From: Haladaptatus caseinilyticus
GTDB taxonomy: Archaea; Halobacteriota; Halobacteria; Halobacteriales; Haladaptataceae
NCBI RefSeq assembly: GCF_026248685.1
Contig: NZ_CP111036.1
Location: forward strand, 992,001 to 1,056,000
Direction of reading: 5' to 3'
Length of the DNA: 64,000 bases
The notes below the pieces were generated by a model that saw only the letters and a list, made by a program, of their open reading frames with translations, made no database searches and was not told the DNA's origin. The position numbers and the translations under genes are program-made. The first letter of the stretch is position 1; each line of letters begins with the position of its first letter. Below are positions 1 through 64,000 of the stretch, one piece after another.

Positions 1-131
1 CCGAATCTGTGCTACTCGACGACCGTAGTTTGAAAAATATTCATTTTGATATCCTTTTTATACCAGTCTGAGAACATGGCTGTGGAGAAATCGCCGGGAC
101 ATCAAATAGCATAGAAAGCACTAGAAATTAG

Positions 132-177
132 ATAATGCGCATATATCCCATATTATACACTAGATAAGGCGCATTAT
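132..177. repeat. 9-bp inverted repeat inside a near-direct repeat, upstream of the first gene
   Basis: ATAATGCGC at 132-140 is the exact reverse complement of GCGCATTAT at 169-177. The flanks also form an imperfect direct repeat, TAGATAATGCGCATATA at 129-145 against TAGATAAGGCGCATTAT at 161-177, with a 32-bp period (about three helical turns). It lies 41 bp before the start of the small membrane protein gene, so a regulator-binding site is a reasonable guess. No known operator is recognised. Confidence 0.45.
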
Positions 178-217
178 GTGATGAATAGTATTCAGTAAAT
201 ACATCGTATTTAGATAT

Positions 218-475
218 ATGTCCGCGATGGAACTGGCCAGTACGCTCGTCGCACAGGTAGTCGTTTTTCCCATTCAATTCATCGGCTTCTGGGCTTCTGT
301 GTCGCTTCCGCTGTTCTACGTTCCCCTTCTCTTTACGGGATTCAAGCCGGAGATCAGCATCTTCGTCGCCCTGCTTGTGATACATCTCATCTCGTTAGTG
401 GTTGGACACGGATACGGGCGGAAAAAACCGACACTACAGGAGGCAAATGTTAGTGAACGTCGCGCTGACGCATAG
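218..475 (+). CDS. small membrane protein, unknown function
   Basis: An 85-residue protein with two predicted membrane segments (about residues 8-35 and 40-62) and a charged, basic-to-acidic C-terminal tail of about 22 residues. I do not recognise the family. The ATG at 218 is preceded by AT-rich DNA and by the repeat at 129-177. It is separated from its neighbours by long non-coding stretches, so it is probably transcribed alone. The hydrophobicity pattern and the typical haloarchaeal tail support a real gene; the start could be the second Met (residue 4). Confidence 0.6.
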   Translation: MSAMELASTLVAQVVVFPIQFIGFWASVSLPLFYVPLLFTGFKPEISIFVALLVIHLISLVVGHGYGRKKPTLQEANVSERRADA

Positions 476-992
476 AAGAGGCCAATAGCTAAGATGCGGA
501 GGTCCAGTCATATTCGGCGATGAAGTCTATTTTGCTATACGAAATTCGTCTATCCGAGTTATTGTTCGATTCCATCGACACGAATCGACGGGCCGGCATC
601 GTGATATCGTGCACTGTCGAACAGTTCCACGTCACATCGGCCCCATTCTCTCACCGATTTTGAGGACTGTCGATTCGCCGCCGATTAGCGACGCCTCCAG
701 GGGCTTTCGATGCCGGTTTCGAAGATTACGTTCGTCCCACTCGAAACGGTCGATGAGTTCTACCGTTGAAGTACCGGCACTTCGTATCCATGGTGCAAAC
801 GAATACGACAGGCCGTTCATCACAGTCAAAGTTACGATGATGCGTCTCCGCGGGGGGTTCGACTATTCACCCGCCCCGACCGAACGGTCATCGACGGAAC
901 GGTGGAATCCGGTCGAGATTCGCTCGGCTACAACGATGCGTGAGACCGGACGTTGCTGGAAAATCGGAGGGATAGTGGTGACGTGAGTCGTG
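476..992. other. 517-bp stretch without a supported gene
   Basis: Open frames here (for example 609-986 on plus and 632-829 on minus) are rich in Arg and Ser, lack the acidic composition of haloarchaeal proteins, and match no family I know. They look like chance frames in GC-rich DNA. No RNA gene, repeat or clear promoter was seen. A decayed gene cannot be excluded. Confidence 0.5.
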
Positions 993-2204
993 TCAGAAGT
1001 TCCCGGTGATTACGTCCGAGAGCCTCTGCCTATCGAACAGTCGTTCTCCCTTGGGGATTTCCGGGTACGGTTTGCCGGTGACGTACCCCGGCCACTCGCC
1101 GAACTGCTCGGGATACAACTGCTTGGCCGTCATCTCCAACTGGAATAAGTTCATGATGGGACCCTGATACCGCATCCCAGCAGCGTAGAAGCGGTCGTTT
1201 CGAATCGCGGAGAGTTTCTGTCCAGCGGCATGGTTCTCGATCTGTGTCTGGATCTCATCGAGGTAGTATCCCGGGGAGATACCCCACAGATGAAGGATAA
1301 CGTCCGGGTCGGCTTCCAACATCGTTTCGAAATCGACCGTCCCCCACAAACTGCCCCACTCTTGCTCCGCGAACGCATCCGTCGCGCCCAACGGCCGGGT
1401 ATCCGCCAGCCAGTAGCCGGGTTCGTTGAGGTGGTAGGTGTAGAACTTCCCATCGCTGTAAGTGACGCGTACGGCCGTCGGCCGTTCGCTTTTCGGTGGC
1501 AGTTTGTTCTCTATCGTCGCGAGCACGTCGTCGTGAACCTTTTTTAGTTCCCGATACCGTTCCTGCTCTCGAAACACGTCTGCGACTTTCCCGAACATCT
1601 CCCAGAGTTCGTAGTACTGATATCCGTCGCGGTATCCTTCCGGCGGTCTGTCGTGAGTACCGCTGTAGAAATTCCCGAACATCGGACCGATGTTGTTCCG
1701 AATATCCTCGATGTCGGACTGCGACCAGTTGTTTTGAGTGCTAACGTAAGCCGGGTCAACGAGATGGACGTCGCTGTCGAGTTGATAGAGCAGCTCCTTA
1801 CTCAACCCGTTTTTGAGTGGGTCTGAAAGTCCGTTCCAATCGAAAGAGACGCCATCCAGTCGGTCGTAGTAGGTGTTCATCGTCTTGCCGGACATTTCGG
1901 GGACGTAAATCGAATTTATCGCGTCCCCATGTCCGAGCGCGACCGCCATATCGGCGTACTGTGGAAATATCGAGAAAACGTTTTCGGGGACGCCATCGAA
2001 CTCGACTTTACCGGCCGGTGCCATCGTCACCGAGTATGAGCCATCATCAGCAGTCGTTCCGGTCGTCGATTTTTCGGATGTTCCGCCCGAATTCGTCTCC
2101 GAACCGATACTCGTACAGCCGGCGAGGAGGCCACCGCCGATGAGGGCGACACCGCCCGTGACGTACTCACGACGGGTTGGGGTCTCCGCAGGTGTTCCGG
2201 ACAT
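993..2204 (-). CDS. iron-siderophore/cobalamin-type ABC substrate-binding lipoprotein
   Basis: A 403-residue solute-binding protein of the TroA/FhuD-BtuF-like class, expected to sit outside the membrane and pass ferric chelate or a related ligand to an importer. The N-terminus has a Tat motif (Arg11-Arg12 in TRREYVTGG) followed by a hydrophobic stretch and a lipobox LAGC with Cys30 as lipid anchor, then a Ser/Thr/Gly-rich linker. The ATG at 2204 is chosen because the signal starts there; the upstream open frame would read through the operator. A perfect DtxR-type palindrome lies 3 bp before the start codon, indicating iron-dependent repression. No permease or ATPase gene is adjacent, so it is an orphan component. 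The ligand is inferred from family and operator. Confidence 0.8.
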   Translation of the reverse strand: MSGTPAETPTRREYVTGGVALIGGGLLAGCTSIGSETNSGGTSEKSTTGTTADDGSYSVTMAPAGKVEFDGVPENVFSIFPQYADMAVALGHGDAINSIYVPEMSGKTMNTYYDRLDGVSFDWNGLSDPLKNGLSKELLYQLDSDVHLVDPAYVSTQNNWSQSDIEDIRNNIGPMFGNFYSGTHDRPPEGYRDGYQYYELWEMFGKVADVFREQERYRELKKVHDDVLATIENKLPPKSERPTAVRVTYSDGKFYTYHLNEPGYWLADTRPLGATDAFAEQEWGSLWGTVDFETMLEADPDVILHLWGISPGYYLDEIQTQIENHAAGQKLSAIRNDRFYAAGMRYQGPIMNLFQLEMTAKQLYPEQFGEWPGYVTGKPYPEIPKGERLFDRQRLSDVITGNF

Positions 2205-2207
2205 ATG

Positions 2208-2223
2208 TTTAGGCTTGCCTAAA
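2208..2223. promoter_or_regulatory. DtxR/Idr-type iron box upstream of the solute-binding protein
   Basis: TTTAGGCTTGCCTAAA has perfect 7-bp arms around a 2-bp centre and matches the TTAGG...CCTAA core recognised by DtxR-family metal-dependent repressors, including haloarchaeal ones. It ends 3 bp before the start codon at 2204. A further half-site, TGCCTAAAA, lies near 2250, and the A/T-rich box AAAAAG at about 2236-2241 (minus strand) is a candidate TATA element. Binding here would block a leaderless transcript start. Confidence 0.75.
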
Positions 2224-2290
2224 CTATGGCTTAGTCTTTTTGATCTGCCTAAAACATGGGAGACCAACACTAGCAAGGCGAAATCAGAAA

Positions 2291-2908
2291 TTACCCGAGA
2301 AGGTTGTTGAGCGTCATCGCGATGAAAAAGAGGATGACGATTTCGTTGACGACCCACGAATTCGTGTTCATCCAGTCTCGCGCTTTCGGAAGGAAAGTTT
2401 CAGCCCGTTCGCCGAAAGCGAGCAAGGCTAGCGATGGGAGCGCCAAAAACGACAGTGAGAGCGCGATAAAAGGGATGGAATCCGTCCACGGAAGTTCGTT
2501 TCCAGCGAGATACGAACCAACCGCGGACGAAGTAAGGATATCGGTCGGGAAAAAGCCGAGTAGCAGAAAGCCAAGTTTGAACGAAAATCTCGGACTTGCC
2601 TTCTCCAACGTTCCCATCCATTTCGGCGGCTCCGACTCCTCCCGGGTCAAATAGGTGTGCACCATCGCAACGAGGAGGAGAACGAGGACGATAACCTGAA
2701 CCGTCTCGTTCGAGGTTCCTTGCTGTTTAGCGCCGTTGCCGAGCAAATATGCGGCAGTGACAATGAGGGTAATCGAAAGGGCAGCACCGGAAACGAATGC
2801 AGCGGAATTTCGCCGCCAATTCCTGCTCGTGGCGAGAAAAATGGCGCTGAGAATCTGCGGACCGGCGACCATCACGACCGCAAGCGGAAGAATTTGTAGA
2901 AAGCTCAC
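2291..2908 (-). CDS. GAP-family (Sap/LysE-like) six-helix membrane protein
   Basis: About 205 residues with roughly six membrane segments, a short charged loop after the third helix (TREESEPPKWM) and a conserved-looking FFPTDILTS stretch. This pattern fits the GAP family (relatives of the mycobacterial sulfolipid-addressing protein, within the LysE-type exporter superfamily). The substrate is unknown. I favour the GTG at 2908, which places the first helix at the N-terminus (SFLQILPLAVVMVAGP); an ATG at 2950 would add 14 residues without membrane character. It lies 86 bp upstream of the iron-box-controlled lipoprotein gene on the same strand, but the operator lies between them, so co-regulation is uncertain. 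Confidence 0.7.
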   Translation of the reverse strand: MSFLQILPLAVVMVAGPQILSAIFLATSRNWRRNSAAFVSGAALSITLIVTAAYLLGNGAKQQGTSNETVQVIVLVLLLVAMVHTYLTREESEPPKWMGTLEKASPRFSFKLGFLLLGFFPTDILTSSAVGSYLAGNELPWTDSIPFIALSLSFLALPSLALLAFGERAETFLPKARDWMNTNSWVVNEIVILFFIAMTLNNLLG

Positions 2909-3556
2909 GGTTCGACAACCCCACAAAACACCGACGGTCGCTCCCCACACCCCTGAATTTCCACGAAAACCCGATCAGATCGTTTCTGAATCGAATCGCC
3001 GGATGCTGTTATCATTCGACGGACTAGTAATACTTCTAAGAACTTTAGGATATTGCTCACCAGTCGTACTGTATCCGTCGCGACTTGAGCCAGTCTCTCA
3101 CCTCCGAACACGGATTTTCATATAGCGATAATTGGTATATTACGAGAGGAACCCTCGACTGTGGTCGAATCCTACTATCCCGAGGAACAGTCTGTTTTGG
3201 CGCTTTGAAGGGTCGTCGAGACACTTTTCCGCTTCCGTTTGCACGGCCTCCCCCTATTCGATCCATTTCGACACCAAAGGCGGCCGAGACAGCTTTCGTA
3301 CGTGGAGGGGGACAGTACCTGACCGGTAGCGCAAACCAATAAACCGGACGATTGCAGCGGGATTCCGGAGATACGAAACCACGACGGACACGAGGTCGTT
3401 CAGATGTGGGCGAAACACCGGGCAACCCGCTAATTACCGCGACAAATCGAGTCGATAGCAAATACTAGCGCTTGGCAACGAACGGTGTCGGAAAACTACA
3501 TCGTGCCTGGCAAACCGTCGTATAGCGGACGGGAAGTGCGGCGTTGCGGACGAAAA
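2909..3556. other. 648-bp stretch without a supported gene
   Basis: Lies between the GAP-family gene and the end of alaS. Its open frames are Arg/Pro/Ser-rich and antisense-like. One short protein-like stretch ends in a stop at 3433 but is cut off by an in-frame stop just upstream. No RNA or mobile element was recognised; it may contain decayed coding sequence. Confidence 0.45.
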
Positions 3557-6328
3557 CTACGCGTTTTTGACTTGCCGGAGTACATCCGGCGCGTCTTCCA
3601 GCGCGTCGTCCAACTTGTCGGCGTCAGGGCCACCGCCCTGCGCGAAGTCGGCAGGACCGCCGCCGCCACCACCGACGCGCGACGCGAGTTCGCCGACGAC
3701 TTCGCCAGCGTTCAACGAGACGCCGTTTGGCACCGCGACGACGAATTGGGCACCGTTAGCACCGCTTCCGATGACCGCGATCTTGCCTTCCTCGGCCATC
3801 GCGTTCGCGGTCGCACGGAGTTCGTCCATGTCGGCGTCGATTCGCTGGATGACGGCAGACGTTTCGCCGACTTCGATTTCCTCGCCGCCGCCCGAGCCAC
3901 TGGCACGGGCTTCGGCGAGTTGTTCTTTCAGGTTCTCTATCTGTTTGCCGCGAGCCTTCCATTCCTCGAAGAATCGCTCGGCGGTGTCCGGTACGTCCAC
4001 GGGAGCAACGTCGAGGATGTCGGCTGCGGATCTGAGTGAGTCCTCGGTTCTCTGGGTCGCCTCAATAGCCGCGTCCCCTGCGGCGAACGTGAGTCGTTCG
4101 ACACCATCCTGTACGCGCTCGGTATTGAGGAGTTTGATACAACCGACGTCGCCGGTTCGGCGGACGTGGGTGCCACCACACGCTTGCACGTCCTCAGCGA
4201 CGTGGATGAGGCGGATGTTCGTCCCCGCGGGGATACCCCCTTGATACAGGTCGAAACCGAACTCCTCTTCGGCCTCGTGGCGGTTTGGCCATTCCTGTTG
4301 GACCGTCGTGTTCTCCATGACGATTTCGTTCGCCAGTAGTTCGATTTCCTTCGCGGTTTCGCGGTCGATGCGCTCGTAGTGACGCACGTCGATACGCGAA
4401 CTGTCCGGTCCTTTCTGGGCGCCAGCCTGCCGGATATGGTCGCCTAGTACCTGCCGGGCCGCGTGGACGACGATATGTGTCGCCGTGTGATGGCGCATCA
4501 GTCGGCGACGGCGCTGGGCATCGATTTTACCCCGAACGATATCACCCTTGTCTACCGGTTCGTCGGTACAGTGGAGGATGACGCCGTTCTCGATTTGGGT
4601 GTCGGTAACGGTCACCGTCATCTCATCGGTCGAGAGTGAACCGTGGTCGCCCGGTTGACCACCGCCTTCCGGATAGAACATCGTTTGGTCGAGCACCACG
4701 TCGTACCCCTCTTCGCGCTCGAACACGTCGAGAACGACGGCCTCGAAGTCGGTTCGATACTGGTCTTCGTAGTACAGCCGTTCCGTTTTCGGGAGGTCCT
4801 GGAGACGGTCGTCGGCCGAGACCGCTTCCTCGAAGGCCTGCCCGCCATCGTGTCGGTCCGCGACGAGACTGTAGAAGTCGTCGGGAACCTCGACCGAGAC
4901 GCCGAACTCGTCGGCGATCTCCTCGACCATGTCCGGTTGCAGACCGTGGGAGTCGTACAGCTCCACGAGCGTCGAAGTCGGGATCGATTTGCCCTCCTCG
5001 GCGTGTTGCTTGGCGATGCGTCGCACCCTTCGCCCGCCCTGTTCGAGCGTTTCGCGGTACTTTTCGACTTCCGTTCGAACGATGTCACGAATCGTATCGC
5101 GGTTCTCGTATTCGAGCCGTTCGGCCTGCATATCCACGAGTTCGTCCAGCGGCGCATCGACGCCGACGTTATCACAAAGCCGTTTCGTCCGGCGGAGCAC
5201 CATCCGGGCGAGGTAGCCCGTCGAGACGTTGCTCGGGACGATACCGTCGCCGAACATGTAGGCAAGCGCCCGACTGTGGTCAGCGATAGCGTAGATAGTT
5301 TCCAGTGGTTCCACCAGGGTTTCGAGTTCGTTCGTGGAGACGCCGAGTTTGTCCGCGATGTTGTCGCGGGCGGCTTCCATGTCCTCGGCCTCGTCGATAT
5401 CCATGTGGCCCGCGAGTTTCGCGGCGCGGTGGACGAGTTCGTCCTCTTCCTCGGAGTGTTCGATATCGGCGTTCTCCTTGAGGAACTCGATCATGTCGGG
5501 ATAGACCGCCTCGTAGACGGTCGGGGTGCCCTGACTCATCCACGTCCAGCGTTCGAGACCGTATCCGGTATCCACGATGTACGTGTCCATCGGCGAATAG
5601 CGGTTACCGTCCTTGAGTTCGTACTCGCCCTCGGGGTCTTGCTCCATGGACATGAAGACCAGCGTGGCGAGTTCCGCACCTTTGTAGATGACTTCGATTG
5701 CGGGACCCGCGTTACCGCCGCCGACCCACGGGTCTTCGATGTACGTAATTTCGTCCAGGTCCGCGCCGACCGATTCGAACAGTTCGTCGCAGTAGGCGAC
5801 GGTTTGGTCCTTCCAGTAGACTTGACCCTCGTAGGCGTACTTCTCTTCGGCGTCCTCGCGGACGTTGAAGGCATGGTGGGCCATCATCTCGAAGGCCATC
5901 GTGTGCCGCCCTGTCTTCCCCACGTTGTCGATGTCCTGCATCCGAATGCAGGGTTGACTGATGGTCAACGGATTCGCTGGTGGTGGCGTTTTACCGCTGG
6001 TGACGAGGGGTTGGAAATCGTAGATAGACGCCTGTGTCAGCAGCACGTCGTCGCGCCAGCGGTTTGCGGCGACCGGATACGGGTCGATTCGCTCGTGGTC
6101 GTGCTCCTCGAAGAACGAGAGGAACACCTCCCGCATCTCCGATAGCGTGTACTCCTCCTCGAAACCGGGGTCGTCGATGAAGCCGTACTCCTCGCACGGC
6201 GGTTCCCCGCATGTCTCGCGGTCGTGATCGCGCGTCCAGAAGTGCGCACCACACTCGGAGCATTCTTTTCGTACAAAGTCATTTTCCTCGAAATAGTCGA
6301 GGCGGTACTCCTCCTCGAGTTCGCTCAT
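3557..6328 (-). CDS. alaS: alanyl-tRNA synthetase
   Basis: A 923-residue class II synthetase that charges tRNA-Ala in the cytoplasm. The N-terminus carries an archaeal zinc-binding insert (CSECGAHF...CGEPPCEE), then the catalytic core (for example [19 protein letters not shown] and [12 protein letters not shown]). The editing domain has HHTATH and the downstream [10 protein letters not shown] zinc motif that clears mischarged Ser/Gly, and a Gly-rich C-terminal domain follows. The ATG at 6328 ([15 protein letters not shown]) matches the usual haloarchaeal start; an ATG at 6349 would add seven residues. It lies 52 bp after the ABC exporter pair and may be read through from it. Confidence 0.97.
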
Positions 6329-6380
6329 TGTTGGTAGTTCTTCACCCATCGGTGCGTAAAACAGTTCCGCAAGGCCGCTA

Positions 6381-8033
6381 TCAGTCGAGAACGTAGTTGT
6401 CGAAGCCTCGAATCGCGTACCGGTAGGAGAGGGGCGGCGCGACGACACCAAGCAGGACGGCCATCGTACCCCCAAAGGTTCGAACGTATGTCGGGTCGAG
6501 CATAACCGGGTATTCGACGAAATGGGTCACGAACGCTACGAATCCGGCGACCATCGACGGTGCACCCGGAACGACCGCGACCGCGACGCCGGCAAACCCG
6601 GCCAGAAGCAGGAGTGTATAGAGTGCGAACGCCGATTTGCTCGGAACGACGACGCGTCTACTCCGTGTCACGCGAACCGAGCTGAATCGTGGAAACACGG
6701 TACCGATCGCGAGCGCGACAACGGTGCCCGCGATACCGAGGAGGGCACTGGCGAGCGTTAATCCGACCCATCGTTCAGGTGGAAGCGGACTCAGGACGCC
6801 CGCAACCCCCGTTCCAACGATCATGAGTGGAAGTCCGACGAGCGATACGGCAAGGACGTGTCCGCGGACGAACTGTTTACCGCGAATCGTGGACGTAACC
6901 GTCACCGGCAGCATCGCACCTTCGTCACCGAGCGGATTGAGCGCGGACGCACCGATCGCCCATGCGCCGTAGAGCGCGATCGAGACGGAGAGATATTTCG
7001 AGACGACGCCGGTTTGCACCGCTTCTTGAAGCGGCGCGGTGACGAAGAAAAGCGGGTATACGACGTAGAGAAGGCGAAGTGGTGCACGTTTCGTCCGTCG
7101 CCAGACGTTCGCTGTAACGGTTCGGGTCGGGCGTGAAACGAAGCGAGCGAGGAACTCGGCGCTCGACTCGCTGGCTTCGTATCGTTTGTTTTCGACTTGA
7201 ACTTGGTCGCCGTACCAGAGCCGAGTCGCGGTCCGAACGTCGAGCGACACCAACAGCGGGACGGTGATGCCGACGAATGTGACTGCCCCGGCAACGCGGA
7301 CGAGCGACGCCGAGACACCCGGAATACCGAGCATGAAAACGTCACCGAGCCACCCGGTCGGTGCGTCCTGTAACACGGTTCCGAGCGACCCCATCACGCG
7401 ACCCAGCGCGTTCGACATGACGGCAGCCATGTAGACTGCGAATCCGGCGACAGCGAGAACGGATTTGTACTTCGCGAGCAGCTCCGACCGCGCAAATGCT
7501 AGCTTGAGCAGCAGTCCGACGATGTGTCCGGTAAGAATCGCGGTTGTGAACACACCGAGCAGTGCGAGGATGATAGTCACGAACGCGGTCGGCGTGCCGA
7601 GTGCCAGACTCCATGCTGCACTTATCGAGAGCACCGGGAGTGCTGCGACCGACCCGATTCGGGCGAACTCGGCGAGGACGAGACCACCGACGACATCGCG
7701 GGCTGGAACCGTCGTCAGCATGCCTGCCTCGTGGTCGATACGCCCGGTTTTCCCGACCGCTCTCGTGGTCACTATCGCGGCGAGCATGAGCCACGCGACG
7801 GCGAGTCCACCACGTGCGAAAGCAAGGACCGGGATCGACGCGGGAAGATCGCCGATTTGACCCCCGAGTGTATACGCGACGTAGGAACCGCCGAGCGTTG
7901 GACCACCGACGAAGACGAGCAGGAAGAAGCCGAACGCCAGCAGTTGAACGGGATTTTTCAGCATGGCGCGGATGCTTCGTCGGTACTCGATTCGGGCGAT
8001 GCTAGCGCTTTTCCGAAGCCTCGGCCAGTTCAT
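6381..8033 (-). CDS. ABC-2-type exporter permease, haloarchaeal
   Basis: A 550-residue integral membrane protein with about 12 predicted helices, starting with a basic amphipathic N-terminus and a first helix near residues 30-52. It overlaps the upstream ATPase gene by 4 bp (ATGA), so the two are translationally coupled and form one transporter. The family is widespread in haloarchaea and no substrate is known. The ATPase partner is of the NatA/CcmA type, which points to export. No substrate-binding protein is present. Confidence 0.8.
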
Positions 8034-8767
8034 TGGGACACCATCGGTCGTTCCTCGCTCGTCACGTCGAGGAACACGTCTTCGAGCGACTGTTCTTCTT
8101 CCGCGCGGTGGGTGAGTCGTTCGGGAGAATCCTCGGCGACGAGCGTTCCGTCGTAGAGCACGCCGACGGTATCCGCGAGTTCTTCGACCACGGGGAGGAT
8201 GTGTGTCGAGAGGAAGACGGTCATTCCGTCGTCGGTGAGTTCGGAGATGAGTTCGCGGACGGTCCGGGCGGCCCGAGGGTCGAGACCCGAGGTCGGTTCG
8301 TCCAGAAAGACCAGTTCGGGTTCGTGGAGGATGGCCTGAATCAACGCCGTCTTCTGTTTCATTCCTTTCGAGTAAGTGCTGACACGCTCGTCGGCGTCCG
8401 CAGCGAGGTCGAACCGGTCGAGTAGAGTGTCGATTCGTGCGTCGGCGTCCACGTCACGGAGTCCCGCGACGTACTGTAGCTGTTCACGAGCAGTGAGTTC
8501 GTCGTACAGCGGCGGTTCTTCCGGAAGAAATCCGATACGGGAGACGACCGCGTCGCGGTCGTCGATGGACTGCCCGGCGACTCGGGCGGTGCCACTCGTC
8601 GGCCGAATCAACGTGGTCAGCATTCGCATCGTTGTCGTCTTTCCTGCGCCATTCGGCCCGAGGAAGCCGTAAACGGCACCTTCGGGAACGGTAAGTCGGA
8701 GGTTCGAAACGACTGCCGTTCCGTCGAATCGTTTCGTCAGTCCGTCGGTTTCGATCGCTGGCGTCAT
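8030..8767 (-). CDS. ABC exporter ATP-binding protein (NatA/CcmA type)
   Basis: A 245-residue ATPase with Walker A GPNGAGKTT (about residues 38-46), signature-like YSKGMKQK and Walker B LVFLDEPTSGLD followed by the H-loop in STHILP. These features place it among drug/sodium-exporter-like ATPases. The ATG at 8767 is preferred; the GTG at 8773 would add only two residues. It overlaps the permease gene by 4 bp. The transported molecule is unknown. Confidence 0.85.
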   Translation of the reverse strand: MTPAIETDGLTKRFDGTAVVSNLRLTVPEGAVYGFLGPNGAGKTTTMRMLTTLIRPTSGTARVAGQSIDDRDAVVSRIGFLPEEPPLYDELTAREQLQYVAGLRDVDADARIDTLLDRFDLAADADERVSTYSKGMKQKTALIQAILHEPELVFLDEPTSGLDPRAARTVRELISELTDDGMTVFLSTHILPVVEELADTVGVLYDGTLVAEDSPERLTHRAEEEQSLEDVFLDVTSEERPMVSQ

Positions 8768-8876
8768 CGGCACGCCTCTCGGTCAGATGCGGTTCGATAG
8801 CGGGCGACAACATCATGGAGGGTTCGAGCCATACTCACCGAATTGGATCGAACCACGAAAAAGACGGTTGAAACGG

Positions 8877-9035
8877 CTAGTCAGTTCCCGACTGTGCAGA
8901 GCCGAGGTTGGACTCGACTGGCGACTCGCCGCACCCGACGCAGAAGAAGGCATCTTCCACGGTCCGGACGACCGGAGCGTTACACGAAATGCATTTGATT
9001 TGTGCGTCTCTCACTGATTTCGGATACTGTCCCAT
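8877..9035 (-). CDS. 52-residue zinc-ribbon microprotein
   Basis: A small protein beginning MGQYPKSVRDAQ with two CxxC pairs, Cys15-Cys18 and Cys32-Cys35 (CISC and CVGC), spaced as in a single zinc ribbon. Family not identified; such microproteins are common in haloarchaea and often act in nucleic-acid or protein interaction. The open frame extends upstream, but the extra residues are basic and non-conserved in character, so the ATG at 9035 is chosen. It lies 109 bp before the ABC exporter genes on the same strand and 203 bp after rfcS. Confidence 0.65.
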   Translation of the reverse strand: MGQYPKSVRDAQIKCISCNAPVVRTVEDAFFCVGCGESPVESNLGSAQSGTD

Positions 9036-9238
9036 GACATCGCTCTCGTCATCTCGAAGGGTCAATCCCGCACACCGTTTTTCGGCTAATTTTCCGTTGC
9101 TGGCGTGAACGATTCCCAATTCGGTAGTTAGCGCGCGCCTACACTGTATCGAAGTCGGGATCGTGTAATCGGAGTAGGGATCGTTTCGTCGCAAGCGGCG
9201 AGTGCAGCGGGGTGAGAAAGTTCGGCAGCGAAACGGCG

Positions 9239-10213
9239 TCAGTTCAGCGCTAACGAGGCCAGCATCGCTTCGAGTTGCACGCGTTCGTTCGCACCCTCAG
9301 TGATCCGGAAGTCTGCCTCACCGACTCGTTCGAGGACGCGAACCGCGTCGGCGTCGTCCAAGCCGAACTCCCAGACGGAACGATGGAGTTGGTCGATGAT
9401 GTCACCGCCAGCCATTCCACGTTCGGTGACCAGTTCGTCCAGTTTCGAACGCGCACGGGTGAAGTCCCCGGCGAGGGCGTCCTTCACCATCTCCTTGATG
9501 TCTTCGGGACGGGCCGTGCTGGTGATGACGAAGACGCTCTCCTCGTCCACCGTTTCGCCCATAACCGCGGCGGCTTGGAGGGCGTTGATGGCTTTTCGCA
9601 TGTCGCCGTCCGCGGCGTACACGAGCGCGTCGATACCGTCCGCGGTCGTCTCGATACCCTCTTCGTCGGCGATGTAGCGGATTCGCTCCGCGACTGCCTC
9701 GTCCGGAATCGGACCGAACCGGAACACCGCACACCGGGACTGAATGGGGTCGATGATTTTCGAGGAGTAGTTACACGACATGATAAAGCGTGTTTTGTCG
9801 GAGAACTGCTCCATCGTCCGACGGAGGGCGGCCTGCGCGTCGTTCGTCAGGGAGTCCGCCTCGTCCAGAAAGATAATTTGGAAATCCACTGCGCCGGGGT
9901 CGTGGCGGGCGAAGTTCTTGATTTGGTCGCGCACCACGTCGATACCGCGTTCGTCGGAGGCGTTCAGTTCGAGGAAGTGCGTCTGCCAGCTATCGCCGTA
10001 CAGTTCCTTGGCGATGGCGACCGCGCTGGTCGTCTTCCCGATACCGGCCTGCCCCGAAAACAACAGGTTCGGCAGGTCGTTTTTTTCGATGTAGCTTTGC
10101 AACCGCGCCGTGATATCGTCGTGCCCCGCGACCTCGTCCAAGGTCTGTGGCCGGTACTTTTCGACCCAGATAGTGCCGCGCCCGGGAACGGTTTCCTCGT
10201 CGGCCTCGCTCAT
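9239..10213 (-). CDS. rfcS: replication factor C small subunit
   Basis: A 324-residue AAA+ ATPase subunit of the clamp loader that opens and loads PCNA at primer ends. Visible motifs are the RFC box ([18 protein letters not shown], residues 17-34), Walker [10 protein letters not shown] (Lys60), Walker B with DEAD (FLDEADSL), and the SRC arginine-finger motif in QSRCAVFRF. Length is normal for the family and no intein is present. It is divergent from the plus-strand gene at 10351. The PolD large subunit lies about 50 kb away in the same window. Confidence 0.96.
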
Positions 10214-10350
10214 GTTCCAGCAAAGGTACCTGTTGTTCTTAAAGTCCCCGAGACTCCGCGCCGAGTTAGTTCACCGATTCTCCGAGGACAATCCATGATT
10301 CCGGCAGACAACGACTCAATTACTTTGCTACCGGATAGCGACCATCCGCC

Positions 10351-11436
10351 ATGCGCGCTAAAACGACACTCATCGTGGTCGTCTTGCTCCTCGCCACCTT
10401 CCCCGCGACGGCGACGGCGGAACAAACGAGAACAGGTGGCATCGTGGTTATCGAACGGGGTGAGACGGTCAACGGCGACCTTACCGCAACCGCCGGGAGT
10501 GTCGTGGTCCGCGGAACGATAAACGGCGACCTAACCGCGTTCGCCGGGAACGTCCTCGTCGCCCGAACCGGCACGGTGGGCGGAAACGTGTCTGCCCTCG
10601 CCGGAAACGTCCGCATCGAAGGGGCCATCGGCGGAAACGTCGAAACCGGCGGCGGGAATTTCGTCCTCGCACGGACTGGCACGATTAGGGGAATGCTCGA
10701 AGGAGGTGCGGGTTACAGTTTACTGGCGGGAACCGTCGGGGGGGATGTCCAAATCACCAGCGAAACGCTAGAAGTCGCCGGGACGGCTAGTATCGGCGGA
10801 AATCTCGTGTACGACGCGGAAACGTTCGAGCGTGTGCCGGGCGCGAGCATCGAGGGAACGGTTCGACAGGACGAATCCATGGCCAACGTCGGCCCGGCAC
10901 CTGTCCCGCGCGTGCCGAACTGGATCGGGACGCTGTACGGCTTTTTCGTGAACCTCCTCTTGGGTGCCGTCCTGCTGGCGGTGTTCCCGACCTTTTCCGA
11001 TGGCGTTGCGGAGCGAGCGCGAAGCACCCCCCTGCTTTCGGCAGGTGTCGGTCTCCTCTTGCTCATTCTGGTGCCGATCGTGCTCGTCGTTTTCGCCATT
11101 ACCATCATCGGAATCCCCATCTCGATTCTCGGAGCGTTCCTGTTCGTTATCCTCCTCTGGGTCGGAACGGTATACGGTTCGTTCACGCTTGGCGTCTGGC
11201 TGTTGTCGTTAGCCGACGAGGCGAACCGCTGGCTCGCACTCCTCGTCGGTCTCCTCGTCGTCGCGCTAGTGAACCAAATCCCGATTCTCGGCGGACTCAT
11301 CCAGTTCGTCGTTCTCCTGCTCGGTCTCGGTGCACTCGCGATGGCGGTGCGTGCACGCTATCGAGGCCGACGAATCACGCCCGAGTATGCGGAAACGGTC
11401 GAGACAGGTGCAGACGACGAACCATCCACCACGTAA
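10351..11436 (+). CDS. polymer-forming (bactofilin-like) repeat protein with membrane domain
   Basis: A 361-residue protein with a signal peptide (residues 1-23). Short repeated beta-type units follow, of the form GDLTATAGSVVV, GDLTAFAGNVLV, GNVSALAGNVRI and GNVETGGGNFVL (about 40-140), typical of a right-handed beta-helix such as the polymer-forming cytoskeletal fold. A hydrophobic C-terminal half with four or five membrane segments (about 195-330) and a polar tail complete it. The repeat domain is probably outside the cell. The role is unknown; envelope organisation is an inference. It stands before samp2 on the same strand, 68 bp apart. Confidence 0.7.
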   Translation: MRAKTTLIVVVLLLATFPATATAEQTRTGGIVVIERGETVNGDLTATAGSVVVRGTINGDLTAFAGNVLVARTGTVGGNVSALAGNVRIEGAIGGNVETGGGNFVLARTGTIRGMLEGGAGYSLLAGTVGGDVQITSETLEVAGTASIGGNLVYDAETFERVPGASIEGTVRQDESMANVGPAPVPRVPNWIGTLYGFFVNLLLGAVLLAVFPTFSDGVAERARSTPLLSAGVGLLLLILVPIVLVVFAITIIGIPISILGAFLFVILLWVGTVYGSFTLGVWLLSLADEANRWLALLVGLLVVALVNQIPILGGLIQFVVLLLGLGALAMAVRARYRGRRITPEYAETVETGADDEPSTT

Positions 11437-11504
11437 CTTCGAACTACACACTCCGTCCGCCGAACCCCGACACGCTGAAGGCACGAGACCGGCAAGAAAG
11501 TGCC

Positions 11505-11702
11505 ATGAACGTGACCGTCGAGGTTGTCGGCGAGGACACCCACGAGTTCGACGTGGACGACGAAACCTACGCCGACTTGCTGTCCGAAGTCGGCCTGAGC
11601 CCGCACGAGGTGTCGGTGATGGTCGATGGGCGGCCCGTGCCGGAAGACCAACCCGTCGAGGCAGCGCACGTGAAAGTTCTCCGGCTCATCAAGGGCGGAT
11701 GA
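11505..11702 (+). CDS. samp2: ubiquitin-like small archaeal modifier protein SAMP2
   Basis: A 65-residue beta-grasp protein ending in Gly-Gly, the residue pair activated by an E1-like enzyme (UbaA) for protein conjugation and for sulfur transfer to tRNA wobble uridines. MNVTVEVVGEDTHEF and the C-terminal HVKVLRLIKGG match haloarchaeal SAMP2 closely. As I recall, samp2 is also close to an rfc small-subunit gene in Haloferax volcanii, as here. The stop codon overlaps the next gene's start (ATGA), so it is co-translated with a GNAT acetyltransferase. Confidence 0.92.
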   Translation: MNVTVEVVGEDTHEFDVDDETYADLLSEVGLSPHEVSVMVDGRPVPEDQPVEAAHVKVLRLIKGG

Positions 11703-12091
11703 CCGTCCGCCCAGCAACCGCCGACGAGCACTGTTCCGTCATGCGAATCGTGGACGGGGCGATGCTGGAAACCGACGCGGGAGAAGTCCGCGAGCGAATC
11801 GAAAACGGGGACGTCCTCGTCGCCGAAGACGACGGCAGGATCCTCGGTGCGGCGGTGCTGGAACCGTGCGACGCCAACATGCACATCGAGGCAATCGCAG
11901 TCCGACGCGCTCGGCGAGCACGGGGAATCGGAAGCGCATTGGTCGGAACGGCGCGGGAACGCTACGGCGGACTGACTGCCGAGTTCGACCCGAACGTTCG
12001 ACCGTTTTACGAATCGCTGGGATTCGACATCGAACCGGCCGAGGAAGGGAGCGATGATCGTTTTTGGGGAACCCTCGAACGTGAATACTGA
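11699..12091 (+). CDS. GNAT-family N-acetyltransferase
   Basis: A 130-residue GNAT enzyme that would move an acetyl group from acetyl-CoA to an amine. The acetyl-CoA loop is visible as RRARRARGIGSALV (about residues 64-77), preceded by the beta-strand IEAIAV and followed by the typical VRPFYESLGF motif. The ATG at 11699 overlaps the samp2 stop by 4 bp. The open frame extends far upstream, but those residues are antisense-like. The substrate is unknown. Coupling to samp2 suggests, but does not show, a link with the modifier system. Confidence 0.85.
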   Translation: MTVRPATADEHCSVMRIVDGAMLETDAGEVRERIENGDVLVAEDDGRILGAAVLEPCDANMHIEAIAVRRARRARGIGSALVGTARERYGGLTAEFDPNVRPFYESLGFDIEPAEEGSDDRFWGTLEREY

Positions 12092-12117
12092 TACGTCGAG
12101 TTCACGAACGATGCCGT

Positions 12118-12309
12118 ATGGACGAGACCAAGCGTCGTCGTCGCGCGCTCATCTGGGTCGCGTTCGCGGTGGTAATGGCGGCGTACGTATTTCAGGACGG
12201 GTTCGACACGTCGGCAAGTGACCTCCTCGGACTGTTTACCGTCGCCTTCGGCGTGGGACTCGCGGCATTCTACTACCTGAATCCCGGTGACGTGTTGTCG
12301 TTCGGGTGA
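12118..12309 (+). CDS. small two-helix membrane protein
   Basis: A 63-residue protein with a basic start (MDETKRRRR), two predicted membrane helices (about 10-25 and 35-55) and a short exposed tail. The family is unknown. It begins 26 bp after the GNAT gene and is probably the last gene of the samp2 group. Confidence 0.65.
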   Translation: MDETKRRRRALIWVAFAVVMAAYVFQDGFDTSASDLLGLFTVAFGVGLAAFYYLNPGDVLSFG

Positions 12310-12488
12310 ACCGGATTTTCGACACCGGTGTGACCGACGAAGGATCATCTCCCGTTGGCCGCCTTGCTGGCGACTGCGACGTAATTCGTTTCGATAGCGA
12401 ATGTGTCCGTGGTCTGAAACCGCTTCGTAAACGGGAAAAAGCAACAACGGTAACTGTCGAAACCGGCCATCGGCCCCCGCTCAGCGCG

Positions 12489-13871
12489 TTAAATCAGCGG
12501 TTCGACCAGCTTCTTCCCCGCAGCGAGCAGTTCACTGACGCGTTTTTCGCTGTCACCTTCGGCGTAGACACGCATTTTGGGTTCGGTACCGCTCGGTCGA
12601 ACGAGCAACCATGACCCGTCGCCGAGCAGAATTTTGAATCCATCCTTCGTGACGACGTCTTCGACGGCCGTGCCAGCGACTTCCTCGGGGAGTTCGGCTT
12701 CGAGGTCCGAAAGGACGCGCTGTTTCTCGCTGTCTGGACAGTTGAGGCTGATTTTGTTCTGATGAATCTCGCCGAATTCGGCGAGGAGATCATCGACACG
12801 GTCGTCGAAGGGGCGTTCTTCAGCGATTGCGGCGGCGAACAAGGCCATCAAAACACCGTCTTTTTCGCGAACGTGACCACGAATCGTGAAGCCACCGCTC
12901 TCCTCGCCGCCAACGAGGGCGTCGTACTCATCCATCGCCTGTGCGACCCATTTGAATCCGACGGGGGTTTCGTGAACTTCCTCGCCGTGGGCCTCTGCGA
13001 TGCGGTCGATGAGGAAGGTCGTCGAGACGGTTCGAATCGCCGGACCCGAGTCCGTTTCGAGGAGATAGTCGTACAGCGCCGCGAAAAAGAGGTTTTCCTC
13101 CAGATAACCGCGTTCCGGCGTCACGATGGCGAGTCTGTCGGCGTCCCCGTCGTTAGCGATTCCGAGGTTCGCGTCGCCGTCCTCGACCGTCGAGACGAGT
13201 TCCTGAAGATGGTCCGGGTTCGGTTCCGGCGACGTTCCGCCGAACTCGGCATCCTGTTCGCAATGAAGCCGTTCGACGCTTGCGCCTGCATCTTCGAGGA
13301 GTTTGTCGGTGATGCCACGACCGCTGCCGTACATGGCATCGTAGACGACCGAAAGGTCGGACAGGTCGGTCTCAACGAGGTCGAAGACGTGCTCTTCGTA
13401 GGGTGCGACGAAATCCTCCTCGTGGACGGTTCCGTGTTCGTCCTCCGGAAGTGGGTCCGGTTCCGCGAGTCGGGACATGATTTCGTCGGTCACTTCGGGG
13501 AGGGCGGGTGCGCCGTCCGCCGGAATGAATTTTACGCCGTTGTACTCCGGTGGGTTGTGGCTCGCAGTGATCATCAATCCACCCGCGAGGTCGCGGTCCG
13601 TAAGGGTCCACGCGAGAATCGGGGTCGGCGTGTCTCGCTCGGGGATGAGCACGTCGAAGCCGTTTGCCGCGAGGACTCGGCAGAGGTCTTCGGCGAACCC
13701 GCGCGACGTTTCCCGGGCATCGTAGCTAACCGCGACGGTTTCACCCGCTTGGTCTTCGACCTCGCGGAGGTAGTCGGCAACCGCTTGTCCGACGATCTGT
13801 ACGCGCGGCGAGGTGAACTCGTCAAGCGTCGCCCGCCAGCCGTCTGTTCCGAACGAAATCGGCGTCTCCAT
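12489..13871 (-). CDS. phosphohexomutase (phosphoglucomutase/phosphomannomutase family)
   Basis: A 460-residue alpha-D-phosphohexomutase that moves phosphate between C1 and C6 (or, in the GlmM branch, of glucosamine phosphate). Motifs appear in order: TASHNPPEYNG with the phosphoserine at Ser104, the metal loop DGDADR, the sugar-binding GEESGG and the phosphate-binding RPSGTEPKMR near the C-terminus. The ATG at 13871 (METPISFGTDGWR) puts the conserved FGTDGWR at its usual place; upstream codons are unlikely. The exact substrate cannot be told from sequence. The product probably feeds sugar nucleotides for glycosylation. Confidence 0.9.
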   Translation of the reverse strand: METPISFGTDGWRATLDEFTSPRVQIVGQAVADYLREVEDQAGETVAVSYDARETSRGFAEDLCRVLAANGFDVLIPERDTPTPILAWTLTDRDLAGGLMITASHNPPEYNGVKFIPADGAPALPEVTDEIMSRLAEPDPLPEDEHGTVHEEDFVAPYEEHVFDLVETDLSDLSVVYDAMYGSGRGITDKLLEDAGASVERLHCEQDAEFGGTSPEPNPDHLQELVSTVEDGDANLGIANDGDADRLAIVTPERGYLEENLFFAALYDYLLETDSGPAIRTVSTTFLIDRIAEAHGEEVHETPVGFKWVAQAMDEYDALVGGEESGGFTIRGHVREKDGVLMALFAAAIAEERPFDDRVDDLLAEFGEIHQNKISLNCPDSEKQRVLSDLEAELPEEVAGTAVEDVVTKDGFKILLGDGSWLLVRPSGTEPKMRVYAEGDSEKRVSELLAAGKKLVEPLI

Positions 13872-14101
13872 ATGTCGTTCGACATCCCCCCGGTCGAAAA
13901 AACCACCGCGAGTCACTGTCACACACATTTGGCAGTATCGTTACAAAAATCGTCCGCCGGTAATCGTTTTTCCTGTCGGTGTGAGGAGTGGATATGGGAT
14001 GGAAAAGTCGAGTGGGAAACGGGGGAAAAGGAAACGATCGAAACCGGTCCATGACAACCAGAGCGGACAGGTTAAACGTTCGCACCCCTGAGTAGGAAAT
14101 A

Positions 14102-14686
14102 ATGCAAGCAACACCGAAAGTCGTCGCAGTCTGCGGAAGCATGCGCGATGGAAGTCACACGCGAACTGCTTTGAAACACGTACTAGACGCCGCAGAGGAA
14201 GCAGGCGCCGAAACCGAACTCATCGACGTTCGGAAGTACGACCTCCCTATCTTCGACCCGGATGAGGAAGAACCGGAAGACGCAGTCGAAATCAAACGCA
14301 TCATTCGTGAGGCCGACTCGGTCATTCTCGGCAGCCCCGTCTATCACGGGTCGTACACCTCGGCGTTTCGGAACGTCCACGACTACTGTAGTTTCGACGA
14401 GTTCGAGGACACGACGGTTGGCCTCCTCGCAGTGGCCGGTGGCGGGTCGTACGCGAGCACGTTAGATCACATGCGAATCACTGTACGCGGGGTTCACGGC
14501 TGGGTACTCCCCCATCAAGTCGGCATTCGAAACGCCTACGAGCAGTTCGAAGACGGTGAGTTCGTGGACGGGGATCTGGAGGAGCGAACCCGAAAGCTCG
14601 GAAAACAGGCCGCAAAATACGCGTTCATCACGCCGGATGTGACGTCGGCGGAAGCCGACGAAGAGGAGGCGACTGCGGACGACTGA
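14102..14686 (+). CDS. NADPH-dependent FMN reductase-like flavoprotein
   Basis: A 194-residue flavodoxin-fold protein. The N-terminus has the FMN phosphate loop GSMRDGSHTR (about residues 12-21), then the ILGSPVYHGSYTSAFRNVHD motif typical of NADPH-dependent FMN reductases and the LLAVAGGG loop. It probably reduces flavin or quinone in the cytoplasm, limiting one-electron damage; the physiological acceptor is unknown. The C-terminal tail is highly acidic. The ATG at 14102 is preceded by a 230-bp divergent intergenic region. Confidence 0.85.
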   Translation: MQATPKVVAVCGSMRDGSHTRTALKHVLDAAEEAGAETELIDVRKYDLPIFDPDEEEPEDAVEIKRIIREADSVILGSPVYHGSYTSAFRNVHDYCSFDEFEDTTVGLLAVAGGGSYASTLDHMRITVRGVHGWVLPHQVGIRNAYEQFEDGEFVDGDLEERTRKLGKQAAKYAFITPDVTSAEADEEEATADD

Positions 14687-14698
14687 ATCTACACGGAG

Positions 14699-14944
14699 CT
14701 ACCGATCAATAAGCCGTTCTTTTCGCATGCGACTGAACTGTTTGATTTCGTATTCGCGGGACAGAGCGGTCGATTTCGAATCGAACCGTTCGGAGTGAAC
14801 GAGTTCGACGGGCGTTCTGCCACGGGTGTACTTCGCACCGTCGCCAGCGTTGTGTTCGGCGACGCGGCGCGACACGTCAGTCGTATACCCGGTGTAAAAA
14901 GTTCCGTCACAGCATTCGACAACGTAAACCCAGTGGTTTGTCAC
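14699..14944 (-). CDS. GIY-YIG domain protein (UPF0213/YhbQ type)
   Basis: An 81-residue protein made almost wholly of a GIY-YIG nuclease domain. [21 protein letters not shown] holds the two tyrosine-containing strands, followed by [15 protein letters not shown] and the conserved Glu in [10 protein letters not shown]. Small stand-alone members are thought to act on DNA, but their role is unclear. The GTG at 14944 gives the standard N-terminus ([11 protein letters not shown]); upstream sequence is not conserved in character. It follows the DUF7563-like gene on the same strand after 62 bp. Confidence 0.85.
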
Positions 14945-15006
14945 ACCTGACAGGCTTCGCGTGGTTCGTTTTGTTCCTGTCGATTCCGCCCGTTCGCCAC
15001 AGTGGG

Positions 15007-15156
15007 CTATACTTTTTGCGCACGCTGTCGCGCCACTTCGGCGATTCCGGCATTGGCCGAGCAGGCAGGACATGCACGGATGTTTCCGTGCTCGTCAGCG
15101 AAGACGCGCGCAAATCGTTCGGAGACGTGCGCGTTGCAATGGTCGCAGTTTGGCAT
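15007..15156 (-). CDS. 49-residue zinc-finger microprotein, DUF7563-like
   Basis: Translated by hand: [19 protein letters not shown] at the start, CPACSANAG further on, ending AQKV before TAG. Two CxxC pairs (Cys4-Cys7 and Cys29-Cys32) form a single zinc site. The spacing and the [11 protein letters not shown] segment match the haloarchaeal DUF7563 microproteins. It is the first gene of a probable two-gene unit with the GIY-YIG protein. An A/T-rich box at about 15210-15217 lies some 55 bp upstream. Confidence 0.75.
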
Positions 15157-15433
15157 GCTGTCAGCCGACGGCTTGACCATCGGCATTCACTGCTTGGATG
15201 TGAGTCCCTAAATATCCTTTCCAAATTCTCACCCAAATTCGCAAATCCAGAAAATTCATTTTCCAGACTTAGAAAAGAGTATTCCGACAGCACCGTTCAG
15301 TAGTGAATGGCGAGATAAAGTTCTACAATCACAAAACACGAGGTCTATTCCCTTCCCTTCCGGTGGAAACCGAGGCACGTGGAGAACGGAAGTACCGATG
15401 CCGACGACGGATCGCGATACCGACGATCGATGG

Positions 15434-16003
15434 TTATTCGTCCAAGGTCCGCTCACCGGCGCGGATCGCGACATCGAGCCAGTTTTCTTCAGGAGGGAGG
15501 GGACACGCAAACGCCTCGCTAAAGGCACAGAACGGCGAGTAGGCGAGGTTGAAATCCAGCGTGATTTCGTCGCCGTCGGTCAATTCGCGGTCGGGATGTA
15601 GTTCGAGATAGCGCCCGTTTTCGTAGCTCTGCTGGCCGGTTGTCTTGTCGCGGAAGGGAACGAACAGGGACGCTTGGCCCTCTTGTTGGTACACTGCGAG
15701 CGACTGCTCCTCGTTATTCACCGAGAAACGAAGCGTCATCGTCCGCAAATATCGCTGTGGGTTTGCGGCAGTCATTTCGAGATCGATGGGGTCCGGGTCG
15801 TCGTGGACTTCGACCGTCGCCGTTACTTGATACTTCGGGGTCGGGTCGAAATACGACAAGCCGTCGAAGTCGTCGCGTTTTTCCGGTGGAATCGGTGATT
15901 GTGGATGTTCGTCGAAGAAGTCGTCTTTTTCCTGCCGGGTGTTCTGAAGTTCTTCACGCCACTCGTCTTCACTGATTTCGTCCAGGTCGGGTGCCTCGGT
16001 CAT
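15434..16003 (-). CDS. DUF1684 family protein
   Basis: A 189-residue acidic cytoplasmic protein. The pattern RQEKDDFFDEHPQSPIPPEK, FDGLSYFDP, then a beta-rich core and the C-terminal FNLAYSPFCAFSEAFACPLPP is diagnostic of DUF1684. Members are of unknown function; the conserved NPYC/SPFC-like segment suggests a binding pocket. The ATG at 16003 (MTEAPDLDEISEDEW) is favoured; an ATG at 16063 would add 20 residues. Transcription is divergent from the helicase gene. Confidence 0.85.
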   Translation of the reverse strand: MTEAPDLDEISEDEWREELQNTRQEKDDFFDEHPQSPIPPEKRDDFDGLSYFDPTPKYQVTATVEVHDDPDPIDLEMTAANPQRYLRTMTLRFSVNNEEQSLAVYQQEGQASLFVPFRDKTTGQQSYENGRYLELHPDRELTDGDEITLDFNLAYSPFCAFSEAFACPLPPEENWLDVAIRAGERTLDE

Positions 16004-16465
16004 GAACTGACCTTCGGGTTCGAGAGGCGTAAAAACTGCGTCGTCGGCTGCAAATGCTGGCATGTGATGAACAGCGTCCGTGTAGAGGCTCAAGTCCGTC
16101 GTTGGCCCTGGATACTGTTGTGAAGATGCGAGAGACGCGATGTTTCTTTCGGGGTGCCGGTTGGTGCCGATGCCGATCATACCGCAAACCGGTACAGCAC
16201 CGTATCAGCCACGAACCTACCCAACCGACACCCTCCGCTCGCGACCACTCGTTTCGGTCATCCGCCGGTAGAGCGTGCGCTGACAAGCTATCCCTCTCTT
16301 CGTTCGGGAAGGCCTCGCTTGCTGTCAGCGCAGGACTTCGGCAGTCGCCTCAGCACTGTGCCGATGCGCGTCGGGAGAACCACTTCCATCACGTCCTCAA
16401 CTTTAAATACCGAGACGGAACCATTCCAGTTCAACAACCCTAAGCACGGGGCAAACAGAACAACA
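16004..16465. other. divergent intergenic region with a structured inverted repeat
   Basis: About 460 bp between the DUF1684 gene and the helicase gene. GCGCTGACA at 16277-16285 pairs exactly with TGTCAGCGC at 16323-16331 around a 37-nt interior that can form a smaller TTC...GAA stem. A TATA-like CTTTAAATA lies at about 16401-16409, some 60 bp before the helicase start. The open frame running through this region into the helicase is Arg/Ser/Thr-rich and not protein-like. Confidence 0.45.
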
Positions 16466-18799
16466 ATGATGGCGGACTGGCGGACCATATTCGGTCACGA
16501 CGAACCCTACGAGGAGCAGGAGAATGGCATCGAGACAGCCATCGATACCGCCCGCGACGATGGCTTTTCCGTCATCGAGGGGGCGTGTGGTACTGGCAAG
16601 ACCATGCTGGCGCTGACAGCCGGTCTGCACCTCGTTCGCGACCCCGACAGCAGGTACGAGCGCGTGTTCGTCCTGACGAGCGTAAAACAGCAACTGCGTC
16701 AGTTCGAAACCGACCTGAAGACGATAAATTCGAACCTCCCCAACGACTGGAATCCGATTTCCGCGCTCACTCTGGTCGGAAAAGCCGACGTCTGTCCCTA
16801 CAACCGCGAAAACGCGGGTGGTATCGACGATTCCACCGTCTACGACCGCTGTGAAGGGCTTCGAGAGCGAACGCGGGATATCACCGGCGAAAGCGGTGCC
16901 ACGACCGCCCAAAACCTTGCCTCCCAAGCCAGAAGCCAGCAGATGGGGCTGGCCGACAGCGGCAGTCAATCGGGAGGTGCAACCTACCTCGAAACGGCGG
17001 GCGAGCCGTCGCCCTATCCACGCGAAATGCCCGAGTACAGCGACGTAGAGTACTGTCCCTTCTACGCTCAGTTTTTGGAGGACATGCCCGAAGACGGCGA
17101 CCCTATCGAAGCCGTTCCCTTCGACTTCGACAGTATGGGCCTCATCGAACCCGACGACCTCGTGGCACAGTCGGTTCAGTGGGGTACCTGCCCGCATTCG
17201 ATGATGGGCGCGCTGTTGAACCACGTCGAAGTCGTCGTCGGAAACTACTACCACGCCTTCGACCAGGTGACTACAGCGACGTTCACGGGCGCGCTCGTCG
17301 ACGAATCCACGTTCCTCGTCTGCGACGAAGCACACATGTTGGAACCGCGGGTCCGCGACCTCGTGAGCCAATCCGTCGGCGACAAGACCCTACGCGATGC
17401 GGAGTCCGAACTCACCCGTGTCATCCAACCCGTGAAATTCGACGACAGGGATTCGAAACATACGACGGCCGATGCTGGCCTCGTTCGTTCCGAACTCGAA
17501 GACGCGGGCATCACGCTCCGCGAACTGGAAACCACGCGGGATTTCATCCGCGACCTGCGCGACGAACTCGACCGGCGGGTGACGGAGCATCTCGAACGCG
17601 AGCACCGAGGTTGGAAAGCGAACCTCACCGACCTGCAGGATGCGGAAATCCCGCTTCGTGACCCGACCGTCCCGCAACCTGACGAAATTTCGAAATGGGC
17701 CGAAACGGAGGGCTACGACGATGGGACGTGGGCACGTGCGGAGAAAGTCGGTGCTGTCGTCGCCAAAATCCTCAACGAGGCAGAAGAGGAAGACAGGGAG
17801 CGGAATGCTCTCCCGGCAGGCAGGGCACTCGGCGAATGGTATCGCAACGACCACGAGGAGTATTTCCGTGAAATCGTCCTCGAACGGACGTGGAACGACC
17901 GTGAACCCGACGATTCGTGGCGACGAGCATACAACGCACAACTCGCCATGCAGAACTGCGTCCCGAGTGATGCGATCGGCGAACAGCTCGGTGAGTTCGG
18001 CGGTGGAATTCTGATGAGTGCAACGCTCGAACCGCTCGAAATCTTTCAGGAGGTGTCCGGGTTGGTCCATCTCGAAAACGATGGCCGACCTGTGGTGGAA
18101 CGAACCTACGGCTTGAACTTTCCCGAGTCGAACCGCGAGAGTTTCGCGGTTGATGCACCGAAATTCACGTACAACAATCGCGGTGCGCCGGGCGACGAAA
18201 CGAGAGAGCGGCAAGTGTACGCTGATGCGATTCGGGACGTGGCACGGTCGCCCGGAAACGTCCTCGTCGGGATGCCGAACTACGCCGAAGCGACGTGGGC
18301 AGCAGAACACCTCCGAACAGTGGTCGAGAAGCCCGTTCTATTGGACGAGAGCAGTGCGGACGACGCGACGGAGGATTTGAAAGACGAGTTTTTCGGCGGT
18401 GAGGCCAAAGTGTTGGTTACGAGCCTTCGTGGAACGCTTACCGAAGGCGTCGATTATCGCGGCGACCGACTCAAAGCCGCAGTCGTCTGTGGAGTTCCGA
18501 TCATCAACACCGCAAGCCCGCGAACTCGAGCGGTACGAACCGCATACGAGCGAAAGTTCGGCGACGGATTCACCTACGCGCTCACAGTTCCCGCCGTTAG
18601 AAAGGCGCGACAGGCGTTAGGACGAGTGATTCGTGGCTCCGACGAAGCAGGTATCCGCGTGTTGGTGGATAGTCGCTATGCTCGCGAATCGTGGGACGGC
18701 GTGAGGGAGTTTTTCCCCGAAACCGAGCGTGAGGAGTTTCAACCAGTCAGTCCTGATATGCTTTCGCTCGGGTTAGACCGATTTTGGCAACGGTACTGA
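16466..18799 (+). CDS. XPD/DinG-type superfamily 2 DNA helicase with iron-sulfur cluster
   Basis: A 777-residue helicase of the XPD/Rad3/DinG group, which unwinds DNA 5' to 3' in repair or replication restart. Walker A is EGACGTGKT (Lys45) and Walker B is the DEAH box in LVCDEAHML. Between them are cysteines suited to a 4Fe-4S cluster (DVCPY, YDRCEG, YCPFY, GTCPH). The C-terminal helicase motifs SLRGTLTEGVDYRGD and RQALGRVIRGSDE follow. I take the ATG at 16466; a second ATG follows immediately. Longer in-frame starts upstream encode non-protein-like sequence and read through the TATA element. Confidence 0.9.
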   Translation: MMADWRTIFGHDEPYEEQENGIETAIDTARDDGFSVIEGACGTGKTMLALTAGLHLVRDPDSRYERVFVLTSVKQQLRQFETDLKTINSNLPNDWNPISALTLVGKADVCPYNRENAGGIDDSTVYDRCEGLRERTRDITGESGATTAQNLASQARSQQMGLADSGSQSGGATYLETAGEPSPYPREMPEYSDVEYCPFYAQFLEDMPEDGDPIEAVPFDFDSMGLIEPDDLVAQSVQWGTCPHSMMGALLNHVEVVVGNYYHAFDQVTTATFTGALVDESTFLVCDEAHMLEPRVRDLVSQSVGDKTLRDAESELTRVIQPVKFDDRDSKHTTADAGLVRSELEDAGITLRELETTRDFIRDLRDELDRRVTEHLEREHRGWKANLTDLQDAEIPLRDPTVPQPDEISKWAETEGYDDGTWARAEKVGAVVAKILNEAEEEDRERNALPAGRALGEWYRNDHEEYFREIVLERTWNDREPDDSWRRAYNAQLAMQNCVPSDAIGEQLGEFGGGILMSATLEPLEIFQEVSGLVHLENDGRPVVERTYGLNFPESNRESFAVDAPKFTYNNRGAPGDETRERQVYADAIRDVARSPGNVLVGMPNYAEATWAAEHLRTVVEKPVLLDESSADDATEDLKDEFFGGEAKVLVTSLRGTLTEGVDYRGDRLKAAVVCGVPIINTASPRTRAVRTAYERKFGDGFTYALTVPAVRKARQALGRVIRGSDEAGIRVLVDSRYARESWDGVREFFPETEREEFQPVSPDMLSLGLDRFWQRY

Positions 18800-19023
18800 A
18801 ATTGGTGAAACCCCGACAATAACTGTGCCCCTAACTGGAAAACCACAATTGGGGTCCTGCAGTCAGGCTATTTCGATACTACAGTGTGTGACGATTCGCC
18901 GACTGTTTCTACCGGAGAGGCGTTGATAATAGACATACCTCACGCATAATTCCCCGTTACGGAACAGAACGGTGTCACCCGTTTTTACTGCGAGGACTCG
19001 TCTCGTGGGCAGAGGAATACCAA

Positions 19024-19743
19024 ATGACAGGATCACCGAAATCGCAGCGTCGAGCATTTCTGAAGGCAGCAGGAGGCGTAGCAGGTGTTGGGATACTTGG
19101 GCAGATGGCGTTAGCACAAGGCAACCAAACGACGGATACAACGAACGGAGGGAACAACACGGAGACCACGAACGGGGGAACCGAAACGACGAGTGGTGGC
19201 GAGCGAGTAATCATCCTCGGGGGGCGAACCGATGCGTGGCTCGGACTGGCACCGGCCGTCATCGAGCGCGCCGATAATCCGACGATAGGACTGACCTCGG
19301 GCGAACAGTATCGACTGGTCTGGATAAATTTGGACGGCGCACGACATCAGTTACAGATACTCGGTGAAGAAAACGGAAGCTCGGGGAACGTTATACGAGA
19401 AACGGACGAGACATCTCAACGGGGGGCAACACAGTCGATAACGTTCCGTGCGACCGACCGCATGCGACGCTACCGCTGTCGGTTCCATCCGGACAGCATG
19501 CGAGGCAACATCGGTGGGTCGGGCGGTTTCGGAACAGAAGGCACGTTCACGACGGGGGGAGGGGACGGCCAGTTTACGACCGAAACGACCGACGGGAATT
19601 TCACCGGTACTGATGGCGGTCGATTCACCACCGACACGACGAATGGTGGCTTTACCGACGGGACGTTCACCACCGAGACAACGAACGGAGGCTTTACCGA
19701 CACCACTGATGGGACGTTTACCACCGACACCACCACCAACTGA
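19024..19743 (+). CDS. Tat-exported cupredoxin with Thr/Gly/Phe repeat tail
   Basis: A 239-residue protein. The Tat signal has Arg9-Arg10 (SQRRAFLKAAGG) and a hydrophobic core to about residue 31, then a Thr/Asn/Gly linker. The cupredoxin domain spans about 60-165, with type 1 copper ligands readable as His108 (GARHQL), Cys152, His155 and Met159 in YRCRFHPDSMRG, close to amicyanin and plastocyanin. The tail (170-239) is about ten short units of the form DGxFTT/NGGFTD, rich in Thr and Gly and including an NFT glycosylation sequon. It probably carries electrons at the cell surface, with the tail spanning the S-layer. It lacks a lipobox. Confidence 0.8.
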   Translation: MTGSPKSQRRAFLKAAGGVAGVGILGQMALAQGNQTTDTTNGGNNTETTNGGTETTSGGERVIILGGRTDAWLGLAPAVIERADNPTIGLTSGEQYRLVWINLDGARHQLQILGEENGSSGNVIRETDETSQRGATQSITFRATDRMRRYRCRFHPDSMRGNIGGSGGFGTEGTFTTGGGDGQFTTETTDGNFTGTDGGRFTTDTTNGGFTDGTFTTETTNGGFTDTTDGTFTTDTTTN

Positions 19744-19788
19744 GCGAACTGCGGTTATTGTTCGAATATTTTCGTCGATGTGAAGGCG

Positions 19789-20844
19789 TTACGGCTGTTC
19801 GGCAAACTCGGATGCGATACCCTCGATGACGTGTGCATCTTCTGGAGCGAATCCGACGTGAACTCGCTCGGTTTTCGGCGCCTCAGGCACGCGAAGCGTC
19901 ACTGGTTTACCATTCCAGTCGAGATGCACGCGAAACGCTTCACCGAGGAATTCGACCGCCTCGACTGTCGCCGAGAATGCGTTCTCGCCGCCACCCAGTC
20001 GGAGCGCTTCAGGACGGACACAGAACGTTGCGCGGCCATCCGATGTACCCGTAATTCGGAACTCGTGGTCATCGACTGTGACCAACGACCCCTCTATTTC
20101 GTGTGTAACCGCCTCACCCGAGAAGACGTTGTTCTCGCCGACGAATTCGGCGACAAATCGGGATTCCGGACGGCGATACACGTCCTCCGGACGACCGACT
20201 TGTTCGACGCGACCGTCGTGTATGACGGCCACGCGATCGCTTATCGCCAGCGCCTCCTCCTGATCGTGAGTGACATAGATGGTCGTGATACCGAGGTCGG
20301 ATTGGATTCGAGAGACCTGAGTTCTGAGGTCGTCGCGGAGACGGGCATCCAAGGCGCTCATTGGCTCGTCCAGGAGAAGTACGTCGGGGCTGGGCGCGAG
20401 CGCTCGGGCGAGGGCGACGCGCTGTTGCTGACCACCCGACAATTCGTCGGGGTCACGACCGCCGAAATCGGCCAGATCGACCAGTTCGAGGAGCGATCGA
20501 ACGCGCTCATTGCGCGTCATCGCTCCGGGCGGGTCGCGGAATTGGAGGCCGTAGCCGACGTTTTCCGCGACGCTCATGTGTGGGAACAGCGCGTAATTCT
20601 GGAAGACGATGCCGACGTCGCGTTCTTCCGGCGGTACGTCCATCATCTCCCGAGGTCCGAACGTCACCGTGCCAGCGGTCGGTTCCTCGAATCCGGCAAT
20701 TGCACGAAGCGTGGTCGTCTTTCCACATCCGGACGGTCCAACGAGGGTGAAAAACTCGCCGTCCTCGACATGGAACGACACGTCTTTGAGGGCGGTCACG
20801 CCGTCGTACTCCTTTCGAACGTCGGAGAGACGAACGTCAACCAC
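19789..20844 (-). CDS. thiamine-type ABC importer ATP-binding protein
   Basis: A 351-residue ATPase with Walker A GPSGCGKTTT (about 35-44), Q-loop VFQNYALFPHMSV, signature LSGGQQQRVALARAL and Walker B LLLDEPMSALD. A C-terminal TOBE-type domain (about 240-351) marks the PotA/FbpC/ThiQ-like importer class. It energises the fused permease encoded 17 bp upstream. Substrate assignment rests on the binding protein two genes upstream. Confidence 0.85.
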   Translation of the reverse strand: MVDVRLSDVRKEYDGVTALKDVSFHVEDGEFFTLVGPSGCGKTTTLRAIAGFEEPTAGTVTFGPREMMDVPPEERDVGIVFQNYALFPHMSVAENVGYGLQFRDPPGAMTRNERVRSLLELVDLADFGGRDPDELSGGQQQRVALARALAPSPDVLLLDEPMSALDARLRDDLRTQVSRIQSDLGITTIYVTHDQEEALAISDRVAVIHDGRVEQVGRPEDVYRRPESRFVAEFVGENNVFSGEAVTHEIEGSLVTVDDHEFRITGTSDGRATFCVRPEALRLGGGENAFSATVEAVEFLGEAFRVHLDWNGKPVTLRVPEAPKTERVHVGFAPEDAHVIEGIASEFAEQP

Positions 20845-20861
20845 GTTTCCACCTCACGGAC

Positions 20862-22535
20862 CTATCCATTCTCCCACCTCCCGCCGAGACGGTCGATAAC
20901 GATGAAACTGGCCGCGGTGACCGCGAGTAGAACGGTCCCCATCGCGGTCGCTGGGCCGAGGGTTCGGTTTCCGAGGTATCGCTCGACGGCGACGGGCATC
21001 GTGTAACTGCTGCTCCCCGTGGCAAGAATAACTGTCGAGTCGAACTCGCCGATACTGATAGCGAAGGCGAAAGCGGCCCCGGCGGCGAGTCCAACAGCAA
21101 CTAGCGGGAGTTCGATGTCCACAAGTGACCGGAATCGGGTCGCACCGAGTGCGCGAGCGGATTCGACCATTCGGGGATCGATACCCGACAACATCGGGGC
21201 GACGTTGCGTGTGACGAACGGATACGCCGCAACGGCGTGGGCCGCGACGATGGCGATCGCACCACTGACCTGAACCCTGGTTCCCGCGACTGGGACCCCG
21301 AAAACCAGTCCGCGAAGCATGCCGAGTCCAACCATTACCCCGCTGACTGCGAGTGGGGCCATCGCTACGGCCTCTATCAGACGGCTATCCCATGTTCGAG
21401 AAAGCACTGCAATCACGACACCCATCGGAAGCGCGACGAGCAGGGTGCCCAGTCCGAACACTAACGAGTTCTGGACCGCGACACCGGGTTTCGTCTGGAA
21501 GGACGCCCCGGAAATTTGTCGCGTTACGAGAAACTCATAGTATCGAAGCGTGAACCCGCTCGGGCCCGTCACGCTTTCGAGGACGGTGCTGAGCAACGGG
21601 CCGACGAAGACGACGATGACGACGGCGGAGTAGACCAGCACGCCCACACGTTCGAGTGATTCTGTCGAGCTATCGACGCCTGAAAACACACGTTTTCGAG
21701 CGAGCGGACGATTCGCTCGGGTCGCGGCGGTTTGTCGCGCTTCGTAGCGAAGGTAGCCATAGGTCAACACCAAGGACAGGGAGGTTTCGAGAACTGCAAG
21801 GACCGCAGCCTCCGAATAGTCCAGATCACGAACCAGTGCGTAAATCCACACCTCGACGGTTTGGAACTCGAAGCCACCAAGCGCGAGTACGATTGGGAAC
21901 GACATGAACGTGAAAATGAACGTGAGAAGCGCGCCCGTTAAAATCGCCGGGAGAAGTTGCGGAATCAGCACGTCTCGAAACGCCCGAAAACGGCTTGCGC
22001 CGAGGCTGCGGGCAGTCTCGACTTCTCGAGCATCCACGCTCTCCCACGCTGCGTTCGTGATCCGGGCGACCAGTGGCGCATTGTAGAACGCATGTGCGAC
22101 GATGATGGCGGGCAGATTGTAAAGGAGGGAGTATGGTCCGACTCCAACGACACCGAGCAGATCGTTAAGCAATCCGCGCTGGCCGAACATCGCGACGAAG
22201 CCGATGGCGACGAGAATCGACGGCATGACGAACGGAACGATGGTCAGCGACCGAATCGTTCGCCTGCCGGGGAATTCGTAGCGCGAGAGAATGTATGCGC
22301 CAGGCAATCCGAGGGCGACGCTGGCAAGCGTCGAGAGAAACGCTTGCCACGCGGTAAAGGCGAAGATCTCGTTGACGTAGAACCGATCAGTAAGAACGGC
22401 CGAAAAGGCATCGACACCACCGGCATCCGCAAAAACGATGGCGACCGGGAAGTAAAAGAGGACGATCAGGACGGCGCTGGTTACGACTCCGAGAAGTGCG
22501 AGTGCGTGTCGTTCCAGCCAGTGCCAGATACCCAT
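20862..22535 (-). CDS. thiP: fused two-domain ABC permease, thiamine type (ThiP-like)
   Basis: A 557-residue permease containing two copies of the binding-protein-dependent transport domain. There are about twelve helices with two EAA-type loops (TARSLGASRFRAFRDVLIPQ and SARALGATRFRSLVDIELPL), one per half. A single fused permease of this size is typical of ThiP and of iron FbpB systems. It starts one base after the end of the binding-protein gene and is followed by its ATPase, forming a three-gene operon. The specificity is inferred from the partner. Confidence 0.85.
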   Translation of the reverse strand: MGIWHWLERHALALLGVVTSAVLIVLFYFPVAIVFADAGGVDAFSAVLTDRFYVNEIFAFTAWQAFLSTLASVALGLPGAYILSRYEFPGRRTIRSLTIVPFVMPSILVAIGFVAMFGQRGLLNDLLGVVGVGPYSLLYNLPAIIVAHAFYNAPLVARITNAAWESVDAREVETARSLGASRFRAFRDVLIPQLLPAILTGALLTFIFTFMSFPIVLALGGFEFQTVEVWIYALVRDLDYSEAAVLAVLETSLSLVLTYGYLRYEARQTAATRANRPLARKRVFSGVDSSTESLERVGVLVYSAVVIVVFVGPLLSTVLESVTGPSGFTLRYYEFLVTRQISGASFQTKPGVAVQNSLVFGLGTLLVALPMGVVIAVLSRTWDSRLIEAVAMAPLAVSGVMVGLGMLRGLVFGVPVAGTRVQVSGAIAIVAAHAVAAYPFVTRNVAPMLSGIDPRMVESARALGATRFRSLVDIELPLVAVGLAAGAAFAFAISIGEFDSTVILATGSSSYTMPVAVERYLGNRTLGPATAMGTVLLAVTAASFIVIDRLGGRWENG

Positions 22536-23642
22536 TCAGTTAGTTGCGATCTGCCGTGCCCATTCGTCAACCCATCCTTCGACGTTGCCTTTTAACTCGT
22601 CATAGGAATAGGTAATCGCTTTCTCGGGTGCTTTCGCATATTTCTCGAACTCCTTGCCGGGATCGGCCCAGTCAGTAGCCGGGAATTGGACGTTGAGGGT
22701 TGGAATCTTCGACTGAACCTTCTTCGAGAGCATGAATTCGAGAAACGCGTTCGCTAACGTCGGCGTATCCGTATTGGCGAACTTCGCCATTCCTTCGGGA
22801 TTCGCGTAGCCCTGTCCGTTCAGGAAGCCGATTTGATGCTTTTGCATGTCCGCACCGGAGCGATTGGCGTACACCTGGTCCGTGGAATAGGAGACGACGA
22901 TAGGTCGTTCGCCGTTCGAGTAGGCGGTGTAGGCCGCATCCCACGACCCGAGGATTTGCACGTCATTTCGTTTCAACTGCGACCAGTAATCGAGATATGC
23001 GTCCGGTCCTTTCTCGTAAATCGTCCAGAGCAGGAAGGCGCGGCCGGTAATCGCCTGCTGAGCGTTTTCGGTGATGAGGGTACTCTCGAACTTCGGCTTG
23101 GTCAATGCGTCGAACGTTCCGGGGTTCTCGACTTCGTGTCCGTTGTAAACGAGACTGATGTAACCGGTGTCGTACGGAACTGCTCTCCGTTTCGGGTCGA
23201 ACTTCAAATCATCCTTGACGTGGCCGTAGTTCGATAAGGAGTCGGCGACGGGGGTGAACAGCTGTTTTCCGCCGAGCTTGTCGTCGATAGTGATGAGATG
23301 ATCGACGTTCAGCCCGACATAGACGTCGGTGTCGATATCGACGCCCTGTGCCCGCCGTTGGATGAAGTAGTTGACCTCGTTTTCGGGCGTCTGCCATTCG
23401 AGCGTCGCCTTGGGATACTCTTTTTCGAACGCCGTTTTCAACCATTTCCCGGGAGATGAACTCGGAGCGTCCACGAACGCGCTATACGTTGCGACCTTGA
23501 GCGTGCCACTCAGTTCAGTCTGGGCAGTCGTGTTAGCGGTCGTTCCCGAGGTCCCGGAGTCCGACGTACCGGAGCTATCGAGACAGCCAGCGAGACCGGC
23601 GAGAGCGGTACTTCCCGCCGTGAGGAACGTTCTTCGATTCAT
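22536..23642 (-). CDS. thiB: thiamine-type ABC substrate-binding lipoprotein (TbpA/ThiB family)
   Basis: A 368-residue binding protein with a Tat-like signal (Arg3-Arg4, MNRRTFLTAG) and lipobox LAGC with Cys20, then a Ser/Thr/Gly linker. The mature domain begins GTLKVATYSAF and contains AVPYDTGYISLVYN, ILGSWDAAYTAYSNGERPIVVSY and a GMAKFANTDTPTLANAFLEFMLS segment, typical of the TbpA thiamine-binding family. It would capture thiamine (or its phosphates) outside the cell for ThiP. It is the first gene of the operon, with a TATA-like TTAAGTA about 27 bp before the start. Confidence 0.82.
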   Translation of the reverse strand: MNRRTFLTAGSTALAGLAGCLDSSGTSDSGTSGTTANTTAQTELSGTLKVATYSAFVDAPSSSPGKWLKTAFEKEYPKATLEWQTPENEVNYFIQRRAQGVDIDTDVYVGLNVDHLITIDDKLGGKQLFTPVADSLSNYGHVKDDLKFDPKRRAVPYDTGYISLVYNGHEVENPGTFDALTKPKFESTLITENAQQAITGRAFLLWTIYEKGPDAYLDYWSQLKRNDVQILGSWDAAYTAYSNGERPIVVSYSTDQVYANRSGADMQKHQIGFLNGQGYANPEGMAKFANTDTPTLANAFLEFMLSKKVQSKIPTLNVQFPATDWADPGKEFEKYAKAPEKAITYSYDELKGNVEGWVDEWARQIATN

Positions 23643-23761
23643 TACTCGGTGGTTATAGTCGGTGATACTTAACGGACGTGATGTTCAAATCGTCGAAAAA
23701 AGGGTGGGGTTAGCGATGAATGAATCGACTATTGCGATATGAAGTCCGGATGGATAAGGAA

Positions 23762-24154
23762 TTACACACTGACAAGGGAGACTTCGAGGAGGTTGAGGTT
23801 CGTACTGAAATAGGTAGGGTCGCCACCCAACCGAAATCGACCACCAGTGAGGAGGAACCGGCGCGTGAAAATGAACGTGTAAACCGGCGTTTCGTGAAAT
23901 CCATAACTAATAACGAATCCGTTGTAATCGTCCGGTTGAGAGATCACCTGCACGCCGTCCGGTGGCTCATCCAAAATCTTGACTGTTATCATGGCGGGGA
24001 GGCTTCCCAGAATGCGAAACGGGACGTTCGGATAGTAGTCCCTGGCGAATAGCAATGCAGTTCCCGATGAGGCACCAGTTTCCGACTGTCGGGCGAAAAC
24101 GTGGCGGCTAGATTCTCCGGATGATTCGCGTGCTCGTTCGATCTCGTTGTCCAT
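23762..24154 (-). CDS. paralogue of the neighbouring Tat-exported protein, lacking its signal
   Basis: A 130-residue protein whose residues from about 34 onward align with the next gene. ARDYYPNVPFRILGSLPA against TYDYHPNVPFRVTNSLEA, SQPDDYNGFVISY against SQPDEYNGWVIRY, and a shared end of the form STNLNLLEVSL/SSELNLLSTTL. Function unknown. Unlike its neighbour it has a short polar N-terminus (MDNEIERARESSGE) with no Tat or Sec signal, so it is either cytoplasmic or has lost export. It lies 118 bp downstream of the paralogue on the same strand. Confidence 0.65.
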   Translation of the reverse strand: MDNEIERARESSGESSRHVFARQSETGASSGTALLFARDYYPNVPFRILGSLPAMITVKILDEPPDGVQVISQPDDYNGFVISYGFHETPVYTFIFTRRFLLTGGRFRLGGDPTYFSTNLNLLEVSLVSV

Positions 24155-24272
24155 AGTTTTCAGTCGGGTTTCGGATATCGAAACGGGTCACTATCCCAGT
24201 ACTCGTACGGTTTTTGTCCGAAAAATGAACGTGAAATCACGTCGTTCTTCAACCAACACAACAGCGAATCGC

Positions 24273-24731
24273 TCAGTTTCCGCTGCTTCGAAGTGTCGTG
24301 CTGAGCAGGTTGAGTTCGCTGCTGAAGATGGTCGCGTCACCGGCGAATCGACGACGGTCGCCCCTGCTGAGGCTCGCACTGCGCGAGAACATGATCGTCG
24401 TGATCGCGGCATCTTGACCACCGAGGTCGTAGCGAATGACCCAGCCGTTGTATTCGTCAGGCTGGCTGATCTCGGGCACGTCGCCGCCGCCGGGACGCTC
24501 GAGCAAACTGATGGTCGTTGACGCTTCGAGGCTGTTGGTAACGCGGAACGGAACGTTCGGGTGGTAGTCGTACGTGTAGACCAGCACCGAATTTCCGTCC
24601 TGCGCGGCAGCGGTTCCGGCACTACCGAGACCCAGCGCGAGCGCACCCGTCGCGAGTGCGCCCTTCTTCATGAACGAGCGTCGTTCTTCCGATTCGACGT
24701 TTTCTGTGTCTTGTTGTTTCTTCTCGGTCAT
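24273..24731 (-). CDS. Tat-exported beta-rich protein of unknown function
   Basis: A 152-residue protein with an acidic N-terminus, a Tat motif (ERRSFMKKGALATGALALG), and an AxA-type cleavage region (TAAAQ) without a lipobox Cys, so it is probably released or loosely held outside the cell. The mature part of about 105 residues has alternating strand-like segments (VLVYTYDYHPNVPFRV, EYNGWVIRYDLGG). I choose the ATG at 24731 because it begins just before the signal. It is paralogous to the gene downstream, so this is a tandem duplication. Confidence 0.75.
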   Translation of the reverse strand: MTEKKQQDTENVESEERRSFMKKGALATGALALGLGSAGTAAAQDGNSVLVYTYDYHPNVPFRVTNSLEASTTISLLERPGGGDVPEISQPDEYNGWVIRYDLGGQDAAITTIMFSRSASLSRGDRRRFAGDATIFSSELNLLSTTLRSSGN

Positions 24732-25003
24732 CCCTTTCCCCCTCCCGGGGTGACAGGCTATAGGCCGGAGCCTACGATAAAGGGGTTCCACTGTTTCGCT
24801 GGCCAATGGAAAACTATTCTCGTTAGGTTCACACCAGCAATCGTCCGCATCGGACCGGTCCCCTCCAGTGTAGTTCGTTACCGAGACGTCTCAAGTCGTT
24901 TCCAGCGGGTAACGATCAAAACTACTGCACCGTCGTGTTGCGGTTTCGTCCAGACTCGTTCCGAGGCGCAAAAACGACTACCGAGAAACGTGTAAAAGAA
25001 CCG

Positions 25004-25816
25004 TTACGGAGGGGAACGATCATCGTTCATTCCCGAGCGCGACGTTTCGAGGTCCCCACCTTCGTTATTCCACTCGGTGAGACTACCCTCGTAAAACCCG
25101 ATATCGTCGTAGCCGAGGTGTGAGAGGACGACGTAGGAGTGACTGATTCGTCGAGCAGTGTTGCAGTAGAGAACGACCCGTTTGTTAGGTGTGATGCCGT
25201 TCGATTCGAGGATTTCACGGAGTTTATCCGGCGATTTAAGTCCTCTAGTCTCGTCGTCGACGAGATCGAGCCAATCGACGTTGATTGCATTCGGCAGATG
25301 GCCCTCGGCGAATTCCTCGGGGTCGCGGGTATCGACGAGGACGGTGTGCGAGTCATCGATAGCTGCCTCGACTTCCTCACGGGAGACCAGTGGCGTGTCG
25401 GCCGGATCCTGTACTTGGTACGGTACATTTTCTGGGTCCGGCGCGTTGGTCGTCGTTTCGTGTGCTTTCTGCCACGAACTGAAATCACCGTCGAGCAGGT
25501 GGAGGGTTTCGTGGCCGTACAGTTCCGCTGTGACGAGGAATCGCGCCGCGAACACGCCGTGCATGTCGTCATACGCCACGATAGTATCGTCCTCGCTGAT
25601 ACCAGCGTTTCCGAGCAGGTCGGCCCATGGTTCGGAGCTGGGGAGCATTCCCGCGTCGCTCGCATCGGCGGAGCGAAATTTCTCGAATGGGATGTTGACC
25701 GCCCCCGGCAGGTGACCGATCCCCTCGTACTCCCACCTATCGCGTACGTCTACGATGTGAACATCGTCCAGTCGCTCTGCGAGCCAGTCAGCGGAGACGA
25801 CGACGTTTTGCTGCAT
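25004..25816 (-). CDS. two-domain rhodanese-type sulfurtransferase
   Basis: A 270-residue thiosulfate/3-mercaptopyruvate-type sulfurtransferase with two rhodanese domains. The N-terminal one (about 5-120) is inactive, with YDDMHG in place of the catalytic loop. The C-terminal one has the active-site loop CNTARR with Cys218, which would carry the persulfide. It acts in the cytoplasm in sulfur trafficking or cyanide detoxification. It is transcribed divergently from a second sulfurtransferase across a 242-bp region. Confidence 0.87.
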   Translation of the reverse strand: MQQNVVVSADWLAERLDDVHIVDVRDRWEYEGIGHLPGAVNIPFEKFRSADASDAGMLPSSEPWADLLGNAGISEDDTIVAYDDMHGVFAARFLVTAELYGHETLHLLDGDFSSWQKAHETTTNAPDPENVPYQVQDPADTPLVSREEVEAAIDDSHTVLVDTRDPEEFAEGHLPNAINVDWLDLVDDETRGLKSPDKLREILESNGITPNKRVVLYCNTARRISHSYVVLSHLGYDDIGFYEGSLTEWNNEGGDLETSRSGMNDDRSPP

Positions 25817-26058
25817 CGACTCGAACTACCGACGCCAGCGTCTTAGCCCTCCGGGTTACGTCGAATCGGGCAGGTTACCGGAGATTGCGGAAATTGTTTC
25901 CGCATTTTCCCATCCGATCCCCTTCAGATAGTCGGCAGGGGAGGAAGAGCACCGAAGCTGGCTGATTTTTGCGGCAAAATACTCCGGAACACTCGACAGA
26001 AGGCGGAACCTTCCGGCAGTAACAACGATATAATCGGGGCGTGGAAACGTAGACGTGC

Positions 26059-26925
26059 ATGAGCAACAGTGACTACGCCAAAGACGTGCTCGTTACCGCG
26101 GACTGGGTCGAGGACAATTTGGACGAGTTCGAGAGCGACGACCCCGAGTACCGTCTCGTAGAGGTGGACGTGGACACGGAAGCCTACGACGACGCCCACG
26201 CCCCTGGCGCAATCGGGTTCAACTGGGAGACACAGCTACAAGACCAGACGAAACGGGACATCCTCGAAAAGGATGACTTCGCTGACCTACTGGGAAGTCA
26301 CGGTATCACCGAGGATTCCACCGTGGTTCTCTACGGTGACAACTCCAACTGGTTCGCGGCGTACACCTACTGGCAGTTCAAATACTACGGTCACCGTGAC
26401 GTACGCCTCCTCGACGGCGGACGCGACTATTGGATCGAGAACGGCTATCCAACGACGGACGAAGAACCGGAGTTCTCCGAAGTCGAATACAACGCCCGTG
26501 GCCCGTTCGAAGGCATTCGTGCCTACCGCGACGACGTGGAGAAAGCGATCGACCGCGGCGTTCCCCTCGTGGACGTTCGCTCGCCGGAGGAATTCAGCGG
26601 CGAAGTGCTCGCACCGCCAGGACTGCAGGAAACCGCACAGCGTGGCGGTCACATCCCGGGCGCGTCGAACGTCTCATGGGCAGCTACCGTCACCGAAGAT
26701 GGCACCTTCAAAAGTGCGGAGGAACTCCGCGACCTCTACGAAACTGAGGGCGTGACGAACGACCAGGAGGTCGTCGCCTACTGCCGAATCGGCGAGCGCT
26801 CCTCGATCGCGTGGTTCGCGCTGTCGGAACTGCTCGGCTACGACAACGTCGTCAACTACGACGGGTCGTGGACGGAGTGGGGCAACCTCGTGGACGCGCC
26901 CATCGAAACCGGAAGCGGAAACTGA
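26059..26925 (+). CDS. two-domain thiosulfate sulfurtransferase (TssA type)
   Basis: A 288-residue enzyme with tandem rhodanese domains. The first has YGDNSN where the active loop would be; the second carries CRIGERS with catalytic Cys242, the TssA-type loop. It differs from the neighbouring enzyme (CNTARR), so the pair likely has different sulfur donors or acceptors. A TATA-like CGATATAATCG at about 26024-26034 lies 25-30 bp before the ATG, suggesting a leaderless transcript. Confidence 0.88.
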   Translation: MSNSDYAKDVLVTADWVEDNLDEFESDDPEYRLVEVDVDTEAYDDAHAPGAIGFNWETQLQDQTKRDILEKDDFADLLGSHGITEDSTVVLYGDNSNWFAAYTYWQFKYYGHRDVRLLDGGRDYWIENGYPTTDEEPEFSEVEYNARGPFEGIRAYRDDVEKAIDRGVPLVDVRSPEEFSGEVLAPPGLQETAQRGGHIPGASNVSWAATVTEDGTFKSAEELRDLYETEGVTNDQEVVAYCRIGERSSIAWFALSELLGYDNVVNYDGSWTEWGNLVDAPIETGSGN

Positions 26926-27155
26926 GCAGTACGCAGTCGAATACCGAATCAGTATTTTCTATCGATGGGAGCAGTCACGAGCGTGTGCTAAAGCGGTATC
27001 AGTCCACGAAGTGGGCACCTCCAAAATGAAAACAGCGGTGGAATCGTGAGATGTCACGACGATATATATCGATACAGAGGGATACTAGCAGGAGTTATAG
27101 AGACAGCGAGGAATCTCAATATTGTTGCGTCGTCCGGACGCTCCATGAGGCCACA

Positions 27156-27371
27156 ATGACCGGTAGTTTCGATACAATCGACAAATCGGCCGAGCCGAAA
27201 CAGAGTGCCACAGACCAACAGTCGTTCGAGTTGTCATCCATCGTCGTCGAGTACGACGGCAAACCGAACCGATGTACGATTTATCCGACGGAAGCCACCC
27301 GCCTCCAACGGATGGCCAGCTGGATGACCGCTGACGCAGATGCGTTCGTCGCGCTAGACGAGATGTGTTGA
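27156..27371 (+). CDS. small haloarchaeal protein, DUF7511-like
   Basis: A 71-residue protein. The core SSIVVEYDGKPNRCTIYPTEATRL, followed by WMTADADAFVALDEM, matches the short haloarchaeal family I know as DUF7511. Function unknown. The ATG at 27156 is chosen because upstream in-frame residues are basic and atypical. It precedes the ferritin-like gene by 60 bp on the same strand. A perfect 12-bp palindrome CGATATATATCG lies about 86 bp upstream. Confidence 0.65.
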   Translation: MTGSFDTIDKSAEPKQSATDQQSFELSSIVVEYDGKPNRCTIYPTEATRLQRMASWMTADADAFVALDEMC

Positions 27372-27431
27372 TCGGCCCTCTTTCTTTCCGGCGTCGGTGA
27401 TTACAAGCGGGTCGCATCCGTATCGTGCCTC

Positions 27432-28058
27432 ATGAATGCAGACGAGTTCGTCGAAGCAGTCCGCAAAGAAAACGAAACCGCCCTCTCCCGACTCGGTTCG
27501 TCGAAGTCGCTCTACGCTACAACCGGAGGCGAACTGGAACCCGATGAGGTTTTTCGTGCCGCCGCCGCTTCCGAGCACGCGGCCGCAGAGACGTTCTCAC
27601 AGTGGGCCGACGAAGAAACCGACGAAGGCGCGAGCGACCTGTTCGCCAGCATCGCCGAAACTGAAGCGGACCACTACGAAACCGTGGCTGCGAAAGTGGA
27701 GGGTCACGAACCGGACGACGTACCGGCCCTCCACGATTATCTTCGTGGATTAGACGATACCCGTGCGCGACTCGGAGGGTTCGTCGGGCGCACGCTGGCG
27801 AGCGAGAAATCGAAGACGCAGTTGACCGGCTTTTTCACCGGACAGGCGGACCCCCAGTCGGCGCAGGTGTTCCGCGATTTGAAGGGAGACCTCGAATCGC
27901 AGTTGGACGGCGCGGTCGAACTACTCGCCGAACGCTGTGATTCCGATGAGGAATGGGAGCAAGCTAAAGACGCCGCTACTGGCGCGATTACCGCTGCCTA
28001 CGAAGAGTACACGGAATCGCTGGAAGCGATGGGTGTCAATCCGAAACCAGTCTGTTAA
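27432..28058 (+). CDS. rubrerythrin/ferritin-like family protein
   Basis: A 208-residue mostly helical protein. The helices carry E/H clusters, notably AAASEHAAAETF (about 44-55) and ETEADHYETV (about 76-85), the ExxH pattern of di-iron ferritin-like proteins. A second half (about 115-200) is helical without obvious metal ligands. There is no C-terminal rubredoxin domain. It probably serves in iron or peroxide handling in the cytoplasm; catalytic ability is not proven. Confidence 0.7.
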   Translation: MNADEFVEAVRKENETALSRLGSSKSLYATTGGELEPDEVFRAAAASEHAAAETFSQWADEETDEGASDLFASIAETEADHYETVAAKVEGHEPDDVPALHDYLRGLDDTRARLGGFVGRTLASEKSKTQLTGFFTGQADPQSAQVFRDLKGDLESQLDGAVELLAERCDSDEEWEQAKDAATGAITAAYEEYTESLEAMGVNPKPVC

Positions 28059-28112
28059 ATGGTATTCGGATGGTCAAATCGATCGTTGTGAACCTGATGT
28101 AGGAAGGAGGTT

Positions 28113-28382
28113 TCAGACGCCGCTCACCGTTTCGCGGTGGGCTTTGACGTGGTCGTATGCACTCTCGATACGCTTCGCAGTCTCGTCGTCCACGTCGGAT
28201 TCGAGTTCCGAGAGCGAGTGCATAATACGGTCGAGTCGGCCGTGATCGGGGCCGTGGTCCGCTTCCGCGAGGTTACGAAGCGATTCGGCCTGGGATTCGA
28301 GTCGGTCTTTGACGTCACCGGAGACGTCCGCGCTGGCGTGTTTCAGTTCCTCCGCCGCCTGCACTAGTTCCTCTCGTGGCAT
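28113..28382 (-). CDS. small helical haloarchaeal protein, DUF7553-like
   Basis: An 89-residue, acidic, fully helical protein (MPREELVQAAEELKHASAD..., ending KAHRETVSGV) with heptad-like spacing suggesting a coiled coil or three-helix bundle. It resembles the haloarchaeal family I know as DUF7553. Function unknown. Convergent with the ferritin-like gene and divergent from the C2H2 microprotein gene. Confidence 0.68.
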   Translation of the reverse strand: MPREELVQAAEELKHASADVSGDVKDRLESQAESLRNLAEADHGPDHGRLDRIMHSLSELESDVDDETAKRIESAYDHVKAHRETVSGV

Positions 28383-28505
28383 GACTGGGAGTACGGGGAG
28401 AAGGGAAATAGTGCTATGGGCGAGTGCAAATATGGGAGGGAAATCGCGACGACCGGTTGCACTCGCGAGCGATGTGTTTTACCTGCTCGCAAGCGTTCTA
28501 TCGCT

Positions 28506-28661
28506 ATGGCTCGGAAACGACATCACCGATGTAACCTCTGTGGGCGCGATTTCGGCGAGGAACGAGAACTCCGGGACCACGTCGAGCGAAGACATCCGAA
28601 AGCGGACTACCACTGGTGGGTCGTCGTCGAAGACCCTGGAACCCTTCCATTCGAAAACTGA
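28506..28661 (+). CDS. 51-residue C2H2 zinc-finger protein
   Basis: A tiny protein with one classical C2H2 finger: Cys9 and Cys12 in RCNLCGRDF, then His25 and His30 (DHVERRHPK), spacing C-x2-C-x12-H-x4-H. A hydrophobic tail (DYHWWVVVEDPG) ends the protein. The ATG at 28506 starts with the basic MARKRHHR. Single-finger C2H2 microproteins occur in haloarchaea, where some control phenotype and gene expression; the target here is unknown. Confidence 0.72.
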   Translation: MARKRHHRCNLCGRDFGEERELRDHVERRHPKADYHWWVVVEDPGTLPFEN

Positions 28662-28792
28662 CTCGGACGTGCAAGTAGCACCGTACAACAAGGGGGCAGA
28701 ACTCCCATCCACCCAGAATGCGGGGAGGCCGCATCCGATTTACAGTGAACGGCACAACCACCAATAACCACTGCTTCGAATATCCAGCTTTT

Positions 28793-30028
28793 TTATTCGT
28801 ACCGGAGCGCGTCGATGGGATCGGTACGAGCCGCGCTCCACGCGGGGTACAGTCCGGCGACGACACCGACGAGGACGCCGACGGCGATCGCGATGGCGAA
28901 CCACTCCAATGGGAAGGTAAGCGGCACATCAATGTAACCCGCGACGAGATATGCGGTTCCGACGCCGAGCGGCGTTCCCAGCAACGCGCCGAGCAGACCC
29001 AACATGACGGCTTCGACGAGGAACAGTTGAATCACGTCATGGCGCTGTGCCCCGACGGCTTTCATGATGCCGATTTCTTTGGTTCGCTCCGTGACGCTCA
29101 CGAGCATGATGTTGGCGATGCCGATGGAGCCGACGATAAGCGAGATGACGGCGATACCGGTCACGAAGCCAGTAAGTGTGTTGAGCAGGTCTTGGACTTG
29201 CTGGAGCAGTTCTTCGTTCGTCCGAGCCGAAAAGCTGTAGTCCGTCGGCATGAGCGAAACGGCATCCGAATCGGACTCGAGATATCGAAGCATTTCCTCA
29301 CGAACAGGTTCGACCGTGTCCGGGTCGGACGCCACAACCGTTAGCAGCGGATACACGCGTCTGTTTTCGCCGTCGATGGCGACGCTCGTTTCGTAGAACG
29401 GGTCTGTCGGCGTGTAAACCCGTGGCTGAGAAGCGAAGCCTTCGAACGGGCCACGACTCGCAGAGCCGTTCAAAATACCGACAACGGAGGCGTTCACCGC
29501 AGAACCGTTCGCTCGGAGGATAGCAATCGAATCGCCGACAGAGACGTTCCGATCGAACTGGGTAGCCGCAGCGGTGTTCAAGACGACTTCGTTCGCACCA
29601 CTGCTGAACGCGGTTCCGGATTCGAACTCCGCGCCGTCGAAATACGCGGGAGTGATGGCGACGACGTCGCTCCGGGCCACGGTATCGTTGCCGTACCGAA
29701 GTCCCGAGATCGGAACACTCCCGCGCGGGATGACGCTCTCGACGCCATCGATGGCTTGAAGCCGGTCGATATCTCGGTCGGAAAAAACGGGTTGTGCGCC
29801 CGCGCCGGGCGCACCCTGTTGTCCTTCGGGTCCGACCCAAACGTAGATCTGCTGGGCTTCCTCGCCGCCCACATCGCCAATGATGGAAGCCTGTACGCTT
29901 GCACCCAGCGTTGCGAGGGCGATAACGGCCGCGACGCCGATTATTACGCCAAGTGTCGTCAGGGACGAGCGCAGTTTGTGGCCGCGGATGGAGCGCCAAC
30001 TCATGCGAAATACCTCGCGCGCGTCCAT
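28793..30028 (-). CDS. MacB/FtsX-type ABC permease without adjacent ATPase
   Basis: A 411-residue permease. The N-terminal helix (about 20-42, LTTLGVIIGVAAVIALATLG) is followed by a large external MacB_PCD-like domain (about 45-270) and three C-terminal helices of an FtsX domain with EIGIMKAVGAQRHDVIQLF between them. Such proteins transmit ATPase motion to the outside to release lipoproteins, peptides or drugs. The ATG at 30028 (MDAREVFRMSWRSIRGHKLRS) is the standard start. No ATPase gene is next to it. The start codon overlaps the stop of a 15-codon frame (TGATG). Confidence 0.87.
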   Translation of the reverse strand: MDAREVFRMSWRSIRGHKLRSSLTTLGVIIGVAAVIALATLGASVQASIIGDVGGEEAQQIYVWVGPEGQQGAPGAGAQPVFSDRDIDRLQAIDGVESVIPRGSVPISGLRYGNDTVARSDVVAITPAYFDGAEFESGTAFSSGANEVVLNTAAATQFDRNVSVGDSIAILRANGSAVNASVVGILNGSASRGPFEGFASQPRVYTPTDPFYETSVAIDGENRRVYPLLTVVASDPDTVEPVREEMLRYLESDSDAVSLMPTDYSFSARTNEELLQQVQDLLNTLTGFVTGIAVISLIVGSIGIANIMLVSVTERTKEIGIMKAVGAQRHDVIQLFLVEAVMLGLLGALLGTPLGVGTAYLVAGYIDVPLTFPLEWFAIAIAVGVLVGVVAGLYPAWSAARTDPIDALRYE

Positions 30029-30075
30029 CAGTCGTGCTCCCCGGCTCTCTCGGTCGTCGTGCGGGCCGCAGTCAT
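30028..30075 (-). CDS. 15-codon minigene overlapping the permease start
   Basis: ATG at 30075 opens a frame reading MTAARTTTERAGEHD and stops in TGA, whose last base is the first base of the permease ATG. The one-base TGATG overlap is the kind seen between real co-translated genes, at the place where an ABC ATPase normally ends. It may be the collapsed remnant of that ATPase, a leader peptide, or chance. Translation is not shown. Confidence 0.3.
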   Translation of the reverse strand: MTAARTTTERAGEHD

Positions 30076-30518
30076 ACGAACGTGAACGGAGCACGACCCC
30101 AAAATCCTACCGCCGACACAGTGGGGTTCGCAAATGGAGTTTCCGTCGATTGCTATCGCTCGACGGAATCGAGAGGGCGCATGCGTCGGCGGGTCTGAGG
30201 CTACGTCCGAAGGCGTGCCGACTGTCACGCGGGGGATGACCGAGCGAACGACAGTGAGCAAAGGAATCGACTGGGGAGGCGTTTGGGCGATCACTGTGGC
30301 GAGAACTGGTGTTGGCAACTGCTACGGTCGGAACTTTCAAAGACGGTGAGCAGTTGCCGACTCCGAATGAGGCCTTCGACAGCGTTTCGCCCTTTTGCGG
30401 TGGTGCATATCTTCGAATTTTTCTCCGGGCTTCGCTCGCCGCAGACTTACCACGGAGCCACATCCACACCTTCCCCTCACAAACCTTTTTCCGATATACA
30501 CGAAAACCCACTCCAAGG
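30076..30518. other. divergent intergenic region with a perfect 10-bp inverted repeat
   Basis: About 440 bp between the permease and rpiA. GGCAACTGCT at 30314-30323 pairs exactly with AGCAGTTGCC at 30349-30358 around a 25-nt loop. A stretch around 30220-30290 has the feel of a recurrent haloarchaeal intergenic sequence, but I cannot verify copies. A TATA-like GATATAC at 30493-30499 serves rpiA. No protein-like frame was seen. Confidence 0.5.
30493..30499 (+). promoter_or_regulatory. TATA element of rpiA
   Basis: GATATAC is centred 23-24 bp before the ATG at 30519, the spacing expected for a leaderless haloarchaeal transcript. No ribosome-binding site is visible. Confidence 0.5.
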
Positions 30519-31205
30519 ATGAAATCGACCGGCGGAAGCGACGAGGCGAAGAGAAACGCGGGCGAGAGCGCTGCCGAGGCAGTCGAAGACGAAATGGTCG
30601 TCGGACTAGGGACGGGAAGCACGACGGCGCACGCGATTCGAGCCATCGGGCGCGCAGTGGACGCCGGACTCGACGTACGAGGAGTTCCGACCTCGTTCCA
30701 ATCGCGTCAACTGGCTCGTGAGGAGGGTATTCCGTTGACCGACCTCGATTCGGTTTCGGCCATCGACCTCGCGATCGACGGGGCAGACCAGTTCGCCGGG
30801 GCACACCTCATCAAGGGTGGTGGAGCAGCCCACGCCCGCGAGAAGGTCGTCGACAACGCGGCGAGTCGGTTCCTCGTCGTCGCGGACCCGAGCAAGGCGG
30901 GCGAATATCTGAGTCACCCGATACCTGTCGAAGTACTCCCTTCAGCACGGACGGCGGTGGCCGCCGACGTGCGGGAACTGGGCGGGAGTCCCACGCTCCG
31001 CGAAGCAGAGCGCAAAGACGGCCCAGTCGTGACCGATAATGGCAACCTCGTCCTCGATTGTGCGTTCGGCGAGATTCGGTCACCCGACGAACTGGCGACG
31101 GGCCTCGCTTCGATTCCCGGCGTGGTGGAACACGGCCTGTTCGTCGGGATGGCGGACGAGATACACGTCGGTACCGACGACGGCGTCGAGGTTCGTGAGT
31201 TGTAG
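30519..31205 (+). CDS. rpiA: ribose-5-phosphate isomerase A
   Basis: A 228-residue enzyme interconverting ribose 5-phosphate and ribulose 5-phosphate for nucleotide synthesis. Diagnostic motifs: the phosphate loop GLGTGSTTAHAI (about 29-40), AIDGADQF (catalytic Asp region), LIKGGGAAHAREK and the C-terminal VVEHGLFVGMADEIHVG. The ATG at 30519 gives a normal length; the longer open frame upstream is non-coding in character and contains the promoter. Confidence 0.95.
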   Translation: MKSTGGSDEAKRNAGESAAEAVEDEMVVGLGTGSTTAHAIRAIGRAVDAGLDVRGVPTSFQSRQLAREEGIPLTDLDSVSAIDLAIDGADQFAGAHLIKGGGAAHAREKVVDNAASRFLVVADPSKAGEYLSHPIPVEVLPSARTAVAADVRELGGSPTLREAERKDGPVVTDNGNLVLDCAFGEIRSPDELATGLASIPGVVEHGLFVGMADEIHVGTDDGVEVREL

Positions 31206-31279
31206 ATGGTTTTGGCGGGGAGACTGCGAAGACAGCAGATGCTGGGCGGCAGCGGATAAATGGAAGGAAGGTTCGTATT

Positions 31280-31447
31280 TTACAGGTCGCGCGGCTGGAC
31301 CGTCTTCCGGTCGTTCTCTTCGGCGCGTCGGGCGGCGTCGTCGAGAAGCTCAGCGACTTCCTCGTCGAGTGCATCGTAGAAGTCCGATGCAACGTTTTTG
31401 TCGTCGAGCTGTTCTTTGACAGCGGCTTTGACAATAAGGTCTGCCAT
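31280..31447 (-). CDS. 55-residue histone-fold protein (DUF1931 type)
   Basis: A very short protein, MADLIVKAAVKEQLDDK at the start and ENDRKTVQPRDL at the end. The last part is the loop-2 signature of archaeal histones (RKTV.P.D), preceded by the long helix DALDEEVAELLDDAARRAEE. At 55 residues it stops where helix 3 of a complete fold would begin, and its surface is acidic rather than basic. It resembles the DUF1931 histone-fold family and may dimerise without binding DNA. Start at the second Met of the open frame, because the upstream residues run into promoter-like DNA. Confidence 0.8.
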   Translation of the reverse strand: MADLIVKAAVKEQLDDKNVASDFYDALDEEVAELLDDAARRAEENDRKTVQPRDL

Positions 31448-31619
31448 ACAACATCGACGTTCCGTAGCCCAGTTAATAAAGCTTCCCAAATTATACGGAA
31501 AAGCCCCACGAGTAGAAGAATCCGACCGGCTCTGCCCACCTGGCCAAAACTTTTAAGTTAAGGAACGTAGAGAGGGATGGGACGATAAACGGGAGTAGGA
31601 GGAGCACAGAAGGGTGCAT

Positions 31620-32384
31620 ATGCGGGAATTACTCGAAGCGGTCGCGGAGGGCGAGGTAACTGTTTCCGAAGCGGAGTCGATGCTATCCGGATACGCGACA
31701 ACCGAAGCAGGGCGGTTCGATGCCGCCCGAGAGACGCGCAGAGGCGTTCCTGAAGCGATTCTCTGTGACGGGAAGACACCGGACGAAGTGGCGACGCTCG
31801 CCACGATTGCAGTCGAAACGGCAGGTAGAGCATTGATCACGCGCGCGAGCGACGAACAGATACAAGCAGTCCGTGCGCGCCTCGCGGAGGAGCATCCGGA
31901 CGCGAACGTCCGCGTGCGCGAACGCGCTGATGTGCTTGTCGCGCACGCCGTAGGCTTCGACCGACCCGAACTCGACGTCACGGTCGGCATCGTCAGCGCG
32001 GGCACGAGCGACGCGATTCCGGCCGGAGAGGCCGCAGTCGTCGCCGAGGAGATGGGTGCCACCGTCGAGGAACTCCATGACGTGGGCGTCGCCTCGCTCG
32101 TACGCGTGTTAGACGAGGTGGATGCCCTGCGCGCTGCAGACGTGCTCGTCGTCGCTGCCGGGCGCGAGGGCGCGCTTCCGACCGTCGTGGCGGGGTTGGT
32201 GGACACCCCCGTCATCGGACTCCCGGTCTCGAACGGCTACGGTCATGCCGGGCAGGGGTCGGCTGCACTTTCGGGGATGTTGCAGTCATGTACCGTCCTC
32301 TCGACAGTGAACATCGACGCCGGGTTCGTGGCTGGTGCACAGGCCGGTCTGATAGCGCGCGCTGTCGATGCGGCGCGGGAGTGA
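31620..32384 (+). CDS. larB: nickel-pincer cofactor biosynthesis protein LarB
   Basis: A 254-residue enzyme that carboxylates nicotinic acid adenine dinucleotide and splits it to pyridinium biscarboxylate mononucleotide, the first step to the nickel-pincer nucleotide of lactate racemase-type enzymes. The C-terminal two thirds are PurE-like (VGIVSAGTSDAIPAGEAA, VVAAGREGALPTVVAGLV, PVSNGYGHAGQGSAALSGML). The start at ATG 31620 gives the typical MRELLEAV; a GTG at 31614 has a better-spaced GGAGG (31598-31602) and is possible. No larC or larE is in the window. Confidence 0.9.
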   Translation: MRELLEAVAEGEVTVSEAESMLSGYATTEAGRFDAARETRRGVPEAILCDGKTPDEVATLATIAVETAGRALITRASDEQIQAVRARLAEEHPDANVRVRERADVLVAHAVGFDRPELDVTVGIVSAGTSDAIPAGEAAVVAEEMGATVEELHDVGVASLVRVLDEVDALRAADVLVVAAGREGALPTVVAGLVDTPVIGLPVSNGYGHAGQGSAALSGMLQSCTVLSTVNIDAGFVAGAQAGLIARAVDAARE

Positions 32385-32414
32385 ACGGATGAAGAAGTAA
32401 ACGGAAGTTGATAC

Positions 32415-32681
32415 TCAGGCGGACCGCGTCCTATCGTCCCTCCCTTGGCGACGAGCGCTAACCGCCGTGAGCGGGAGGAAAATCACGAGGAGGACCGCCA
32501 ATCCGATGGTGGCGAACTCCAATCCGAAGAACTCGGTGACGGCGAGATACGCCCAGAACAGCGCGTATCCAGCCCACGTGGCGAGAACGATTAGCGGTTT
32601 GTCTTGGACGTGCCAACCGTAGAGAATGACAAGTTGTGCGACGAAGCTGAACGCCGCGAAACCCACGAGGAGGAAATCCAT
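32415..32681 (-). CDS. small three-helix membrane protein, unknown function
   Basis: An 88-residue protein with three hydrophobic segments (about 3-22, 30-48 and 54-72) and a basic cytoplasmic tail (SARRQGRDDRTRSA). Family not recognised. The ATG at 32681 (MDFLLVGFAAFSF) is preferred over a GTG nine bases upstream. Convergent with larB. Confidence 0.65.
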   Translation of the reverse strand: MDFLLVGFAAFSFVAQLVILYGWHVQDKPLIVLATWAGYALFWAYLAVTEFFGLEFATIGLAVLLVIFLPLTAVSARRQGRDDRTRSA

Positions 32682-33058
32682 TGCTCCCACACTCGGGTCT
32701 ACTTCACATAGTTGTTAGGTTTTCAATGGTCTTCGAGGGAGAAGTAGTCGAATTTCGTCGGAGGTCTGAATTCTCCGGTCGAGAGTCAGGGGTCATTGGA
32801 ATGGAACGCTGAGAGGGCAGTTGCTAAGGGAAAACGACCGTACCGCGCGCGAACGGGCAGCCGGAACCGCACGGCCACCACTGCGCACGGTTTCGTCAGA
32901 CTCCGGTTTGGCCGACTGCAGAGCTTTACTCGGCAATTTCACCGTTCGCTTTCGAGGTTGCTTTGAAACCCCACTCTCGTCGCGCAACCGGTCGAGTAGT
33001 CGGCCTGCTGGTTGCCGGGAAGACAGGCGAGCGAAAACGAGACGGAAAATCGGAGCAC
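32682..33058. other. 377-bp stretch without a supported gene
   Basis: Separates the small membrane protein from the HdrD-like gene. Short open frames on both strands are Arg/Ser/Thr-rich with no family signature. I see no repeat, RNA gene or operator. Confidence 0.5.
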
Positions 33059-35188
33059 TCAGTTCGAGACTTTGATCTTCGCTTCCGCGCCCAACGCTTC
33101 GACCACCAGTTCAGCAACGTCTACGATTTCGATGTCGTCCTCATAGCCGCCCGTTTTTCGCCCGTCTTCGTACATTGTCATGCACATCGGACAGGCGACG
33201 ACGAACTTTTCGACGCCGCTTTTGGCGTCGGTATCTTCGAGTGCCTCCCGAATGCGCTCCTCACTGGGTTTGGAATCCTCCTCGAAGTCCATCCAGAGGC
33301 CGCCACCCCCACCACCACAGCAGAAGGAGTTGGCACGGTTGCGCGGCATCTCGTCCAGCGTACAACCGGTGCCTGTGACGATTTCTCGGGGTGCTTCGTA
33401 CTCGTCGTTGTAGCGCCCGAGATGGCATGGGTCGTGATACGTGACGGTGTAGTCGAGTTCGTTCCCGGAGAGGCCCATCCGGTCCGACTGAAACAGTTCC
33501 TCGACGACCTGCGTGTAGTGGTACACCGGCGCGTCGAACTCCTCGGCCATCTCCGGATACTCGTTTTTGAAGGTGTTGTAGCTGTGCGGGTCGGTACAAA
33601 CGATTTTGTCGAAGTCGCACTTTTCGAACGCCGCGACGTTGTCCTCGACCAGCATCTCGTACAGGCCCTCCTCACCGACTCGGCGCACATCGTTGCCGTC
33701 GTTTCGCTCTTCCTCGTAGAGGATACCGTAGGAGACACCCGTCTCGTGGAGGATGGTCGCCAGCGAGCGCGCGACGCGGCGGTTGCGCTCGTCGTAAGAT
33801 GGGTAGTCGCCGACGTACCAGAGGAACTCCACATCCTCGTCGCGGGCGTCCGGAATCTCGAAGTCGAGTTCCTCGGTCCACTCCGGACGACGACGTTCGG
33901 GATCCCCGAACGCGTTTCCGTTCTGGAAGACGTTCATCATCGCGTCCTGCACGTTCACGTCCATCTGGCCGGACTCGGTGAGTCGACGGTTCATGTCCGT
34001 GAACGACGTGAGGTGTTCGATATCGACCGGGCAGGCATCCATACAGGCCATGCAAGCCATACAGGACTCCATCGTTTCGCTGTCGATGACGCTCGCGCCG
34101 CCGTCCGCGATGATCGGTTTCTCGTCGGTGACACCGGCGTCGAGGTTCTCACGGTACTGTTTCAGGTCGAGAATCACGTCACGTGGGTCGAGTGGCCGAC
34201 CCGAGGCGTTCGCGGGACACACCGACGAACAGCGACCACATTTCGTACAGGCGTCCTGGTCGAGCAGTTGTCGCCACGAGAAGTCGTCGATGCTGCTCGC
34301 ACCGATTTCGTCCGGGCTCGCATCCGAGGGGACACCGGGAAGTCGCTTGCCAGCCTTCTCGTCGTGGGTGACGACGTTGGCGAACGACGACAGCATGTGG
34401 AACGGTTTCGCGTACGGGATCGCTGCGACGAAGACGAGCGCGATGAGCGCGTGTGACCACCACGTGACCGGGTACCACGCGGTCGCCATCGCGGGCGTGA
34501 CACCCACCGATTCGAGGACTAGTTTGACGAACCAACCGACGAAGCTCACCGTCTCGAACGAAACGTCTCGAGTCGCACTCGTACCGAGGATTCGGAACCC
34601 TTCGGTGATGTAACCGCCGACCCCGAGCAGGAACAGCGTCCAAATGAACAGGTCGTCCTCTCGACCGGTGTGTTTCCCCCAGAGACGTTCGTTTCGAACC
34701 CAGTAGCGCCGGTAGATCGCCATCCCGACACCGACGACGAAGAGCAGTCCCATTGCATCCATCACGAGCGAGTAGGCGAGGTAGAAGTTACCCACGAAGA
34801 AGGATTCCTCGTTTCCGAGGACGTAATGGGTGAATTTTCGATAGCCATCCATATCGATGGCGAGAATCGTCGTTCCGATGAGCAGGGTCAGAAAACCCCA
34901 CAAGATGAACGAGTGCATCAACCCACCGTAGAGGTCGCGGTTGAACTGTTTCTCGTTCGATATCACGACTTTCGCCGCGTGAGTGATTCGACCCGGAAGA
35001 TCGTCGAGTCGCTCGAACCAATCCTCCGTCCCGTCAGTGTACCGCGAGAAGCGGTTGTACACACCGAACAGGAAAATGAAAACGGCGACCGCGGCGAGGA
35101 AATAAAAGAGTACCTCGCCGACGAGCCCGATCCTCCAGAACGTCGGACGCGTCGTGCCCGCCGCCTGTGCAAGCGCGAAGATTTGCAT
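33059..35188 (-). CDS. HdrD-like membrane-bound iron-sulfur oxidoreductase
   Basis: A 709-residue protein. The N-terminal third has about six membrane helices (residues 20-260) with histidines suited to haem b, like NarI. Two 4Fe-4S ferredoxin motifs follow: Cys314, 317, 320, 324 in CTKCGRCSSVCP and Cys376, 379, 382, 386 in CMACMACMDACP. The C-terminal HdrD-type domain has the CCG motif (DPCHLGRYN...FCCGGGGGG...CPMCMTMY). This architecture matches the electron-transfer-flavoprotein:quinone oxidoreductases (EMR-like) that pass electrons from fatty-acid oxidation to menaquinone. No etfAB is nearby in the window, so the donor is inferred. Confidence 0.85.
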   Translation of the reverse strand: MQIFALAQAAGTTRPTFWRIGLVGEVLFYFLAAVAVFIFLFGVYNRFSRYTDGTEDWFERLDDLPGRITHAAKVVISNEKQFNRDLYGGLMHSFILWGFLTLLIGTTILAIDMDGYRKFTHYVLGNEESFFVGNFYLAYSLVMDAMGLLFVVGVGMAIYRRYWVRNERLWGKHTGREDDLFIWTLFLLGVGGYITEGFRILGTSATRDVSFETVSFVGWFVKLVLESVGVTPAMATAWYPVTWWSHALIALVFVAAIPYAKPFHMLSSFANVVTHDEKAGKRLPGVPSDASPDEIGASSIDDFSWRQLLDQDACTKCGRCSSVCPANASGRPLDPRDVILDLKQYRENLDAGVTDEKPIIADGGASVIDSETMESCMACMACMDACPVDIEHLTSFTDMNRRLTESGQMDVNVQDAMMNVFQNGNAFGDPERRRPEWTEELDFEIPDARDEDVEFLWYVGDYPSYDERNRRVARSLATILHETGVSYGILYEEERNDGNDVRRVGEEGLYEMLVEDNVAAFEKCDFDKIVCTDPHSYNTFKNEYPEMAEEFDAPVYHYTQVVEELFQSDRMGLSGNELDYTVTYHDPCHLGRYNDEYEAPREIVTGTGCTLDEMPRNRANSFCCGGGGGGLWMDFEEDSKPSEERIREALEDTDAKSGVEKFVVACPMCMTMYEDGRKTGGYEDDIEIVDVAELVVEALGAEAKIKVSN

Positions 35189-35275
35189 GTTTTATCAGGA
35201 GGAGACGACTTGCTTAAATCTTGCTTCCCGTCCATCACCTTGCCGTCATGCGAGAACGAAAAACAAGTTTGCAAT

Positions 35276-35983
35276 TTATACGAATGACCAGCCGAAGAGC
35301 ACACAGACGAGACAGAAAATCGGCACGTCGCTGCGAGAAACCGATAGCAGGGGAAGGGTTGGATTCCATGCAAAACAGCGAGCACGAAGGGCGAGTGAAA
35401 AGGTGTCCGCGCGTGAGAACGCTCGGGTCAACCCTGCCGACCCGATGATTTCCATTCGTTCCGTGAGTGCGCGTTTCTCTCCGAGACGAGACTTCATAGC
35501 CTCTCGAATCGCACGAAGATCCGACTGTAAGACCGGGAAAAACCGAAAGACGAAGGCGACACCCATTCCTAAAAATTGACCGGCGCGGCCGGGAACGAGC
35601 CACTGAATCGCCGCCCGTGACTCCCGAACAGGCGTCGTCCGGACGTAGGCTGCGCTGACGCATAGAACGAGACAAACGCGATAGCTGGCCAGTGCGGGCG
35701 CGACGATCTTGCCCGGAACTATCCACGGCGGTCCGAGCGTGAGAGTTGCAAATAGAGGTCCGCCAAGCAAAAACGGAAAGACGTACCGGAACTCGCGAAT
35801 CACCCAAAACGGCGGTGTACCTGCCCAGAAAAACACCGCCGCGACCAGTGCACTCAGCATCGCGAGCCCACGCGGTGTCGTATGTGCAAACGCGGCGAAC
35901 GCGAAGGCAGTCTGAAAGAGGAGTTTCACTCGAGGATCGAGACCTTCCGCGAACGATCCGGTTGCGCGATACGCCAACGTCAT
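35276..35983 (-). CDS. bioN: ECF transporter transmembrane subunit EcfT/BioN
   Basis: A 235-residue membrane protein of the EcfT (CbiQ/BioN) family that couples ATPases to the substrate-binding subunit. About five helices; the coupling region near the C-terminus contains AIREAMKSRLGEKR and RADTFSLALRARCF, related to the Ala-Arg-Gly coupling motifs. The ATG at 35983 (MTLAYRATGSFAEGLDPRVKL) overlaps the bioM stop by 4 bp. Last gene of the bioY-bioM-bioN unit. Confidence 0.85.
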   Translation of the reverse strand: MTLAYRATGSFAEGLDPRVKLLFQTAFAFAAFAHTTPRGLAMLSALVAAVFFWAGTPPFWVIREFRYVFPFLLGGPLFATLTLGPPWIVPGKIVAPALASYRVCLVLCVSAAYVRTTPVRESRAAIQWLVPGRAGQFLGMGVAFVFRFFPVLQSDLRAIREAMKSRLGEKRALTERMEIIGSAGLTRAFSRADTFSLALRARCFAWNPTLPLLSVSRSDVPIFCLVCVLFGWSFV

Positions 35984-36678
35984 GGTAGCTGAATACCGAG
36001 TTCGGCGATATCGGATGCGACCTCGTCTGGTTTTCCATCGACCGCGACCGATCCACCACGCAGCGCGACGATTCGGTCGGCGAGCGACCAAACGTCCCGG
36101 AGGTCGTGCGTGACGACGACGAATCCGGTCCCTTCGGCGGAACAGTGTTCGAGATGAGCGACGACGGAATCACGTGCTGGCGCGTCCAGTCCGGTGAACG
36201 GTTCGTCCAGCACGAGGTGGGCCGGTTCCATCGCCAACGCACCTGCGATAGCGACACGCTGACATTCGCCGCCCGAAAGCGAATCGATTCGGGCATCTCG
36301 TCTGCCTTCCATCCCGACCGCGGAAAGGGCAGTTTCGACACGGCGGTCGATTTCCTCGTGTGAGAGGCCGAGATTTTCGGGACCGAAAGCCACATCCGCA
36401 CCAACGGTCGCCGAGACGAAGGTATCGCGGGGATGTTGAAACACCATGCCGACGCTCGTTCGTGCGGCTACGAGGTCGTCTTCGATGGACATCCCATCGA
36501 CCAGGACATCCCCGTCATCGGGCGTGAGTAAGCCATTAAAATGCCGGACGAGTGTGGTCTTTCCGCTCCCGTTCGGTCCCGCGACGACGACGAACTGTCC
36601 GTCGGGAATCGTGAGGGAAACGTCGTCGAGTGCGGTCGTATCACCGAAACGATGAACCAGACCTCGTGTCGATATCAT
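35980..36678 (-). CDS. bioM: ECF transporter ATPase BioM
   Basis: A 232-residue ATPase with Walker A GPNGSGKTT (about 34-42), the Q-loop VGMVFQHPRDTFVSATV typical of ECF ATPases, signature LSGGECQRVAIAGAL and Walker B LVLDEPFTGLD. It powers biotin uptake with BioY and BioN. It overlaps both neighbours by 4 bp, so translation of all three is coupled. A single ATPase gene implies a homodimer. Confidence 0.9.
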   Translation of the reverse strand: MISTRGLVHRFGDTTALDDVSLTIPDGQFVVVAGPNGSGKTTLVRHFNGLLTPDDGDVLVDGMSIEDDLVAARTSVGMVFQHPRDTFVSATVGADVAFGPENLGLSHEEIDRRVETALSAVGMEGRRDARIDSLSGGECQRVAIAGALAMEPAHLVLDEPFTGLDAPARDSVVAHLEHCSAEGTGFVVVTHDLRDVWSLADRIVALRGGSVAVDGKPDEVASDIAELGIQLP

Positions 36679-37259
36679 TCGGCGGTAATGCGGTCGCTTC
36701 GAACGATACCGACCGCGGCGGCGATTTTGAACGCCTCGAAAGGGATGAACGCGACTGCCGAGAGCATGAACGCCTCGGTCAATCCGTAGTTTCCGACGTA
36801 CGAGAATCCGAGCGTCCCGAAGGCGTAGATGATGACGGTTCCGGCGACCAGTCCAGCGACGAGTCGAAAGACGTTCACTCGTTTCGGGTCACTGAGCGTC
36901 GTACTGCCGTGGACGACGACACCGATCACGAAGGCGGCGACGGGATACGAGAGCAAATAGCCACCGGTCAGTCCGACCAGTTCGACGAAGCCCGCGGAGC
37001 CGCCGGCGAAGACGGGCGCGCCGACCGAACCCGCGACGAGGTAGAGAACCATCGACGCCGAGCCCCAGAGTGGACCCAGGAAGATTCCGGCGAGGAACAC
37101 GCCGAGTACCTGCAAGGTGATGGGTATCGCCGGTGCGAGTGGGTTGGGGAACGATACCTGTGCGAACGCGCCGATAACCGCCGCGAACAGCGCCGTTCGC
37201 GCGATGTTTCCGACGGTCTGTTCGCCGACCAGTTCGACCGAGCCGGTTTCCGTTGACAT
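36675..37259 (-). CDS. bioY: biotin transporter substrate-binding subunit BioY
   Basis: A 194-residue membrane S-component with about six helices. ITLQVLGVFLAGIFLGPLWG and the FAGGSAGFVELVGLTGGYLL segment are typical of BioY, which binds biotin with high affinity. First gene of the operon, starting 15 bp after a BirA-type operator, so uptake is expected to be shut off when biotin is plentiful. Confidence 0.93.
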   Translation of the reverse strand: MSTETGSVELVGEQTVGNIARTALFAAVIGAFAQVSFPNPLAPAIPITLQVLGVFLAGIFLGPLWGSASMVLYLVAGSVGAPVFAGGSAGFVELVGLTGGYLLSYPVAAFVIGVVVHGSTTLSDPKRVNVFRLVAGLVAGTVIIYAFGTLGFSYVGNYGLTEAFMLSAVAFIPFEAFKIAAAVGIVRSDRITAE

Positions 37260-37273
37260 GGAGAATCGTCGCT

Positions 37274-37303
37274 CGTCAACCAGTAAGATACCTTCGGTTG
37301 ACG
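37274..37303. promoter_or_regulatory. BirA-type biotin operator before bioY
   Basis: CGTCAACC at 37274-37281 and GGTTGACG at 37296-37303 are perfect 8-bp inverted arms with a 14-bp spacer. This is the geometry of the biotin repressor site (AACC-N14/15-GGTT core). On the minus strand the spacer holds a TATA-like TATCTTA about 29 bp before the bioY ATG, so bound BirA would exclude the basal transcription factors. Confidence 0.75.
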
Positions 37304-37376
37304 GGATAGTAGTTGATTCAGATGACAGTTTGGCGTGACTGGCAGTTGAAGAAAAATTTCACGAGCCGCCCAACAG

Positions 37377-37390
37377 GTTTTTATATTATC
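37377..37390 (+). promoter_or_regulatory. TATA element of the Cmi4-like gene
   Basis: GTTTTTATATTATC is centred about 26 bp before the ATG at 37410, fitting a leaderless transcript. No Shine-Dalgarno sequence is present. Confidence 0.5.
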
Positions 37391-37409
37391 ACAGCATCAG
37401 GTACGCGCC

Positions 37410-38012
37410 ATGGATAAGAAAACTGAGGAACTCCGAGACATTTTCATGGATGTGACCGACGAGGAGACGGTTACGGAAAAGCAGGAGGAGACACACGGGT
37501 CGCTTAGCTCGGAGGAGAAGGTAGACGAACGACTGCGCGAGGTAATAGAGGAGATGCGCGGGCAGTACGATTTCGGTACATCGCTCACCGACGAGGAACT
37601 GGTGACCGTCGTCCGACAATTCTCTGCGGGCAACAATGACGACGAAATCGCGGACGAACTGGGAGACGATTCGCTCGCCGAAACCGTCTCTCGAGCGCGA
37701 ATCGACCTCCATCTCTTCCGTGAGTCCGACACCGATGCACCGTTCGAGATTGCGGACCTCAAAGATTGCCTCGTAGACGAGATGAGCGTCACCGACTGTG
37801 CCGCCAGGCTCGATGCGAGTGAAGCCACTGTTCGGCGGTACCGGCAGGTCATCGAGGCGAAAGACGAAGCACGGTCGGTCAACCAACAGTATATCAACGA
37901 GTTCGAGAACATTCTCCAAGACCGAGAACTATCCGACCGGATGACACAAGACATCCAGCAGGACGGATTGGACGACGCGACGGAGGGGATGGAGACGAAC
38001 GTTTCCTTCTAA
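37410..38012 (+). CDS. haloarchaeal conditioned-medium-induced protein 4-like (Cmi4)
   Basis: A 200-residue acidic protein, MDKKTEELRDIFMDVT at the start with QEETHGSL shortly after. The middle and C-terminal parts look like two helix-turn-helix-type segments (FSAGNNDDEIADELGDDS; CAARLDASEATVRRYRQVIEAK). The N-terminus recalls the haloarchaeal family annotated as conditioned medium-induced protein 4. A DNA-binding regulatory role, possibly tied to growth phase, is inferred. It is divergent from bioY. Confidence 0.6.
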   Translation: MDKKTEELRDIFMDVTDEETVTEKQEETHGSLSSEEKVDERLREVIEEMRGQYDFGTSLTDEELVTVVRQFSAGNNDDEIADELGDDSLAETVSRARIDLHLFRESDTDAPFEIADLKDCLVDEMSVTDCAARLDASEATVRRYRQVIEAKDEARSVNQQYINEFENILQDRELSDRMTQDIQQDGLDDATEGMETNVSF

Positions 38013-38382
38013 CCCACCTTTTCGCTACCGCCTTTTACGACGGTCGAAGGCCAGCGTCCGGCCGAACCGACCGGACACTGGCTGTCTCCCTGTAAAAGCT
38101 GGACCAAAAGCACTGCGTCACCCCCTCAGTCGTGCCTTCGGCACTCCTTCCGGGGTTTCTTGGTGCCCGCTCGCTCCGGCGTCGGTCGCGGTGAGTTCGC
38201 TGGCTGCTGTGTCGAGTGCTGATTTCCGGGAAGTGGTCAGGAGGCGGATTACTGTCGATCGTGTCGTCTGCACTTGCAGAGTGGTCAGTTCGACGAAAGC
38301 GTATCGAACATATCGAGAGCACTCTTCATGACATCTTCCCCGTATTCGATTCGCTCGTGCGCTCGATCAAGACGTTCGACCC
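38013..38382. other. 370-bp region with a recurrent-looking GC-rich segment
   Basis: Between the Cmi4-like gene and the CorB-type gene. Around 38090-38180 there is a segment with a TGCC-TTC-GGCA hairpin and a run of the type CTGGACCAAAAGCACTGCG that I recall from other haloarchaeal intergenic regions. It may be a dispersed repeat or a decayed C-terminal coding fragment. The open frames are not protein-like. Confidence 0.4.
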
Positions 38383-39774
38383 TTACTCCGCACTCGACTC
38401 GACGCCCTCTTCTACCGAATCCGATTCGACCTCGTAGTCTTCGAGACGCTTGATTCGAGCCTTCATGATACGGGTGTTTTCCACCTGTTCGACGTGGAGG
38501 CGCACGCCCTCGTAGTCGATGTCCTCGCCTTCCTCCACGAGCCTGCCCGCACGGTTGAAGATGAACCCGGCAATCGTCTCGAACTCCTCACCCTCCGGCA
38601 GATCGATGTCCATCGCATCGTTCACTTCGTCGATGTTGACCTCGCCGCGAACGATGACCGTGTCGTCGTCGATATACTCGATCGGTTCCTCTTCCTCCCC
38701 GTCGAGGATCTCACCAACGATTTCCTCGACCATGTCCTCCATGGTGACGAGTCCTTCCGTGGTTCCGAACTCGTCGATGACGATGACCATCTGCATCCGG
38801 TTTTCGCGCATTTCGGTGAGCAGTTCGTCCACGTTTTTGCTCTCGGGGACGTGAAGCGTCGGCTGAATCAGATTGCTGAGTTTGAGGTTGTCACCGGCTT
38901 CACTGTAGTCCTTCTCGCGCACGAGGTCGCGAACCGTGACGATGCCAATGACGTTGTCCAGGCTCCCTTCGTACACCGGCACACGCTCGTGACCCGCCTG
39001 AACGAGGGTTTCGATCGCCTCGTCGATTTCCGCATCCTGTGGTACGGCGGTCATATCCAGACGAGGAGTCATCACCTCCTTCGCGATGGTGTTGTTGAAC
39101 CGAAATATCCTGTCCAGCATCTCGCGTTCGTCCTCCTCGATGACGCCTTCGCGCTCACCCGTCTGAATCATGTCCTGGATTTCGTCGCGCGTGACGTACG
39201 ACGTCTCGATCGCCGACCGGCCGCCGGTGACGCGGTTGATGGCGCGGGTGAGATAATCGAACAGGACAACGAGCGGGAGGAGGAGGTATTCGGAGTACTT
39301 GAGCGGCTTTGCAATTCTGAGCGCCCATGACTCCGTATTTTCGACCGCGTAGGACTTCGGTGCACTCTCGCCGAAGAGCAGCACGAGCGACGTGATGCCG
39401 AACGTCGAGACGAGGACGGCGATGCCGGGATTGTCGAGATACAGTCCGACGAGCGCCGTGGCCAGCGAGGACATCGCGATGTTGACGATGTTGTTGCCGA
39501 CGAGAATCGTCACGAGCAGACGATGAGGGTCGCTTTTGAGGGAATCGACGGTTTTTGCGCCATCCACACCGTCTTCCACGAGCGCCTCGACTCGATGCTT
39601 CGCGAGCGAGAACATCGCGATCTCCGACGAGGAGAAAAAAGCAGACAGGCCGAGCAGAACGATAATTGCGATGATTCCACCCCACTGAATAATCGAATCG
39701 GAGATTGGAACGCCAAACATACTATCGGGTGGAGCAGTCTGCGCAAGGACGACCAGTATCGGGGAGAGTGTCAT
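38383..39774 (-). CDS. CNNM/CorB-type membrane protein with CBS pair and CorC domain
   Basis: A 463-residue protein of the hemolysin-C/CorB family. An external start is followed by the CNNM membrane domain (about 30-200) with LSAFFSSSEIAMFSLAKHRVEAL. A CBS pair (about 220-340; MTPRLDMTAVP, MVIVIDEFGTTEGLVTMEDMVEEIVGEI) and the C-terminal CorC_HlyC transporter-associated domain (about 355-445) complete it. It probably moves or senses magnesium or other divalent cations, with adenine nucleotide binding at the CBS pair. Nothing in the flanks suggests haemolysis. Confidence 0.9.
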   Translation of the reverse strand: MTLSPILVVLAQTAPPDSMFGVPISDSIIQWGGIIAIIVLLGLSAFFSSSEIAMFSLAKHRVEALVEDGVDGAKTVDSLKSDPHRLLVTILVGNNIVNIAMSSLATALVGLYLDNPGIAVLVSTFGITSLVLLFGESAPKSYAVENTESWALRIAKPLKYSEYLLLPLVVLFDYLTRAINRVTGGRSAIETSYVTRDEIQDMIQTGEREGVIEEDEREMLDRIFRFNNTIAKEVMTPRLDMTAVPQDAEIDEAIETLVQAGHERVPVYEGSLDNVIGIVTVRDLVREKDYSEAGDNLKLSNLIQPTLHVPESKNVDELLTEMRENRMQMVIVIDEFGTTEGLVTMEDMVEEIVGEILDGEEEEPIEYIDDDTVIVRGEVNIDEVNDAMDIDLPEGEEFETIAGFIFNRAGRLVEEGEDIDYEGVRLHVEQVENTRIMKARIKRLEDYEVESDSVEEGVESSAE

Positions 39775-39891
39775 TCAATAACCCACCTTGAGCGTCAGCG
39801 GGATTAACTCTTTATTCTTTTGCTGAGGGACATTACGGGTGAAACTGCCGCGAGCGAAGCCCTTACGGGTATTTCGTTCTAATTCGTGCCC

Positions 39892-40161
39892 ATGAGCGTC
39901 GAGACGACAGAACCGGCAATCACACTGTATCGATTGCAAGCGTGTCCCTACTGCGAGCGTGTGGTTCGAAAGTTACAGGAGTACGACCTCCCCTACCAGT
40001 CGCGATTTATAGAGCCGATGCACTCCGACCGAAACGTCGTCAAGCGCATCAGTGGGAAACGAACCGTTCCCGCCATCGTGGACGAGAACACGGGTGTGAC
40101 GATGAGCGAGAGCGCGAACATCGTGGAGTACCTCGAAGGCACGTACGGGGGCGAAAACTGA
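39892..40161 (+). CDS. glutaredoxin-like protein (CPYC)
   Basis: An 89-residue thioredoxin-fold protein with the active site CPYC (Cys18, Cys21 in RLQACPYCERVV), a cis-Pro in KRTVPAIVDE and the SESANIVEYLE segment of the GST-N/glutaredoxin type. Haloarchaea use gamma-glutamylcysteine rather than glutathione, so the partner thiol probably differs. ATG at 39892 preferred over a GTG two codons upstream. Its stop overlaps the redoxin start by one base (TGATG). Confidence 0.85.
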   Translation: MSVETTEPAITLYRLQACPYCERVVRKLQEYDLPYQSRFIEPMHSDRNVVKRISGKRTVPAIVDENTGVTMSESANIVEYLEGTYGGEN

Positions 40162-40673
40162 TGGCCGACTTCGATGTCGTGGAACTCGGCGAAGCGAACC
40201 ACCCCGAAGTCGGGGAGACGGCGCCGGACTTCACGCGGCCGCTTGTCAACGAGGAGTTTTGGGAGGATACGGCTCTTTCGGATATAACCGACGAGGGAGC
40301 GACATTGCTCGTATTCTACACCATGGATGGCGGGTTCCCGGCGACGTACATTTGGAACGAACTACGTGAGCGGGCGTGGGACGAGACCAACGACGTTCAA
40401 ATCGTTGGGCTGTCGATTTCGACGCCGTACGAGCACAAAACGCTCATCGAAGAGCGCGAAATGGATTACCAACTGTTCAGTGATCCGGGCAATGAAGTTG
40501 CGGAGAAGTACGGCATTAGCTTCGATATGGATGGGATGGCTGGCATCAGTGAGCCTCGACCAGCCGTCTTTTTGCTAGATGAAGGCGGAATAATCGAATA
40601 CGCGTGGGTAGCAACGGAGTGGCCCGACTTCCCGGATTACGACGAAATCGAGCGTGCTATCGAAGACCGATAG
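40161..40673 (+). CDS. peroxiredoxin-fold protein without any cysteine
   Basis: A 170-residue AhpC/TSA-type protein: GETAPDFTRPLVN at the start, the central LLVFYTMDGGFPATYIWNEL where peroxiredoxins have the peroxidatic PxxxTxxC, then SDPGNEVAEKYGI and PAVFLLDEGGIIEYAWVA. The fold is clear, but the sequence contains no cysteine at all, so classical peroxidase chemistry is excluded. It may be a binding or chaperone partner for the coupled CPYC glutaredoxin. The start is fixed by the TGATG overlap. Confidence 0.82.
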   Translation: MADFDVVELGEANHPEVGETAPDFTRPLVNEEFWEDTALSDITDEGATLLVFYTMDGGFPATYIWNELRERAWDETNDVQIVGLSISTPYEHKTLIEEREMDYQLFSDPGNEVAEKYGISFDMDGMAGISEPRPAVFLLDEGGIIEYAWVATEWPDFPDYDEIERAIEDR

Positions 40674-40860
40674 CGAAGAACGAAAGCCATCATACGCCCA
40701 ATTTTGGAGCGATATTCGTTTGAAGAGAAGAAATAAAACCCAGTCGTTTTCAGACATTACTATACAATAAAATATATTTCCATAATATTTATATCAGTAT
40801 CAGAGAAGGTAAGAAATTATTAAAACTACCAAGTAGATATTGTTGGTTGAGGTTAAATAG
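40674..40860. promoter_or_regulatory. AT-rich promoter region of the first SH3b-M23 gene
   Basis: This 187-bp segment is strikingly AT-rich against its GC-rich surroundings. A TATA-like TTTATAT at 40788-40794 would start transcription near 40817, giving a leader of about 44 nt with a Shine-Dalgarno GAGGT at 40849-40853, seven bases before the ATG. A leadered mRNA differs from the leaderless pattern of most neighbours. Confidence 0.5.
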
Positions 40861-41595
40861 ATGGGAAATAAACTGACCCGACGGCAGATACTGAAAGGAA
40901 CAGGCGCAGCAATCCTCGGCACGGCAGGCGTGACAGCAACCACCAACACGGCCGCCGCGCACACCATTGGGACTGCATCCTACACGACAGACAATCTCAA
41001 CGTCCGCAGTGGCGTCGGCACCGAAAACAGCGTCGTCGCTACCGCCGAGAAATACACTGGAATGCACACCGTTGACGGTCCGTGGAACGAAGACGGCTAT
41101 ACCTGGTGGGAAGTCGAAACCAACGGCGACAGCGACAACGGTCGAGTCCGCGGCTATGCAGTAGAACAGTACCAGGCTCATGCTGACTTCTCGTTCCCGG
41201 CAACGGGATACGTCTCCTCGGACTACGGCCAGCGGTCAAGCGGGTTCCACGGCGGCGTTGATATCGCCAACGACACCGGTACGTACATCTACTCCTCACG
41301 CGCCGGTACCGCTTATACGCGCTACGAAGCAGGCGGCTGTGGGAACTACATCGTTATCGACCACGGTGGAGGTTACGAAACCCTCTACTGCCACCTGAAC
41401 GATTTCGCCGTGTCGAACGGCGAGTACGTGGGTCGCCACGAGCACATCGGTTACATGGGAAGTACCGGTAACAGCACCGGTCCGCACGTCCACTTCGAAG
41501 TCAACTACAACAACGAAGAGCAGTTCGTCACCGGCGACCAGGGCGAAGAAGTGTATGCCAAGTCAGGAATGCCGAAAAACTACAGCGGAATCTAA
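40861..41595 (+). CDS. Tat-exported SH3b + M23 (LytM-type) peptidase, copy 1
   Basis: A 244-residue exported protein. The Tat signal (Arg7-Arg8 in KLTRRQILKG) ends at an AAAH cleavage region near residue 33. A bacterial SH3 domain spans about 38-104 (DNLNVRSGVGTENSVV). The M23 metallopeptidase domain (about 112-225) has zinc ligands His130, Asp134 and His211 with catalytic His178 and His209 (FHGGVDIAND, YCHLND, GPHVHFEV). All catalytic residues are present. Such enzymes cut glycyl or peptide cross-links of bacterial peptidoglycan, which this archaeon lacks, so a bacterial target is likely. There is no lipobox or membrane anchor, hence secretion. Origin by transfer from bacteria is inferred. 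Confidence 0.88.
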   Translation: MGNKLTRRQILKGTGAAILGTAGVTATTNTAAAHTIGTASYTTDNLNVRSGVGTENSVVATAEKYTGMHTVDGPWNEDGYTWWEVETNGDSDNGRVRGYAVEQYQAHADFSFPATGYVSSDYGQRSSGFHGGVDIANDTGTYIYSSRAGTAYTRYEAGGCGNYIVIDHGGGYETLYCHLNDFAVSNGEYVGRHEHIGYMGSTGNSTGPHVHFEVNYNNEEQFVTGDQGEEVYAKSGMPKNYSGI

Positions 41596-41865
41596 ACGTC
41601 GTTCAACGAATTTCAACTTTTTTCGAACGCCGACAGTCGTAGTTCAGTAACGGTCGAGAGCATACAACTGACTAGGTGGCTAACCGGTACCGGTAAAAGT
41701 TGTCAGTATTAGAAAACAGCTAGCAACTAGAAACTTGTTTATCGGTTGCCTGTGGGTGATTTTCCGCTTTTGGATAGAGATATCGACAGCTAAATTGCAG
41801 AGTAGATTTTGAGATATAAAAACTTAAATTTTAGAATTCATCATTAATCGATGGAGTTCCAAACA
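41596..41865. promoter_or_regulatory. AT-rich promoter region of the second SH3b-M23 gene
   Basis: Contains GATATAAAAACTTA at 41812-41825, a strong TATA candidate placing the transcript start near 41844, close before possible ATGs at 41851 and 41866. The region is AT-rich like the one before copy 1, so each copy probably has its own promoter. Confidence 0.5.
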
Positions 41866-42600
41866 ATGTCAGACAAGTTCAGCCGACGGAAGTTCCTCAA
41901 CGCATCAGGTAGCGCAGTCCTTGGCGGGACGGTGCTCGCCGCATCGACCGACAGCGCAGCGGCGCACTACACCGGCCTTCCGATTTATACGACCGACAAC
42001 CTCAACGTTCGAAGTGGACCGGGAACGAACTACGGTGTCGTTGCAACTGCCGAGCAGTATACTGGCGGTTACATCATCGACGGACCCGTGAACAGCGACG
42101 GCTACACGTGGTGGAAAATCCAGTTCAACGGCGACGGCAACAACGGCCGAGTGACTGGTTGGTCCGTGGAACGGTACACTGCGCACGCCGACTTCTCGTA
42201 CCCAGTCGTCGGACAGGTGAGCCAAGAGTACAAGAGTGGCCACGCCGCACTCGACATCGCCGCCGACACCGGAACGCCCGTCGTTGCCTCCCGTGAGGGA
42301 ACCGTGGACGTGACCGGCTACGAATCCGGAGGGTGCGGCTACTACATCAAAGTCGGCCACGGTGCTGGCTACCAGACGATGTACTGCCACCTGAGCGATA
42401 TCCACGTTTCCGAAGGCCAGAGCGTCGGCCGTCACCAACACATCGGTGACTGTGGTAGTACCGGGAACAGCACCGGGCCCCACGTCCACTTCACCGTCGA
42501 GCAGAACGGAGCACACCAATACGTCGCCGGCGACTTGTACGACGAAATCGACGACAAGACGGGTATCGCGAAGAACTACAGCGGTATCGGGTCGTTCTAA
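41866..42600 (+). CDS. Tat-exported SH3b + M23 (LytM-type) peptidase, copy 2
   Basis: A 244-residue paralogue of the preceding gene, alignable almost end to end. Tat signal Arg7-Arg8 (KFSRRKFLNASG), AAAH cleavage region, SH3b domain (DNLNVRSGPGTNYGVV) and M23 domain with His126, Asp130, His175, His206 and His208 (GHAALDIAAD, YCHLSD, GPHVHFTV). The SH3b and C-terminal parts are well conserved between copies, while the substrate-facing stretch around 113-130 differs, hinting at different cleavage preference. The start at 41866 matches copy 1; an in-frame ATG at 41851 would add five residues. Expected secreted peptidoglycan hydrolase. Confidence 0.88.
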   Translation: MSDKFSRRKFLNASGSAVLGGTVLAASTDSAAAHYTGLPIYTTDNLNVRSGPGTNYGVVATAEQYTGGYIIDGPVNSDGYTWWKIQFNGDGNNGRVTGWSVERYTAHADFSYPVVGQVSQEYKSGHAALDIAADTGTPVVASREGTVDVTGYESGGCGYYIKVGHGAGYQTMYCHLSDIHVSEGQSVGRHQHIGDCGSTGNSTGPHVHFTVEQNGAHQYVAGDLYDEIDDKTGIAKNYSGIGSF

Positions 42601-42769
42601 CGTCCGCGTACCGGTAGTCGGACTAAACCAGTTCATTTGTTTTTCGCGATGGAGCACTCCCCATAATCCTCACACCGATAGCGATCGAACAGGGAGTGAG
42701 CGATTTATACGATCTTTTTCAAAAATCCACGACGCTACGTTTTTTTCATACGGTACCCGAGGAGTGAAC

Positions 42770-43354
42770 ATGGACGACATAGAACAGGCAGTAAGCGCCA
42801 TCCAAGACGGAAATCTCGTCGTCTATCCCACCGAGACGGTGTACGGTCTCGGTGCAGACGCACTCGACCCAGACGCAATCGAGCGAGTGTTCGAGGCGAA
42901 ACGACGGGCGCGGGAAAAACCGATTTCACTCGCAGTGCCGGACGTGGACACCGCACTCTCACACGTTCGACTGACGGAGCGAGAACGGGAGTTCATGGAC
43001 GAGTTTCTGCCAGGGCCGGTAACCGTTCTCTGTGAGAAACGGGACTCCGTCCCGGATGTACTCACGGCTGGTCGCTCACGGGTCGGTGTCCGGATCCCCG
43101 ACCACGAGCGAGCGTTGGAACTGCTCCAGCACGTCGCTCCGATTACCAGCACGAGCGCGAACGTGAGCGGGCGAGCGAGCGTGACGCGCGTCAGCGACCT
43201 CGATACAGAAATTCGAGAGGCGACTGCTGTCGTCATCGACGGCGGCGAAACCGGTGGAACCGGAAGCACCGTCGTGAATGTCGAACGATCGACTATCGTT
43301 CGGCGTGGCGAACTCGCCGACGAAATTGAGGCATGGTTAGCCGCCGAGGAGTGA
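42770..43354 (+). CDS. threonylcarbamoyl-AMP synthase (TsaC/Sua5/YrdC family)
   Basis: A 194-residue YrdC-domain protein: PTETVYGLGADAL (about 20-32), EAKRRAREKPISLAV, FLPGPVTVLCEK and ITSTSANVSGRAS. The family makes threonylcarbamoyl-AMP from threonine, bicarbonate and ATP for t6A in tRNA. There is no Sua5-type C-terminal domain, so it is the short TsaC form. The ATG at 42770 has GGAG at 42761-42764; the longer open frame upstream is not coding. Its end overlaps the Cas4-like gene on the other strand by 18 bp. Confidence 0.88.
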   Translation: MDDIEQAVSAIQDGNLVVYPTETVYGLGADALDPDAIERVFEAKRRAREKPISLAVPDVDTALSHVRLTEREREFMDEFLPGPVTVLCEKRDSVPDVLTAGRSRVGVRIPDHERALELLQHVAPITSTSANVSGRASVTRVSDLDTEIREATAVVIDGGETGGTGSTVVNVERSTIVRRGELADEIEAWLAAEE

Positions 43355-43996
43355 CCGAAGCGACCGAGTTTTCACGCCACACTCGGTTCGGTAGTCGCAG
43401 GATTCACATTTCGACCGATTTTTCAATCGCGGTGGTGGGCCATCGATAGCACGAGCAGTACGGAGTGCGCGGTGATAGGCGGCCTTGCGCCGGGTTCCGA
43501 GTAGGAGTTCGCGGACGATGCCGTATGCAGGATATTCGACGAACGCACGTTCGACGGCTTGCTCGTGCTCCCACGATAGTGCCTTTGCAGCGGCCACGGC
43601 ACGGACGCTCTGTGGCTCCCAAACCCCATGGTCGGGAGGCTCGCCGGTGAAAACCATCGACGGAACGGGAGTTTCCAAATTCAAAACTTTGTGGACGATT
43701 CCGCGGCAGTCTTTCCCGTCGACCAGTAGTTCGCGGTCGGTAGGCGAAACGAGTTCCGACCACGCACCACATTCGGTCGCTCGTTCGAGATTCGAACGGA
43801 ACTGCTCCGGCGAAACTGCAATCGGGCGGTCAGTCAGGTCGGCAACGTCCGCGTCAAGCAGAGCATCGTACTCGAAGGCGAGTTGTCGCCGTTCGACCAC
43901 GAGTTCCGGGATTTCGATGTCGTCCCGTCGCTGATAGTAGAGCTTTCTCGGGCAGTACGTGGCGGTCGCGAGTTCGCTGAAGGGTACCTTCGACAC
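43337..43996 (-). CDS. Cas4-like iron-sulfur protein, solo, apparently lacking nuclease residues
   Basis: A 219-residue protein with the Cas4 frame: Cys15 in ATATYCPRKLYYQRR and the C-terminal trio Cys197, Cys200, Cys206 (KCESCDYRTEC), together suited to a 4Fe-4S cluster. Between them the RecB-type nuclease motifs are not intact: GIVH at 99-102 where GxxD is expected, PVPSMVF at 110-116 where the E-x-K strand is expected, and QSVRA at 129 for motif III. There are no other cas genes or CRISPR repeats. The GTG at 43996 lies 26 bp from a TATA box and gives the standard N-terminus. It may bind DNA or act as an RNA/DNA end sensor; function unknown. Confidence 0.75.
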   Translation of the reverse strand: MSKVPFSELATATYCPRKLYYQRRDDIEIPELVVERRQLAFEYDALLDADVADLTDRPIAVSPEQFRSNLERATECGAWSELVSPTDRELLVDGKDCRGIVHKVLNLETPVPSMVFTGEPPDHGVWEPQSVRAVAAAKALSWEHEQAVERAFVEYPAYGIVRELLLGTRRKAAYHRALRTARAIDGPPPRLKNRSKCESCDYRTECGVKTRSLRSLLGG

Positions 43997-44018
43997 GGGA
44001 TTTCTGGCCGCGGTATCG

Positions 44019-44026
44019 TATATAAA
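44019..44026 (-). promoter_or_regulatory. TATA element of the Cas4-like gene
   Basis: TTTATATA on the minus strand is centred about 26 bp before the GTG at 43996, which supports this start and a leaderless transcript. Confidence 0.55.
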
Positions 44027-44105
44027 TATCCGGGGATACTGATACGCCGCGAAGTGGGACCGGACTAACAAAAGGGGCAAGAGTCTGGACAGTCTCTGTC
44101 CGTAC

Positions 44106-44747
44106 ATGAGCGACTTCGATAAGGAAGCAGAGCGGGAGAAACTCCGCCAGCAATACGAAGCGGACAAGGAGGAGCGGAAGGCGACGCAGCGGATGAGCGA
44201 ACTACTGTTGCAAGGGGCGACGATGACCGGAAAACATTGCGACACTTGCGGCGACCCCATTTTCCGCCAGAACGGAACCGAGTTCTGTCCGACCTGCCAA
44301 CAGCAACAACCCGCCGCGGAATCGCCGACGGAGAACGCATCGAACGAAGGGACACGGGAGGGAACGAATCAGGCGAACGAAGAAACGGCCACGGAAGCGT
44401 CAACAGCCGAAAATTCGACGAATATCGAAGTCGAGGAATCCGGAGCAGCAACAGCCGATCAGCCGGGGAAATCCGAGCAGTCACCGGGACCATCGCATCA
44501 CCATCCGCGTTCGCCACCGAAACAAAGTGGTGCGCCGTACGGTCACAGTTCGGAATCGGGAACCGGCGTAGAACAAGGAGGTGGCGCAGGTGACCTCACC
44601 GACGCCAGAAATGCGCTCGTTCGAAAGCTCACACGACTTGCAACCGAGGCAGAACGGACGGATGATGTCGGACGTGCTCGCGAACTACTTGTCGCAACGC
44701 GCGAAGCGGCGGAGGCAGTGACGGCAATAGACCGAGCGAAACAGTAA
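44106..44747 (+). CDS. Sjogren/scleroderma autoantigen 1 (SSSCA1)-type zinc protein
   Basis: A 213-residue protein. The N-terminal helix (MSDFDKEAEREKLRQQYEAD) and MSELLLQGATMTGKHC lead into a zinc ribbon with Cys45, Cys48 and a second CxxC (FCPTC near 61-64), as in the p27/SSSCA1 family. A long Ser/Thr/Glu-rich low-complexity linker (about 70-165) is followed by a helical C-terminus. Role unknown in archaea. Divergent from the Cas4-like gene. Confidence 0.82.
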   Translation: MSDFDKEAEREKLRQQYEADKEERKATQRMSELLLQGATMTGKHCDTCGDPIFRQNGTEFCPTCQQQQPAAESPTENASNEGTREGTNQANEETATEASTAENSTNIEVEESGAATADQPGKSEQSPGPSHHHPRSPPKQSGAPYGHSSESGTGVEQGGGAGDLTDARNALVRKLTRLATEAERTDDVGRARELLVATREAAEAVTAIDRAKQ

Positions 44748-44803
44748 GTGTGACTCGGTGGTACCGGGCGAAGCGTTAAGCCAAAACCGAACAACGTTCT
44801 TTC

Positions 44804-45196
44804 ATGGACGTACTCGTTCCTATCGACGGTTCCGAGTGTAGTTTTCGCGCATTAGATTTTGCAGTGCAGTTTGCCGGCCAGTTCGACGCGGCGCTTCACG
44901 TCGTTCACTTTTCGGACGAAGCGACGGACGCCACCGACGAAATCCTCACCCGTGCTCGTGAGGTGCTCGAGGAGGGGGGTGTCAAAACGGACCCAGAACT
45001 GGCGACGGACAAACAACTAGAGTTCCGACCATCGGAGCGTGTCGGCGAAAACGTACTCAAGATGGTGGAAAAGAACGGATACGATCACGTCATCATGGGT
45101 CACCACGAGTCGGGGACCATCGATCGGGCCATCCTTGGAAGTGCTGCCGAGACTATCGTCCGAGCCGAAAAAGTACCAGTAACTATCGTTCCATAG
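44804..45196 (+). CDS. universal stress protein UspA family
   Basis: A 130-residue alpha/beta protein. MDVLVPIDGSECSFRAL and the nucleotide-binding loop MGHHESGTIDRAILGSAAETIV (G-x2-G-x9-GS type) are diagnostic and suggest ATP binding. It is a cytoplasmic stress or regulatory protein without a clear target. The last 14 bases overlap the convergent gene. Confidence 0.9.
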   Translation: MDVLVPIDGSECSFRALDFAVQFAGQFDAALHVVHFSDEATDATDEILTRAREVLEEGGVKTDPELATDKQLEFRPSERVGENVLKMVEKNGYDHVIMGHHESGTIDRAILGSAAETIVRAEKVPVTIVP

Positions 45197-45416
45197 GAAA
45201 CAGCGCCCGACGAAGGCGAGAATCGGAATCTCGCGGGTAGTCGAACCAGTTCAGCGCCTGCGCGATGTCGGGGTCGAAATCGGCCGGAAGGCGGTTGTCG
45301 GGAACGTCGTGCTGTGGGTCTCCGTACAGTTCCTGTTCACTCGCTTGTCCGGACGTTTCGTGCTGTGGCTTGCCGTATAGCTCCTCAGCGACCGACCCGT
45401 CGTCATCATCCTGCAT
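45183..45416 (-). CDS. small acidic protein with two LYGxPQH repeats
   Basis: A 77-residue, very acidic protein. The segment ELYGKPQHETSG is repeated as ELYGDPQHDVPD 20 residues later, followed by DFDPDIAQALNWFDYPRDSDSRL. Family not recognised. The ATG at 45416 (MQDDDDGS) is chosen; an ATG at 45434 would add six residues. The tail overlaps uspA by 14 bp on the opposite strand. The clear internal repeat and composition support a real protein. Confidence 0.6.
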   Translation of the reverse strand: MQDDDDGSVAEELYGKPQHETSGQASEQELYGDPQHDVPDNRLPADFDPDIAQALNWFDYPRDSDSRLRRALFPMER

Positions 45417-45610
45417 CGTGGGCCGAGGTAACATGGTTTACTCTCGTTTGGGTAAATCGACGTGGAGCCTATAATGTGGATTGACCGTTCAGGCCGTTTA
45501 CGCGTGGTCATCCGACCCATTCTTCGGGGAACGGACCCGTTTTAGGCCGACTCGGTCGGGTGTGTGTCTATATCACACATACATCGACGCTGTCCCTCAG
45601 TAAGCAATGC

Positions 45611-47980
45611 TTACGAGTCGTACTCCTCAGCAACGACTTCACGGATACGATCAGCAGTGACTTCGCCGACGCCCTGCGCTTCCATAAGTTCGTCTTTCTC
45701 CGCAGTCATCACTGCTTGAACCGTTCCGAACGTCTCCAACAACGAACGAGCGGTGACCGGGCCGATGTCAGCGATGGAGCCGACAACGTACTCCTGTTGT
45801 TCTGGAAGCGTCTTTGTGTGTTTGTCACCGTGGACCGAAACCTCGCGATCACTCACTTCCTGTTCCCGCGTGGCGATGACTTCGAGCAAGTCAGTTGTAT
45901 CCTTCTCGTCTTCAGTGCGGAGAACACTTGCCCCGAAATCGATCGCCAGCGAGGACAACGCGCCGCGAATCGCGTTGGGATGAACGTTTCTCTGCTCGTA
46001 CAGTCCATCGCCCTCGATGATGACGATCGGCCGGGCGTAGTGACGGTTCATATCGCCGACCTGCTCGAACACGGAGCGGTCCCCACCGACCAACGTGTCG
46101 AGGAAGTCACTCACGGACTTTCGCTCCACGACGACTCGGTCACTTAGCACGTAGTCACCGACGGCAAGGGTTTCGAGGCGAACGTCCACGCCGTCGCGGG
46201 CGGAGAGATCACGGGCGATGTTCGCGTCGAGTTCGCGCTGGTCGGCGACGATTTCGACGTTTTCGCTGTTGTCGCGTTTTCGAGCAGTCGCCACGACGCC
46301 GTCCGGTTCGGCCGCGTTCTTCGCCTCCGAGTTTGCGTTCGACGTCTCGAACTCCTGTAAACCATGGCTGACCTCGTCGGTGCCGTCGGTATCGAAATCA
46401 CCCAACGTCTGTTGTGATTGGTCGAGTTCCTCCTCGACCTCCATGGCGACACCTTTCAGTTTCCGTAGCTCCTCTTCCATCTCGTCCTCCCGTCGCTTCG
46501 AAATCCAGAAGTACGCCTCGTCGCGGGTATCTTCGGCGAGGAGCACCACTACCTGTCCCTGCGCCTGTCGTCCAGTTCGTCCCTTCCGCTGAATCGAACG
46601 AACCGCGGTCGGGACGGGTTCGTAAAACAGGACCAAATCGACTTCCGGCACGTCCAGGCCTTCCTCCGCGACGGAAGTAGACACCAACACCTCGAACTCG
46701 CCGGCACGGAAATTGTCGAGTGCTTCCTGTTGTTGTTTCTGCGTCATACCGTCGCTTCCGTCCTTGTCGCCCTGTCCGACGAACCGTCGAGCATCGAAAT
46801 GCTGACCGAAAAACTCGGTGAGCGTCTCCGCCGTATCGCGCGATTCGGTAAACACGATGATTCGTTGACCACCGTCCACGAGGGTTTGAGCGACGAAAGT
46901 GTGGGCTTTGCGGAATTTCGGATGGCGGTCATCGTACTGTACCGCTTTCCGCATCGCCTCCTGCACCTTCGGCTCCGAAACCATACGTTGGCTCGCCTTC
47001 GACGCCCCCGACGACCGGGCGGAGTTTCGCTGCCGTTCGAAATACCGCCGAAGCGATTCGACACTCTGGGTTTCGGCGAGTTCGACTGCCCGGCGAAGTT
47101 TCATCACCTCCGCGTGTGCGGACATTCCCTTGTATCCCTCCGACTGGTCGTTGTCGATGAGCTTTTGCAGCTGACCTCGAACTTTGTTCAGATCCTTCTG
47201 CGATATATCCGGACGCGTGGTGTTGACGACGCCGAGTTGTTTCAGTCGCTCCAGTCGGTCCGAGATGACTTCGTTCAGCGCGTCTCGAATCTCGATGATC
47301 TCGTCCGGGAGTTGGACGCGAACCCATTCGACGTCGGTGTCGTGCGTATAGGTCGAAACGTCGCTGTCCTCCTCGGTCATCACTTCGACTTCGTGGAGGC
47401 CCAGATTTTCACACACCTCCAGAATCGACTCCTTATCGCCACCCGGCGACGCGCTCATTCCAGTGACGAGCGGGTCGTTTGCGTCCGTGTGATAGCGTTC
47501 GGCGATATAGTTGTACGCGTAGTCGCCGGTCGCTCGATGACATTCGTCGAAGGTGATGTGCGTGACCGGCCCGAGGTCGATACGCCCGCCGACGAGGTCG
47601 TTTTCCACGACCTGTGGCGTTGCGATGATGATCGTCGAAGAATCCCACAATTTCGAGCGTTCGTCCGGGCGCACCTCGCCAGTAAACACGACGATTTCCT
47701 CGTCCGGAACAGACAACGCCTCCCGATAGAAATCCGCGTGCTGGTTGACCAGCGGTTTCGTCGGCGCGAGGAGGAGCGATTTACCGCCGACTTCGTTCAG
47801 ACGCTCCGCCGTGACGAGCAGGCTGACCGTCGTCTTCCCCAGTCCAGTGGGGAGACAAACCAGCGTATGGTCGTTACGTGCGGTGCCCGCGAGTTGAATC
47901 TGGTAGAGTCGTCGCTCGATGAACTGCGGCGCGAGATAGGGATGTTCCACGTAGTTCGTTTCAGCGTCCGTGGTCGCCAT
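45611..47980 (-). CDS. hef: Hef helicase-nuclease (FANCM/XPF family)
   Basis: A 789-residue protein acting at stalled replication forks. The N-terminal superfamily 2 helicase has Walker A LPTGLGKTT (Lys49), the DECH box (FDECHRATGDYAY), SASPGG and motif VI QRKGRTGRQAQG. The C-terminal part has an ERCC4 nuclease domain with VVVERKSVSDFLDTL and two helix-hairpin-helix motifs (about 735-785). The helicase and nuclease are fused as in the archaeal Hef of Haloferax and Pyrococcus. It is the only obvious structure-specific nuclease in the window. Confidence 0.95.
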   Translation of the reverse strand: MATTDAETNYVEHPYLAPQFIERRLYQIQLAGTARNDHTLVCLPTGLGKTTVSLLVTAERLNEVGGKSLLLAPTKPLVNQHADFYREALSVPDEEIVVFTGEVRPDERSKLWDSSTIIIATPQVVENDLVGGRIDLGPVTHITFDECHRATGDYAYNYIAERYHTDANDPLVTGMSASPGGDKESILEVCENLGLHEVEVMTEEDSDVSTYTHDTDVEWVRVQLPDEIIEIRDALNEVISDRLERLKQLGVVNTTRPDISQKDLNKVRGQLQKLIDNDQSEGYKGMSAHAEVMKLRRAVELAETQSVESLRRYFERQRNSARSSGASKASQRMVSEPKVQEAMRKAVQYDDRHPKFRKAHTFVAQTLVDGGQRIIVFTESRDTAETLTEFFGQHFDARRFVGQGDKDGSDGMTQKQQQEALDNFRAGEFEVLVSTSVAEEGLDVPEVDLVLFYEPVPTAVRSIQRKGRTGRQAQGQVVVLLAEDTRDEAYFWISKRREDEMEEELRKLKGVAMEVEEELDQSQQTLGDFDTDGTDEVSHGLQEFETSNANSEAKNAAEPDGVVATARKRDNSENVEIVADQRELDANIARDLSARDGVDVRLETLAVGDYVLSDRVVVERKSVSDFLDTLVGGDRSVFEQVGDMNRHYARPIVIIEGDGLYEQRNVHPNAIRGALSSLAIDFGASVLRTEDEKDTTDLLEVIATREQEVSDREVSVHGDKHTKTLPEQQEYVVGSIADIGPVTARSLLETFGTVQAVMTAEKDELMEAQGVGEVTADRIREVVAEEYDS

Positions 47981-48098
47981 TCGTCGTATGGTTTTGTCGT
48001 CATTCGGTTAAAGGGTTCGTGTGGCGGAGTGAAAGTGAACGGCGAAGGTTTATGTGCGATACCGGTACCAACGCCGATGGATGTGAGGACACAGAAAC

Positions 48099-48674
48099 TC
48101 AGACGGTCACGGGAAGATACTGCAATCCGACGAAAATCGCCACCCCAGCACCGATTGGAATCGTGAGGTTGTCGTCGATGACGTAGCCCGCGATAACCGG
48201 TTTCACGCCGTCCGCGAGCGTCGCGGCTATCGCGCCAAGAATTGCTGCCGGAACCGGAAGGCCGAAGATCGATGCGATGGCGAGACAGACAGCGAACGTC
48301 ACGAGCAAGGTATGAACTGCTTTGATACCAAGCTCGCCCGAACCGAGGAGACCGCTGATCGGGTCGGCGATGGTCAGCATGAGCATCGCCGGAATCGCGA
48401 TTTGTGGTTGGAACACCCACGCCGTGACGGTCATTCCGAAAAAGTAGAGGGCGTACCCGGCGAGGTTGTCCTGTTCGTACTCCCGCGTGAGTTCGTCGTA
48501 AATCCGCCAATTCAGTCCCACGAACAGGCGAATGATTTCGAGGACGAGCGCGACCAGCGACCCGAGGACGAGAAGCAAGCGCAACTCCTGCCACGTTACC
48601 AAGTCCAGTAGGTAGAGCGCAGGAAACCCAGTTCCACTGACGTGGACCAGTCGACGCTTGATTTCGCCTGACAC
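48099..48674 (-). CDS. dolichol/phytol kinase-like CTP-dependent membrane enzyme
   Basis: A 191-residue membrane protein with about six helices. The N-terminal KRRLVHVSGTG, the GYALYFFGMTVTAW segment and DPISGLLG, followed by a glycine-rich loop region, match the CdsA/dolichol kinase/phytol kinase superfamily. It probably phosphorylates a polyprenol or acts on a CDP-lipid substrate. It starts 2 bp after glyS. Confidence 0.75.
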   Translation of the reverse strand: MSGEIKRRLVHVSGTGFPALYLLDLVTWQELRLLLVLGSLVALVLEIIRLFVGLNWRIYDELTREYEQDNLAGYALYFFGMTVTAWVFQPQIAIPAMLMLTIADPISGLLGSGELGIKAVHTLLVTFAVCLAIASIFGLPVPAAILGAIAATLADGVKPVIAGYVIDDNLTIPIGAGVAIFVGLQYLPVTV

Positions 48675-48676
48675 GG

Positions 48677-50431
48677 TTACTGGTTTCGAAGCGAGTTTTC
48701 CGTGAGGTCGTCGAACGAGATTTCGCCAGCTTTGAGCGACGAGAGGAGGTCGGGTAAATCGGCAACGGGGACCCGCCGTTGTTCCGTCGAATCGCGTTCA
48801 CGGAGCGTCACGGTGTCGTCTTCGAGACCCTCGTAGTCAACCGTCACACAGAACGGCGTCCCGACTTCGTCCTGCCGACGATAGCGTCGGCCGATGTTGC
48901 CGGAGTCGTCGTACGTCACGTCGAAACCATCCTTCCGCAGGTCGGTGGCGATTTCGCGTGCGGTCTCACCCATGCCGTCTTTGTCCATCAGCGGGAACAC
49001 GCCGACCGTGGTCGGTGCGAGTTCGGGTTCGAGCGCCAGACGGGTTCGGGTCTCGCCTTCGACTTCGTCCTGTTCGTATGCGTGGACGAGAACGGTGTAG
49101 AGGGCACGACCGACGCCGATGGAGGGTTCGATGACATGCGGCATGATGTGTTCGCCGGACTCTTTGATCTCCTCGACGGTGAAGCCGGTTTTCTCGACCG
49201 GAATCGTGTGCGACTCGCCGTTGGCTTCGACGGTGACTTCGTCATCGTCGAACGCCGATCGGTCCCGCTCGGCGAGGGTCTGGAGCGCGTCGGCGATGTC
49301 GCCTGCAGCACCGCCGAATTCAGGCCCGAGATAGCTCATGTCTGGGTCTACAGTCGCACGTTCGACCACCTTTGGCTCGTCGTACTGTCGGAAGACGGTG
49401 AAATCCTCATCGGAGTACTCGCCGTGTTTCGAGAGGTCGTAGTCGCTTCGGTCGGAGATACCGGCGAGTTCGATCCAGTCACCGTCGATTTCACCCTCGG
49501 CGTCCCAGCAGTCACTCGCATAGTGGGCACGCTCACCCGCGAGGTGCTGTCGGAACCGGAATCGATTCATATCGATCCCGATTCGCTCGTACCACTCCTG
49601 GGCGACACCGACGTAGTAGGCGACCCAATCGCTGGCGATGATGCCCTCCTCGACTGCCTCGCCGACCGTCGTATCGAGATATCTGCCCTCGTCGTCCTGT
49701 TGTTCGGGAGCCGAATAGAGCCTCACTTCCACGTCTTCAACGCGGTGAAGCGGGGGTTCGTCCTCCTCGGGGTCGATGAAGTGTTCCAACTCGGCTTGCG
49801 TGAACTCGCGAACGCGAACGATGGATTTCCGGGGGCTGATTTCGTTCCGATACGCTTTGCCGATTTGCGTAATACCGAACGGAAGCCGGTTGCGAGCGTA
49901 TTCTTTGAGTCGTGGGAACTCCACGAAGATACCTTGTGCCGTCTCCGGGCGGAGATAGCCCGATTGGCCGGAACCGGGGCCGATATCGGTCTGAAACATG
50001 AGGTTGAAATCCTCGACCGGTTCGCCCGCCAATGGAGTGTCGCAGGTCGGGCAGTGGAGGTCGTGTTCCGCGATGAGGTCGCCGACTTCGTCCAGCGGAA
50101 AGCTTTCCGCGTCCTCGATGTCCGTGTTGTCCTCGATGAGATGGTCCGCGCGGTGACTTTCGCCACATTCCGGACATTCGACGAGCATATCGTCGAAACC
50201 GTCCAAGTGGCCGGACGCTTCGAAAACTGGTTCCGGCATGATCGTCGGTGCCTCGATTTCGCGGTGGCCTTCCTGTACTTGGAAGCGGTCACGCCACGAA
50301 TCCTCGATGTTGCGTTTTAGCGCAGCACCCTGCGGGCCGTAAACGTAGAAGCCCGAAACGCCGCCGTACGGCTCCGCGGCCTGAAAGAAATAGCCGCGTC
50401 GTTTGGCGAGTTCGACTAGTTCACCGCTCAT
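48677..50431 (-). CDS. glyS: glycyl-tRNA synthetase (archaeal/eukaryotic type)
   Basis: A 584-residue class II enzyme that charges tRNA-Gly. FFQAAEPYGGVSGFYVYGPQG is the N-terminal signature. A zinc site is formed by ECPECGES and HCPTCDTP (about 85-90 and 130-135). Motif 2 is in FNLMFQTDIGPG...GYLRPETAQGIFVEF and motif 3 in VIEPSIGVGRALYTVL. The anticodon-binding domain is C-terminal. It overlaps the CBS gene by 4 bp. Confidence 0.97.
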   Translation of the reverse strand: MSGELVELAKRRGYFFQAAEPYGGVSGFYVYGPQGAALKRNIEDSWRDRFQVQEGHREIEAPTIMPEPVFEASGHLDGFDDMLVECPECGESHRADHLIEDNTDIEDAESFPLDEVGDLIAEHDLHCPTCDTPLAGEPVEDFNLMFQTDIGPGSGQSGYLRPETAQGIFVEFPRLKEYARNRLPFGITQIGKAYRNEISPRKSIVRVREFTQAELEHFIDPEEDEPPLHRVEDVEVRLYSAPEQQDDEGRYLDTTVGEAVEEGIIASDWVAYYVGVAQEWYERIGIDMNRFRFRQHLAGERAHYASDCWDAEGEIDGDWIELAGISDRSDYDLSKHGEYSDEDFTVFRQYDEPKVVERATVDPDMSYLGPEFGGAAGDIADALQTLAERDRSAFDDDEVTVEANGESHTIPVEKTGFTVEEIKESGEHIMPHVIEPSIGVGRALYTVLVHAYEQDEVEGETRTRLALEPELAPTTVGVFPLMDKDGMGETAREIATDLRKDGFDVTYDDSGNIGRRYRRQDEVGTPFCVTVDYEGLEDDTVTLRERDSTEQRRVPVADLPDLLSSLKAGEISFDDLTENSLRNQ

Positions 50432-51276
50432 TTGAGTGCCTCCAGCAGATTCACGTCCCGGACGATACCGACGAGTTGGTCGCCGCTGACGAGCGGGATT
50501 TGTTCGATATCGTTGTTCAGCATCATCTGAGACACCTCTCGAGCGGTTTTACGCTTCGTGACGTTGACGACGTTTTCGGTCATGAACTCCCGGACCGGTG
50601 CGGACGGAATCTCCACGTTTCGTGTCGGGATGTAGCTGTTGCCGACCGATTTGATTCCCTCCCACATCCATTCGTCGTCCTCGTTGGCGATACTTCCACC
50701 AGTGTCGTCCTCGCCCTCGACCACGCGGGCCACTTCGATGATATCAACTTCGGTGAGAATCCCATCCATCTCACCCTCCTTATCGAGGACGACCGCGTAG
50801 GGAACGTTCGCGTAGAAGATTTCCCGTTCGGCGACCGTCAGCGGCGAGTCAACGTAGCAGGTGTTGACGTCCGTGTTGGCCAACGTACCGACTTCGGTAT
50901 CGCCATCCGCTTCGCCCTCGGCGATCGCTCGAACGACGTCAGTAACGGTGACGATTCCTTCGAGTTCGCCGTCCACGACCGGAACACGGCGGATTTGCTC
51001 TTTCAACATCAGTTCGGCGACTTCTTCCACGGTAGCGTCCTGCGTCGTCGTCGCGACATCGCGCATGAGTAGCGCGAGTTGATCTTCATCCGGATTTTCG
51101 ATGAGGTCATCGCGGGAGATGAGACCACGATACCGTTCGCCCTCATCGGTCTGTTTGACGACCGGGACGGAAGAAAACGAGCGCTCCTGAAGGTATTCGA
51201 GTACGTCGTCGCGCGTACCCGGAAGCTCGACAGTAACGACGTCGGACCGGGGTGTCATCGCTTCGGCAACGTTCAT
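50428..51276 (-). CDS. protein with four CBS domains
   Basis: A 282-residue protein with four tandem CBS repeats (about 1-60, 62-130, 140-200, 220-280). Repeated turns of the form VPVV.GELEGIVTVTDV and the last repeat's EIPSAPVREFMTENVVNV are visible. There is no attached enzyme domain. Such proteins bind adenine nucleotides and act as energy sensors for partners; the partner is unknown. ATG at 51276. Its stop overlaps the glyS start by 4 bp, suggesting joint control. Confidence 0.85.
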   Translation of the reverse strand: MNVAEAMTPRSDVVTVELPGTRDDVLEYLQERSFSSVPVVKQTDEGERYRGLISRDDLIENPDEDQLALLMRDVATTTQDATVEEVAELMLKEQIRRVPVVDGELEGIVTVTDVVRAIAEGEADGDTEVGTLANTDVNTCYVDSPLTVAEREIFYANVPYAVVLDKEGEMDGILTEVDIIEVARVVEGEDDTGGSIANEDDEWMWEGIKSVGNSYIPTRNVEIPSAPVREFMTENVVNVTKRKTAREVSQMMLNNDIEQIPLVSGDQLVGIVRDVNLLEALK

Positions 51277-51408
51277 ACGCGCCGAATACGGTTTCACCCT
51301 TCTTGTACCCTGCGAAGCGTGCAGTCACGAGGGAGGGAGGCGTTTAAATAGTCACGACGGCACAGCGAACAGAAACGACAGAAACGTCGGGAAAAGGGAG
51401 GCAGTACG

Positions 51409-51984
51409 CTACTCCTCGTCGTCGTGATGATCGCCGACACGTGGTTCTGGGGCGTAGTTGTCGTACTTTTCCGGATTCGGGAAGAACTTGGTGTAGTCGT
51501 CATGGCGGAACGACCCGAGAACGGTCCCGTCGATTGTCTGGACGTGACTGTACATTTCGTCCTCGCGCTTCGCCGTTTTCACGAGTGCTGGGGCGTGCAT
51601 CATCTCGTAGGTCCCTGCGATGAGAATCACGGTGTCGGTATCGGGGTCGAGATACTGCGTCAACATGAATACTCGCGACGACATTTCCTGTCTGAAAACC
51701 TGATAGGAAGGGAACGTTCCCGCTTCGACTGCTTCGCTGAACTCGTCGGCATGGTTGTCCGGAATGACGTAGACGAAACCGAATCGGTCCGTTCTTCCCG
51801 CTTCCGTATTTTCAGGAGCGGTATGACTGGCTGCAATCCGGATGACGTTCCAGCCTTCCTCTTCGAGGTCCGCCGCCATCGCCTCCATATCGTCGAGCGT
51901 TCGCTGCCACGCCCCCTTCTCCACGTCCGCGTTGGCCGCGATACGCTCGGCGTAATCAGTATCCTCGTCACCGATTTCTGGCAT
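51409..51984 (-). CDS. conserved haloarchaeal protein of unknown function
   Basis: A 191-residue acidic soluble protein beginning MPEIGDEDTDYAERIAANAD, with a central helix-strand region (RTLDDMEAMAADLEEEGW; FGFVYVIPDNHADEF; VILIAGTYEMMHAPALV). Family not firmly identified; a haloarchaeal DUF is likely. No catalytic motif seen. It lies in tandem between the CBS gene and the dpp operon's last gene. Confidence 0.65.
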   Translation of the reverse strand: MPEIGDEDTDYAERIAANADVEKGAWQRTLDDMEAMAADLEEEGWNVIRIAASHTAPENTEAGRTDRFGFVYVIPDNHADEFSEAVEAGTFPSYQVFRQEMSSRVFMLTQYLDPDTDTVILIAGTYEMMHAPALVKTAKREDEMYSHVQTIDGTVLGSFRHDDYTKFFPNPEKYDNYAPEPRVGDHHDDEE

Positions 51985-52104
51985 ACAGCCATGTCAGGTG
52001 TCGAAGCGGTAAAAACTGTTGCTACAACCCTACACCGACCGATCGTATCCAGCACAGCAACCGGACGCGTAGCGACACGGAAGAGCCACAACCGGCATGG
52101 ACAG

Positions 52105-52557
52105 CTACATGCCGACGCCGAACACCGTCTCCATAACGAACGATGTCGCTAACACTGCGAAGCTAGCGATCAGCAGTTTCGTCGTCGAAGGGAGCCGTTG
52201 CTCCGGCGGAATGGAATAGCGGGAGAGCGGTGGGATGCGTTGTACCGCAGTTTGGAACCGAGTCTCTTCCCGTGAGCCGATGACCTCCCCCCGAGCATCG
52301 TTGCGGACGACTTCGACGTCACCATCGCCAGTCTTTCTGACGTCCCACGGTGGGTCGGGGAGCATTTGGAACGTCGCGTAGCCGAAGAGCAAAAATCCGA
52401 TAAGAAAGAGGAAGTATTTCACACCGACGAGGTCGCTCCCGAGCGAAAAGCTCACCAAAACGCCGAGGACGAACACGACACCAGTCACTGCCATCGCGTA
52501 GACGAACGCATCGAGCAACTGTCGAACCCGCGGGGGGGACTGGTTCGTCTCGACCAT
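52105..52557 (-). CDS. membrane protein at the end of the dpp operon
   Basis: A 150-residue protein with three membrane helices (about 14-36, 44-64 and 128-147) and an exposed 60-residue loop. It starts on the last base of the dppF stop codon (one-base overlap), so it is translated with the transporter. Its role is unknown; an assembly or quality-control partner is a guess. I recall relatives as a haloarchaeal DUF family but cannot name it with confidence. Confidence 0.65.
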   Translation of the reverse strand: MVETNQSPPRVRQLLDAFVYAMAVTGVVFVLGVLVSFSLGSDLVGVKYFLFLIGFLLFGYATFQMLPDPPWDVRKTGDGDVEVVRNDARGEVIGSREETRFQTAVQRIPPLSRYSIPPEQRLPSTTKLLIASFAVLATSFVMETVFGVGM

Positions 52558-53894
52558 TACCGCATCGTGTAAGGTGTGAACTCGTCAGGCTCTTCGTAGT
52601 CGTCCAAATGTCGGTGACAGTGGCTGAAGCGACCGGTGTCGCTCACCACGTTGTCGTCCGGGTTCTCCGAATCACAGACGCTTCCGAACACGTCGCGGAG
52701 GTACTCGCGGGCCTGCTCGTCGTCGTTGTTTTCGATATACCCGGCCGCCTCGTCGATGTGCTTTTCGACCGCTCGCGGCACGTCGAACTCGCCGAACAGT
52801 TCCTGGCGAATCTCGCCGATGTCGGAAAAGCGCGTCTCCATGCCGAGAACTTCTTTCAGTTGGTCGGTCATCGACCGCTCGGCGCGCGAGCGTTCACGCA
52901 CGACTTCCCGGAACACTTCGATGGCGATCCAGAGATCGTCGTCGATGGTTTGGAACTCCTCCGGACGGATCTTCATCGGGCAGCGCGTGCTGAACGGACA
53001 GCCTTTCGGCGGGTCCCGCGGACTCGGCGGCGTGCCACGGAGAGTGATTCGGTCGCCACTCGACGTCGGGTCGGGGTCGGGTATCGCCGATAGGAGCGAA
53101 ATCGTGTACGGGTTCTTCGGATTGTCGAACAGTTCTTCGGCCTCACCGAGTTCCATGATGTGTCCGAGATACATCACCGCCACGCGGTCACAGATGTGCC
53201 GAACGACCGAGAGGTCGTGAGCGATGAACAGATACGTCAGGCCGAACTCCTCCTGCAAGTCTTCGAGCAGGTTGAGAATCTGGGCCTGTACGGACACGTC
53301 CAGCGCGGACACCGGTTCGTCCAGCACGATGAACTCGGGTTCGAGTGCGAGTGCTCGCGCGATACCGATTCGCTGGCGCTGACCGCCGGAGAACTGGTGG
53401 GGATACCGGTAGTAGTGTTCCGGTTGCAGACCGACCACGTCCAGCAGTTCTCGAACGTGCTGTCTGCGCTCCCGCGGCGTCTTCCAATCGTGAACGTCCA
53501 GCGGTTCGCGGATGATTTCACCGACCGTCATCCGGTCGTTGAGGCTGGATTCGGGGTCCTGGAACACCATCTGGCTGTTTCGCCGCCAGTTTTTGAGATC
53601 GTCGCCGGAGAGTTCGGTGATATCAGTTCCGTCGAACAAAACCTCCCCATCGGTCGCATTCTCCAGTTGGATGAGCGTCCGTCCGAGCGTCGATTTGCCA
53701 CAGCCGGATTCGCCGACCAATCCCAGCGTCTCACCGCGTTTGATATCGAACGAAATACCGTCAACTGCTTTGACGGGGGTCGAGTCAACGAGTCCACCTT
53801 CGCCGTAGTAAGTTTTCAGATTATTGACCTCTACGAGCGTCTCACCCTCTTCGACGGTGACTGACTCGGCTTCAGCCTGCTGTACTTTGCTCAT
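52557..53894 (-). CDS. dppF: peptide ABC importer ATP-binding protein (DppF/OppF type)
   Basis: A 445-residue ATPase. Walker [12 protein letters not shown] (about 63-73), [16 protein letters not shown], signature [15 protein letters not shown] and Walker [13 protein letters not shown] are typical. The DppF-type C-terminal cysteine region ([13 protein letters not shown]) can hold an iron-sulfur or zinc site. A long acidic C-terminal extension of about 120 residues is typical of haloarchaeal versions. It overlaps dppD by 4 bp. Confidence 0.93.
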
Positions 53895-54967
53895 AGTTCC
53901 TCCTCGCTGTCGGTTGCTGCGTCTCGATGCATATCGATTGCCTGTTTCTGTGATACATCTTCGGGATACAGTAGGCACGCCGCGGTGTGGTCGTCCGTAT
54001 CTTCGTCAACCGCGAGCGACACCGGATGTACCGTGTCACATTCGGCGAACGCTTTGGGACACCGAGGTGCGAACCGGCAGTAGGTCGCCGGTTCGTTCGG
54101 CGTCGGCACGTCCCCCTCGATGGTTTCGAGGCGGTCCACGTTCGGGTTGCTCCCGGGAATACTTCGCAAGAGTCCCTGTGTGTACGGATGGCGTGGGTTC
54201 TCGAACAGTTCGACGACCGGTGCGCTTTCGACGATTTCGCCGGCGTACATCACGTTCACACGGTCCGCGATTTCGGCGATAACGCCCATATCGTGGGTAA
54301 TGAACATGATCGCGAGGTCCCGCTCTTCTTGGAGTTCGTCCAAGAGTTCGAGAATCTGGGCTTGAATCGTCACGTCCAGCGCCGTCGTCGGTTCGTCACA
54401 GATGAGCAGTTCGGGATCACACGCCAGCGCCATCGCGATGACAGCACGCTGACGCATCCCGCCGGAGAACTCGTGTGGATACTCCTTGACCCGTCGGGAA
54501 GCGTCCGGAATCCCGACGGCTTCGAGCAGGTTGATCGCTTCCTTGGTTGCCTCGTTCCCGCTGAGACCTTGATGGAGTTTCAACGATTCTTTGATCTGGT
54601 TGCCGACGGTGTAGACGGGGTTGAGGCTCGTCAGTGGGTCCTGGAACACCATCGCGATGTCGCCGCCGCGAATCTCGCGGTACTCCTTTTCCGACTTCGA
54701 GGTCAGTTCCTCGCCGTCGAATTCGATACTGCCACCGAGAATCCGACCCGGAGATTTGACGAGACCCATGATGGTGCGCGCAGTGACGCTCTTTCCGGAC
54801 CCGGATTCACCGACGATACCGACCGTCTCGCCGCGTTCGATGTCGAACGAGACGCCGTCACAGGCGCGGATTACTTCCTTGTCCGTGAAGAACGCGGTCT
54901 GGAGGTTCCGTACCTGCAGGATGGCGTCCTCACGGGTCGCCGATTCGGAATATTCACTCGACGCCAT
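53891..54967 (-). CDS. dppD: peptide ABC importer ATP-binding protein (DppD/OppD type)
   Basis: A 358-residue ATPase with Walker [33 protein letters not shown], signature [15 protein letters not shown], Walker [12 protein letters not shown] and the C-terminal [15 protein letters not shown] cysteine cluster. It forms a heterodimer with DppF to power oligopeptide import. Overlaps dppC by one base and dppF by four. Confidence 0.93.
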
Positions 54968-56433
54968 TATGCACCACTCCCTCCTGCCGCGGCAACTTCA
55001 GCACCGCCGTCTTCACCGGAGTCGCTCTGTGGGTCGATGGCGTCGCGGATACCGTCACCGAGCGCGTTGAATGCGGTGACGACGAGAACGATGAGTACGC
55101 CCGGAATGAACGAAATGTGCCACGACTGGGTCGTGACGTACCCCTGTCCGACGTCTACCGCACGACCCCATTCGGGTGTCGGCGGGTTGATTCCTAGGCC
55201 GAGGAACGAAAGACCTGCGACGGCGATGATGATTCCGCCGAGCGTCATCGAGGCGTACACGAGCAGATAGCCGAGGATGTACGGAGCCATGTGCTTTTGC
55301 ATCGTTACGCTGGGTTTTTGTCCGAAGCTTCTCGCCGCGTCGATCCACTCCTGTTCCGACACTTGGAAGGCGGGACCACGCACGGCACGCCAAAGGAACG
55401 GCCAACCAGTGCCGGCAAACAGCAACGCCAGCAGCAAGCCGCCATTATAAATGTTTGCGATCCACGTGTTTTGAAGCACGAACGAGAGCAGAATGAGGAA
55501 CAACAACCTCGGGAGCGACATGATGGAGTCACCCACGAGGACGACGGCGAGGTCGACGAGACCTTTGTAGTACGCCGTCAGCAGGGCGAAGCCAGCCGCG
55601 ATGAGCCCGCTCAGGCCGATGGCGACGACACCGATGAATAGCGACACACGCGCACCATGGACCATGAAGGTGAACATGTCCTTCCCGGTCGGCATGGTGC
55701 CGAACGGGTGGTATCTGTCGTACTTGTCGTACGTCATGGGAGCAACGTTGCTACCGCCACCCTCCGAAGTCGACCCGCGGTTCGCATCACCGATGAGGAT
55801 TTGCTCGACTTGTCCCGTTTCCTGGTTCAAGTACGAGGTCTCGTACGAGAACGGATTATCGATGGTTCTCTCGACCGTCGTCGTGCCGAGCGCGGGGGCG
55901 AAAATCGCCATCACGACGAACATGAAGACGACGACGAATCCGAACAGTCCCCAGGAGTGGCCTCGGAACCGGTTCACCATATCGTCACGCGGCGTCCAGT
56001 CGGCGTATCGGTAGTGCTCCCGGAACGTCAGGTAACCACGCCACATCCAGTACAGGAATACGAGGGCGTAGGCGTAGACGAGCACGACGCGGAGTGCCCA
56101 GACGGTCGCCGGGGAAAGACCGAGGAACGTGCCACCCCAACCGCCGCCGGGTTGCCGCCATCCGGAGTTGTCGAAGTTCGCTCTCGTGAGGAGGGTCGGC
56201 AGGTCCGCCAGCGTATCACCGAGGACTGCGAGCGGTGTCCCGATGGGTTTCAAAAACGATAGTTTGGCCATCAACAATTCCCACGGCATCGCCATCACGG
56301 CGTTCGCCAGTGCGCCGAACTCGACTCCGACGAGGAGGACGAAACCGGCGACCCAGAGCATGGCCGGGCGTGGGTTGTCTGCGATACGTTCTCGAAGCGG
56401 TTGTTCGTTTTCGGCGTCAGGTATACGACTCAT
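54967..56433 (-). CDS. dppC: peptide ABC importer permease (DppC type), extended
   Basis: A 488-residue permease. Most DppC proteins have about 300 residues; here a first membrane half (about 25-150) precedes the usual six-helix domain, and an external loop region near residues 190-240 is expanded. The EAA-type coupling loop is visible in EWIDAARSFGQKPSVTMQKH. Start at ATG 56433 (MSRIPDAENEQPL), one base after the dppB stop; ATGs at 56448 and 56460 would overlap dppB. Confidence 0.88.
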   Translation of the reverse strand: MSRIPDAENEQPLRERIADNPRPAMLWVAGFVLLVGVEFGALANAVMAMPWELLMAKLSFLKPIGTPLAVLGDTLADLPTLLTRANFDNSGWRQPGGGWGGTFLGLSPATVWALRVVLVYAYALVFLYWMWRGYLTFREHYRYADWTPRDDMVNRFRGHSWGLFGFVVVFMFVVMAIFAPALGTTTVERTIDNPFSYETSYLNQETGQVEQILIGDANRGSTSEGGGSNVAPMTYDKYDRYHPFGTMPTGKDMFTFMVHGARVSLFIGVVAIGLSGLIAAGFALLTAYYKGLVDLAVVLVGDSIMSLPRLLFLILLSFVLQNTWIANIYNGGLLLALLFAGTGWPFLWRAVRGPAFQVSEQEWIDAARSFGQKPSVTMQKHMAPYILGYLLVYASMTLGGIIIAVAGLSFLGLGINPPTPEWGRAVDVGQGYVTTQSWHISFIPGVLIVLVVTAFNALGDGIRDAIDPQSDSGEDGGAEVAAAGGSGA

Positions 56434-56434
56434 T

Positions 56435-57451
56435 TCAGCTCCCTCCATCGTAGCCGACACGGGGGTCGATGATGGTGTACAGGAAATCCTGTAGGATGTT
56501 GATTATCACGACGAGCAGGATGAAGATGAACATCAACGAACCGACCAGCGGCAGGTCTCCTTGTATGACTGCTTGGAAGAACAGGTAGCCGATTCCCTTG
56601 ATGCTGAACACCGTCTCGACGAGCACGGCACCACCGATCAGCAGGTACGCCTCACCCGTGATGATCGGGACGAGCGGGATGAGCGCGTTTCGGAAGATGT
56701 GCTTCCAGACGAGCGAGCGAGGTGGAACACCTTTCGCACGGGCTGTCTCGATGAAGTTGGAGTTCACCGTCTCCAACACGGCAGTCCGCCCGATACGCAT
56801 CTCGTTCCCCATTGATGCGGAACCGAGCACGAGCGCGGCCGGTGCGGTTTTCTTGATGGCAGGGAACAAAATGTCCGGGTTGAACAAGTTGGACAAGTCC
56901 GGTCGGCCGATGACGCTGACCGGCACGAGCCAGTTCTCCCAATCGAACCCGAACAGATATCCTCCCGATTGTGACAACACCTCAGTAAGAATGACTGCCA
57001 ACCAGAAGTTCGGCATCGCACGCCAGACGATACCACCGAACGATGCGGTGTAATCGCTCCACGTGTTCGGGTTGAGTCCGGCGTAAAACCCGAGCGGAAT
57101 CCCAACGAAAAGGGCGATGAGTACCGACCAGAATCCCAACCAGATGGTGTACGGCGCGTATTCGACGATGAGCGAATAGGCACTCGTGTCGGGGCGAAGA
57201 ACCCACGAGTCACCCAGCTGTAGGGTGAACATGTTGGTCATGTAGTCGATATACTGTTGCCATAACGGCTGGTTAAGGCCGAGTTGGTCTTGGATTCGGT
57301 TGTACGCCTGTGGATCGCCCGTTGGCCCGAGGATTGCCGCGACGGGGTCTAACGGGCCCATTCGGATGACGACGAACGTTATCGTCGCTCCGAATATCAG
57401 AACGGGAATCGACAGTAACAGGCGACGAGCGAAGTAGCGCCAGCGACTCAT
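56435..57451 (-). CDS. dppB: peptide ABC importer permease (DppB type)
   Basis: A 338-residue six-helix permease. MSRWRYFARRLLLSIPVLIFG is the classical N-terminus, and FIETARAKGVPPRSLVWKHIF is the EAA loop touching DppD/DppF. It starts 194 bp after dppA, with a perfect hairpin between, so it may be transcribed partly from its own promoter. Confidence 0.92.
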   Translation of the reverse strand: MSRWRYFARRLLLSIPVLIFGATITFVVIRMGPLDPVAAILGPTGDPQAYNRIQDQLGLNQPLWQQYIDYMTNMFTLQLGDSWVLRPDTSAYSLIVEYAPYTIWLGFWSVLIALFVGIPLGFYAGLNPNTWSDYTASFGGIVWRAMPNFWLAVILTEVLSQSGGYLFGFDWENWLVPVSVIGRPDLSNLFNPDILFPAIKKTAPAALVLGSASMGNEMRIGRTAVLETVNSNFIETARAKGVPPRSLVWKHIFRNALIPLVPIITGEAYLLIGGAVLVETVFSIKGIGYLFFQAVIQGDLPLVGSLMFIFILLVVIINILQDFLYTIIDPRVGYDGGS

Positions 57452-57602
57452 AGCGCCACGCTCACCACCTGTTCTTTTTCAAGCGTGTCATGCGGTAGGT
57501 TGCACCCAATGATAACCGCGTTCATGGCTGAATACACATCCGTATTTTGCGCTCCTCTCATTATGTCTTGCGATAACATCACCGTAATTCTGGACATATA
57601 CA

Positions 57603-57623
57603 TCGCTACAAGGGCGGTAGCGA
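57603..57623 (-). terminator. hairpin between dppA and dppB
   Basis: TCGCTAC at 57603-57609 pairs perfectly with GTAGCGA at 57617-57623 around a 7-nt loop, 23 bp past the dppA stop. On the minus strand it is preceded by a T-rich run. It could stabilise or end the dppA transcript, giving more binding protein than permease. Function is inferred from position. Confidence 0.45.
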
Positions 57624-57645
57624 CAAAAATAAACGAAGATAGGGG

Positions 57646-59487
57646 TTACTTCTTGCGTTCGCTCAACGTAACGTTGTTGTACATCTGGCGGCTGAATCCA
57701 GCGCCACCGTACTTTGGCACGTCGACCCAGTCGTAGGAGAATCGTTCGGAGAGGAGGTGGTACGTCGGCAGGAACGTGACGTCCTCCCAGTTGGCCTCTT
57801 CCATGGTGACGTAAGCCTGTTCGCGGGCCTGTTCTTCCTTCTTTGTCGGACCGCGGTTGTTCTGGATTTTCTCCCACGCCTTCGTCGCCTGCTTCGACGC
57901 CTTGGTGCCGGACCAGTTGGTGTACGCCTGCGGCGAGGACTTCGAAGTGTCCGTCAGCGGCGGGTACAGCAGACCGAGGAAGTTGTCCGGTGCGGGCCAA
58001 TCCATGATCCACCCGAGCGAATACGCTTCGAGGTTGCCCTTGCGACCGCGGGAGAGAAGCGTGTTGAACGGTGCCGAGTTGACCGACATCTCGATGTGAG
58101 CCGACTTGAGCTTGTCGCGGAGGAGTTTACCCACCTTGGGCCACGTTGTCGAAGACTGATAGACCGTGAACTCGAATTTGAAGGGGTTGTTGGGGCCGTA
58201 GCCCGCGTCCTTCATCACCTGCTTCGCCTTGTCGAGTTGTGACTCGTTGAATCCGTACGGGTATTTGCTCTCCGCGTGGGACTTGTACTGTTTCGCACCA
58301 CCGGGGTAGATCATCGGTGGCGTGAAGTGGTATGCGGATTCGCCACGACCCTTGAACACTTCTTTGACCAGCGTCTCCTGATTCATTGCGTACGCACAGG
58401 CCTGTCGAACGGCTTTCGGGACGGCCTCCGTGTTGAATCCCATATAGTAGGAGCTGATGGTGGAAACGCCGAGATAGTTCATCGTCGCATCGGAATTCGT
58501 CGGGCCGTACTCACCCACGATACGGCCTTGGTCGTCCGTACTCGTGTTCTTGACCTTGTTCGGGTCGTATTGGGCCGTCGGAAGGCTGCTCTCGTAGACG
58601 ATATCAGCCCGTTTGTTCGTGATACCGTACGTGTGACGTGCGTTCGGCTCGGATAGAATCTTCCAGTGAACGCCGTCGACTTTCGCCTTCTCGTCGTGAT
58701 AGTCCTCGTATTTCGTGACTTCTGCGTGGTCGTCGCTCTTCCACGACTTGAACTTGAACGGACCCGCACCGACGGGGTTCTTCGTGGCGAACTTGCTGTG
58801 TTTCATCTCGCCGTTATAGCCGTTGATGTCGCCGACGATGCCTTCGGGAATGACCGCGAAGGACGTATATGCGAGCATCTCCAGCGTGGAGTGGAACGGC
58901 TTCTGCAGCGTCATTTCCAGCTCGTAGTCGCCCGTCGTCTTGAGCGCCAGCGAGTTCGGTTTTGCGACGGTCAGTTCGTGCTTTTCTCCATCGCTGTCCT
59001 TGTACGTCTTCGTCGTGGAGTCGTGTTTGACACCGATAGAGTCGAGGATGAAGTACGCACGGCGGGAGTTCGTCGATTCGGCGAGTCGCCGCCACGAGTA
59101 AACGACGTCCTTGGCCGTAACTTCCTTTCCGTTGTGGAATTTGACGCCCTCTTTGAGTTTGAACGTGTACGTCGTCTTGTCGTCGGAAACGGTGTGTTCC
59201 TTGACGAGCAGGTTCTCGACGGAAACCTGACCGTTCGGATAGTTCATCAGCGGATCGAATATCTGCTGAATAACCGTTCCGGACGCCGTGTCGGTCGCCT
59301 TAACGGGGTCCAGCGTCGTCATCGTCGGGTTGATGAGCTGGAGTTTGTTGCCGCTGTTGCCGCCGTTACCGTTGCCACCACCGTCACCGTTACCGCCACC
59401 GGTACAACCAGCGAGTGCGGCGGCAGTTGCCGCACCTCCGGTTGCTTTCAAAAATCGCCGACGGGTTAGGTTGTCAGTATCTGTCAT
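57646..59487 (-). CDS. dppA: peptide/solute ABC importer binding lipoprotein (DppA type)
   Basis: A 613-residue family 5 solute-binding protein. Tat signal (Arg9-Arg10-Arg11, NLTRRRFLKATGG) and lipobox LAGC with Cys28, followed by a Gly/Asn linker. Mature signatures include FKLKEGVKFHNGKEVTAKDV and VRQACAYAMNQETLV. It binds oligopeptides or other small solutes outside the cell. First gene of the dppABCDF operon; a TATA-like AGTTTATCC lies about 28 bp before the start. Confidence 0.92.
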   Translation of the reverse strand: MTDTDNLTRRRFLKATGGAATAAALAGCTGGGNGDGGGNGNGGNSGNKLQLINPTMTTLDPVKATDTASGTVIQQIFDPLMNYPNGQVSVENLLVKEHTVSDDKTTYTFKLKEGVKFHNGKEVTAKDVVYSWRRLAESTNSRRAYFILDSIGVKHDSTTKTYKDSDGEKHELTVAKPNSLALKTTGDYELEMTLQKPFHSTLEMLAYTSFAVIPEGIVGDINGYNGEMKHSKFATKNPVGAGPFKFKSWKSDDHAEVTKYEDYHDEKAKVDGVHWKILSEPNARHTYGITNKRADIVYESSLPTAQYDPNKVKNTSTDDQGRIVGEYGPTNSDATMNYLGVSTISSYYMGFNTEAVPKAVRQACAYAMNQETLVKEVFKGRGESAYHFTPPMIYPGGAKQYKSHAESKYPYGFNESQLDKAKQVMKDAGYGPNNPFKFEFTVYQSSTTWPKVGKLLRDKLKSAHIEMSVNSAPFNTLLSRGRKGNLEAYSLGWIMDWPAPDNFLGLLYPPLTDTSKSSPQAYTNWSGTKASKQATKAWEKIQNNRGPTKKEEQAREQAYVTMEEANWEDVTFLPTYHLLSERFSYDWVDVPKYGGAGFSRQMYNNVTLSERKK

Positions 59488-59809
59488 CCAACCTCGGCTT
59501 GTGTGTCATGGCGGATAAACTTACCGTTTAGGATTGGCGCCGTTACGGCCTCGAACGGCGTTTTAATTGCAGAATGGGACGAGTTTAGGTATCTATTGAT
59601 GACGAATTATTCTGGGATTTTCAGTAGTGCGATTGCCGAAAGACAGATGGATAAAAACGGTGTCCGCCGGCAGGAAACCACACAATTATTCCCATAAATG
59701 GCCCATTTCCTACGCGACCGGTCAGTTCGGGGCGAGGGATACTGTCACTGACTAGACCACGTGTAATCGTTTCGGTGCCCTTATATTCCTTGGTACACTC
59801 TCTCAAAGT
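59488..59809. other. divergent promoter region with inverted repeat
   Basis: Between dppA (minus) and the 57-residue gene (plus). CGCCGTT at 59538-59544 and AACGGCG at 59554-59560 form perfect 7-bp arms with a 9-nt loop, followed by TTTT, upstream of the dppA TATA candidate. It is a possible operator. The small open frame at 59503-59697 is not protein-like. Confidence 0.45.
59781..59787 (+). promoter_or_regulatory. TATA element of the 57-residue gene
   Basis: TTATATT is centred 26 bp before the ATG at 59810, fitting a leaderless start. Confidence 0.5.
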
Positions 59810-59983
59810 ATGACGCCGGATACGGCAGCAGTGTCGGTGTCGGTTGCAGATGACACTGAGGTCATGGCCTCGGTGGACGATGACGGGCAGACGGAGCGGC
59901 TCGTCATCGCAGACATCTCACGCGAGGACGCATGGATCTCCATGCGCGTAACGGACGCAGCCTCGCTACCGGACTGGCAGTAG
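59810..59983 (+). CDS. 57-residue acidic protein (DUF7556-like)
   Basis: Translated by hand: MTPDTAAVSVSVADDTEVMA at the start, then RLVIADISREDAWISMRV, ending PDWQ before TAG. It resembles short haloarchaeal proteins I know as DUF7556. Function unknown. The well-placed TATA box and codon use support expression. Confidence 0.65.
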   Translation: MTPDTAAVSVSVADDTEVMASVDDDGQTERLVIADISREDAWISMRVTDAASLPDWQ

Positions 59984-60188
59984 TCCCCGATAGCTCGTTT
60001 CGTTCCCCCCGAACCGCCCCCGATCGCAGTTTTATCTTCTTTCAGAATGCAGAATCACCGCCGTGATTGTTGAATTTCTGACTGGTATGACCCCCCACCA
60101 TCTGGAAACAACTCGATACCTCGGTTGAGGACGAGGGAAACGAATCGATACTGAACCTTTTTTGTCCTCGGTGCAGTTCCATGCAGAC

Positions 60189-60608
60189 ATGAACTATCGG
60201 GAGGTCACCGGGGAACGTGAGTTCGTCGCTCGACTCGGGCACGGCGCGGACTGGCGTTCGGAAATCGAATCGCTCGCCGAAGACGAGACTATCGAGTCGG
60301 CGTGGTTCGTCGCTATGGGAGCAGTACAGGACGCGGACGTCTGGTTCTACGACCAGGACGAAAAGGAATATCGAGAAGTGAGCTTCGACGAACCGCTCGA
60401 AGTCGCATCTTGCGTCGGCAACGTTTCACTCCTCGATGGGGAGCCGTTCGCCCACACGCATGCTGTACTATCGCGACAGTCTGGACAGTCACTCGCGGGA
60501 CACCTCGATTCCGCGACCGTATTCGCAGGAGAAGTGTATATGCGAACATTCGAGGAGCCACTGGTTCGTGAACACGACGAACCGACCGACTTGGATCTCT
60601 GGCTATAA
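60189..60608 (+). CDS. PPC-domain (DUF296) DNA-binding-type protein
   Basis: A 139-residue protein consisting of one PPC/DUF296 domain: MNYREVTGEREFVARLGHGADW, AWFVAMGAVQDADVWFYDQ, the His-rich GEPFAHTHAVLS and GHLDSATVFAGEVYMRTFEE. The histidines may bind metal. The domain trimerises, and in plants it accompanies AT-hooks; the role in archaea is unclear. ATG at 60189 is preferred. Only one base separates it from polC, so they are co-transcribed. Confidence 0.85.
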   Translation: MNYREVTGEREFVARLGHGADWRSEIESLAEDETIESAWFVAMGAVQDADVWFYDQDEKEYREVSFDEPLEVASCVGNVSLLDGEPFAHTHAVLSRQSGQSLAGHLDSATVFAGEVYMRTFEEPLVREHDEPTDLDLWL

Positions 60609-60609
60609 C

Positions 60610-63600
60610 ATGCGCGAAGAAGACAGGCGATACTTCGAGCGACTGGAGACCCAGTTGGACGACGCGTTCGACGTTGCCGAAACTGCACGGAAAAACAGCG
60701 GCGACCCACAACCGGAAGTCGAGATTCCAGTCGCCAAGGACATGGCCGACCGTGTCGAGAACATTCTCGGCATCGAAGGCGTTGCTGAGCGCGTTCGCGA
60801 ACTCGAAGGGGAAATGTCTCGTGAAGAGGCCGCCCTCGAACTGGCAAAGGACTTCGCGGAGGGCAACGTCGGGGATTACGAAACACGCGACGGAAAGGTC
60901 GAAGGTGCAGTTCGAACCGCAGTTGCCCTGCTCACGGAGGGCGTAGTCGCTGCACCCATCGAGGGAATCGACCGTGTGGAGATTCTCACGAACGACGACG
61001 GAACGGAGTTCGTCAACGTCTACTACGCCGGGCCGATTCGCTCCGCTGGGGGAACGGCACAGGCACTGTCCGTCCTCGTCGCCGACTACACTCGTGCGCT
61101 GATCGGTTTAGACGAGTACAAAGCCCGAGACGACGAAATCGAACGCTACGCCGAGGAGATAAACCTCTACGACGCCGAAACCGGTTTGCAGTACTCCCCC
61201 AAGGACAAGGAGTCGAAGTTCATCGCCGAGAACATGCCCGTTATGCTGGACGGGGAGGCAACCGGCGACGAGGAAGTCTCCGGATTTCGTGACTTGGAAC
61301 GCGTCGATACCAACAGCGCCCGCGGTGGAATGTGTCTCGTTCTCGCGGAGGGTATCGCACTGAAAGCACCCAAAATTCAGCGATACACGCGAAACTTGGA
61401 CGAGATCGACTGGCCATGGTTGCAAGACCTCATCGACGGCACCATCGGGAATGACGAAGGGGGAGAAACGGAATCGGAAGCGGAAACCGACGATTCCGAG
61501 GAGAGCGATGCGGAAGGGGAAGACGAGGAAGCCGAAACGGACGACGGGCCGAACGGCCCGCTTCGAGTCGAACCCGCGACGAAGTTTCTCCGTGACCTCA
61601 TCGCCGGACGACCCGTTTTTACACATCCGAGCAAACCCGGAGGATTCCGCCTCCGATACGGCAGAGCACGGAATCATGGGTTCGCAACCGCCGGTGTACA
61701 TCCGGCGACGATGCACCTCGTGGACGACTTCCTCGCGACCGGGACGCAGATAAAAACCGAGCGTCCCGGAAAGGCGGCGGGCGTTATCCCCGTGGACACC
61801 ATCGAGGGACCGACCGTACGACTGGCAAACGGTGACGTTCGCCGAATCGACGACATCGAAGAAGCGCTCGAAGTGAGAAACGGCGTCAAAAAGATACTCG
61901 ACCTCGGCGAATATCTCGTCAATTACGGCGAATTCGTGGAGAACAATCACCCACTCGCACCCGCCTCCTACACCTTCGAATGGTGGATTCAGGACTTCGA
62001 ACACGCCGGGGTGGACGTGCAGGCTATGCGCGACAATCCCCGTATCGACCTCGAAGAACCGTCAGTGACCGAAGCGCTCGATTGGGCGACCGAACACGAC
62101 GTACCACTCCATCCCAAGTTCACCTACCTCTGGCACGATATTTCGGTCGCCGAATTTGAGCGACTTGCAACCGCCGTGGAAGCGGGCGAGATTCGGGATG
62201 GGCGACTCGTTATCGAGAACACGGACGATGTTCGAACCGCACTCGAACGGCTCCTCGTCCAGCATTGGCAGGGTGAGGAAATCGAGATTTCGGAGTGGAA
62301 ATCGTTCGTTCGCTCGCTGGGATTCGACGATGACCTGAACAGGGAATGGGACGACATCGACGACCTGTCCCGGAAAGCGCGCGAGTGGGGCGAAGCCGAG
62401 AACGGCGACAACGCGATTCAAGCAGTGAACGAAGTCGCGCCGTTCGAAATCAGGGAGCGTGCGCCGACGCGAATCGGGAACCGAATGGGTCGCCCTGAGA
62501 AGTCGGAGAAGCGCGAACTCAGCCCCGCAGTTCACACGCTCTTTCCCATCGGCGAAACGGGTGGCAACCAGCGTGACATGGCGAAAGCCGCGAACCACAC
62601 GGAAGGCATGTCCGGTGTGCGCGGGGAGACCGAAGTGCGTATCGGTCGGCGAGAGTGCGAAACCTGTGGCAACCCCACGTTCAAATGTCGCTGTCCGGAG
62701 TGTGGTGACAACACTTATCCGGATTACGAATGTCCGGAATGTGGGACGACAGTCGAACCCGACCAGTCCGGACGGGCGGAGTGTCCCCGGTGTGAGATAC
62801 TCGCAACGAGCGTCGAACCACAGACCATCAACCTGAACGAAGAGTTCCGAAACGCACTCGAATCGGTTGGAGAACGTCAAAACGTCTTTGACACGCTCAA
62901 GGGCGTCAAAGGGTTGACATCGTCGCACAAGACGCCGGAGCCCATCGAAAAAGGAGTTCTCCGCGCGAAACACGGGGTCAGCGCGTTCAAGGACGGGACG
63001 ATTCGATATGACATGACCGACCTGCCCGTGACCGCGGTTCGGCCATCCGAGCTGGACGTGAGTGCGGATCAGTTCCGCGCGCTGGGCTACGACGAGGACA
63101 TCCACGGCGAACCGCTCCGCCACGACGACCAACTCGTGGAACTACGGGTGCAAGACATCGTTCTCTCGGATGGCGCGGCCGAACACCTGCTCAAAACGGC
63201 CGATTTCGTGGACAATCTCCTCACCGACTACTACGGTCTCGACCCGTTCTACGAGATGGACGAACGCGAGGAGCTGGTCGGCGAACTCGTCTTCGGGATG
63301 GCCCCCCACACCTCCGCAGCGGTCGTCGGGCGAATTATCGGGTTCACGAGTGCCGCGGTTGGGTATGCCCATCCTTACTTTCACGCGGCGAAGCGAAGAA
63401 ATTGTGATGGGGACGAGGATTGCGTAATGCTCCTGATGGACGGCCTGCTCAACTTCTCGAAGGAGTTCCTGCCGGACAAGCGTGGGGGCCAGATGGACGC
63501 CCCGCTGGTAATGTCCTCGCGTATCGACCCATCGGAAATCGACGACGAGGCACACAACATGGACATCGTGGACCGGTATCCGCGTGAGTTCTACGAGGCT

Positions 63601-64000
63601 ACGCTGGAGATGGCCGACCCGGAAGACGTGGACATCACCATCGCGGAGGACTATCTCGGCACCGACGAGGAGTACACGAACTTCAGACACACCCACGACA
63701 CCTCGAACATCGCATTGGGACCGGACCTCTCCGCCTACAAAACGCTCGGGTCGATGATGGACAAAATGAACGCGCAGTTGGAACTGGCCCGGAAGACGCG
63801 GGCGGTGGACCAGACCGACGTGGCCGAGCGCGTCATCGAAGGGCACTTCCTGCCCGACCTCATCGGAAACCTTCGCGCCTTCTCACGGCAGGAGACGCGC
63901 TGTCTGGACTGCGGCGTGAAGTACCGCCGAATGCCCCTTTCCGGGGACTGCCGGGAGTGCGGCGGCCGAGTGAACCTGACGGTTCACCAAGGGTCCGTGA
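60610..64000 (+). CDS. polC: DNA polymerase D large subunit (DP2), partial at the window end
   Basis: A 1130-codon open frame running past the window; the catalytic subunit of the archaeal replicative polymerase PolD. Signatures in order: YYAGPIRSAGGTAQALSVLV (about 137-156), an acidic linker near 285-310, zinc ribbons (CETCGNPTFKCRCPECG; YECPECG; CPRCE; about 680-735), and the active site NCDGDED at 931-937, whose aspartates bind metal. C-terminal cysteines (CLDCGVKYRR, CRECGG) begin the next zinc site. No intein interrupts the segment present, unlike in some haloarchaea. ATG at 60610. Confidence 0.96.
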   Translation, partial: MREEDRRYFERLETQLDDAFDVAETARKNSGDPQPEVEIPVAKDMADRVENILGIEGVAERVRELEGEMSREEAALELAKDFAEGNVGDYETRDGKVEGAVRTAVALLTEGVVAAPIEGIDRVEILTNDDGTEFVNVYYAGPIRSAGGTAQALSVLVADYTRALIGLDEYKARDDEIERYAEEINLYDAETGLQYSPKDKESKFIAENMPVMLDGEATGDEEVSGFRDLERVDTNSARGGMCLVLAEGIALKAPKIQRYTRNLDEIDWPWLQDLIDGTIGNDEGGETESEAETDDSEESDAEGEDEEAETDDGPNGPLRVEPATKFLRDLIAGRPVFTHPSKPGGFRLRYGRARNHGFATAGVHPATMHLVDDFLATGTQIKTERPGKAAGVIPVDTIEGPTVRLANGDVRRIDDIEEALEVRNGVKKILDLGEYLVNYGEFVENNHPLAPASYTFEWWIQDFEHAGVDVQAMRDNPRIDLEEPSVTEALDWATEHDVPLHPKFTYLWHDISVAEFERLATAVEAGEIRDGRLVIENTDDVRTALERLLVQHWQGEEIEISEWKSFVRSLGFDDDLNREWDDIDDLSRKAREWGEAENGDNAIQAVNEVAPFEIRERAPTRIGNRMGRPEKSEKRELSPAVHTLFPIGETGGNQRDMAKAANHTEGMSGVRGETEVRIGRRECETCGNPTFKCRCPECGDNTYPDYECPECGTTVEPDQSGRAECPRCEILATSVEPQTINLNEEFRNALESVGERQNVFDTLKGVKGLTSSHKTPEPIEKGVLRAKHGVSAFKDGTIRYDMTDLPVTAVRPSELDVSADQFRALGYDEDIHGEPLRHDDQLVELRVQDIVLSDGAAEHLLKTADFVDNLLTDYYGLDPFYEMDEREELVGELVFGMAPHTSAAVVGRIIGFTSAAVGYAHPYFHAAKRRNCDGDEDCVMLLMDGLLNFSKEFLPDKRGGQMDAPLVMSSRIDPSEIDDEAHNMDIVDRYPREFYEATLEMADPEDVDITIAEDYLGTDEEYTNFRHTHDTSNIALGPDLSAYKTLGSMMDKMNAQLELARKTRAVDQTDVAERVIEGHFLPDLIGNLRAFSRQETRCLDCGVKYRRMPLSGDCRECGGRVNLTVHQGSV

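Follow-up and report, generated by a model that had tools for sequence, protein, structure and literature searches.

The 64,000-nucleotide stretch of Haladaptatus caseinilyticus DNA analysed here (the window) contains two neighbouring genes for apparent secreted peptidoglycan hydrolases and raises the question of what such enzymes would do in an archaeon of the class Halobacteria, which to our knowledge has no peptidoglycan. The products of the two genes, c1 (copy 1) and c2 (copy 2), are predicted to be Tat-exported M23 zinc metallo-endopeptidases acting on bacterial peptidoglycan, where the N-terminal SH3b domain would bind the wall and the LytM domain would cut peptide bonds of the stems or cross-bridges. 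That the two proteins have peptidoglycan hydrolase activity is very probable. We also consider it on balance probable that they are exported endopeptidases of bacterial walls whose released fragments are imported and digested, in a role of feeding accompanied by killing. Export, activity, substrate, joint action and feeding are all read from homology.

Domain architecture and active sites of c1 and c2

Two open reading frames of 244 amino acids, each combining a twin-arginine signal with an SH3b and an M23 domain, had been described in an earlier note on this DNA, and both are present (Table 1); c2 may start at ATG 41866 or at the in-frame ATG 41851, which would give 249 amino acids. The proteins are 58% identical overall, with 63% identity in SH3b, 60% in M23 and 42% in the signal. 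The TAT_signal model reaches 16.9 bits in c1, under the Pfam cut-off of 22.7, and the twin-arginine motif was read from the sequence.

Table 1. Features of the c1/c2 locus and of the putative peptide cluster (window positions unless a contig is named).
Feature	Position	Strand	Basis
c1, SH3b-M23 protein with twin-arginine signal, 244 aa	40861..41595	+	ORF list, Pfam, c1-c2 alignment, structure model
c2, SH3b-M23 protein with twin-arginine signal, 244 aa	41866..42600	+	ORF list, Pfam, alignment
c1 twin-arginine signal (LTRRQIL ... AAAH), residues 1-33	40861..40959	+	sequence; putative cleavage site
c2 twin-arginine signal (FSRRKFL ... AAAH), residues 1-33	41866..41964	+	sequence; putative cleavage site
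c1 putative SH3b, ~residues 38-104	40972..41172	+	weak SH3_3; all-beta in c1 model; family profile against PDB
c2 putative SH3b, ~residues 38-104	41977..42177	+	SH3_3 E 8e-4, under cut-off; fold match to SH3b of wall-degrading enzymes
c1 M23 (LytM), ~residues 109-220	41185..41520	+	PF01551; Foldseek to M23 enzymes; H130, D134, H178, H209, H211
c2 M23, ~residues 109-217	42190..42516	+	PF01551; H126 and H206-x-H208 present
TATA-like element TTATTAAAAC upstream of c1	40817..40826	+	sequence only; putative promoter
TATA-like element TATAAAAA upstream of c2	41815..41822	+	sequence only; putative own promoter
Slot of variable content, with Prx (to 40673) on one side and Sua5/YrdC-like gene (from 42770) on the other	40674..42769		nine-genome comparison
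Putative murein-peptide utilisation cluster	contig C1 ~672.7-691.1 kb (L239:7713-18482, L241:532-9101)		profile searches

The SH3_3 model (PF08239) gives 12.5 bits in c1 and 20.0 in c2, both of which miss the Pfam cut-off of 27, and passes it with 36.4 in a further SH3b protein encoded in this genome (L181). The region is all-beta in the predicted model of c1 (pLDDT ~74-87) and in an AlphaFold2 model of c2, and among the best PDB matches of the latter SH3 domains from wall-degrading enzymes of bacteria, phages and eukaryotes predominate, at a Foldseek probability of 1.00 with an E-value of only ~0.01 for a model of pLDDT 77 built from four sequences. A profile of the SH3b family matches the bacterial SH3 chains 2krs (E 7e-5) and 2kq8 (E 0.002), and together the models and matches support the predicted SH3b assignment in both proteins despite the weak Pfam score. 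In this genome the family adjoins wall-hydrolase domains only (M23 four times, Amidase_2 three times and SLT once). A modular peptidoglycan hydrolase is defined by one Pfam catalytic and one Pfam wall-binding domain (PMC12352652); in c1 and c2 the Pfam catalytic domain is present and the wall-binding SH3_3 lies under its cut-off. Since SH3b scores this low, SH3b-M23 proteins could escape a Pfam-based census, and archaeal peptidoglycan hydrolases may therefore be undercounted.

Peptidase_M23 (PF01551) scores 98.2 (c1) and 94.4 (c2) bits against a cut-off of 28.7, and the M23 model of c1, with pLDDT mostly 89-98, matches solved M23/LytM enzymes in Foldseek. The HxxxD and HxH residues of c1 (H130, D134, H178, H209 and H211) are all kept in c2, in agreement with the earlier claim of intact zinc and catalytic residues and with the numbering His126/His208 given for c2. 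From knowledge of the family, H130, D134 and H211 presumably bind zinc and H178 and H209 are presumably catalytic. The fold and zinc site are as in the bacterial M23 enzymes StM23 (9gy1), ShyA, LytM, lysostaphin and zoocin A, from which c1 and c2 differ in the N-terminal SH3b, the archaeal twin-arginine signal and a cysteine pair, C160 and C177 of c1 (window 41338-41340 and 41389-41391). These cysteines occur together in 22 haloarchaeal M23 proteins and never singly, which suggests a putative disulfide, and the pair is absent from all bacterial M23 homologues compared.

Two readings in which bacterial peptidoglycan is not the working substrate can be weighed here. That c1 and c2 are non-functional leftovers of gene traffic, kept by chance, is very improbable: zinc-site residues are altered in some relatives and one homologue carries an early stop (see below), but neither c1 nor c2 is truncated, both retain the complete set of five active-site residues and are preceded by TATA-like elements, and the site is kept in most haloarchaeal members. 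Some M23 enzymes cut glycine-rich proteins and not peptidoglycan, and a membrane-type M23 protein, related to proteins of many haloarchaea, is encoded in this genome as well; both points would suit enzymes for processing envelope or extracellular matrix proteins of the archaeon itself. Such a role is nevertheless improbable, as the c1/c2 SH3b family also occurs in fusions with amidase and transglycosylase domains, which normally act on the bacterial wall, the M23 domains are common to PG_binding_1 proteins, and presence at the slot that holds c1 and c2 is patchy in the genus, unlike that of housekeeping genes.

Relationships of the two copies and gene turnover at the Prx-Sua5 slot

In the tree, c1 groups with a protein of another Haladaptatus genome (G008) and c2 with proteins of G002 and G015, and a sister relationship of c1 and c2 is rejected (AU p 0.0015), which rules out a simple tandem duplication. 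The description of the genes as a duplicated pair consequently does not hold, each copy grouping with genes of other genomes, and the supposedly distinct arrangement is less singular than had been thought, since a second tandem M23 pair lies in this genome and two more genomes of the family carry tandem SH3b-M23 pairs (L041:3763-4476 and 4568-5311; L049:4035-4748 and 4853-5596). In the latter pairs, the position of the first zinc His is occupied by Gly in the first member, and the last HxH histidine is replaced by Asp in the second.

The AT-rich regions upstream of both copies are real, with a GC of 0.31 before c1 and 0.39 between c1 and c2 against a median intergenic GC of ~0.56 in the window, as estimated from crude gene calls. 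Their earlier reading as a sign of transfer from bacteria is not supported: the coding composition of c1/c2 (GC 0.578/0.603 and GC3 0.70/0.75) equals that of neighbour genes, upstream regions are AT-rich at the majority of the genome's 13 hydrolase-like genes, whatever their location, and the haloarchaeal M23 domains hold a position separate from bacterial ones. In a 97-row M23 tree, a branch (SH-aLRT 89) separates 54 haloarchaeal domains from 43 bacterial ones, a result consistent with a single origin of the haloarchaeal domains and short of proving it, because the tree has 138 columns and its bacterial sample was picked by pattern search. A recent bacterial transfer of c1 and c2 is supported neither by composition nor by this tree. 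A phage origin and a plasmid link were likewise rejected: a tblastn search in phages returned no record covering 80% of c2, and plasmids gave one haloarchaeal homologue (43%, Halocatena salina), the other matches listed being bacterial M23 proteins. The motif TAGAAA was found, by reading, upstream of 6 of the 13 hydrolase-like genes, compared with 2/157 other upstream regions and 2/15 AT-rich ones; the last count leaves it inseparable from a generic AT-rich promoter, and it was rejected as a shared element of the 13 genes.

The slot that holds c1 and c2 is flanked by genes that, judged by reading of their sequences, probably encode a peroxiredoxin (Prx) and a Sua5/YrdC-like protein, and these flanks stand in the same order in all nine Haladaptatus genomes. 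M23 genes occupy the slot in three of the nine, with differing contents, and in the other six it is empty (52-161 bp without M23). The slot of H. halobius (G002; L234:4364-5098) contains a homologue of c2 whose fourth codon, ahead of the Tat motif, is a stop, and that of G006 (L231:4495-5214) a distant SH3b-M23 gene, ~40% identical. There is gene turnover at this slot, and full-length SH3b-M23 genes are patchy across the class. Variable slot content among nine species, with one copy interrupted by a nonsense codon, resembles the turnover of antagonism genes and, with the patchy occurrence in the class, speaks for enzymes that are primarily weapons, in the manner of bacteriocin-like lysins released to kill bacterial competitors, with wall material being no significant food. 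We regard a primarily antagonistic role as rather unlikely, since 13 hydrolases of four catalytic families and a cluster of importer and D-amino-acid peptidase genes, described below, exceed the needs of killing.

The hydrolase repertoire and characterised haloarchaeal enzymes

The genome encodes at least 13 twin-arginine peptidoglycan-hydrolase-like proteins (6 M23, 5 Amidase_2, 1 glucosaminidase and 1 SLT), c1 and c2 among them and eleven more elsewhere, and their families would target the glycan, amide and peptide bonds of peptidoglycan. With no peptidoglycan in the class, no immunity gene would be needed, which fits the scattered organisation of the hydrolase genes. The M23 proteins of this genome carry SH3b or PG_binding_1, and M23 domains of the haloarchaeal group carry either SH3b or a C-terminal double PG_binding_1 module; no C-terminal PG_binding_1 was detected in c1 or c2 in the Pfam scan. 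Because PG_binding_1 carriers require at least three changes on the M23 tree, with a single clade rejected (AU p 2e-6), wall-binding modules have been exchanged among M23 domains; an SH3b protein (L001) and a PG_binding_1 protein (L004) of this same genome group closely in the tree.

Reports of archaeal enzymes that kill bacteria were mentioned in the earlier note, and such literature exists: Halalkalibacterium halodurans is killed by two hydrolases of Halogranum salarium B-1, named Woldo and Danwoldo (Strock et al., 2025, PMC12352652). NF052336 (PdgHdaseHSB100310) is apparently the Woldo model, as read from its HSB1 name (H. salarium B-1) and its architecture, and NF052335 apparently the Danwoldo model, its HSB1 name being read as an H. 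salarium B-1 gene. Two proteins of the present genome pass NF052336 (L004 and L006, 568.6 and 571.7 vs 500) and the glucosaminidase L176 passes NF052335 (658.5 vs 500), whereas c1 and c2 fall far under the NF052336 cut-off (154.5 and 142.2 vs 500). Woldo resembles c1 and c2 as a haloarchaeal M23 protein with a twin-arginine signal, and the NF052336 proteins of this genome share the haloarchaeal M23 group of c1 and c2, but in Woldo the M23 domain is followed by two PG_binding_1 domains, whereas in c1 and c2 SH3b precedes M23 and PG_binding_1 is lacking. Danwoldo is likewise a secreted haloarchaeal hydrolase but is a glucosaminidase. The killing of H. halodurans by these closest tested relatives is a further point in favour of weapons (PMC12352652).

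A putative murein-peptide utilisation cluster and the probable role of c1 and c2

Elsewhere on the chromosome, profile searches outline a putative murein-peptide utilisation cluster, which comprises Prok-JAB, NlpC/P60 with SH3_3/SH3_16, Beta-lactamase2 (BLA2), an SSF symporter, LysA, SBP_bac_5 together with a pair of permeases and a pair of ATPases, S13/PBP4, an M55 D-aminopeptidase and an S9 peptidase, with substrates suggested by the family names. The S13 protein passes TIGR00666 (PBP4, 214.8 vs 107.8) and has the SNTK, SDN and KTG motifs, the LysA protein (DAP decarboxylase) passes TIGR01048 (lysA, 308.3 vs 297.9) and may serve lysine synthesis instead, and the Peptidase_M55 protein lies under the cut-off of the DppA model (192.8 vs 430).

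JAB, NlpC, LysA, SBP, OppB/C/D/F, S13 and S9 occur together in regions of all eight other Haladaptatus genomes, M55 in seven of them (not G008; 8/9 counting the present genome), BLA2 in six (not G008 or G002) and SSF in five (not G005, G004 or G001), at E <= 1e-20 in 20-kb regions, where a missing match does not prove absence. The cluster core is common to the genus and the gene content is not identical; fixed synteny of the entire cluster was rejected, as M55 lacks a match in one of the eight genomes, BLA2 in two and SSF in three. Among eight further members of the family, G015, G016, G020, G023 and G024 have the core in another order with no JAB, SSF or M55 detected, and G011 (13.5 kb), G014 and G009 have only parts of the cluster. 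NlpC/P60 is present in 9/9 Haladaptatus vs 1/31 genomes outside the family, and in 17/27 genomes with SH3b or Amidase_2 vs 2/32 without (p 3e-6; within the family p 0.12), an association with hydrolases that is largely phylogenetic; S66 is widespread.

In Bacillus subtilis, the ykf-dpp murein-peptide genes cluster a peptide ABC importer, an NlpC/P60 enzyme and a DppA-type D-aminopeptidase. The archaeal cluster also joins an importer, NlpC/P60 and D-aminopeptidase, in the present genome and seven of the eight other Haladaptatus, but adds S13/PBP4, LysA and a Beta-lactamase2 protein, and a dipeptide epimerase was not among the genes seen. No open-access paper was found that combines archaeal muropeptide utilization with D-aminopeptidase. 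An OppBCDF-MppA uptake set is reported to be enriched in hydrolase-carrying archaea, and killing, scavenging or both were left open as functions of archaeal peptidoglycan hydrolases (PMC12352652). A PBP4-type protein in Haladaptatus paucihalophilus has been called surprising, and a weapon or wall recycling was suggested (PMC4604126).

Wall fragments would probably be imported and digested via the oligopeptide ABC importer, NlpC/P60, S13/PBP4, M55 and LysA of this cluster, so the role of c1 and c2 is probably feeding on the walls of bacteria, alive or dead, with killing as a means or side effect. The cluster tilts the inference to feeding, with which killing remains compatible, and its core varies less within the genus than the c1/c2 pair does, which argues against weapons as the primary function. 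With signals, SH3b-M23 architecture and complete sites in place, bacterial peptidoglycan is the most likely target, as the earlier note proposed, and its two options, weapon or feeding tool, were the right ones to consider. As a tentative extension, Haladaptatus and its relatives may be peptidoglycan feeders, in which secreted hydrolases of several bond specificities with swappable wall-binding modules would be followed by peptide import and by cytoplasmic digestion of D-amino-acid and DAP peptides. Haladaptatus is a genus with named cultured strains, and the 13 candidate enzymes and the peptide-utilisation cluster make killing and scavenging separable by experiment. The membrane-type M23 protein of this genome (L007:853-1947) falls in another group, and in several of its relatives, which occur in many haloarchaea, the first zinc His and the Asp are unaligned.
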